From positions 1 to 41,534 of the forward strand of contig CAIOKP010000133.1 of the NCBI GenBank assembly GCA_903858875.1: DNA of 41,534 nucleotides, written 5' to 3'. This stretch comes from an uncultured Sphingomonadales bacterium (GTDB lineage Bacteria > Pseudomonadota > Alphaproteobacteria > Sphingomonadales > Sphingomonadaceae). The translations under genes were made by a program, and so were the position numbers. The notes below the pieces were generated by a model. The model was not told where the DNA came from. It saw nothing but the letters and a program-made list of their open reading frames with translations, and ran no database searches. Every line of letters starts with the position of its first letter. The stretch's first letter is position 1. Positions 1-41,534 of this stretch are shown piece by piece.

Positions 1-381
1 CAGCGCCAGCCCGATGGTCCACACCCAGCACACACGATTGGCGGTATTGCAGGCCGCATCCAGCCGGTCACCCTCCACCGCGATGATTTTTTGCCCGGTG
101 CCGGTGCGTTCCAGCACGCGCAGAATTTCGAACACGGTGAGCGCCAGCGCCGCTTCGCCCACGATGGCCGGGGCCAATTGGCGGGCGATAACGATGGTGG
201 CGAACAATCGCACGATCCGGCTGGCCAGTTCGGCCGAGCCATAGGCGCCCACGCCCCGCACCAACTGGCCAAGGCCATGCCGGTCGAAATATCGGAGCAA
301 GCCGGTTTGCCACCGGATCGGCCAAAGGAATGCCACGAAATTGATGCTCCAGAACCTGCGCCGCGATCCTTGATTAAACAA
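1..381 (-). CDS. Oligosaccharide flippase / polysaccharide biosynthesis protein (N-terminal part, runs off the window)
   Basis: Manual minus-strand translation is open from base 1 to 381 (not in the ORF track): ...FLWPIRWQTGLLRYFDRHGLGQLVRGVGAYGSAELASRIVRLFATIVIARQLAPAIVGEAALALTVFEILRVLERTGTGQKIIAVEGDRLDAACNTANRVCWVWTIGLAL. Resembles the N-terminus of Wzx-like flippases. Start codon (TTG at 381 or GTG further in) is uncertain. Confidence 0.6.
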   Translation of the reverse strand, partial: MFNQGSRRRFWSINFVAFLWPIRWQTGLLRYFDRHGLGQLVRGVGAYGSAELASRIVRLFATIVIARQLAPAIVGEAALALTVFEILRVLERTGTGQKIIAVEGDRLDAACNTANRVCWVWTIGLAL

Positions 382-528
382 GGACCGTGCCAAGTGTCGG
401 AATAACACCCATCATCGCGGGATCTGGCGGTTTACCCGGTCCGCGCCCTATCGCAGGAAAGCCGTATGTCGCAAAATGGCAAGCCATTGTGCCCAAACCG
501 CCGTCGCGTTTTGCAAAATGCGGCGTGG

Positions 529-1617
529 TCAGGCGACCTCGGCCATCGGCCATAGGGCGTGGGTGATGGCGGCCAAAAACTGATCGGTCGCCCGCTTCCA
601 CGAATAGGTCGCGCCAAAGGCCGCAGCGGCGGTACGATCAACCGTCAAAGCCGCAGCAACCGCGACGGCCAGTTCATCATCCAGCGCGGCAATCGGCACA
701 GGCGATGCGGCATCCTCCCCCCACCCATCGGCGCCCAAAATGTCAAGCGGGCCGGGCACCGGATAGGCCGCCACCGGCACACCGCAGGCCAGCGCCTCGA
801 TGATAACGAGGCCAAACGTGTCGGTCTTGCTGGGAAACACAAAACAATCGGCGCTGCGATAGGCGGCGGCCAGCGCCTCGCCCGACCGCGCGCCGATAAA
901 ATGCACATCAGGATAGCGCCGCTGCATCTCGGCCAGCGCCGGACCATCACCGACCACGACCTTGCTGCCAGCGGTTTTCAGCTCGCAAAACGCCTCCAGG
1001 TTCTTTTCGGGCGCGACACGGCCAACGTTCAACAGGATCGGGCGCGGCAAATCCGCCAGTTCGGGCAAGCCAGCGCCATTCGGGTGAAACAACGCATGGT
1101 CGATGCCCCGGCTCCACCGGTGGGTCTGAAGGATACCACGCGATTGCAACTCGGCCGACAGGCTGGGCGTCGCCACCATGACCGCGCGGGCCGCCCCGTG
1201 AAACCGCCGCATGATCGGCCAGAACAATTCGACCGAAATACCAGTGCGTACCGCCAGATATTCCGGAAACCGCGTGTGGAACGCCGTCGTAAACGGCACA
1301 CCGCGCGCCCGACACCACCCGCGCGCCGCCCAGCCGATTGGCCCTTCGGTCGCGATATGCACGATGTCAGGCGCGAATTCATCGAGCATCCGCCGCACCG
1401 TAAAGCGCGGCGCCATCGCCAACCGGATCTGGCTATAACCGGGCATCGGCATGGTCAAAAACCGGTCCGGCGTGATCAGGTCGACCGTATGTCCGCGTCG
1501 GTCGAGTTCCGACACCGTGGCCGACAGCGTCCGCACGACGCCATTCACTTGCGGAAACCACGCATCGGTGGCGATGGCGATCCGGGCTGGAATACGGGCG
1601 GTATCGGTGGACATCAT
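529..1617 (-). CDS. Glycosyltransferase family 4-type (GT-B fold), MgtA/PimB-like
   Basis: MMSTDTARIPARIAIATDAWFPQVNGVVRTL...LLNVGRVAPEKNLEAF...FVFPSKTDTFGLVIIEALACGVPVAAYPVPGP; typical GT4 N-terminus and E-x7-E motif region. Start overlaps the upstream stop (ATGATG). Confidence 0.88.
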   Translation of the reverse strand: MMSTDTARIPARIAIATDAWFPQVNGVVRTLSATVSELDRRGHTVDLITPDRFLTMPMPGYSQIRLAMAPRFTVRRMLDEFAPDIVHIATEGPIGWAARGWCRARGVPFTTAFHTRFPEYLAVRTGISVELFWPIMRRFHGAARAVMVATPSLSAELQSRGILQTHRWSRGIDHALFHPNGAGLPELADLPRPILLNVGRVAPEKNLEAFCELKTAGSKVVVGDGPALAEMQRRYPDVHFIGARSGEALAAAYRSADCFVFPSKTDTFGLVIIEALACGVPVAAYPVPGPLDILGADGWGEDAASPVPIAALDDELAVAVAAALTVDRTAAAAFGATYSWKRATDQFLAAITHALWPMAEVA

Positions 1618-2591
1618 GCAACGACCCCTTCGGGTTGGGTTCTCGTGGGGTGTTCGCCCCCTAACGGGATCGCCATTGCCGCTTCGCGTTGGCGTTCGGC
1701 ATGGCTTCGGGTTTCCACGATCCAATCGACGATGGTCATCGCGCCGTGCTGATCCTCGACCAGCGCGGTGCAACTTTCCACCCAATCGCCGTCGTTGTAA
1801 TAGGTGATCCCCGCGATCTGCCGAATTTCGGCGGAATGGATGTGGCCGCACACGATGCCGTCCAGCCCGCGTTCGACGGCGGCATGGGCGACCGCCTCCT
1901 CATATTTGCCAATATAGGCGACCGCGTTCTTCACGCGCTTTTTGAGATAGGCCGACAGCGACCAATAGGACAATTTCATCCGGCGGCGGAGGGCGTTGAA
2001 CACCACATTGATCCGCATCACCGCGCTATACGCCTTGTCGCCCAACACCGCGAGCCAGCGGTGATACAGCACCACCGCGTCGAAACTATCGCCATGCACC
2101 ACCAGCAAACGGCGTCCATCGGCGGTTTCATGGATCGTTTCGAGCGCCAGTTCGACCCCGCCAAAGGTTAGCCCGGCATAGGGGCGCAGCATCTCGTCAT
2201 GGTTGCCACAGATGAATACGACACGGGTGCCACGATGCGCCATCTTCAGGATACGGCGGACCACCTCATTATGCGCGTCGGGCCAATACCAGCCCTTCGA
2301 CAGCCGCCAGCCATCGATAATATCGCCGACCAGATACAATGTCTCCGTCTCGATCGATCGCAGGAACGACACCAGCATCTCGGCATTACAGCCGCGCGTG
2401 CCCAGATGGACGTCCGAAATCCACACCGTGCGATAGCGGCGCTTGGGGCGGAACCCCTTGGGATCGGGATGATCGGGCAAATCGAGCCAAGCGGCAATGC
2501 CACCTGCACCGCCTGCGCCACCTGCACCAACGGCCCCAAACGGCAAAGCAAAGACCGGCTCGCCGGCCGGAGCAGCAGCATCGCGCGACAT
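1614..2591 (-). CDS. Calcineurin-like metallophosphoesterase, UDP-2,3-diacylglucosamine diphosphatase (LpxH)-like family
   Basis: WISDVHLGTRGCN, VGDIIDGW, FICGNHDE, VCGHIHSAEI: metallophosphoesterase motifs (DxH, GDxxD, GNHD, GHxH). Confidence 0.85.
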   Translation of the reverse strand: MSRDAAAPAGEPVFALPFGAVGAGGAGGAGGIAAWLDLPDHPDPKGFRPKRRYRTVWISDVHLGTRGCNAEMLVSFLRSIETETLYLVGDIIDGWRLSKGWYWPDAHNEVVRRILKMAHRGTRVVFICGNHDEMLRPYAGLTFGGVELALETIHETADGRRLLVVHGDSFDAVVLYHRWLAVLGDKAYSAVMRINVVFNALRRRMKLSYWSLSAYLKKRVKNAVAYIGKYEEAVAHAAVERGLDGIVCGHIHSAEIRQIAGITYYNDGDWVESCTALVEDQHGAMTIVDWIVETRSHAERQREAAMAIPLGGEHPTRTQPEGVVA

Positions 2592-2717
2592 CGGCGAATT
2601 TCCCTCACAACGGTCAGGAAACGCCGATATGGCAGGCGCATTGCATCACCATGACGGGATCGCGTCAGTTGCGTGACAATGCCCGAAAGCCGGTGGAAAA
2701 CCAGCGCGAACAGCTGC

Positions 2718-4244
2718 TCAGGATAGATTTTGCGCCAAGTTTGGCTCGAACTTCGCTGGCAACCCCAACCAATCGGCCAAGGCCCGCAGATCCTTTGCCG
2801 TCGCATCGGTATAAAGCGCGCTCAGATCCGCCCGCACCGACAGCACAAGCCGCTTGCCCGGCACGACCGTCAGGCACGACGCGGTGAACACTTCCTCGGC
2901 CCCGCCCGAAAACCTGCGGGCAATGCGCGTGGCCAGGCCCCATGCCACCGCTTCGTGCAAGCTGGCCAAGGGCGCGAGGCGCAGCAGGTCGGGTGGGATC
3001 GCCACTTGCCCGCTATTGGCCAACACCGCCATGGCGATCATCGCGCGCCCGGCGGCATTCACCCCGATCCAGCGTTTGCGCAACGCCCATTGCACTGCCT
3101 GTTCGGCACGGACATTGGGCTCGGTCCGAAGCGAGGCGAGCGCCAGCATCGTCGCCGCGTGGCGCAACGGTTCGCCCGCCGCCGAGGGCAGCGGTGCGCC
3201 GGGATTGGCCTGCGCGGTCCACACCGCCACTTGGGCCGCGGCGGCGGCAAGGCCAGGCTGTTGGGCATCGACAAAGGCGGCGACCCCCGCGATCAACGGG
3301 TCCTGTTGCGCGACGGCGGCATCCATACCGGCCGCCAACAAACCTTCGCGCAGGCCCCAGCCCGAAAACACCAGTCGCGACGGCTGCAATTCGCGCACCA
3401 ACACGCCCAGCAAAGCGCCCGCATGCGGCATACTGGCCAAGCGCGAGGTCGATACGCCGGCAATTGGCGCGACCACCGGCACCTGTCCGGCCCGCGCCTT
3501 GGCCGACAGGCTGCGCGCCATCTTCAGCGCATCCTCTGGCGCCAGCACAAAGCCATGCGGATCGTCGATCGGCCAATTCTGCTGCACCATCGCAAAGCGC
3601 GCCAGGGCCCGCAGCGATCCGCCGACCAGATAGAGCGTTTGCCCCGCCGCGCCGTACCAGTCGGCACCCTGCAACATCTTGTGCACCCGGCGGTTGAATC
3701 GCTCGCTCCCCTCGGCGCGCAACGCCGGCAGGCGCAACGTGCCGAGCGGCAGGCTGACGCCATGGGTGCAAGCATTATTGGCAATGTCGATCAGCTCAAG
3801 ACTGCCCCCGCCCAGGTCGCCGACGATACCCTGCGCGCCCGGAAAGGCCGACAAGACGCCATGCGCGCTGGCGACCGCTTCTTCTTCCCCCGACAGCAGC
3901 CGGGGCGACAGGCCGAGCGCTGCCACCGAGGCCAAAAACGCGGGGCCATTGCTGGCATCGCGCACCGCCGCCGTCGCCACGGTGGCGATATCACGCACGC
4001 CCCGCAACGCCAGCAGGGTCGCAAAACGGGCCAGCGCCGCATGCGCGGTCTGCATCCCCTTGCTCGCCAACCGGCCATCCTCGGCCACGCCCTTACCCAG
4101 TCGCGCCGTCACTTTTTCGTTGAACAGCACCGCAGGCGCACGAAGCGGCCCGCCATAGATCACCATGCGGACAGTGTTCGACCCAATGTCGATAATCGCC
4201 CGCTGCGTATCGCCAGCCAGCACAGAAGTCCGTGAACGGATCAT
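2718..4244 (-). CDS. ppx: Ppx/GppA exopolyphosphatase family protein
   Basis: AIIDIGSNTVRMVIY...VATAAVRDASNGPAFL...GIVGDLGGGSLELIDI; ASKHA phosphatase motifs; directly downstream of ppk. Confidence 0.9.
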   Translation of the reverse strand: MIRSRTSVLAGDTQRAIIDIGSNTVRMVIYGGPLRAPAVLFNEKVTARLGKGVAEDGRLASKGMQTAHAALARFATLLALRGVRDIATVATAAVRDASNGPAFLASVAALGLSPRLLSGEEEAVASAHGVLSAFPGAQGIVGDLGGGSLELIDIANNACTHGVSLPLGTLRLPALRAEGSERFNRRVHKMLQGADWYGAAGQTLYLVGGSLRALARFAMVQQNWPIDDPHGFVLAPEDALKMARSLSAKARAGQVPVVAPIAGVSTSRLASMPHAGALLGVLVRELQPSRLVFSGWGLREGLLAAGMDAAVAQQDPLIAGVAAFVDAQQPGLAAAAAQVAVWTAQANPGAPLPSAAGEPLRHAATMLALASLRTEPNVRAEQAVQWALRKRWIGVNAAGRAMIAMAVLANSGQVAIPPDLLRLAPLASLHEAVAWGLATRIARRFSGGAEEVFTASCLTVVPGKRLVLSVRADLSALYTDATAKDLRALADWLGLPAKFEPNLAQNLS

Positions 4245-4248
4245 CGGA

Positions 4249-6411
4249 TCACGCCCGCCCGCGCCGCAGCGCCAGCTTTGGCACCTTGCGCCCGAGGCCG
4301 AGCGCCGCACCGCGCCCCGACAGCGACGGATTGGTCATGAAATAACGGTGGAGGTTGAACGGATGTTCGCCCCGTTCGGCGCGGGCATAGGTGCCATCGC
4401 TCGACAAGAACCAGCTCTGTTCGGTATCAAGCAGATTGGCCATCATCACCTGATCCAGCACCTGGTCATGCACCGTCTTGTTACGGATCGGCACCAGCAC
4501 CTCGACCCGGCGGTCAAGGTTGCGGCTCATGCCATCGGCCGAGGAAATAAACACCCGCGCCCGCGGATTGGGCAAAGCCGCCCCCGCCGCAAAGGCCCAG
4601 ACGCGGCCATGTTCGAGGAACCGCCCGATGATCGACTTGACCTTGATATTCTCGGACAGGCCGGGAATGCCGGGTCGCAGGCAACAGATGCCGCGTACGA
4701 CAAGGCGAACCTCGACCCCGGCGCGACTGGCCTCGTATAATTGGTCGATCACGCCCGAATCGGTCAGCGAATTGAGCTTGGCCCAGATTTGCGCTGGCTT
4801 GCCCGCTCGCGCATTGGCAATCTCCCGCTCGATACAGCCATAGATCCGTTCACGCAGGTTGATCGGCGCCACCGCCAGCAAGGACGTGCGGCGCGGTTCA
4901 ACATAGCCGGTGATGAAGTTGAAAATCTGGTTGGCATCGCGCGCGATGGCCGGATCGGCGGTGAAATAGCTGAGATCGGTATACACTCGCGCGGTCAACG
5001 GATGGTAATTGCCGGTGCCAAAGTGGCAATAGGTGCGATAGCTATCGCCCTCGCGCCGCACGACCATGCTGATCTTGGCGTGGGTTTTCCAATCCATGAA
5101 GCCATAGATTACCTGCACCCCGGCCCGCTCCAACTGGCTGGCCCAATGCAGATTCTGTTCTTCGTCAAAGCGGGCCTTCAATTCGACCACCGCCGTCACC
5201 GACTTGCCCGCCTCCGCCGCAGAGCACAGCGCCGCGATGATCGCGGATTGTTTGCCGGCGCGGTACAGCGTCTGCTTGATCGCCACGACATCGGGGTCCG
5301 CCGCCGCCTGCCGCAGGAAATCGATCACCACCTCAAAGGTTTCATAGGGGTGATGAACGACCAGATCCTTTTCACGCATCGCGGCGAAACAATCGCCGTC
5401 ATGTTCAAGGACCCGCTCGGGATAGCGCGGGCTGTATGGCTCGAATTTCAGATCCGCGCGCTTTTCATCGACGATCGCGGCAAGGCCCGCCATGTCGATC
5501 GGCCCCGCGCTCTTGATGACGATGGCGTGATCCAGCCGCAATTGATCGCGCAGCAATTGTTCCGCCGCCGGGTCAAAATCGCCCTGTAATTGCAGCATGA
5601 TAACGCTGCCGCGCCGCCGCCGCTGGATCGCGGTGCGATAATAGCGGACCAGATCCTCGGCATCTTCCTCGATCTCGATATCGCTGTCGCGCAGCACGCG
5701 GAACACCCCGTGGCCCAACACTTCAAAACCGGGAAACAGGGCCTCGGCATTCAGCCAGATGGTGTCGGCAATCGAGACATAGCAGGCATCCGTCGTCCCA
5801 TCGGCGCCATCCGGCATTCGGATATAGCGCGGCAAGGCCTGGGGGATCAGCACCATTTCCATCACCGGCGCGCTATCGGCAATCCGCACCAAGCTGAGCA
5901 ACAGGCCCATGCCCCCATTGGTGACAAACGGGAACGGGTGGGCCGGGTCGATCGCCTGTGGGGTGATGATCGGCAAAATGCGTTCGAGGAAATATTCGCG
6001 CAACCAGCGCGCTTGCGCTGCGTCCAGCTTGCGCTCACCGCCCTCGCCGATGATCGAAATCCGCTCTGCCGCCAAGGCTGGGCGCAATTCACCCCAGATT
6101 TCCTTTTGCACCCCTTCCAACCGGACGACCGCATCGCGGATCGCAGCCAGTTGCTGGGGCGGCGAGAGGCCATCGATCGACACTTCGGCGATATTGCGCC
6201 GCACTTGGCCCGCCAGACCGGCGACGCGCACCATCAGAAATTCATCGAGGTTATTGCCCGAAATCGACAGAAACCGCAGCCGTTCGAGCAACGGATAATC
6301 AAGGTTTCGCGCCTCGGCCAGCACACGCTGGTTAAAGGCCAACCACGACAATTCGCGGTTGAAAAACCGGTCAGGAATGTCGCGGATTTCAGGCATAACA
6401 AGCGAGGTCAT
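4249..6411 (-). CDS. ppk1: Polyphosphate kinase 1
   Basis: RFFNRELSWLAFNQRVLAEA, DPDVVAIKQTLYRAGKQSAIIAALCSAAEAGKSVTAVVELKARFDEEQNLHWA, KTHAKISMVVRREG; 720 aa. Confidence 0.97.
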   Translation of the reverse strand: MTSLVMPEIRDIPDRFFNRELSWLAFNQRVLAEARNLDYPLLERLRFLSISGNNLDEFLMVRVAGLAGQVRRNIAEVSIDGLSPPQQLAAIRDAVVRLEGVQKEIWGELRPALAAERISIIGEGGERKLDAAQARWLREYFLERILPIITPQAIDPAHPFPFVTNGGMGLLLSLVRIADSAPVMEMVLIPQALPRYIRMPDGADGTTDACYVSIADTIWLNAEALFPGFEVLGHGVFRVLRDSDIEIEEDAEDLVRYYRTAIQRRRRGSVIMLQLQGDFDPAAEQLLRDQLRLDHAIVIKSAGPIDMAGLAAIVDEKRADLKFEPYSPRYPERVLEHDGDCFAAMREKDLVVHHPYETFEVVIDFLRQAAADPDVVAIKQTLYRAGKQSAIIAALCSAAEAGKSVTAVVELKARFDEEQNLHWASQLERAGVQVIYGFMDWKTHAKISMVVRREGDSYRTYCHFGTGNYHPLTARVYTDLSYFTADPAIARDANQIFNFITGYVEPRRTSLLAVAPINLRERIYGCIEREIANARAGKPAQIWAKLNSLTDSGVIDQLYEASRAGVEVRLVVRGICCLRPGIPGLSENIKVKSIIGRFLEHGRVWAFAAGAALPNPRARVFISSADGMSRNLDRRVEVLVPIRNKTVHDQVLDQVMMANLLDTEQSWFLSSDGTYARAERGEHPFNLHRYFMTNPSLSGRGAALGLGRKVPKLALRRGRA

Positions 6412-6474
6412 CGATATTCCCGAACAAGCGTTTGCGGCCCGACTGTGGCGCTGAGAGGACGGCTATAACGCAGG

Positions 6475-6960
6475 TCAACCGCGCCCGCGATAGGAAGCGA
6501 CACCCTGATCAGGAATCCACAGACCAGATGGCGCCGGGCCCGATTGCCAGAACACGTCGATCGGAATGCCGCCGCGCGGATACCAATATCCACCGATGCG
6601 CAACCATTTCGGACTCATCTCGGCACACAGGCGTTCGCCGATACCAACCGTCACATCCTCGTGAAACCCCGCGTGATTGCGAAAAGCACCCAGGAAAAGC
6701 TTGAGCGATTTCGATTCCACGATGGTGTCGCCCGGCGCGTAATCGATCACGATATGGGCGAAATCCGGCTGGCCAGTCACCGGGCACAGCGAGGTGAATT
6801 CGGGCGCGGCAAAACGCACCATATAAAGGGATCCGGTCCGCGGATTGGGCACATAATCGAGCACCGCCTGTTCGGGCGAGGCTGGCAAGGCGCTGGACTG
6901 ACCGAGATACAACGGGGCCAGAGGCGGAACGGCGGCGGGGGGCGTTTCTGGATTGCTCAT
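6475..6960 (-). CDS. queF: NADPH-dependent 7-cyano-7-deazaguanine reductase (preQ1 synthase)
   Basis: [54 protein letters not shown]: QueF signature with active-site Cys and ESKSLK; 161 aa unimodular form. Confidence 0.95.
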
Positions 6961-7109
6961 GATTCCTGTTCAATGCCGCCAAACCTTACCAAGAACAAGT
7001 CGCCGGATAGGTGCAAGTCACAGCTTGGTTCGCAGGGCCAGCCGGTTTATGCGTTTGTGCGATGGGGATTTCTCCCAAGCATACCAGACGCGAAGGCCAG
7101 ACCCGCAGG

Positions 7110-8633
7110 ATGAACGGCCCAACAGCCAAAACGGACAGGGCGCAACAGATCGCCAAGGTGCCGCAGATGCGCGTACCAAACAACCAAAGGGTGTTGCGAT
7201 CAGTGCTGCCGGCGGGCTTGCTGTTGCTGGCGCCATCGGGCGTGCGGGCACAATCCTTCGACATTTGGGGGCCACAGCACCCGGCCAATCCGACCAGCGC
7301 CGCTACCACTTCGGCCCCCGCCGCGCCATTGCCCACACCCAGCGCAACACAGGAGGAGGCACCCGCGTCACCTCGTGCCACCCCAGCGCCCGCGCCGCAC
7401 AAACCGGCCGCTCGTCGCAGTCACATTGCACCGCAAGCGATCCCGGCAACACCAACGCCCGTTGCCACTGCGACGCCAGAAGCCGGCAACGCAACGGCGC
7501 CGCAACCCATCGCCGTTGCGCCCACGCCGCCGACGCAGACGCCGATACCCACGCCCGATCCGATCGTCGTGCCAGATGACCCAAGCCCAACGCCAACCGC
7601 TTCGACCGGTGACTTTACGGCGGTGACCGACGATATGTGGTGGCCGCTGGCGATGGCGTCCGGGCTGGTCGCCGCACTTCTGGCGGCTATGGGGCTTGGC
7701 CGACTCGTGATCCGGCGCAAGGCGAAGGCCAAGGACGCTGCCGCCCAGGCGAAGGTTGCCACCAAGCCACGCAAGCCAGCAAAACTGTTGCCGCTCCCCA
7801 TCCCGGCCGAAATGGCGGAGGCAGGGCCAGCTGTTTCGGCCCCGAGCGTCACCGATCCCGTCGCCGAACCTGAGCCAGCGCCACCGGCCAATCCCTCGCC
7901 CAACAGGTCGCCCGCGCCGGACGAATTGCTGCTGATCGAAGGGCATCCGCCCGAGACCCCGCCCGCCAGTACGTTCAAACGCTCCGCCCAATTTGCCGAT
8001 ATTCCCGACGTGCCCGCGCCAACGCCGGCCCCTTTGCCAAATCCGGGGCCAGAGGTGGGCGACATCACGCCCCACGTCGCGCAAACGCTGAGCTTGACCT
8101 TTACCCCGACGCGGTTTTCAACCACGCTGGCCAACGCCGTCTTGCGCTATGATCTTTCCCTGACCAATCACGCGGACGAACCGCTGGGGCCTTTGACGAT
8201 CGCGGCCGCGATGGACACCGCCAATAGCGATGCGGATAACCCTCACCTCGCCTCTATGGCCGAAGCGCACCGCCTGATGCCTATCGCGCCGGGCGATAGC
8301 ACCAGCGTCTCGGGCGAATTGCGCATGGTCCTGTCGGCGATCACCCCATGGCGCGTGGGCGGCGCGGAATTGTTTGTGCCCATGGTCCGCTTTGCCGTGC
8401 AGGCGGCACGGGACGATGGGCCTAACGATGGGCCGGACGATGCGCCACAGGTCATGGTCGAGGCAAATTTCCTCGTTGGCGAACCACAGGGCGATGCTGG
8501 CCTTGGCCCGTTCCGCCTCGATACCGGGCCGCAAACCGTGCATAAATTAACCCAACGCGTTTTCGTTTTGGAACAGTCAGGCCACAAAGACCCCGAAACC
8601 CAGTTCGCCAACGCAACATCGGACATGGACTAA
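7110..8633 (+). CDS. Uncharacterised Pro/Thr-rich membrane protein (signal peptide, low-complexity region, single TM, C-terminal beta-rich domain)
   Basis: ATG at 7110: MNGPTAKTDRAQQIAKVPQMRVPNNQRVLRSVLPAGLLLLAPSGVRAQS; P/T/A-rich linker; TM WWPLAMASGLVAALLAAMGLGRLVIRRKAKAK; C-terminal domain LSLTFTPTRFSTTLANAVLRYDLSLTNHADEPLGPLTIAAAM. No family recognised. Confidence 0.75.
   Translation: MNGPTAKTDRAQQIAKVPQMRVPNNQRVLRSVLPAGLLLLAPSGVRAQSFDIWGPQHPANPTSAATTSAPAAPLPTPSATQEEAPASPRATPAPAPHKPAARRSHIAPQAIPATPTPVATATPEAGNATAPQPIAVAPTPPTQTPIPTPDPIVVPDDPSPTPTASTGDFTAVTDDMWWPLAMASGLVAALLAAMGLGRLVIRRKAKAKDAAAQAKVATKPRKPAKLLPLPIPAEMAEAGPAVSAPSVTDPVAEPEPAPPANPSPNRSPAPDELLLIEGHPPETPPASTFKRSAQFADIPDVPAPTPAPLPNPGPEVGDITPHVAQTLSLTFTPTRFSTTLANAVLRYDLSLTNHADEPLGPLTIAAAMDTANSDADNPHLASMAEAHRLMPIAPGDSTSVSGELRMVLSAITPWRVGGAELFVPMVRFAVQAARDDGPNDGPDDAPQVMVEANFLVGEPQGDAGLGPFRLDTGPQTVHKLTQRVFVLEQSGHKDPETQFANATSDMD
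8412..8447 (+). repeat. In-frame 12-bp tandem repeat, 3 copies (DDGP/NDGP/DDAP)
   Basis: gacgatgggcct / aacgatgggccg / gacgatgcgcca, read directly. Confidence 0.85.
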
Positions 8634-8735
8634 AGTCCTGCCCAAGGTGGGTCGATTTTCCAACACAGACCATTGCGGTGATCCGAATTGCGGCTTACGT
8701 CTCTCGCTTTCGCAGCGAAGGAGGAGCGCGCGCGA

Positions 8736-9602
8736 ATGGACAGCCTGGTTACCACCGAGTGGTTGGCAGAGGATATGGCCGCGTGCGATCTACGGATCGT
8801 CGACGCCAGCAGCCACTTGCCCGATGCGGGTCGCAACGCGCGGGATGAATATGAAACCGGGCACATCCCCGGCGCGGTCTTTATGGATCTGGCGGATCTG
8901 ATCGATCCGGCGGCTGCGGTGGAGAATACCCTGCCGCCGCCTGAAAAATTCGCCAGCCGGATGCAAACGCTGGGCCTTGGCGATGGCAGCCGCATCGTTC
9001 TGTATGATGATTCCGCCATCCACAGCGCGGCACGGGCGTGGTTCATGCTGAAACTGTTCGGGGCGCAGAATGTGGCGATCCTTGATGGTGGCCTCGCCAA
9101 ATGGGCGACGGAGGCGCGCGCGATTGAGGCGGGCAACCGGCAATTGCGGCACCGGCATTTTACCACCTGGCAAGCGTCCACCCGGCTGCGCGTCAAGGCA
9201 GACATGCTGACCAATATCGTCAGCGGCGCCGAACAGGTGGTCGATGCGCGGGGGGCCGCGCGATTTATAGGCGCAGCGGCCGAACCGCGCCCCGGCATGG
9301 CCGCGGGGCATATCCCCGGCGCGCTCAATGTGCCTTATACCACGCTGTATCGGCCCGATGGGACGTTCAAGGACAAGGCCGGTTTACGCGCCGCTTTCGA
9401 AAGCGCCGGAGTCGATCTGTCCCGCCCGATCATTACAAGTTGTGGCAGCGGCATAACCGCCTGCGTGCTCATTTTTGCGCTACATCTGATCGGCAAGGAC
9501 GATGTGGCGCTGTATGATGGCAGCTGGGCCGAATGGGGCGCTGACCCCGCGGTCCCCAAGCAAACCGGCGCTTCGGCATCGGCCCCTGCGAAAACCGCAT
9601 AA
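8736..9602 (+). CDS. sseA: 3-mercaptopyruvate sulfurtransferase (two rhodanese domains)
   Basis: VTTEWLAEDMAACDLRIVDASSHLPDAGRNARDEYETGHIPGAVFMDL; catalytic loop CGSGITA. Start taken at MDSLVTTEW. Confidence 0.92.
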   Translation: MDSLVTTEWLAEDMAACDLRIVDASSHLPDAGRNARDEYETGHIPGAVFMDLADLIDPAAAVENTLPPPEKFASRMQTLGLGDGSRIVLYDDSAIHSAARAWFMLKLFGAQNVAILDGGLAKWATEARAIEAGNRQLRHRHFTTWQASTRLRVKADMLTNIVSGAEQVVDARGAARFIGAAAEPRPGMAAGHIPGALNVPYTTLYRPDGTFKDKAGLRAAFESAGVDLSRPIITSCGSGITACVLIFALHLIGKDDVALYDGSWAEWGADPAVPKQTGASASAPAKTA

Positions 9603-9628
9603 CGCCAGAACCGCATGAGAGAGATGTT

Positions 9629-10864
9629 TTGAGTTCACATCACACGCCCGATGATCTGACGCCTGCCACCCGGCTGGTCACCTCTGGCCGACGCCCGGAA
9701 TGGACGGGCACTGGCGATCATCCCTCGGCGGTGGTCAGCCCGGCGGTGTGGCGGGCCAGCACGCATCTCTATCCCGACATGGCGACTTTGCGCGCCGGGC
9801 ATTCGCAAAATGCCGATGGCAATTTCTATTACGGCCGCCGTGGCGCACCGACGCAATGGGCGCTGGCCGAGGCCCTGACCGAGATTGAGCCGGGCGCGGC
9901 GGGCACAGTGCTGTATCCGTCGGGCGTGGCGGCGATTGCGGGCGTGCTGCTGGCGGTGCTGAAACCCGGCGATGTGTTGTTGATGACCGACAACGCCTAT
10001 GAGCCGAGCCGGACGCTGGCGCGGGGCATGTTGGCCGACATGGGGGTGGACACTCGCTGGTTTGATCCAACCGATCTCGTCAGTTTCGAGGCGGCGATTT
10101 GCAATCGCACCCGCGCGGTCCTGCTGGAATCACCGGGCAGCCTGACGATGGAGGTGCAGGATGTGCCGGCGATCGCCGCGCTGTGTCGCGCCCGGGGCAT
10201 CGTCTCGATCCTGGACAATACCTGGGCCAGTTCGCTGGGCTTTGCCGCTTTGCCGCATGGTATCGACATCACGCTCATGGCGCTGACCAAGCATGTTGGC
10301 GGGCATAGCGACCTGATGATGGGCAGCGCGGCGGCGGGCGCGGAATGGTATGACCGCCTGCGCCGGCATTCGCAAATGCTGGGCACCGTCGTGTCGCCTG
10401 ACGATGCGGCGCTGGCGCTGCGTGGGTTGCGCACGATGGGCTTGCGCCTGGCGCGCGAGACCGAGAGCGCCAATCGCATCGCCGAATGGCTCGAAGGGCG
10501 CGCCGAAGTCGCCCGGGTGCTGTGCCCGATGCGGCCCGGTTGCGTGGGGCATGATCTGTGGCTGCGCGATTTCACCGGCGGCTGCGGCCTGTTCAGCTTT
10601 GTGTTCCGGGGCGGCAGTTCGGCAGGCCGCGATGCATTTATCGACGCGCTGACCCTGTTCGGCATCGGCTTTAGCTGGGGCGGGTTCGAAAGCCTCGCCA
10701 CCCCGCTCGACCCGGCGCGCGTTCGCACGGCCAGTGCATGGCCGCTGCCGGGCATGGATGCCGCCGATGTGTTTGGCGTGCGGCTGACCATCGGGCTGGA
10801 GGATGCAGGCGACCTGATCGCTGATATGACACAGGCTTTTGCGGTCTGGGCCGCCCACGCCTAG
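9629..10864 (+). CDS. metC: Cystathionine beta-lyase (PLP-dependent, Cys/Met metabolism family)
   Basis: RRGAPTQWALAEALTEIEPGAAGTVLYPSGVAAI...SILDNTWASSLGFAALPHGIDITLMALTKHVGGHSDLMMG; TTG start preceded by gagaga. Confidence 0.9.
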   Translation: MSSHHTPDDLTPATRLVTSGRRPEWTGTGDHPSAVVSPAVWRASTHLYPDMATLRAGHSQNADGNFYYGRRGAPTQWALAEALTEIEPGAAGTVLYPSGVAAIAGVLLAVLKPGDVLLMTDNAYEPSRTLARGMLADMGVDTRWFDPTDLVSFEAAICNRTRAVLLESPGSLTMEVQDVPAIAALCRARGIVSILDNTWASSLGFAALPHGIDITLMALTKHVGGHSDLMMGSAAAGAEWYDRLRRHSQMLGTVVSPDDAALALRGLRTMGLRLARETESANRIAEWLEGRAEVARVLCPMRPGCVGHDLWLRDFTGGCGLFSFVFRGGSSAGRDAFIDALTLFGIGFSWGGFESLATPLDPARVRTASAWPLPGMDAADVFGVRLTIGLEDAGDLIADMTQAFAVWAAHA

Positions 10865-10885
10865 GTCAACTATAGTTCAACTAGG
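10860..10885. promoter_or_regulatory. 26-bp near-perfect palindrome upstream of the cobA-cysIH operon (candidate operator)
   Basis: CCTAGGTCAACTATAGTTCAACTAGG; 11 of 13 symmetric base pairs complementary, perfect 10-bp core AACTATAGTT; overlaps the metC stop codon, about 57 nt before the cobA ATG. Confidence 0.5.
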
Positions 10886-10941
10886 GGTGGGCAAAGCCTT
10901 TCTGGCTGGCCTGTTGCGCGCGGCCCGCGCATGGGAACATC

Positions 10942-11733
10942 ATGAACGCTCCCGCTTCTCTCTCGACGCCCCACGGCATTCCCATCGGGAAAGTCTGGCT
11001 GGTCGGCGCCGGTCCCGGCGATCCTGACCTGTTGACGCTGCGCGCGGCGCGGTTGGTCATGGCGGCGCGGGTGATTGTGCATGACGGCCTGGTCTCGCCC
11101 AGCATTCTGTCGATGGCCCCGGCCGGTGCGCAACTGATCTCGGTTGCCAAGCGCCGCAGCCGCCATTCAATGCCACAGGACGACATCAACGCGCTATTAG
11201 TGCGCGAGGCCTTGTCGGGGCGCGATGTTGTCCGGTTGAAGGGTGGCGATCCGTTTATTTTCGGGCGCGGCGGCGAAGAAGCCGACGCCTGCCTTGCCGC
11301 CGGCGTCCCGGTCGAGGTTGTCCCCGGTATCAGCGCGGCGATTGGCGCGGGCGCGGCGGCGCTGCTGCCCCTCACCCACCGCGATGCCGCCAGCGTGGTC
11401 AGCTTTGTCAGCGGCCAGTGCAAGGGGTTGACCGACCAGAACTGGGCCGGATTGGCGGGCGTTGGGCGCACCTTGGTCATCTACATGGGCCTGGCCACCG
11501 CCGAGACGATTGCCGACAAGCTGATCGCCGACGGCCTTGCACCGGACACCCCGCTGGCCGTCGTTGAAAACGCGACGCGGCCACAGATGCGCGTGTTGCG
11601 CGGGGCCTTGGCCGAATTGGGCGATCTGGTCGCGCGCGAAGGGGTGCAAAGCCCCGCCATCATCATTATCGGCGCGGTTACCGCGCTTCAACCCACCGCA
11701 TTGCGCCATTTGGCGCTGGAGGCACAGCAGTGA
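10942..11733 (+). CDS. cobA: Uroporphyrinogen-III C-methyltransferase (siroheme pathway)
   Basis: GKVWLVGAGPGDPDLLTLRAARLVMAARVIVHDGLV...VRLKGGDPFIFGRGGEEADAC...VEVVPGISAAIGAGA: SUMT signatures. Confidence 0.93.
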   Translation: MNAPASLSTPHGIPIGKVWLVGAGPGDPDLLTLRAARLVMAARVIVHDGLVSPSILSMAPAGAQLISVAKRRSRHSMPQDDINALLVREALSGRDVVRLKGGDPFIFGRGGEEADACLAAGVPVEVVPGISAAIGAGAAALLPLTHRDAASVVSFVSGQCKGLTDQNWAGLAGVGRTLVIYMGLATAETIADKLIADGLAPDTPLAVVENATRPQMRVLRGALAELGDLVAREGVQSPAIIIIGAVTALQPTALRHLALEAQQ

Positions 11734-12026
11734 AGATCGTGACAGGCAACGACCTGAAAACTGGCGCAGTCACTTGGTGGGACGGGGCGGCATGGTCGCT
11801 CCATGTCAATGACGCGATGGATGTGGGCGACCATAGCGCCGACATCATCGCCCGCGAGGAAGCCGCCCGCCGTGTGGTGTCGGCCTATGTTATCGACGCG
11901 AGCAGCGATGTGGACGGCATCCGCCCGGCCCATATCAAGGACCGCATCCGCGCCTTGGGGCCGACCGTGCGCCTCGACCTTTCCCTCAAGCCAGCCGACC
12001 CCGCCGCCGGCACCTGGGTGATCTGA
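11730..12026 (+). CDS. DUF2849-type small protein of the sulfite reductase operon
   Basis: 98 aa MKIVTGNDLKTGAVTWWDGAAWSLHVNDAMDV...; GTG start overlaps cobA stop; immediately precedes cysI. Confidence 0.8.
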   Translation: MKIVTGNDLKTGAVTWWDGAAWSLHVNDAMDVGDHSADIIAREEAARRVVSAYVIDASSDVDGIRPAHIKDRIRALGPTVRLDLSLKPADPAAGTWVI

Positions 12027-13666
12027 TGTACGTTTACGACCAATATGATCAGGCGATGGTGGATGCCCGCGTCGCCGAATTTCGTGACCAGACCCGCCGC
12101 CGTATCGAAGGCACGTTGTCGGAGGACAAGTTCCGTCCCCTGCGTCTGCAAAACGGGCTGTATCTGCAATTGCACGCCTATATGCTGCGCGTGGCAGTGC
12201 CGTATGGCACGCTGTCATCGGCGCAAATGCGCGTTCTGGGCGATATCGCGGACAAGTATGACCGCGGCTATGGCCATTTCACGACCCGCCAGAATATCCA
12301 GTACAACTGGATCAAGCTGGAGGATGCGCCCGACATTTTGGCCGATCTGGCCAAGGTGGAGATGCACGCCATCCAGACCTCGGGCAATTGCATCCGCAAT
12401 ATCTCGTCGGACCACTATGCCGGCGCGACCCCGGACGAGATCATCGACCCGCGCCCCTATGCCGAATTGCTGCGCCAGTGGTCGAGCTTTCACCCCGAAT
12501 TCCTCGCTCTGCCGCGCAAGTTCAAGATCGCGGTGATCGCGTCGGAAACCGACCGGGCGGCGATGCGCCTGCACGATATCGGCATCCGCATGGTGCACAA
12601 TGATGCGGGCGAAATCGGCTGTGCGTTTTACGTTGGCGGCGGCATGGGCCGCACGCCGATGATCGCGCCGCTGCTCAACGGTTTTGTGCCGCTGGACCAT
12701 CTGATCACCTATGCTGAGGCGGCGCTGCGCGTCTATAATCGCTATGGCCGCCGCGATAACAAGTACAAGGCGCGGATCAAGATCCTCGTCCATGAACTGG
12801 GCATCGACGAATATCGCGCGCAGGTCGAGGCCGAATTCGCCCATCTGCAAACGCAAGGGATCGAACCGCCAATCGCCGAGTTGGAGCGGATCAAGGCATA
12901 TTTTGTCGATCCCACGTTCGAAACCGGCCTGTCGGATGCAATCGACCTGTCGAATGCCGACTTTGCCCGCTGGGTCCGCGCCAATACCGCGCCCCACAAG
13001 GCCCCCGGCTATGCCATCGCCACGATCAGCCTCAAGCCATTGGGCAAGGCCGGCATTCCGGGCGACGCCACCGCCGATCAGATCCGCACGATGGCCGACC
13101 TCGCCAAGGCCTACAGCTTTGACGAGTTGCGCGTCACCCATGCCCAGAACATCGTGCTGCCGCATGTCAAAAAGGCCGACCTGTTCGCCCTGTGGCAGGG
13201 CTTGGTCGCCGCTGATCTCGCCACCGCCAACCTTGATGCGATCACCGATATCATCGCCTGCCCGGGCCTCGATTATTGCAGCCTGGCCAACGCCCGCTCG
13301 ATCCCGGTCGCGCAAAAAATCTCGGAACGTTTTGCCGCCTCGGCAAAGCAGGACGCGATTGGCGAGCTGAAGCTGAAGATCTCGGGCTGCATCAACGCCT
13401 GTGGCCACCACCACGCCGGCCACATCGGTATTCTGGGCGTCGACCGCAAGGGTACCGAGAATTACCAGTTGTTGCTGGGCGGCAGCGAGGGCGCGGATAC
13501 GTCGCTCGCCACAATCGTCGGCCCCGGTTTCTCCGAAGACGGCATCGTCGATGCCATCGAAAAAGCCACCAACCTCTACCTTGCAAAGCGCGAGGACGGC
13601 GAACGCTTTCTCGACACCTATCGCCGCATTGGCATGGCCCCGTTCAAGGAAACGATTTATGGCTGA
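12026..13666 (+). CDS. cysI: Nitrite/sulfite reductase, siroheme/4Fe-4S (assimilatory sulfite reductase)
   Basis: GYGHFTTRQNIQYNWIKLEDAPDILADLAKV, SGNCIRNISSDHYAGATPDEIIDPRPYAELLRQW, CPGLDYC...CINAC cluster ligands. Confidence 0.93.
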   Translation: MYVYDQYDQAMVDARVAEFRDQTRRRIEGTLSEDKFRPLRLQNGLYLQLHAYMLRVAVPYGTLSSAQMRVLGDIADKYDRGYGHFTTRQNIQYNWIKLEDAPDILADLAKVEMHAIQTSGNCIRNISSDHYAGATPDEIIDPRPYAELLRQWSSFHPEFLALPRKFKIAVIASETDRAAMRLHDIGIRMVHNDAGEIGCAFYVGGGMGRTPMIAPLLNGFVPLDHLITYAEAALRVYNRYGRRDNKYKARIKILVHELGIDEYRAQVEAEFAHLQTQGIEPPIAELERIKAYFVDPTFETGLSDAIDLSNADFARWVRANTAPHKAPGYAIATISLKPLGKAGIPGDATADQIRTMADLAKAYSFDELRVTHAQNIVLPHVKKADLFALWQGLVAADLATANLDAITDIIACPGLDYCSLANARSIPVAQKISERFAASAKQDAIGELKLKISGCINACGHHHAGHIGILGVDRKGTENYQLLLGGSEGADTSLATIVGPGFSEDGIVDAIEKATNLYLAKREDGERFLDTYRRIGMAPFKETIYG

Positions 13667-14102
13667 CGTCCCGTTCCGTTTCCGCAGCGATGATGTCGTT
13701 GCCGACCCCGCTGTGACCGTCGACGCCTTTGCGGCGCAGACCAACGCGACCGCCGTGCGGATCGAACCGGGCGAGGACGCGCGCGCGCTGCTGCCCTTCC
13801 TGGACCGCCTGCGCTTGGTCGAAGTGAACTTCCCCACCTTTACCGACGGGCGCGGATTTTCCGCGGCACGCGTGCTACGCGAGGCCGGCTATACCGGCGA
13901 ATTGCGCGCGGTGGGTGACATCGGCGTCGATCAGCTGTCGCACCTGCGCCGTTGCGGCTTTGACGCCATCGCGCCCAGCGCCGAGCTTGACCCAGCCGAG
14001 GCAGCGACCGCCTTTGCCGTCTGGCCAGAGGTCTATCAGGCAACCGGCGATGGCCGTCCGCCGATCTGGGCGCTGCGCCACACGGCGGGGCGCGGGAAAT
14101 AA
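13659..14102 (+). CDS. DUF934-family protein of the sulfate assimilation operon
   Basis: MADVPFRFRSDDVVADPAV...RLRLVEVNFPTFTDGRGFSAARVLREAGYTGELRAVGDIGVDQLSHLRRCGFDAI; ATG at 13659 overlaps the cysI end. The ORF-track start at 13401 lies inside cysI. Confidence 0.87.
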   Translation: MADVPFRFRSDDVVADPAVTVDAFAAQTNATAVRIEPGEDARALLPFLDRLRLVEVNFPTFTDGRGFSAARVLREAGYTGELRAVGDIGVDQLSHLRRCGFDAIAPSAELDPAEAATAFAVWPEVYQATGDGRPPIWALRHTAGRGK

Positions 14103-14104
14103 CC

Positions 14105-14908
14105 ATGGGCAACGCCAAGCCCCGTCGCGAGGACCACTCCGACGGGCGCACCATCGACCGCATCGACACCGCCCCAACCTTTACCGAGGGCGATGTCGCC
14201 GCGCTCAACCGCCAGTTTGCCGATGCCAGCACCGATGAAGTGCTGCGCGCGGTGTTGCTCGACCGCGTGGCGGGCGATGTGGCGGTGGTGTCAAGCTTTG
14301 GCGCCGAAAGCGCGGTGCTGTTGCACATGATCGCCGCGATTGATCCGGCAACGCCCGTGCTGTTTCTCGACACTGGCAAGCATTTCCCCGAAACGCTGGC
14401 CTATCGGGACGCCTTGGCGGAACGACTGGGGCTGACGCGGCTGATCACCCTGACGCCAGACGACGCCCTGATCACCAAACGCGACGAGAGCGGTTTACGC
14501 TGGTCCTACGACCCTGATGGCTGCTGCGACATCCGCAAGGTACAGCCGCTGGCCGCCGCGATGGCCGAATTTGATGGCACGATCACCGGGCGCAAAGGGT
14601 TCCAATCCGCTACCCGCGCCGGCCTCGCCCGCTTCGAACTCGACAAGAGCGATGCGGCTGGCCGGATCAAGGTCAACCCGCTCGCCAATTGGCCCGCCGA
14701 CCGCCTCGCCGCCTATTTCGCCGAACATGACCTGCCGGCCCACCCGCTGGTGGCGCAAGGCTATCCGTCGATTGGCTGCATGCCCTGCACCAGCAAGGTC
14801 GCGGCGGGCGAAGATCCGCGCTCCGGCCGCTGGCGCGGGTGGGATAAAACCGAATGCGGCATCCATGTGCCGGGGCAGGATGATGGCGAGTTCGAGCCAG
14901 CGTTTTAG
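14105..14908 (+). CDS. cysH: Phosphoadenylyl/adenylyl-sulfate reductase; cysteine pattern suggests APS type
   Basis: VVSSFGAESAVLLHMIAAIDPATPVLFLDTGKHFPETLAYRD; CC (GCCDIRK), CxxC (GCMPC), catalytic KTECGIH. Confidence 0.93.
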   Translation: MGNAKPRREDHSDGRTIDRIDTAPTFTEGDVAALNRQFADASTDEVLRAVLLDRVAGDVAVVSSFGAESAVLLHMIAAIDPATPVLFLDTGKHFPETLAYRDALAERLGLTRLITLTPDDALITKRDESGLRWSYDPDGCCDIRKVQPLAAAMAEFDGTITGRKGFQSATRAGLARFELDKSDAAGRIKVNPLANWPADRLAAYFAEHDLPAHPLVAQGYPSIGCMPCTSKVAAGEDPRSGRWRGWDKTECGIHVPGQDDGEFEPAF

Positions 14909-14910
14909 GG

Positions 14911-14938
14911 GGTGCGCCAGCGGCAGGCGCCGCGCACC
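14911..14938. terminator. Hairpin between convergent cysH and the epimerase gene (candidate bidirectional terminator)
   Basis: GGTGCGC-cagcggcaggcgcc-GCGCACC, perfect 7-bp stem in a 36-bp convergent gap. No clear T-tract. Confidence 0.45.
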
Positions 14939-14944
14939 TACCGC

Positions 14945-15889
14945 TTAAAACCACCCCTCCCGCCGATACCATTCCGCCGTCGCGCTTAACCCGCCCCGCG
15001 CCTCGATACGCGGCTGCCAGACCTCGGGCGGCACGGCTGCGGCGGGGCTGACCACCCAATCTGGGTGCGCCATATAGCCAACGCGGTCCATCGTCAGCTT
15101 GGCCTTGGCGCCGCGCAACCGTTGATCGCACCACGCAGCACAGACCAGCATCCAGCGCGACAGGTGAGGAACGAAGGGCTTTCGCCCTAACGCAGCCCCT
15201 ATCGCGCGGGCCATGTCGTCGTTACTCCAACCACCGGGCTCGCCATCGTCGGGTTCAAAGGTGTGGCTGGTGACCGCCTCGCCACCCGGGACCAGAGCGA
15301 GCAACAGGCGGGCGAGATCCTCAACATGGATCAACGACGCGTGGCCACCGGCCGGTACCGGCACCACACCCCATTTGGCGGCGCGAAACAATTCAAACAT
15401 TTCACGGTCCCGTGGGCCATAGATCGCCGGCGGGCGCACAATGGTCCAATCGAGACCACTGGCTTTCACATATTGCTCGGCGCGAGCCTTTGACGCGCCA
15501 TATTGCGACAGATTGGGTTCGCGCGCCGATAGCGATGACACGAAGATGAAACGCGACACCCCCGCCGCCTTGGCTGCCTCCAACACCGCCAGCGTGCCAT
15601 CGACATTGGCGATGGCAAATTCGGCGGGATCGGCAGCGTTGACGACGCCTGCCACATGGATCACCGCCTCGACCCCATCGACCAATTCGGCCAGCGCCCT
15701 CCGATTGGCGAGATCGCCCGCAACCCAGGTCACGCCGCGCGCCGACGACGGTTCGCGCCGGGCCAGCCCCTTGACCGCCATGCCGCGCGCCGAGGCCAAT
15801 TCGACCACCATCTGTCCCACAAAGCCGGTGCCGCCCGTCAGTGCGATCAAGGGGCGGTTCGAGCCTATGTCCGTGCCCATGCCGCTCAC
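14945..15889 (-). CDS. NAD(P)-dependent epimerase/dehydratase (extended SDR)
   Basis: PLIALTGGTGFVGQMVVELASARGMAVKGLARR...YGASKARAEQYVKASGLDWTIVRPPAIYGPRD; GxxGxxG motif. GTG start overlaps proB stop. Confidence 0.85.
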   Translation of the reverse strand: MSGMGTDIGSNRPLIALTGGTGFVGQMVVELASARGMAVKGLARREPSSARGVTWVAGDLANRRALAELVDGVEAVIHVAGVVNAADPAEFAIANVDGTLAVLEAAKAAGVSRFIFVSSLSAREPNLSQYGASKARAEQYVKASGLDWTIVRPPAIYGPRDREMFELFRAAKWGVVPVPAGGHASLIHVEDLARLLLALVPGGEAVTSHTFEPDDGEPGGWSNDDMARAIGAALGRKPFVPHLSRWMLVCAAWCDQRLRGAKAKLTMDRVGYMAHPDWVVSPAAAVPPEVWQPRIEARGGLSATAEWYRREGWF

Positions 15890-17037
15890 ACCATCACCAA
15901 CTGATCACGGTGAACAATCGCCGATCGTGGCGCATAACCAAGGATGTCAGCATGTTCCGACGAATGCCGCCCGACCAGCGCGGCACATTCGCCCGCATCA
16001 TATTCCGACAGGCCATGCGCCAGAACAGCGCCCGCCGCATCGCAAATGGCGACCGCATCGCCGCGCGTAAACTGTCCCTCGATGCCGGTAATGCCCCGCG
16101 CTAACAGGCTGGACCCCTGCGCCAAAGCCTTCGCCGCACCGGCATCAATGGTCAACGAGCCCTTGAGCCGCAGCCGACCGCCCAGCCAAGCCTTGCGCGC
16201 CCGCCCCCGCGCCCGGTCGGTGCGCGGCAGGAACAGCGTTCCAATGCCCTGCGCGATCACGCGGGCGATCGGCTGATCCTTGGTCCCATTGCCGATGGCC
16301 AGCGCGATGCCTGCGATCTCGGCAATCTCGGCCGCCTGAAGTTTTGAAATCATGCCGCCGCTGCCCATACCGGACCCCGACAGCGGACTGGCCATGGCGC
16401 GAATCTCCGGCGTCACGCCTTTGACCACCGGCAACAGTGCTGCGCCCGGCTCTGACGGATGGCGGTCGTACAATCCATCGACATCGGACAGCAACAGCAC
16501 CGCACTGGCCCCCGCCGCCTGTGCTACCCGCGCGGCCAGCCGATCATTATCGCCAAACCGGATTTCCTGCGTCGCGACCGAGTCGTTCTCGTTGATCACC
16601 GGCACCGCGCCCGCATCGAGCAGCCGCGTCAGCGTCGCCGTCACGTTCAAATACCGCCGCCGATCCTCCAGATCCTCTAGCGTCAGCAGCAATTGCGCCG
16701 CGGTCAGCCCATGGCCCCCAAGCAGTTCCGCCCACAGGCCCGACAAGGCGATCTGGCCCACGGCCGCCGCCGCCTGCGCATCGGCAAGGCACCCGCGTCC
16801 GCCCTTATCAAGCCCTAGCGTACCCGCGCCCAGCGCAATCGCGCCAGAGCTCACCACGATGACATCCTGCCCGCGCCGCTTTGCCGCGGCGATTTCCGCC
16901 ACCAGTGCATCCAGCCAGGCCCGCCGCGCGCCGCCACGATCCACCAACAAAGCCGAACCGACCTTGATTATCAGACGCGGGCACAGGGCCACATCAGCGA
17001 GATCGGCAAGGCAGGTGATGTGGGAATGGTTGGACAT
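15886..17037 (-). CDS. proB: Glutamate 5-kinase
   Basis: PRLIIKVGSALLVDRGGARRAWL...VIVVSSGAIALGAG...VINENDSVATQEIRFGDNDRLAARVAQAAGA...GTGGM-like GSGGMISKL; C-terminal PUA domain. Start taken at MSNHSHI. Confidence 0.95.
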   Translation of the reverse strand: MSNHSHITCLADLADVALCPRLIIKVGSALLVDRGGARRAWLDALVAEIAAAKRRGQDVIVVSSGAIALGAGTLGLDKGGRGCLADAQAAAAVGQIALSGLWAELLGGHGLTAAQLLLTLEDLEDRRRYLNVTATLTRLLDAGAVPVINENDSVATQEIRFGDNDRLAARVAQAAGASAVLLLSDVDGLYDRHPSEPGAALLPVVKGVTPEIRAMASPLSGSGMGSGGMISKLQAAEIAEIAGIALAIGNGTKDQPIARVIAQGIGTLFLPRTDRARGRARKAWLGGRLRLKGSLTIDAGAAKALAQGSSLLARGITGIEGQFTRGDAVAICDAAGAVLAHGLSEYDAGECAALVGRHSSEHADILGYAPRSAIVHRDQLVMV

Positions 17038-17050
17038 GGGTCTGCGCTTA

Positions 17051-17085
17051 GGGGAAAGCGGGCGGAGGGAAAAGGGGGGACAGGG
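17051..17085 (+). other. Candidate G-quadruplex motif (five G-runs) in the proB leader, plus strand
   Basis: GGGG-aaagc-GGG-cgga-GGG-aaaa-GGGGGG-aca-GGG, fits G3+N1-7. Confidence 0.5.
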
Positions 17086-17088
17086 AGG

Positions 17089-17129
17089 AAGCGGTAGATG
17101 CAAGGGATCGCCCATCGCGCCTACCGCTT
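17089..17129. repeat. Inverted repeat between obgE and proB (9-bp perfect arms)
   Basis: AAGCGGTAG-n23-CTACCGCTT with an inner GGG-atcg-CCC stem. Confidence 0.55.
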
Positions 17130-17135
17130 AAATTT

Positions 17136-18191
17136 TCAGCCCAGCGGCGACCAAGCCTTCTCATCGGCCACTTCCTGTGCGCCGGTAGGCCGCTCGGTCA
17201 CGGTTGCGGCCGGCAGGTAGGATATGACGGCATCCAACAGCGCATCCATCCCCTCGCCCGTCGCGCCGGAGATCGAGAACACCCGGTCGGCGCCGGCCTC
17301 GATAAGCTCTGCGGCATAGGAGGCGGCGATTTCAGCGTCAGCCTGATCGACCTTGTTGAGCGCGATCAGGCGCGGCTTATCATCCAAACCCTCGCCATAG
17401 GCAGTTAATTCGCCATCGATGATATCCATCGCCTCGACCGGGTCCTTGCCGGCAATGTCGATCAGGTGGATCAACACGCGGCACCGTTCGATGTGACCAA
17501 GGAACCGATCGCCGATCCCGGCGCCATCGGCAGCGCCAGCGATCAGGCCCGGAATGTCGGCCAGCACGAATTCACGCGCCTTGTGCCGAACCACGCCCAA
17601 TTGCGGGCGCAGCGTGGTGAAGGGATAGTCGCCCACCTTCGCATTGGTATTGGCGAGGTGGTTGATAAACGTCGACTTGCCCGCGTTGGGCAAGCCCACC
17701 AACCCGACATCCGCCAGCAGTTTCAGCCGCAGCCAGACATACATTTCCTGCCCCGGCCAGCCCGGCCCGTGCTGTCGCGGCGTACGATTGGTCGAGGTTT
17801 TATAGCTGGCATTGCCGCGCCCACCATCGCCGCCGCGCAGCAAGGTATAGCGCTGGCCCGCTTCGGTCAGGTCGAGCAACACTTCCTCGCGGTCGTCGTC
17901 GAGGACCTGCGTGCCAACGGGAACATGAATGACCAGATCGTCGCCGCCGCCGCCGGTACGGTTCTTGCCCATGCCGCCGCTGCCGCGCGGGGCTTTGAAA
18001 TGCTGCGTATAACGAAAGTCGATCAGCGTGTTGAGGCCCGCCACCGCTTCGAAAATGATGTCGCCGCCCTTGCCGCCGTCACCGCCATCGGGGCCACCGT
18101 ATTCCACGTATTTTTCGCGGCGAAACGCGACCGCACCCGGACCGCCGCTGCCTGAACGGATGAAGATCTTGGCTTGGTCGAGAAAATGCAT
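17136..18191 (-). CDS. obgE: GTPase Obg/CgtA
   Basis: MHFLDQAKIFIRSGSGGPGAVAFRREKYVEYGGPDGGDGGKGGDI...DVGLVGLPNAGKSTFINHLANTNAKVGDYPFTTLRPQLGVV...LADIPGLIAGAADGAGIGDRFLGHIERC. The ORF-track N-terminal extension is not Obg. Confidence 0.97.
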   Translation of the reverse strand: MHFLDQAKIFIRSGSGGPGAVAFRREKYVEYGGPDGGDGGKGGDIIFEAVAGLNTLIDFRYTQHFKAPRGSGGMGKNRTGGGGDDLVIHVPVGTQVLDDDREEVLLDLTEAGQRYTLLRGGDGGRGNASYKTSTNRTPRQHGPGWPGQEMYVWLRLKLLADVGLVGLPNAGKSTFINHLANTNAKVGDYPFTTLRPQLGVVRHKAREFVLADIPGLIAGAADGAGIGDRFLGHIERCRVLIHLIDIAGKDPVEAMDIIDGELTAYGEGLDDKPRLIALNKVDQADAEIAASYAAELIEAGADRVFSISGATGEGMDALLDAVISYLPAATVTERPTGAQEVADEKAWSPLG

Positions 18192-18255
18192 GGGTTTGGG
18201 TCCGGCGGTCTTGAAATAGGAAGCGTCCCGCCAGACCATTGGGTCCGCCGGATGC

Positions 18256-18347
18256 GGCATCAGCCCGCACCTTTGGCCGGCGCGCCCCGAAATATCCCGA
18301 TGCCGAGATATCCCGATAGATGCCGAACAGAGGTGCGGGCTGGTGCC
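18256..18347. repeat. Long imperfect inverted repeat (17-nt arms, 16/17 complementary) between tRNA-Ala and obgE
   Basis: Arms ggcatcagcccgcacct (18256-18272) and aggtgcgggctggtgcc (18331-18347); 58-nt spacer with direct repeats atatcccgat (18292, 18308) and tgccga (18301, 18321). Confidence 0.7.
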
Positions 18348-18392
18348 ACGCGAGGACCGGGCATTCGCCCGATCCGTATCAACGCAAAGGAA

Positions 18393-18468
<76 letters not shown>

Positions 18469-18606
18469 GTTCCACTGCGAGCTTGCAAGGTTTGGGCAAA
18501 GCTATCGCTCCGCCGCCATGCGAGAGACGATCCATTAGCGAAAGCACCGCACACAGGGAAGCCAAAAAAACGCCCGGTGCCAAAGTTTATTGGCAAGGCC
18601 GCGGTT

Positions 18607-19323
18607 TCAATTGGTCCCAACGCCGGGTCGTGCCGCCCCTGCTTCTGCACCTATGGACCGCGAAGAATTCTGACCCGCGCCATATTTGGCCTCCCAATCG
18701 GCCAGGTCGGCGCGATACTTTTCATAGGCGCGATAGAAATCCTCATAGACCCGCGTGAACTGCGCAAAGCTGCGATAGCTGAAGGCCGGGAGATCCTTGG
18801 TCTGAATTTGTGCGCTCTCGCGGCTCATCACCAACGCCGATTCGCAGAAGTTGGGCAAGGTCGGCGGATAGGCGAAATAGTTGTAAACCTGCGTCATATA
18901 GGTCTCGCGCTTACGCACGAAATCCTTGCCATAACGGGCCTGAAACACGCCATCCACGCCGCGATTGGCGTTGTTCAGCGTCTTGGCATGCGTCTTTAGA
19001 AAGGCGCGATAATTGTCAGCAATATCGACAAAACGCGGCGCAGTGCAATTGAGCGCGGCAACATTATATGCCGCCCGCAGGTTCCACACCAATTGCGCAT
19101 CGACCGCATCAACCAACAGCGTATGGCGCAGACCATCTGCCCCCACCGAAGGGATCACCACATTATCCGAAGCGCCATAGGGCGCGCTCGGCCGGGGGGG
19201 GATCACCACCAGTTTTGGCGGCGCCACCGGCACGGGGGGCGGCGGCGGTGGGGGCGGGGCAGCACAGGCGGCCAATGCCGCAATGCCTGCCGAAACGAAA
19301 ACCCACCTTAACACTCGCACCAT
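18607..19323 (-). CDS. Conserved hypothetical lipoprotein with poly-proline stretch
   Basis: [36 protein letters not shown]: signal peptide with lipobox-like LAAC; 238 aa. No family recognised. Confidence 0.75.
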
Positions 19324-19409
19324 GGTACCCCACTTGCATCACTGCATGAAATTGACCCGCGACGCTGGGGCCCTTGTGGAAATCCCCTTAGCTTACCCTG
19401 TGCCACATG

Positions 19410-19443
19410 AAAATGCCCGAGGCGCTGGATAGCACCCCGGGCA
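19410..19443 (-). terminator. Rho-independent terminator downstream of the BI-1 family gene
   Basis: Minus strand TGCCCGGGG-tgctatccagcg-CCTCGGGCA-TTTT: 9-bp stem (one G-U) followed by TTTT, 40 nt after the stop at 19483. Confidence 0.65.
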
Positions 19444-19482
19444 CGATGACTTGCAGCCAGATTGCGGCCAATCGCCGAAGGT

Positions 19483-20226
19483 TTAGCGACGGTCGCCCAT
19501 AAAGCTGAGCAGAAACTGGAACATGTTGATGAAGTCGAGATAAAGGCTGAGCGCCCCCATGATCGCCACCTTTTCCACAAACGGCGTGCCAGCGACCTGC
19601 ACATAAGTCTGCTTCAAACGCTGCGTGTCATAGGCGGTGAGGCCAGCAAAGATCAGCACGCCCAGCACCGAAATGGCAAAGCCCAGCCCCGGAATGGGGA
19701 AGAACATCGCCACCAGCGACGCGATGATCAGGCCAAACAGGCCCATGATCAAAAAGCTGCCCATCGCCGACAGGCTGCGCTTGGTCGTGTAGCCGACGAG
19801 GCTAAGCCCGGCAAAGGCGCCAGCCGTTGCAAAGAACGTCGCCGCAATCGACGGGCCGGTATAAACGAGGAAGATCGCCGACATCGACAGACCCATCGCC
19901 ACCGAAAAGCCCCAGAAGCAAGCTTGCAGCGTGCTCGTGGCCATCCGGCCCATGCCCGCGCTCATCGCGAACACGAAACCGAGCGGCGCCAGCGCAATCA
20001 GCCAGCGCAGCGGGGTGTGAAACACCTGCTCCGCCATGCCCGATTGCGCAAACAACAGCGCCACCACGCCCGACAGCAGGATGCCCGAGGTCATGTAATT
20101 GTAGATCGACAGCATGTATTTGCGCAGGCCAGCGTCCAGCGCCGCACCCTGCACAAATCCAGCATTCATCCCCGAAGACGCACCGAAGCCCGTCTGCGTG
20201 GGCTGGGGGTCATTCCAGATGGCCAT
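19483..20226 (-). CDS. Bax inhibitor-1/YccA family membrane protein
   Basis: RKYMLSIYNYMTSGILLSGVVALLFAQSG...PLRWLIALAPLGFVFAMS...VLGVLIFAGLTAYDTQRLKQTY...ALSLYLDFINMFQFLLSFMGDRR; seven hydrophobic segments. Confidence 0.93.
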   Translation of the reverse strand: MAIWNDPQPTQTGFGASSGMNAGFVQGAALDAGLRKYMLSIYNYMTSGILLSGVVALLFAQSGMAEQVFHTPLRWLIALAPLGFVFAMSAGMGRMATSTLQACFWGFSVAMGLSMSAIFLVYTGPSIAATFFATAGAFAGLSLVGYTTKRSLSAMGSFLIMGLFGLIIASLVAMFFPIPGLGFAISVLGVLIFAGLTAYDTQRLKQTYVQVAGTPFVEKVAIMGALSLYLDFINMFQFLLSFMGDRR

Positions 20227-20367
20227 TGGTCACACTCCATATTGGCGCCTGACGGAAAGGCCGCAGGCGCTCGTGGATTGAATATCGTGCGTATCCCCGC
20301 AGGTTTCAAGCGAAACCGCGCGTAAAAAGCGTATCAATTTGCCGCAAGCGTCACCGGCGGGGCGAAT

Positions 20368-21192
20368 TTATGCCGCAGCCCCGCGCGCCGCCGCCCCCAT
20401 TTCGGCATTGCGATCGCGCGCCGCCGCCATCGTCGCTGCAATCAACCGCGCCAAAGCCGCATCGGCATCGAGCACATCCAGCCCCGCCTGCGTCGATCCA
20501 CCCGGGCTGGCGACGCGCCGCGCCAACTCGCCCGGCGGTGTCGGCGACGATGCCGCCAGCGCCGCCGCGCCATCGACCGTCGCCTGCGCCAGTCGCAACG
20601 ACTGATCACTATCGAGGCCCAGCGCCACACCGCCCGCCGCCAAGGCATCGATAAAGCGATAGACAAACGCCGGACCACAGCCCGCCAACGCCGTCACCGC
20701 GTCAAACAATTCCTCGGCGACCCATTCCGGCGCGCCCAACGGCGCCAGCCACGCCATCGCACTATCCCGCGCGGCATGGTCCAGCCCCATCGCCGCCACG
20801 CCCATCGGCGATTTGCCGACCGCTGCCGACAGGTTGGGCATCACGCGCAAAATTCCCCGCGCCTGCGCAAACCGCAGCGACAGGCTGGCCAGTTCCACCC
20901 CGGCCAAAATCGACAGCACCACCGTATCGGGGCCCGCCAACGCGGTCAGCGCCGGGGCCACGCCATCCAACGCTTGCGGCTTTACTCCGAGCAGCATCAC
21001 GTCGAACACCCGGCCATCCATCGGCAAACCGCGCAACAGTTCAACGCCCGCCGGCGCCTCCGGCAGTCCGGGATCGACCACCGTGAACCGCTCCGCCGGC
21101 ACGCCCGCGCGCAACCATCCGGTCAGCATCGCACCGCCCATATTGCCGCAACCAATGATCAACACTGTGACCGGCCAAGCGGGAATGCTCAT
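20368..21192 (-). CDS. proC: Pyrroline-5-carboxylate reductase
   Basis: VLIIGCGNMGGAMLTGWLRAG...VMLLGVKPQALDGV...MPNLSAAVGKSPMG...VTALAGCGPAFVYRFIDALAAGGVALGL. Confidence 0.94.
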   Translation of the reverse strand: MSIPAWPVTVLIIGCGNMGGAMLTGWLRAGVPAERFTVVDPGLPEAPAGVELLRGLPMDGRVFDVMLLGVKPQALDGVAPALTALAGPDTVVLSILAGVELASLSLRFAQARGILRVMPNLSAAVGKSPMGVAAMGLDHAARDSAMAWLAPLGAPEWVAEELFDAVTALAGCGPAFVYRFIDALAAGGVALGLDSDQSLRLAQATVDGAAALAASSPTPPGELARRVASPGGSTQAGLDVLDADAALARLIAATMAAARDRNAEMGAAARGAAA

Positions 21193-21193
21193 C

Positions 21194-21700
21194 TCACGCC
21201 TCCCCCGCGGCATCGACCAGCGCGCTGGCCAAAGCATCGGCGGGACTTTTGTCGCCCCACAGGATGAACTGGAAAGCCGGGTAAAACCGGTCGCATTCCT
21301 CGACGGCGACCTCGACCAACATCTGCGCCTGCGCCAGGCTCAACAGCCCGTCATCGCCGAGCATCAGCCCGTGGCGATAAAGCAGCACCGCATTGTTCGA
21401 CCAGATGTCGAAATGCCCCAGCCACAATTGTTCGTTGATCAGGCCCAGCACCTCGAACATCGCCGCCCGCTTGTCATCGGACACCCGGATGTCGGGCAGG
21501 CACAGCAGTTGGAGCACATTGTCCTCCGCCCGCCAGATGCCGCGCAATTGATAGGTGGCCCAACTGCCCTGCACTTCGCCGGTAAATTCGTCCTCGCCGA
21601 CAAATTCATAGTTCCAGCCCCGCGCGTCGAACAATTGTCCGAGCATCTCGACCGGCGCGCAGTCTTCGTGCCGGCCGTTTTCGCTCTCGCCTGCTCTCAT
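21194..21700 (-). CDS. YbjN domain-containing protein
   Basis: MRAGESENGRHEDCAPVEMLGQLFDARGWNYEFVGEDEFTGEVQGSWATYQLRGIWRAEDNVLQLLCLPD...; resembles the YbjN/sensory-transduction family; start chosen at 21700. Confidence 0.78.
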   Translation of the reverse strand: MRAGESENGRHEDCAPVEMLGQLFDARGWNYEFVGEDEFTGEVQGSWATYQLRGIWRAEDNVLQLLCLPDIRVSDDKRAAMFEVLGLINEQLWLGHFDIWSNNAVLLYRHGLMLGDDGLLSLAQAQMLVEVAVEECDRFYPAFQFILWGDKSPADALASALVDAAGEA

Positions 21701-21881
21701 CATACTCAACCTGATCCCGGGACACTGGATTGGTCCATCATCGCTGCGATGGATGGGCGATGCCCGCCGCGTCGCACAAGTATGGGTAAACACATGGCTG
21801 CGCATAACCGCACAACCCTGTTTACAGCTTGTGGAAAACCGCCTTCCGCGACCATTCGCGTCCGACCCCCGGGTGATTCCC

Positions 21882-23771
21882 CTACTTGCCGTCGAGAGAA
21901 TCGACCACCTGGCCGGTCGGGCTGATCCACACGAATGACCCCTCGCGATCCGCCTTGTGCAGCTTGTCGTTATAGGCTTTGGCTGCAGCCTCAGTCTCAA
22001 ACGGCCCAATCAACAATCGGTTCGTCCGTCCCCATTCAGACACATAGAGCTTGTGCGCCTTGAACAAATCCGGGGCGTCGCGGGTCAGCTTGCGCCAATC
22101 AAACGCAATGCGATCGGCATCCCGGCCAACGCCCACCTGCACCCATATGCGGCTGGGATAGGCCGGCGGCGGCGGTGCCTTGGGTGCGGGGCGCGGCGCC
22201 GAAATCTTGCGAATATCCACAGCGCCAGCGGTCGGCGTCGCGGCAGTGGGCGCCTTGCCAAATTCCTCGAACAATTCGGCAAAGCTCGCTTTGCGCACCG
22301 GGGCGACCCTTGGCGTGGGTTTGGGCGCAGGCGCGCCAACCGGCGCCGAAGCAACCACCACAGCCCGGGTTTCCGGCTTTTGCTCTGGCGTTGGCGCAAC
22401 GTCAGCCTTGGCCTCGGGCATCGGGGTCGCACGAACCGGCGCGGGCGTGACCTTGGCAAGGTCGAACGCCGTCACCGACGGTGTCGTAGTCGTGGCCACG
22501 CGGGCCAGTGGCGGCGCAACGGCCAGCTTCGGCTGCGGGGTCGGTGTCAGCTTCGGCTGCGACGACGCCGGCTTGCGCGCCGGCGGCGTATCGGCTTCTG
22601 CTGAGGCCAGTTCAACCGGCACCGGTGCGCCCGCCTCGCGCGATGGGGTGGGTTCCGGCGGCGCAGCCTCGGCCATCGCTTCGGGTGCGGGCTGTGGCTT
22701 GGGCTTGCGCCGGTCCTTGCGAGCGTCGGCCACCTTGGTCGCTTTGGCCCCGAGCGGCTCGCCCGCGGGCACCAGCGGCGCATCGACAATCGCCAGCCGA
22801 TTGATCCCGTGGCTGGCAATCCATTCCGCGATCCGCGGGTTTTCCTGGCCGATCTGCGATGCCTGCGGAAACCAGCCAAGGTTGGCCGCTGCGGCCTGCT
22901 GCGCCGGGGTCAACTTGCGCATATAGCGCAAATAGGGCGCCATCGCGGTCGCCAGTTCGGGCGGCATGGTCGAATTGGCAATCGCCACGGCTTCTTCCTC
23001 ACGGCCGAGGATGGCAAAGGCAAATGCCCGGATACGCCACGCGGCACGATCCTGCTTTTGCAACAATGGCGCAAGCACCACTTCGACCGCGCGCCGGTCG
23101 CCCATGATCGCCAGGCTCAACGCCAAACGCCGCGCCGCCTCGTCCCCGGCCCCTGCCGCCAGCGCTTCGCGATAATAGCGCTGCGCGGTGGCATTATCGC
23201 TGACCAGATCATAGGCCAGACCACGATCGGCAATCTGCTCGCCGTTCAACGCACCGCTATTGGCAGCATCCTCGTACAGCGCGATCGCGGTGACCGGGTC
23301 CTGCCCACGCAAACGCGCCGAGGCGAGACCAGCCATGATCCGCGGGCTGTAAGGCAACAGGCGATCGGCCCGCGACAAAAACCCAATCGCAGCCTGAACA
23401 TCGCCCAACGCCAGCGCGGCATCACCGGCCTGTTGCAACGCCTCGATGTCGCGCGGATTGCGCGCCAATCGCGCCAGGGCCAAAGACAGCGCGCGATGCG
23501 GGTCAGCGGCTTCCGGCAAGGGCTGTACCACCGGCATCGCGGTCGCGGCAGACGTGGACTGGTCCATCGACGCGGCGGCTGGCAGCACGGATGACGATGT
23601 CGCCCCGACCGATGCCGGCAAGGCGCCCCCCCGTCCCGTGGCGACCGGCACGGCCAAAGCCGACCCCGCCACCGCCGTACCGCAAAGAGCCACCATTGCC
23701 GCACCGACAAAGGCGTGGCGCCGCCACCCGTGATCACGGGGGCGGCGCTTATTTACGCAAAATGCGGTCAT
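21882..23771 (-). CDS. TPR/SPOR domain protein, possible division-site peptidoglycan-binding protein
   Basis: N-terminal signal/anchor, TPR-like LALARLARNPRDIEALQQAGDAALALGDVQAAIGFLSRADRLLPYSPRIMAGLASARL, A/P-rich linker, C-terminal SPOR-like PSRIWVQVGVGRDADRIAFDWRKLTRDAPDLFKAHKLYVSEWGRTNRLLIGPFETEAAAKAYNDKL. Confidence 0.83.
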   Translation of the reverse strand: MTAFCVNKRRPRDHGWRRHAFVGAAMVALCGTAVAGSALAVPVATGRGGALPASVGATSSSVLPAAASMDQSTSAATAMPVVQPLPEAADPHRALSLALARLARNPRDIEALQQAGDAALALGDVQAAIGFLSRADRLLPYSPRIMAGLASARLRGQDPVTAIALYEDAANSGALNGEQIADRGLAYDLVSDNATAQRYYREALAAGAGDEAARRLALSLAIMGDRRAVEVVLAPLLQKQDRAAWRIRAFAFAILGREEEAVAIANSTMPPELATAMAPYLRYMRKLTPAQQAAAANLGWFPQASQIGQENPRIAEWIASHGINRLAIVDAPLVPAGEPLGAKATKVADARKDRRKPKPQPAPEAMAEAAPPEPTPSREAGAPVPVELASAEADTPPARKPASSQPKLTPTPQPKLAVAPPLARVATTTTPSVTAFDLAKVTPAPVRATPMPEAKADVAPTPEQKPETRAVVVASAPVGAPAPKPTPRVAPVRKASFAELFEEFGKAPTAATPTAGAVDIRKISAPRPAPKAPPPPAYPSRIWVQVGVGRDADRIAFDWRKLTRDAPDLFKAHKLYVSEWGRTNRLLIGPFETEAAAKAYNDKLHKADREGSFVWISPTGQVVDSLDGK

Positions 23772-23797
23772 GCAACCGGGCCTAATTTCGCAATCGA

Positions 23798-23821
23798 GCG
23801 AAGCCCTGACGGGCCATTCGC
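23798..23821 (-). terminator. Hairpin immediately downstream of the ftsZ stop (candidate terminator/3'-stability element)
   Basis: Minus strand GCGAA-tg-GCCC-gtca-GGGC-TTCGC; no T-tract. Confidence 0.4.
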
Positions 23822-23824
23822 TGA

Positions 23825-25372
23825 TTACTGGTTGTTCTGACGCCCAAGGAAACGCGGGATATTGACTGCGCCGCCGTCGTCGTCGCCATCATCGTCCTCA
23901 TCCTTGCGCCGGCCGGTCAGATTGGCCATGCGCTCGAACAACGTGCCGCTGGCAGCGGGCCGTGCGGCATGATCGTGACCATGCGAGATCCGCGGTGCGG
24001 GCTCGATCGGCGCTTCCGGAACGATCTGACGGCGGCGCGAAATGATCGGGGCGTCGTCTTCGGCCAGACGGCTGGCATCGAGCAACAGTTCATCGTGCGA
24101 AGATTGCGGCACAGGGGCCGAAGCCTGCTGATAGACCGGATCCTGACGCAAAGGCGCTGCGGGCGCTTCATGCGTCGCACCAAGCTCAAACGGCTCGTCC
24201 TGCATCGGCGCAGGCTGTGCGGCGACAAATGGCTCATGCACCACTGGCGCTTCGTAGACTGGCGCGGGCGCCGGCGCGGGCGCGGGCATAACAGGCCGCG
24301 CAGCTGCGGCTTGCGGCATGGCCGCAGGGGTCGAAACACCCGGACGCGCCGGGCCACGCGCTGTCTGCATCGAGAAGGGCCGCGCGGCTTCTTCGGCCTG
24401 ACCAGCGGTCTGCTCGATGCCGGTGGCGACCACCGACACACGGATCTTGCCCTGCAAATCGGGGTTGAACGCGCTGCCCCAGATGATGTTGGCGTTGGGA
24501 TCGACCAGTTCACGGATGTGGTTGGCCGCCTCATCGACTTCGAGCAGCTTCATATCGTCGCCGCCGATGATCGAGATGATAACACCCTTGGCACCCTGCA
24601 TCGACACACCGTCGAGCAACGGATTGGCAATGGCCCGCTCCGCGGCTTCGAGCGCACGGTTGGGGCCTTCACCCTCGCCGGTGCCCATCATGGCCTTGCC
24701 CATCTCGGCCATCACCGAACGGACGTCGGCAAAATCGAGGTTGATCAGGCCCGGCATGACCATCAAATCGGTGATCGAGCGAACGCCCTGCTGCAACACT
24801 TCATCGGCCAGCTGGAACGCTTCCTTGAAGGTCGTCTCGGCCTTGGCCACCAGGAACAGATTCTGGTTCGGAATGACAATCAGCGTATCGACGTGCTTTT
24901 GCAGCTCCTCGATACCCGCCTCGGCGCTACGCATCCGGCGCGTGCCTTCGAACAGGAACGGCTTGGTCACCACACCAACGGTCAACACGCCCTTTTCGCG
25001 CGCCGCCTTGGCGATCACTGGCGCCGCGCCAGTACCCGTACCGCCCCCCATACCGGCGGCGATGAAGCACATATGCACCCCATCCAGCAGCCGGTCGATG
25101 TCGTTCAGCGTTTCCTCGGCGGCCGCACGACCCACTTCGGGGCGCGAACCTGCGCCGAGACCCTGCGTAATATCAGGCCCCAACTGGATCCGATGCTCTG
25201 CAATCGAATTGTTCAGCGCCTGTGCGTCGGTGTTCGCCACGACGAAATTGACGCCTTCGATCTCCGCACGGATCATGTTGGCGATGGCGTTGCCGCCGGC
25301 ACCGCCAACCCCGATCACGGTGATGCGCGGGCGCAGCTCCTCGACGGCGGGCGGACCGATATTAATGCTCAT
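23825..25372 (-). CDS. ftsZ: Cell division protein FtsZ
   Basis: [40 protein letters not shown]...[18 protein letters not shown]; long variable linker; C-terminal peptide [13 protein letters not shown]. Confidence 0.98.
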
Positions 25373-25434
25373 TGCCTTACTCCTGCCAGATCTACATTGG
25401 GATGCAGACCCTCTGATTTTAAAATGCACGGTTC

Positions 25435-25472
25435 GACTCGGTGAATCAAAGCGGTTTTGTCATTTGTCCACA
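25435..25472. promoter_or_regulatory. Candidate cell-cycle regulatory cluster upstream of ftsZ: two GANTC sites and a DnaA-box-like sequence
   Basis: GACTC 25435-25439, GAATC 25443-25447, TTGTCCACA 25464-25472 (one mismatch to TTATCCACA), in the 137-nt ftsA-ftsZ gap. Confidence 0.4.
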
Positions 25473-25509
25473 GTGGCGCGCTATGCCGATGGTACAAATG
25501 CGCTATTAT

Positions 25510-26790
25510 TCAAAAATATTCTTTCAAAGCATGGAACACACGGGTCGCCAGCCCCAATCCACCCGCCTTGCGCGGCCCACCACGCACACCGCCGAGCGTC
25601 CGAATGTCGAGCGGATCGGCCGCAGCATATTGCACCAACCCCGCCAGTGTCGAGAAACCCGGAGTCGCATGGGCTTCGGGCAGACCCTTCAGCGCCATCG
25701 GCCGCCCAATCCGCACCGGTCGGCCCAACGCCCCTTGCGCAAAATCAGCAAGGCCGGCCAGCTCTGCGCCGCCGCCGGTGAACACCACCTGAGCACCCCG
25801 CGCGCCGGAAAAGCCCATGCCTTTCAGCACGCGCGAAATTTCATCCATCAACTTGCCGAGCTGACCGGTAATCACGCTGATCAGTTCGGCCCGCGGGATG
25901 CGATTCTTGTCATCGGCATGTCGCGCCAACTGGCCACTGAAATCGTCACCCGGTCCATGGACGGGGATCATCTCGCGGTGGTCGGCTGGGCTGGCGATCG
26001 CCGAACCGTTGACGCATTTCAACCGCTCTGCCTGAAAGCGGCGGATGCCAAAGGCGCCAGCGATGGCATCAGTGATGTCGCCTGACCCCATCGGAATGCT
26101 CGACAGGCCGAGCAACATGCCGGCGGCATGAACCGACACGGTCGTGACCTCCGCGCCAAACTCGACCAATGCCACGCCCAATTCGCGCTCTTCCGCGCTC
26201 AGGCAGGCATAGGCGGCGGCGATCGGGCTGGCGACCACGGCCTCGACCTCGAGATGGGCGTTCTGCACCGCCTCGGTCAGGTTGCGGATCGGCGCGCCAT
26301 CGGCCAGCATCACGTGAATATCAACGCCCAGCCGCTCGGCATGCAACCCCTTGGGATTGGCGATGCCATGCGCGCCATCCAGCGTGTAATGCGCCGGTTG
26401 GGCGTGCAGCACCATGCGCCCATCGGGCTGGATCACTTCGCGCGCCGAAATCAGCAGATGCTGAATGTCGTCAGGCTCGATCCGCCGTCCACCGATATCG
26501 ATCTCGACCTGCGCGATTTGGCTGGCAAGGCCCGCGCCCGAACAGCCGATCCACACGCTCGACACGCTGGTATTGGCCATTTTTTCGGCGCGCTCGATCG
26601 CATCGCGCACCGCATAGGTCGCCGCGTGCATATCGGTGACATAGCCGCGCTTCACCCCCTGCGCCGCGCGGTGGGCCGACCCCAGCACGATCATCTCGCC
26701 ACTTTCCGACCGTCCGGCGATCAACGCCGAGATGCGGAATGACCCAATGTTCACCGCGCCAAACACGCGTGTAATGCGCGGTGCGTTCAT
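25510..26790 (-). CDS. ftsA: Cell division protein FtsA
   Basis: VFGAVNIGSFRISALIAGRSESGEMIVLGSAHRAAQGVKRGYVTDMHAATYAVRDAIERAE...VVFTGGGAELAGLADFAQGALGRPVRIGRP; between ftsQ and ftsZ. Confidence 0.96.
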   Translation of the reverse strand: MNAPRITRVFGAVNIGSFRISALIAGRSESGEMIVLGSAHRAAQGVKRGYVTDMHAATYAVRDAIERAEKMANTSVSSVWIGCSGAGLASQIAQVEIDIGGRRIEPDDIQHLLISAREVIQPDGRMVLHAQPAHYTLDGAHGIANPKGLHAERLGVDIHVMLADGAPIRNLTEAVQNAHLEVEAVVASPIAAAYACLSAEERELGVALVEFGAEVTTVSVHAAGMLLGLSSIPMGSGDITDAIAGAFGIRRFQAERLKCVNGSAIASPADHREMIPVHGPGDDFSGQLARHADDKNRIPRAELISVITGQLGKLMDEISRVLKGMGFSGARGAQVVFTGGGAELAGLADFAQGALGRPVRIGRPMALKGLPEAHATPGFSTLAGLVQYAAADPLDIRTLGGVRGGPRKAGGLGLATRVFHALKEYF

Positions 26791-27821
26791 CAGGGCTTGT
26801 CCTTGGTCGCAGGCTTGTGGGCGGCGGCAGGCTTGGCATCGCCGGCATCCGCGCTGGCGACATGCGCCGGGGCACTGGCGACATGCGCCGGGGCACTGGC
26901 CGCAACGCCAACCGGCGCCGCACCGTCGGCAGTGCGGCCCGGCACACGCATATAGATACGGTCAGGCGTGCGCATATCGAACGCCATCACCTGCCCACCG
27001 ATCAACCGGTTGGTACCGTCCAGCCGCGCAAAGGACACCAACGCCTTGGCCGATTCCGGCTCGCCCTCCGGCAATGCCAGCATCTGGCCGGTCTTGAATG
27101 TCAGGTTCCAGCGGCGATGGCCAACCCATTCGGCCTCCGCCACCTGTGGCCGCATCGCGGGCGCGGCATCAAGGAGGCTGGCCAGCGCCGCCACTTTGAC
27201 CTCAGCCCCTGCCCCTGCCAGCACCATCCGGCCATGCACCCGCGCCGGCGCTATCGATTCCAGCTCATGCCCCGTCGCATCGATCAACACAAAGCTGTCG
27301 CCGCCATTGTCGCCCTTGACCCGCATCACGGCGTGGGCCTTGCGCTCGACAATGTCGATCACCAACGCATCGGGCAATTGGCGCGATACGCGCGCATCAT
27401 CGACCCAGTTCAATTGCAACAAATCAGCCCGGATCGCGGCAAGGTCGATCTGCGTCATCGCTCGGTTATGCTGGCTCAAAACGCGCTCATAGACCTTGAG
27501 CTCGTTCAGATGCTTGACGCCATGCACCTCGACCCGGCGCACTTCGAAACCGGCCTGCGCCGCCATTGTCGCGACCTGCTCCTCGGCCATCGCGGGTACC
27601 CCCGCCAAGCTGACCACCAGCCACAGCAAAGCCGCCGCCGCGCACAGAATAACGATCAGGAAAATACGATGCAGTTGCGCCTCGGAAAAAGGCAACAGAC
27701 CCATCGCGGTATCCAGCAGAGATCCGGTACGCGCACGCGCGACTTCCACCTTGCGGGCGGAACTGGCCTTGGCGGCCACGCGCCGGGCATTGGCCCCGCC
27801 TCGCCGGATGGTCTGGCTCAT
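26790..27821 (-). CDS. ftsQ: Cell division protein FtsQ
   Basis: Single TM FLIVILCAAAALLWLVVSL, POTRA-like VRRVEVHGVKHLNELKVYERVLSQHNRAMTQIDLAAIRADLLQLNWVDDARVSRQLPDALVIDIVERKAHAV; position between ddl and ftsA. Confidence 0.94.
   Translation of the reverse strand: MSQTIRRGGANARRVAAKASSARKVEVARARTGSLLDTAMGLLPFSEAQLHRIFLIVILCAAAALLWLVVSLAGVPAMAEEQVATMAAQAGFEVRRVEVHGVKHLNELKVYERVLSQHNRAMTQIDLAAIRADLLQLNWVDDARVSRQLPDALVIDIVERKAHAVMRVKGDNGGDSFVLIDATGHELESIAPARVHGRMVLAGAGAEVKVAALASLLDAAPAMRPQVAEAEWVGHRRWNLTFKTGQMLALPEGEPESAKALVSFARLDGTNRLIGGQVMAFDMRTPDRIYMRVPGRTADGAAPVGVAASAPAHVASAPAHVASADAGDAKPAAAHKPATKDKP
26854..26899 (-). repeat. 21-bp in-frame tandem repeat in the ftsQ 3' end (about 2.2 copies)
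   Basis: ctggcgacatgcgccggggca at 26854-26874 and 26875-26895, then ctggc; encodes ASAPAHV ASAPAHV ASA. Confidence 0.9.
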
Positions 27822-28786
27822 GCCTTCGCCGCCGCCATGGCAGCGGCATCGGACAGCGCCTCGGCAATGATCGCCTCGACCAGGCTGGGGTAATCCATGC
27901 CGCAATGGCGCGCCTGTTCGGGCACCAGCGACAAGGGCGTCATCCCCGGCTGGGTATTGACCTCCAACAGGAACAAACCATCGACCCCTTGCGTATCATC
28001 CCAGCGGAAATCCGACCGGCTCGTGCCCCGGCACCCCAACAACTGATGGGCGCGCAGGGCAATATCCTTGCACGCCTCGGTAATCTCGTCGGGGATGTGC
28101 GCCGGACAGACATGCTCGGTCAATCCGTCAGTATACTTGGCTTCGAAATCGTAAAAGCCGGTTTTAGGCTTCAATTCGGTGACGCATAGCGCACAATCGC
28201 CCAAAACAGCGGTAGTTAACTCCAAACCACGAATAAATGGCTCGGCCATCAATTCGGGGAAAACCTGCCACGGACCGACGGCATCGGGGCTGATCGGATG
28301 GCCATAGTTGCCCTGGTCGGTGACAATGGCGACGCCAACACTCGATCCTTCATTGACCGGCTTTACCACATAGGGGCGCGGCAAGGGGTCACCTTCGAAA
28401 AGTTCGGCACTTTTGACGATGCGCCCGCCCGGCATCGGAATGCCATGCGGCACCAAGGCCTGTTTGGTCAGTTCCTTGTCGATGGCGATCACCGAGGACG
28501 TCAGCCCCGAATGGGTATAGGTCAGCCCCATCAGGTCCATCATCCCCTGCACCGTGCCATCCTCACCGGGACAGCCGTGCAGCGCGTTGAACACCACATC
28601 GGACTTCGCCTCGACCAACTTGACCGCCACATCGCGTCCCATATCGATCCGCGTCACCCGATGGCCGCGCTGCTCCAGCGCGTCCGCCACGCCATTGCCG
28701 CTCATCAACGACACCGGCCGCTCGCTCGACCAGCCGCCCATCAGGACCGCAACGTGAAGTTTGGGCAAAGGTTGTGAAACGCTCAC
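27818..28786 (-). CDS. ddl: D-alanine--D-alanine ligase
   Basis: HVAVLMGGWSSERPVSLMSGNGVADALEQRGHRVTRID...VVFNALHGCPGEDGTVQGMMDLMGLTYTHSGLTSSVIAIDKELTK...LEVNTQPGMTPLSLVPEQA; GTG start overlaps murB stop. Confidence 0.97.
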   Translation of the reverse strand: MSVSQPLPKLHVAVLMGGWSSERPVSLMSGNGVADALEQRGHRVTRIDMGRDVAVKLVEAKSDVVFNALHGCPGEDGTVQGMMDLMGLTYTHSGLTSSVIAIDKELTKQALVPHGIPMPGGRIVKSAELFEGDPLPRPYVVKPVNEGSSVGVAIVTDQGNYGHPISPDAVGPWQVFPELMAEPFIRGLELTTAVLGDCALCVTELKPKTGFYDFEAKYTDGLTEHVCPAHIPDEITEACKDIALRAHQLLGCRGTSRSDFRWDDTQGVDGLFLLEVNTQPGMTPLSLVPEQARHCGMDYPSLVEAIIAEALSDAAAMAAAKA

Positions 28787-29679
28787 TCCGGCTTTCCTAC
28801 TCGCTTGATTTCCCATTCCAGTTCCACACCGGAATGCGCCTGCACCCGCCGGCGCACTTCCTCGCCCAGCGCCTCGATTTCGCCGCTGGTTGCCTCGCCG
28901 GTGTTGATCAGGAAATTCGTGTGTTTTTCCGAAACCTGCGCCCCGCCCAGCGTCAGCCCGCGACAGCCCGCCTTGTCGACCAGTTCCCACGCCTTGCCGC
29001 CATCCGGGTTCTTAAATGTCGACCCGCCGGTTTTCGACCGCAATGGCTGGCTCGCCTCGCGACTGGCGCTGATGCGGTCCATCTCGGCCTGAATGATCGC
29101 CGGATCGCCGGGGGCCCCACGAAACCGCGCGGCCACAACGAAACAGCCGTCGGTCAGATCCGAATGCCGATAGGTATAGTTCAATTCCGACAGCGGCAAA
29201 GTCGCGATCTCGCCGCTGCGGATCACCACGTCGCAATCGACGAGTATATCCTTGACCTCGCGCCCATAGGCCCCACCGTTCATGCGGACAAAACCACCGA
29301 CCGTGCCGGGGATCGAGCGCAGAAACTCCAACCCCGCAATGCCATGATCGCGCGCGGTGGAGGATACCAGAATGCCGCTCGCCCCGCCGCCGCATTCCAG
29401 CGTGGTGGTATCCACCGCCGCAACGCGCGCAAACGCCTTGCCCAGCCGCACCACGACGCCGGCCACCCCGCCATCACGCACGATCAGGTTACTGCCCAGC
29501 CCCAGCGCCATCACCGGCATATCGGGCGGCAAGTGTTCGAGAAACCGGCACAGATCGGCGGTATCTTTCGGCTCAAACAGCCATTCGGCCACGCCGCCGC
29601 TCTTGAACCACACCAGCGGCGCAAGCGGTGCATTAGGCGTCAGCTTGCCCGCCACAGGGGGCATTTCAAACGTCATCAT
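28783..29679 (-). CDS. murB: UDP-N-acetylenolpyruvoylglucosamine reductase
   Basis: [50 protein letters not shown]...[25 protein letters not shown]...[20 protein letters not shown]. Confidence 0.96.
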
Positions 29680-31103
29680 GCGCCCTTTGCAGCGGCGGCA
29701 ATCGCGGGCGCGAGGCCCGCCGCCCATTTGGTAATATCGCCCGCGCCCAGGCACACGACCATATCGCCCGGCTGGATCACCCCGGCCAACACCGTCGCCA
29801 AGGCATCGGCGCCTGCGATCAGATGCGCGCTGCGATGGCCGCGTTCCTTGATGCCTTCGACCATTGCGGCGCTGTCGACACCTGCGATCGGCGCCTCGCC
29901 CGCTGGATAGACTGGCGCTGCATAGACGATGTCGGCGTCGTTAAACGCGGCGGCAAATTCATCCATGTGGTCGCGCAGACGGCTAAACCGATGCGGTTGC
30001 ACCACCGCGATCACGCGACCCTTGACCCCTTCGCGCGCGGCGGACAGCACGGCGCGGATTTCGACCGGGTGGTGGCCGTAATCGTCGATGATCGCCACCG
30101 GATCGCCGCCCGGCAAGGCCACTTCGCCGACCTTGGTAAAGCGCCGCTTGACCCCACCGAATTTGGCAAAGCCGGTGCGGATCACTTCATCGGCCACGCC
30201 CATTTCGACCGCGACAGCCACCGCCGCCAGCGCATTTTGCACGTTGTGCCGGCCCGGCATCGGCATTTCGATGCCCTCGATCCGGCGAAAACTGCCATCA
30301 CGGGCGCGCAATACGGCGGTAAAACGATTGCCGCCGGGATAGGGCGTCACACCCTCGCCCCGCACGTCGGCCTGCGCCGAAAAACCATAGGTGATGACCC
30401 GGCGGTCGCGCACCTTGGGGATGATCGCCTGCACCACCGGATGGTCGATGCACAGCACCGCCGCGCCATAAAACGGCACGTTTTCAATAAATTCGACGAA
30501 GCAATCCTTCACCCGCTCGAACGAGCCATAGTGGTCGAGGTGCTCCGGATCGATATTGGTCACCACCGCAATCGTGCCGTCCAGCCGCAGGAACGAGCCA
30601 TCGCTCTCATCCGCCTCGACGACCATCCAGTCGCTGGCGCCGAGGCGGGCGTTCGAGCCATAGGAATTGATGATGCCGCCGTTGATCACCGTCGGATCGA
30701 CGCCGCCCGCATCAAGCAGCGCGGCCACCATGCTGGTCGTCGTCGTCTTGCCATGGGTGCCGGCGACGGCCACGGTGTTCTTCAACCGCATCAGTTCAGC
30801 CAGCATTTCGGCGCGGCGCACCACCGGAATGCGGTGTTCCAATGCGGCGACCACTTCGGGATTGTCGCGCTTGACCGCCGTGCTGGTCACCACCACCGCC
30901 GCATCGCCAATGTTTTCAGCGGCATGGCCGATCATCACCTTGATGCCGCGCGCGCGCAGGCCCTCAACGACATAGCCCTCGGCAATGTCCGACCCCTGCA
31001 CGGTGTAGCCGAGGTTGGCCATCACTTCTGCAATGCCCGACATGCCGATGCCGCCGATGCCGACGAAATGGATGGTGCCGATGTCGGTTGCGACACCCTT
31101 CAT
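29676..31103 (-). CDS. murC: UDP-N-acetylmuramate--L-alanine ligase
   Basis: [31 protein letters not shown]...[33 protein letters not shown]. Confidence 0.97.
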
Positions 31104-32281
31104 GCTACTTGCTCCTGCATCCGCGCTTCGGCCGATCGACCGACCCGGATCACGTCCATCAATGGCGCACCGCCAAAACTCTCGACCAGATCGGCAAGGT
31201 CTTCGGCGGCGCGGGGGTGGCCACAATTCCATGCCGCATGGGCCGCATTGGCCAATGTGTCGGGACGCATGGCCAATGCCTGAATCTGCTTGGCCAATTC
31301 CACGGCGGTAAACTTGTCCTGCCGGATCGAACGCGCGCCGCCCGCGGCGACCATTTCGCGCGCATTGGCCGCCTGATGGTCGTCGGTGGCAATCGGCAAT
31401 GGCACGAGGATCGCCGGGCGCCCCACCGCGGTCAACTCGGCGATCGTGCTGGCGCCCGCGCGACCGATGAACAGATGCGCGTCGGCCAGACGCTCGGCCA
31501 TATCCTCGAAATAGGTGCCGAGTTCCGCCGGAATGTCATGTCCGGCATAGCGGGCGCGCACGGCGGCGATATCTTCGGGGCGGCATTGCTGCGTCACTTG
31601 CAACCGGGTGCGCAAGGCCGGCGCCAGCATCGCCAGTCCATCGGGCACCACCTCGGACAGCACCCGCGCGCCCTGACTGCCGCCGGTCACCAGCACGCGC
31701 AACAGGCCATCCTCGGTAAACGGCGGGAACGGCTGATCGCGCAACGCCAGCACCTCTGGCCGCACGGGATTGCCAACCAGATGCACCTTATGCGCATATT
31801 TGTCGCCCAATCGGTCAACATAGGCATAGGCCGTGGCCATCGCCCCAACCCGCCCGGCGAGAAAACGATTGACCCGCCCCAGCACCGCATTTTGTTCATG
31901 CACAACCGACGGGATGCCCGCCGATGTCGCCGCCAACAGCGCCGGCAAGGCCGGATAACCGCCAAAGCCGATCACCGCGCTGGGCTCAAAACTCTCGAAC
32001 AGGCGCAGCGCCATTTGCCGCCCCTGCCAAATTGCCCGCAGCCCGCGCAGCCAATTCAGCGGGTTCATCCCCTGCACACGCCCGGCGGGCAGGATATGCG
32101 CAGTAAGGTACTCGGGCTTGCCCGGGATAGCCGCGCCGCGCGCATCGGTGATCAACGCGACATGATGACCGCGCCGCACCAATTCGCCCGCCAGCGCAAA
32201 TGCCGGGATCAAATGGCCCCCGGTACCGCCAGCGGCCAACACATAGTGGCGGGAAATCGGGGGATGGTTTTGCGCGCTCAT
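31100..32281 (-). CDS. murG: UDP-GlcNAc:lipid I GlcNAc transferase
   Basis: [37 protein letters not shown]...[40 protein letters not shown]...[27 protein letters not shown]. Confidence 0.96.
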
Positions 32282-33513
32282 TTGAACAGGCTCATCACTG
32301 TGGGGACCTGCCCCTTCTTGGCAAAGGGGGCGTGTTTTAGATAGGGGTTACGCCGCGTAATGGCGAGCAGGAAACCCACATTCAGACACAACGCGATGGT
32401 CGAAGACCCGCCATAGGAAATCAGCGGCAAGGTCATCCCCTTGGACGGGAACAGTTGCAGGTTGACGAGGATATTGATGAACGCCTGCCCGCCCAATTGC
32501 GCGACAAGGCCGGTCGCGGCAAACACGGAAAACAGGTCTTCCTCATCGCTCAGCCGGACCAACACGCGCGCAATGATCGCGAAATACAGCACCACCACCA
32601 AGCCACACATCAGCAGGCCGAACTCTTCACCGATCACCGAAAAAATATAGTCGGTATGCGCCTCGGGCAGCCCCAGCTTCTTGGTGCCAAGCCACAGCCC
32701 GCTGCCGGTCCAGCCACCGGCGACCAACGTATGGCGGGCAAGGTCCACCTGATCAAACGCGGTGCCGCCGCCGAGGAACGCGTCGATACGATGCCGCGCA
32801 TTGGCGTAAAACATGTAGGCCGCGCCCAATCCCAGCACGCTGGCCGCGCCAGCCCCGGCAATCCAGCGCACCGACAGGCCCGCCAACAGCATCAGCACGA
32901 ACCACACGCAACCAAACAGGATGGTTGACCCAAGATCCGGCTGCGCCATCAATAAAGCGGCAACGACGACCATGATCCCAAAGCAAATCATCATCACCGG
33001 CAATTTCGGATCGCGCAACCGCCACGACAATATCCACGCCAGCGTGATGGCAAAGGCGGGCTTCAAAAACTCCGACGGCTGGAGCGAGAAACCAAGGTTG
33101 AGCCAGCGTTTCGCGCCATTCACCGTGCTGCCCATGATCGGCACCAGCGCCAAGGCGCCCAACATCGCAAAGCCCAGCACGATCCCGGCCCGCCGGGCAT
33201 TTTCACGGCTCAGGCGCGATGCGATAAGCATCGTCAACAAGCCGAACGCCTGCCAGCGCAAATGCGGAAAAAAGAAATACAAATCGTCGAGCCGCACTCT
33301 GGCGGTCGACAGACGGCGTGCGCTGGCCGGACTGGCCGCCGCCACCGCCAGCGTGCCAATTGCCATCAGCGCCAGCACCAGCAACAGCAAGACGCGGTCA
33401 ATCTCGCGCAACCAGATCGCCCACTCGCTGCGCTTTGTACGGCGCGGGCGGGCGGCGGCGCGGTTGGCGCCGGGCACATACGGGGCTTGGTCGGTGGCAG
33501 GCTGGCTCGCCAT
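32278..33513 (-). CDS. ftsW: Peptidoglycan glycosyltransferase FtsW (SEDS)
   Basis: GSTVNGAKRWLNLGFSLQPSEFLKPAFAI...AHTDYIFSVIGEEFGL...FPSKGMTLPLISYGGSSTIALCLNVGFLLAI. Confidence 0.96.
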   Translation of the reverse strand: MASQPATDQAPYVPGANRAAARPRRTKRSEWAIWLREIDRVLLLLVLALMAIGTLAVAAASPASARRLSTARVRLDDLYFFFPHLRWQAFGLLTMLIASRLSRENARRAGIVLGFAMLGALALVPIMGSTVNGAKRWLNLGFSLQPSEFLKPAFAITLAWILSWRLRDPKLPVMMICFGIMVVVAALLMAQPDLGSTILFGCVWFVLMLLAGLSVRWIAGAGAASVLGLGAAYMFYANARHRIDAFLGGGTAFDQVDLARHTLVAGGWTGSGLWLGTKKLGLPEAHTDYIFSVIGEEFGLLMCGLVVVLYFAIIARVLVRLSDEEDLFSVFAATGLVAQLGGQAFINILVNLQLFPSKGMTLPLISYGGSSTIALCLNVGFLLAITRRNPYLKHAPFAKKGQVPTVMSLFK

Positions 33514-34886
33514 CAGGTGCTCGCTCCCGGCAAGTTGGTGCAATCGGCGGCGTTGGCGTCCTCGCCGGTCAACACTTCGACAATCTGGCGAAAAGCATCG
33601 CCGCGTGCTTCATAGTCGCGGAACTGATCGAAACTGGCACAGGCGGGGGACAACAGCACGACATCGCCCGGCGATGCGACCTCGATCGCCTGGCGGATGG
33701 CCTCGCACATCATCTCGCTGCGGGTAACGGGCACGCGGTCAGTCAGGATCTCGGCAAACCGCTGCCCCGCATCGCCGATCGTGTAGGCGGCGGCGACATT
33801 GCCGAAAAACGGCGCGCATTCATCGAGGTCATCGCCCTTGGGCAGGCCGCCCAAAATCCAATGGATACGCCGATGCCCGCCGGGCACCTTTGGCGGAAAC
33901 GCGGCCAGCGCGGGGGCGGCCGACGCCGGGTTGGTCGCCTTGGAATCATTGATGAAGATAACGCCGTTGGCCTCGCCCACCTGTTCCATCCGGTGCGGTA
34001 GCCCGCGAAAGCTCTTCAACCCGCGCTCAATCACCGCATCATCGATGCCCATTTGGCGCACAGCGGCCACCGCCGCGGCAGCGTTCGCGCGATTATGCGG
34101 CCCTTGCAAGCTGGGCCAATCAGACTGCTGCCCCGGCAAATCGACCCCATCGATGAACTGAAACGGCTGCCCATCGGGCGCGTCGCGCATCACATCTTCG
34201 TCCATCTCGGCCCGGTGGTCGACAATCGCCAGATGCCCAAAGGCCTGCATCCCGAACAACCGCGTCTTGGCCGCGACATAGCCGGCATAGCCCTCGTACC
34301 GATCGAGATGGTCGGGCGACAGGTTCAGCAACATCGCCACATCGCAATCAAGCCGCAGCGTCAAATCAATCTGATAGCTCGACAATTCGAGCACATAGAC
34401 GCCGCCCGCCGGCAAAGGCACCTGCCCCAAAATCGGCAGGCCAATATTGCCGCCCATCAAGGCCGGCACACCCGCAACGGTCAACAGATGCGTCGTCAGC
34501 GCCGTCGTGGTCGATTTGCCATTGGTGCCGGTGATGCCGATCACCTTATGCGGTGGCAAGGCATCGCGGCTCTGCGCAAACAGTTCGATGTCGCAGATCA
34601 GCGGCACATCGGCCGCCCGCGCCGCATCAGCGATCGGATGGCGGTTGATCGGCACGCCGGGCGACACCACCACGCCGGCAAATCCAGTCAGGTCGATCAG
34701 GCAAGGGTCGGCCAATTCCACTGCGCCATCATGCGCGGCGGCCACAAACGCCCGCGGCTCCTCGCGCGCGTCCCATGCCGTAACTTTTGCACCGCCCGCT
34801 ACCAACGCGGCAACCGATGCCAGCCCCGAGCGTGCAAGACCCAAAACGGCGTAATGTTTGCCAGCAAAGGTGGGCGAAGTGATCAT
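33513..34886 (-). CDS. murD: UDP-N-acetylmuramoylalanine--D-glutamate ligase
   Basis: HYAVLGLARSGLASVAALVAGGAKVTAWD...VIGITGTNGKSTTTALTTHLL...FINDSKATNPASAAPALAAF. Confidence 0.96.
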   Translation of the reverse strand: MITSPTFAGKHYAVLGLARSGLASVAALVAGGAKVTAWDAREEPRAFVAAAHDGAVELADPCLIDLTGFAGVVVSPGVPINRHPIADAARAADVPLICDIELFAQSRDALPPHKVIGITGTNGKSTTTALTTHLLTVAGVPALMGGNIGLPILGQVPLPAGGVYVLELSSYQIDLTLRLDCDVAMLLNLSPDHLDRYEGYAGYVAAKTRLFGMQAFGHLAIVDHRAEMDEDVMRDAPDGQPFQFIDGVDLPGQQSDWPSLQGPHNRANAAAAVAAVRQMGIDDAVIERGLKSFRGLPHRMEQVGEANGVIFINDSKATNPASAAPALAAFPPKVPGGHRRIHWILGGLPKGDDLDECAPFFGNVAAAYTIGDAGQRFAEILTDRVPVTRSEMMCEAIRQAIEVASPGDVVLLSPACASFDQFRDYEARGDAFRQIVEVLTGEDANAADCTNLPGAST

Positions 34887-34896
34887 GCCCTGTCCA

Positions 34897-35970
34897 TCAC
34901 CGCAGCTTCAACGTCGACAGGCCGATCAACGCCAGCACAATCGACACAATCCAGAACCGGATAACCACCGTGGGTTCGGCCCAGCCCTTTTGTTCGAAAT
35001 GGTGGTGAATGGGCGCCATGCGAAACACCCGTTTGCCGGTCCGCTTATAGAAAAACACCTGGATAATGACCGAGGCCGCTTCCATCACAAACAACCCGCC
35101 GACAATCGCCAGCACGATTTCATGATGCGCCGCCACCGCAATCGCCCCCAGCGCGCCGCCCAGGGCGAGGCTGCCTGTATCCCCCATGAACACCGCGGCC
35201 GGCGGCGCGTTGAACCACAAAAAGCCAAGCCCCGCCCCCATGATCGCCGCACATAGAATGGCGAGGTCGCCCGCGCCCTGCACATGCGGAATGCCCAGAT
35301 AATGTGCATAATCAACGCGCCCATCGACATAGGCGATGATCGCAAAGGCACCTGCAGCGATGATCACCGGCATAGTCGCGAGGCCGTCCAGCCCATCGGT
35401 CAGGTTGACCGCATTGCCCGCCCCCACAATCACAAAGGCGGCAAACAGAAAATAAAACGGCCCGAGCGGAATGTAGATATGGCTGAAAAACGGCACATAA
35501 AGGTTGGTCGAGCCGATATGCGCGACCATGATCCACGACGCGACGCCCGCCACCGCGAATTCGGCGATCAGGCGCGCCCGGCTGGATACGCCTTTGGTCG
35601 ACCGCTTGGTCACCTTGTCATAATCGTCAAGGAAACCGATCACCCCAAAGCCGACCGTCACCGCGATACACGCCCAAACCAGCGGGTTGGCCAAATCCAT
35701 CCACAGCACGATGGAGCCCAACAGCGCGATCAGCATCATCAGCCCGCCCATCGTCGGCGTGCCCCGCTTGGCCAAATGGGACTTTGGCCCATCCTCGCGG
35801 ATCGGCTGCCCCTTGCCCTGCCGCGATCGCAGCATGTCGATAAAGCGCGGCCCGATCACCAAGGCAATCAGCAACGCCGTCGCCAGCGCCGCCCCGGCAC
35901 GGAACGTCTGGTATCGGATGAGATTGGTCACACCCGGAAAATGAAACCATTGGGCAAGCAGGTACAGCAT
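34897..35970 (-). CDS. mraY: Phospho-N-acetylmuramoyl-pentapeptide transferase
   Basis: [30 protein letters not shown]...[22 protein letters not shown]...[19 protein letters not shown]...[14 protein letters not shown]. Confidence 0.97.
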
Positions 35971-35987
35971 TGACGCTCCGCAACCGT

Positions 35988-37451
35988 CTATTTGCCGGCC
36001 AGGGTTGCGACCAACGCGCCGAGCCCCACCGAATTCGACCCCTTGATAAGGATCGCATCACCACCGATCAGACCGAAATCCGCCAGCGCAACACGCGCCT
36101 CATCCACATTGGCGCAATGGGCGAAGGCCAGCCCCTTGCCAAGCGAAGAATTGCGTGATTTCCCCAACTCCTCGGCCAGCGCGACCATTTCCGGGCCGAC
36201 CAGCAGCGCAAAATCAACGCCAGCCTCGACAATCGGTTCCACCAGCGCGGCATGCAGTCCGGGCGCGAAATCGCCCAATTCCTTCATCGACCCCAACACC
36301 GCGATCCGCCGCTGCGCCGGGCTATGGCCCAGAACAGCCAAAGTAGACCGCATCGAGGCCGGATTGGCATTATAACTTTCATCGATCAACAGCGCCTTGC
36401 CGCCATCGGGCGTGATAATGTCGATCCTTGCGCCGCGCCCGGCCATGCCCTGCATTTCGGCCAAGGCCAGCCCCGCCGCGCCCAGGTCGCCGCCCACCGC
36501 GCGCACCGCCGCCATCACGGCCAACGAATTGATCACCCAATGCTCACCAGGCGCGGCCACCGTATAGCACAGCCGCGCATCGCCCAGATCGGCGGTAATC
36601 AACGTCCCGCCCAACATTCCGGGCAAAGCATCGAGCAACCGCACATCGGCATGGGCCGCCCGGCCAAACGAGACCACCTTGGCCCCACGCGCCACAGCCG
36701 CATCGCGCAAGGCGGCAAAATATTCGCTATCGGCTGGGATCACCGCGGTGCCCCCCGCTTGCAAACCTGCGAAAATCTCCGCCTTGGCCGCGGCGATCGC
36801 CGCCTCCGACCCCAGGTTTTCGATATGCGCCGGCGCGATATTGGTGATCACCGCGACATGCGGCCGAACCTGTGTGGTTAGCCCGGCGATCTCGCCCGCG
36901 TGGTTCATCCCCATTTCGAAGATGCCGTATTTCGTCCGCACCGGCATCCGCGCCAGGCTCAGCGGCACCCCAACGTGGTTGTTATAGCTTTTCACCGAGC
37001 GATGTGCCCGGCCAAGGCTGGAACGGTCCAAGGCGGCAAAGATCGCTTCTTTGACGCTGGTTTTGCCGACAGATCCGGTCACGCCGATGATCCGCGTCGT
37101 GGGCAATACCCGGTCGCGCGCCGCGCGGGCCAAGGCCTGCAACGCGGCAAAACTGTCTTTGACCAGCACATGCGGCTGATCAATCGGCCGCTCGACGATG
37201 GCGGCGGTCGCGCCATGATCAAACGCGGTGGCGATGAATTTGTGCCCATCCATCGCCTCGCCGCGCATGGCGACAAACAGCCCGCCCTCGACAATCTCGC
37301 GCGAATCGGTGGCGACATTGGAAATCAGGAAGTCGCCAGAGGCCACCCCGCCGGTTGCCGCCGCAATCTCTGCGGCGCTCCACAGCGCGCGGGGCAGGTT
37401 GTCTTCTGCCACCGCCGGCCAATCCATGATCCGCGCTCTTACCACCATCAT
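35988..37451 (-). CDS. murF: UDP-N-acetylmuramoyl-tripeptide--D-alanyl-D-alanine ligase
   Basis: [50 protein letters not shown]...[24 protein letters not shown]. Confidence 0.96.
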
Positions 37452-38920
37452 GCCTTCTCCCCGGCGCATTCCCGCGCAACCGCCACGTCGTCGAATGGCA
37501 AAACCCGCACATCGGCCCCGCGACCAATGATCTGTCCCTGTTCATGCCCCTTGCCGGCAATCAGCACGATATCGCTGGCGCCCGCCATCCGCATGGCCTC
37601 GGCAATGGCGGCACGGCGGTCGCCGATCTCGACAACATCGGCTGTGCCCTCGCCCATGCCGGCGCGGATCGCGGCGCGAATGGTGGCGGGATCTTCGCCG
37701 CGCGGATTGTCGTCGGTGACAATCGCAATGTCGGCCTGCGTGGCGGCAATCCGGCCCATTTCCGGCCGCTTGCCAGCGTCACGATCGCCGCCTGCGCCAA
37801 ACACCACGATCAGGCGCCCCGCACAATGCGGTCGCAACGCGGCTATCGCGGCGGCCAGCGCATCGGGCGTATGGGCGTAATCGACATAGGCCGGCGCGCC
37901 AGCACGATTAAGCCCGGCCCGTTCCAACCGCCCCCGCACCGGCGCAAGGCGCGACAGGCCGTCGAACACCTGTGCCGCCGTCAACCCACTCGCCAGTCCC
38001 AGCCCGGCCGATACCAGCGCATTAGCGGCCTGATAGGCCCCGATCAGCGGCAGCTTGACCGAGTGAACCCTGCCCTCATGCTCGACGGTCAACACCTGCC
38101 CCAACTGGCCCGGTTCGCGCGACAGCAACCGCAGCGTCTCGCCGCCAACGCCCACCGACATCAACCGCAAGCCGCGCGCCCGAATATGCGCCGCCGCCCG
38201 ATCCGACCATTCATCATCGGCCCACACCACGCCCGCGCCGCCATCCTCGACCACTTCGTCGAACAGTCGCATCTTGGCAGCGAAATAGTCCTCCATCGTC
38301 GCGTGGTAATAGAGGTGGTCGCGCGACAGGTTGGTGAAGGCCCCCGCCATCACCCGCAACCCTTCGTTGCGATATTGCGACAGGCCATGCGACGATGCCT
38401 CATAGGCGACATGGGTCACCCCTTCCCGCGCGAGGCCCGACATATTGGCCAGAAACGTCACGATATCGGGCGTTGTCAGGCCGGTATAGGTCGTCTCATC
38501 CGGCGTGGTGACGCCCAGCGTGCCGATGCTGGCGGCGCGATGCCCGGCCATGCGCCAGATCTGGCGGACCATTTCGACGGTGCTGGTTTTGCCATTGGTG
38601 CCGGTGACCGCGACAATGGTGTCGGACACCGGGGCGTAAAATTGTGACGCGATGCGCGCAAAGGCGCGGCGCGGGTTGGCGTCGGCAATATGAATAGCAC
38701 CCGCCACCTGCGCCTCTGGCCGGGCGACCACGGCCACGGCGCCCGCCGCGACCGCCGCAGGGATAAAATCCTCGCCATTGACCGCCGCGCCGCCAAACGC
38801 GCCAAATACATTGCCCGCCGCAACCTTGCGATTATCGATGGCAAAGCCGGTGACGTTGATCCCGCCAGCGCCAACGGGCAAGGCAACCCCGGCGCGGTCA
38901 AGCAACGTTTCCAGCTTCAT
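37448..38920 (-). CDS. murE: UDP-N-acetylmuramoyl-L-alanyl-D-glutamate--2,6-diaminopimelate ligase
   Basis: IVAVTGTNGKTSTVEMVRQIWRMAGHRAASIGTLG...TTPDIVTFLANMSGLAREGVTHVAYEASSHGL...VTDDNPRGEDPATIRAAI; DNPR motif indicates meso-DAP. Confidence 0.96.
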   Translation of the reverse strand: MKLETLLDRAGVALPVGAGGINVTGFAIDNRKVAAGNVFGAFGGAAVNGEDFIPAAVAAGAVAVVARPEAQVAGAIHIADANPRRAFARIASQFYAPVSDTIVAVTGTNGKTSTVEMVRQIWRMAGHRAASIGTLGVTTPDETTYTGLTTPDIVTFLANMSGLAREGVTHVAYEASSHGLSQYRNEGLRVMAGAFTNLSRDHLYYHATMEDYFAAKMRLFDEVVEDGGAGVVWADDEWSDRAAAHIRARGLRLMSVGVGGETLRLLSREPGQLGQVLTVEHEGRVHSVKLPLIGAYQAANALVSAGLGLASGLTAAQVFDGLSRLAPVRGRLERAGLNRAGAPAYVDYAHTPDALAAAIAALRPHCAGRLIVVFGAGGDRDAGKRPEMGRIAATQADIAIVTDDNPRGEDPATIRAAIRAGMGEGTADVVEIGDRRAAIAEAMRMAGASDIVLIAGKGHEQGQIIGRGADVRVLPFDDVAVARECAGEKA

Positions 38921-40701
38921 TCACCATCTCCATTGGCAATCAGCGGCGAAATGTCGGTGATGTCGATATCGCGTGTGGCATCCGGCATGATGCCCAGCAA
39001 GGGGCCAATGCGCGGTATAACGCGCCCAACGACCGGCGCGGCGTTCCATGCGGCGGTACGCTGGAAACTGGTTGCGGCATTGGCCTTGGGTTGATCGAGC
39101 GTGGCGATCACCACATAGCGCGGGTGATCCATCGGGAATGCGGCGGCAAAGGTCGTCACCACTTGATCGCGGTGATAGCCACCACGGTCACCGCGCTCGG
39201 CGGTGCCGGTCTTGCCGCCGATGCGAAAGCCCGGCGCATCGGCGTGGCGCCCGGTACCAACCTCGACGATGGAGCGCAGCAATTGGCGCATCCGGGCGCT
39301 GGTCGATGCCTGCCAGACGCGACGGCCGGCGGGGGCGCGGCCCGGCTCGATCTTTTGCAACGTCGCCGGGCGCCAAATCCCGCCATTGACCAGCGCAGCA
39401 TAGGCCGACGCCAGATGCAACGGCGTGATCGAGAAGCCATGCCCATAGGCGGCGGTAATCGTCGTCACCCGCGACCACACGCCGTGGCTGTCGCCATGCG
39501 GCCAGCCGGGGCGGCCACGCGCCGGCAATTCGATATAGGGGCGCTCGGCAAAGCCCAGCGCTTGTAACGTCGGCTGCATCCGCGCCGCGCCCAATTGATC
39601 GCCAACCTGCGCCAACACGATGTTCGACGAATGGATCAATGCCTCGACAATATTGAGGCTCGCACCGAAACGTTCGTGATCGTGGACCGTAATGCCCGCG
39701 ATTTCCAACGGTTTGTCCGATGGATAGCGTCGCGCCAGATTGGTAATGACGCCGGAGTCGATGGCGGTGGCCACGGTAATCGGCTTCATCACGCTGCCCA
39801 GCTCATAGGTCTGATTGGTGGCGCGGTTAAAGATGTTGGCCTGTTTGGTCGGGTCGGCGCTGTCCGAGATATCCTCTGGCCGCAACGCGTTGGGGTTGAA
39901 CGAGGGCAACGAGGCCAACGCCAGCACTTCGCCGGTATCGACATCCATCACGATGCCCGCCGCGCCCTTGGCCTGCGCGCGGTTCATGCCCCAGGCCAGC
40001 CCGTCTTCCAGCGCGCCCTGCACCCGCGCGTCAATCGACAGCACGGCAGGGGTGGAACGGGTTTCGCGCGTGGTCAACTGCTTGTCGAACACCGCCTCCA
40101 TCCCGACCTGGCCGTGACCGAGCGAGTCAACATAACCCAACACGTGGGCGGCCATCGTCCCTTGCGGATAATACCGCTCGTTTTCCCGCGGGAATTCCAG
40201 CGCCGGCTCACCCAGCGCATGGATGCGGTTGGCATCCTCGGGCAAAATGCGGCGGTGCAAATACCCCGCCTTGCCCGAGGCGAGCCGCGTGGTGAGCTCT
40301 GCGACATCTTCCTCAGGGAAAATGCGGACCAGCGCGGCGGCGACTTCGGCTGGGCTGTGGACCAACGGCGCGCCATCGCCCATCGCATGCGGGTTGAACC
40401 ACAAGGAATAGGCCGGAAACGCACGCGCCAACGGCACGCCATTACGGTCGAGAATATCGCCACGATCGGGTATCAACGCGCCATCGAGATCCGCGCCAGG
40501 CCGCGCCGGATCGGACAGGCCAAGGTGCACAATCCGCACCATCGCCATCGCCAGCACCAGCGTGAAAATCAACAGAACCCATAGCGCGCGAAACTTTGCC
40601 TGCGCCAGCGCGTGGGCGCGCACATGTACCAACCCCGGGCGACCAGACGAGACTACCGCATTGACCTTGGCCGCCCCCATCGCGGCCATCAGCGGGTTCA
40701 T
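38917..40701 (-). CDS. ftsI: Penicillin-binding protein 3 (FtsI, septal transpeptidase)
   Basis: N-terminal TM; RGDILDRNGVPLARAFPAYSLW; SxxK ELGSVMKPITVATAID; SxN SSN; KTGT in GGKTGTAERGDRGGY. Confidence 0.96.
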   Translation of the reverse strand: MNPLMAAMGAAKVNAVVSSGRPGLVHVRAHALAQAKFRALWVLLIFTLVLAMAMVRIVHLGLSDPARPGADLDGALIPDRGDILDRNGVPLARAFPAYSLWFNPHAMGDGAPLVHSPAEVAAALVRIFPEEDVAELTTRLASGKAGYLHRRILPEDANRIHALGEPALEFPRENERYYPQGTMAAHVLGYVDSLGHGQVGMEAVFDKQLTTRETRSTPAVLSIDARVQGALEDGLAWGMNRAQAKGAAGIVMDVDTGEVLALASLPSFNPNALRPEDISDSADPTKQANIFNRATNQTYELGSVMKPITVATAIDSGVITNLARRYPSDKPLEIAGITVHDHERFGASLNIVEALIHSSNIVLAQVGDQLGAARMQPTLQALGFAERPYIELPARGRPGWPHGDSHGVWSRVTTITAAYGHGFSITPLHLASAYAALVNGGIWRPATLQKIEPGRAPAGRRVWQASTSARMRQLLRSIVEVGTGRHADAPGFRIGGKTGTAERGDRGGYHRDQVVTTFAAAFPMDHPRYVVIATLDQPKANAATSFQRTAAWNAAPVVGRVIPRIGPLLGIMPDATRDIDITDISPLIANGDGE

Positions 40702-41210
40702 TCACGTGCCTCCGCCGGGCCGACATGCGCCAGATGATCGCTCAAATCGCGGGCTTTCAGCGGCTTGTGCGCGGTGTCCGTTGCCCCGGCGGCGTGCAGA
40801 TGCGCCGCAAAAGGCCCAGCGAGCGGCGTGACGATCGCCGGCATGGCCCTGATCCCGGTTTCCCCGGTATCGGCGGCAGCAACGCGGATCGGCGACGGCG
40901 CATCAGGCGACGGCGCCTTGCCAAGCAACGCCAATTGGCGCTCGTTTTCCAGATATTGCCCGGCGGTCGGCGCCTGATAGCCGAAATCGACGTCGTTGAA
41001 CGCCTCCAACTGCTGTTGGCTGGCGCGGGTTTCGAATTCGGTTTCGAGAAACATTTTTTCCTGTTTCAACGAAACGATCTGCCGCTCGGCCAACCGCACC
41101 TGGCTCTTCACCGCGTTGACACGAAAGGTCAGCGCCAAAGTCAGCGCTATGCAAATCGTCAGCGCCATGCCCCAACCGATAGTGTTCAAACGGTCACGCG
41201 TCAGGTTCAT
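40698..41210 (-). CDS. ftsL: FtsL-like division protein
   Basis: Single [23 protein letters not shown] followed by coiled-coil [35 protein letters not shown]; located between rsmH and ftsI. Confidence 0.85.
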
Positions 41211-41534
41211 GCGGCCCTCCATGTGCGGGCGGGGGTGGTGGTGCGTGTCGCATATCGCAGCGTTGCGGAGCGGGAGCGGGGGTTGCGGGCGATTTCGGCA
41301 TCCGACGGGCGGATCGCTTTGGAAATCGCGGTGAAAAACGCAGGCGTTGCCTCGGCGGCGACCGGAATATAGCGCGACGTCGCGGCCTTGACGCCGCTGG
41401 CATCCTTCATGAACTGCTTGACGATGCGGTCTTCGAGGCTGTGGAACGTGACCACCGCCAAGCGGCCTTCGGGGGCGAGCAGCGCCTCTGCGGCGGACAG
41501 CATCGCTTCCAATTCGCCCAATTCGTCGTTGATA
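41207..41534 (-). CDS. rsmH: 16S rRNA (cytosine1402-N4)-methyltransferase (C-terminal part, runs off the window)
   Basis: [42 protein letters not shown]...[14 protein letters not shown]: RsmH C-terminal signature. Confidence 0.95.

Follow-up and report, generated by a model that had tools for sequence, protein, structure and literature searches.

Described systems most closely related to the locus

The palindrome considered here lies between tRNA-Ala and obgE in the window, that is, the whole stretch of DNA analyzed (41,534 nucleotides), and is compared below with MITEs, CGTC-tagged REPs and insertion sequences (IS) of the IS5 family. The window genome belongs to the Novosphingobium group. 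Its probable relatives form a family dispersed in Sphingomonadales, with intact copies in a few genomes.

MITEs are typically AT-rich (PMC10969869). The intact relatives of the palindrome resemble them in being about 154 bp long, noncoding and intergenic, in having terminal inverted repeats and identical short flanks, in occurring in many copies with stable stem-loops, and in sharing a genome with an IS whose ends are nearly identical. They differ from MITEs in their central palindrome, which is very GC-rich, and in two additional hairpins. Across the family, the arms and ends vary between copies yet remain complementary, which is a further difference; the copy in the window, moreover, has lost both the terminal repeats and the target duplication.

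CGTC-tagged REPs, as described in PMC3733652, are 20–40 bp long, with a stem of 8–9 bp, a loop of 4–5 nt and the CGTC tag, and the alphaproteobacteria carrying them include two Sphingobium/Sphingomonas-type species (PMC3733652). The present family is likewise made up of dispersed extragenic alphaproteobacterial palindromes with stems varying in sequence. Compared with REPs as presented in that source, it differs in its central stem of about 34 bp, its terminal repeats and its TNA duplication. No CGTC-tagged 8–9 bp hairpin of the form described in PMC3733652 was found in the window element, whose stem is 20 bp.

IS5-family insertion sequences have ends (GAGWCTGTTTGGAAAA) nearly identical to those of the palindromic element, and both are flanked by TNA duplications. 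Unlike the IS, the palindromic element is noncoding, and its central palindrome was not seen at the ends of the IS copies.

Structure of the hairpin in the window

On the minus strand, tRNA-Ala(CGC) is followed by a short hairpin, the palindrome, a second short hairpin and obgE (Table 1), the ATG of which lies 64 nt past the palindrome core. The preliminary description gave arms of 17 nt (18256–18272 and 18331–18347), complementary except for one plus-strand G-T pair (16 of 17). This is correct and slightly understated: pairing reaches 20 bp, and 18 of the 20 positions are Watson–Crick. Both remaining pairs are G-T on the plus strand and C-A mismatches on the minus strand, which carries the tRNA and obgE, so that G-U pairs could form on the antisense strand only. 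The hairpin has a minimum free energy of −58.6 kcal/mol (z −8.34), and none of 200 shuffled sequences was equally stable. No second inverted repeat of equal strength (20-nt arms, at least 18 matches, span up to about 140 nt) was found in the 41.5-kb window.

Two copies each of atatcccgat (18292 and 18308) and tgccga (18301 and 18321), reported earlier as direct repeats, are present in the interior. A single imperfect tandem duplication within the loop accounts for both; its copies differ by a 4-nt gap on the minus strand.

The two short hairpins occupy the positions of the left (tRNA side) and right (obgE side) flanking hairpins of the family. A hairpin resembling the left one is also present in the core-less spacers of the relatives L106, L109 and L115; the left hairpin may therefore be a native tRNA trailer.

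Table 1. Features of the tRNA-Ala/obgE region in the window.
Feature	Coordinates	Strand	Basis
tRNA-Ala(CGC), upstream neighbour	18393–18468	−	
Short hairpin GGATCGGGC-GAAT-GCCCGGTCC, between tRNA and core	18354–18375	−	Fold and spacer alignment
Quasi-palindromic core, 20-bp stem (18256–18275 / 18328–18347), 52-nt interior	18256–18347	−	Pairing, fold, covariance model R1
Imperfect tandem duplication in loop, copies 18292–18306 and 18308–18326	18292–18326	−	Sequence comparison
Short hairpin CCGGCGGACC-CAAT-GGTCTGGCGG, obgE side of core	18227–18251	−	Fold; alignment to the matching L124 hairpin
obgE, 351 aa, downstream neighbour	17136–18191	−	PF01018 GTP1_OBG, E 1.3e-58

The dispersed palindromic family

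Multiple copies, which the preliminary description expected of a MITE in BLASTN searches, did not appear: the 112-nt region gave only chance-level matches of 16–25 nt against its own genome and 60 genus genomes. The family was recovered through the outer arms only, not by whole-region BLASTN. The outer arm GGCACCAGCCC(A/G)C was found in palindromes at other loci, and a pattern search revealed palindromes of this kind in many genus genomes, several of which had more than one; the pattern matches numbered 17 for G089 and 14 for G158, compared with 0–4 per genome in the reversed control. In many genomes the same palindrome adjoins unrelated genes.

A covariance model (R1) was built from 21 family copies, with the window left out. 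With this model, the E-values of which are rough, the family was detected in 164 of 196 genus genomes (E ≤ 0.01) and, across the order, in 97 of 251 sampled genomes representing 27 of 72 sampled genera (E ≤ 1e-6). These genome counts rest on the G set alone, and the G genomes overlap with the named L loci; copy numbers per genome are lower bounds, with at most 22 candidates scored in each. Searches of the open-access literature did not reveal any account of this family in sphingomonads.

The aligned family cores have a central stem of about 34 bp starting with GGCACCAGCCCRC. For eleven stem pairs, at least one copy has both partners changed, and 63 pair-cells show two-sided changes vs. 9 with one-sided changes, an excess expected of arm re-matching. 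Covariation by itself would falsely point to a structured RNA here. Many independent copies are available, so compensated changes without G-U intermediates can be used to tell DNA-level upkeep of a palindrome from RNA selection.

Intact copies and the IS5-family partner

Intact elements (G002, G089, G116) are usually 153–154 bp long, with GAGNCYGTTTGAAAA terminal repeats located about 40 nt outside the base of the central palindrome and a small hairpin on each side of the core. Full copies are bounded by identical 3-bp flanks in 11 of 11 cases, 10 of these being TNA. Intact copies are intergenic and have no coding capacity. The form with terminal repeats is intact in these few genomes only; many core copies end differently.

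The partner IS was reached starting from the transposase domain PF13340. In G116, which also carries the small palindromic elements, an IS of 905 bp is present in two copies (L358, L365); it ends in GAGWCTGTTTGGAAAA, is flanked by TTA or TAA duplications and encodes a transposase of the IS5 family (NF033580, E 3.2e-71; PF01609 and PF13340). The IS of this type presumably belongs to the IS427-type subgroup of that family. Related ends were found on further IS of the same kind (L357, L375). A search around the MITE ends for pairs of terminal repeats at transposase-sized spacing gave only elements of 153–177 bp and one 276-bp pairing, with no transposase. An intact copy matched only two plasmid records by BLASTN; in the one inspected, no annotated genes were located nearby. 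Judged by sequence, the intact copies bear the features of an IS5-derived MITE and would have been spread by transposition.

Among the TNA duplications flanking the small element, TAA and TGA are frequent (L173, L174, L177 and similar copies, G002), and many copies lie 22–50 nt beyond a gene end by a rough ORF call; insertions may therefore often hit stop codons. The same core was also observed joined to several kinds of ends that look unrelated, such as GCCTGATCCGAAA or GAGTCTTTGTTGGGTGCGC (L023, L182, L134, L135, L141). In some G089 copies the two sides carry unlike end types, suggestive of an exchange between cores and ends.

Relationship of the window copy to the family

With model R1, which had been built without them, positions 18252–18351 of the window scored 37.7 bits on one strand and 36.8 bits on the other. 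The better match corresponds to a rough E-value of 8e-6 in 121 kb, or 2e-4 over its own genome. The palindromes of L102–L104 scored 28–33 bits and canonical copies mostly above 90, and, clear family copies apart, no score above 17.7 bits was obtained from the genus spacers (57 kb) or the other loci (344 kb). The covariance score partly rewards any stable hairpin, so that 37.7 bits overstates the sequence kinship.

The sequence case for kinship consists of about 13 nt per arm, the position and the loop resemblance. Save for one transition, the 13-nt arm end GGCACCAGCCCGC agrees in register with the family majority at every position of both arms, and the family arm ends GGCACCAGCCCRC and GYGGGCTGGTGCC are present in register in the window copy. 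The window loop CGGGATATCTCGG is partly similar, by eye, to the family loop motif near AGGATACACT (GGATATCTCG vs. GGATACACTCG). In the model alignment, the inner C-rich stem of the family, KCCCCCRCCCGRCCWCCC, and its complement are absent from the window copy, which continues with the unrelated ACCTCTGTTCGGC. No TNA target-site duplication was found in the window copy, and no element boundary could be placed there. Terminal repeats GAGNCYGTTTGAAAA were not found anywhere in its own genome (G000, about 90% complete, 397 contigs), nor did pattern and model searches of this assembly give a second clear copy, the next best candidate scoring 22.7 bits (E 0.38).

The window copy is read as a decayed relative (relic) of the family, not as a MITE itself, because the arm ends and the position are shared but the inner stem, terminal repeats, target duplication and a second copy are lacking. 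A small MITE-like element was one of three options offered initially, and it comes nearest to this reading; the arms (17–20 bp), which that option took as 17-bp terminal repeats, are instead the base of the central palindrome.

Probable origin of the hairpin

The hairpin is probably a decayed core copy of the dispersed Sphingomonadales palindromic repeat, and not a conserved obgE control element. An IS5-family transposase recognizing GAGNCYGTTTGAAAA-type ends could have mobilized copies of the family in trans, and one such copy would have landed in the tRNA-Ala/obgE spacer, presumably a tolerated intergenic site. This copy would subsequently have lost its ends, as their absence shows, and most of the inner C-rich stem, and its loop may have gained the small tandem duplication. 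Complementarity of the arms could be kept up mainly at the DNA level, via template switching or arm-to-arm correction, and not via selection on obgE RNA. Template switching is able to create and to maintain hairpins (PMC8794818). If the hairpin now affects tRNA 3′ processing or obgE expression at all, this would be a by-product, and a 20-bp stem in a putative readthrough transcript could serve as an RNase III substrate.

A wider interpretation would regard the family as an undescribed, order-wide palindromic mobile element, the arms of which are matched by DNA-level correction instead of RNA selection, some copies (e.g., that between tRNA-Ala and obgE) having been co-opted as transcript boundaries or protein-binding sites. 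This interpretation as a whole is conceivable, and we consider it unlikely.

The tRNA-Ala/obgE spacer in Novosphingobium and alternative explanations

The order tRNA-Ala → obgE is kept in 122 of the 131 Novosphingobium loci sampled, from which 122 tRNA-Ala/obgE spacers were extracted. A palindrome with CAGCCC/GGGCTG arms occurs in six of them (the window, L102, L103, L104, L124 and L178), and possible remnants were noted in L129 and L214/L022. Canonical family cores are carried by L124 and L178. The four other copies represent a diverged form, and the window, L102, L103 and L104 could therefore hold a separate subfamily or an older shared insertion.

Other genus spacers contain different hairpins, many of them terminator-like, i.e., GC-rich and followed by T runs directly after the tRNA. 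By analogy with these, the repeat, whatever its origin, could now separate transcription of tRNA-Ala from that of obgE as a terminator or insulator. The orientation of genes around sampled family copies (18 between convergent genes vs. 6 between divergent ones, by a crude ORF and GC3 rule) is also consistent with this. However, scanning 18150–18600 for intrinsic terminators did not reveal any candidate ending in a T run, and the interior of the palindrome is a long loop, not a compact hairpin with a U tract, which makes this function unlikely.

A structured obgE leader, suggested in the preliminary description, does not hold as a conserved element. The palindrome is absent from 116 of the 122 orthologous spacers, including those of close relatives such as L105–L110, and the six spacers bearing it are scattered on the ObgE tree, where at least three changes are required; a conserved cis-regulatory leader was rejected on this distribution. 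A leader or processing hairpin selected as RNA (for RNase III cleavage, as a stabilizer or as an obgE regulator) might be considered from its location between two co-oriented genes of well-kept order, from the very stable fold, and from the palindrome with the same outer arm in the spacers of the three nearest ObgE relatives, L102–L104. Against it stand, besides the distribution, the occurrence of the same palindrome beside unrelated genes in many genomes and the C-A mismatches of the sense strand at positions where the antisense strand has G-U. In an Rfam search with a relaxed threshold, the element had only chance hits, all below the family cut-offs. Selection as RNA at this locus is thus very unlikely, and the candidate obgE regulatory RNA gives way to a repeat family found in at least 27 Sphingomonadales genera.

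A lineage-specific quasi-palindrome born in place by template switching, with a chance resemblance to the family, would agree with the unlike inner stem and loop and with the single copy in the window genome, but is highly improbable given 13 nt identical in register with the family arm ends (estimated chance about 1e-6 to 1e-5) and the canonical family cores that L124 and L178 carry in the same position.

Other palindromes were also observed in this spacer. By a core-motif count, 23 of the 122 genus spacers (L231, L197, L195, L258, L116, L126 and others) contain another long palindrome of about 138 nt, mostly located directly at the 3′ end of tRNA-Ala. Its outer arms vary between genomes and mostly are still complementary, around the conserved core CTGCGCTTCCGGTGCTCACG...CGCTGCGCGCCGGTTCTCG. 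Seven genomes were checked for exact matches to the core motif, and three of them have just one, at the tRNA-Ala site; dispersed copies elsewhere (L382–L386) have locus-specific arms. In L220 and L252 the spacer holds a palindrome of a third type, CCTTCGACAAGCTC(A/C)GGATGAGCGG, which indicates that the tRNA-Ala/obgE spacer has received several repeat families.
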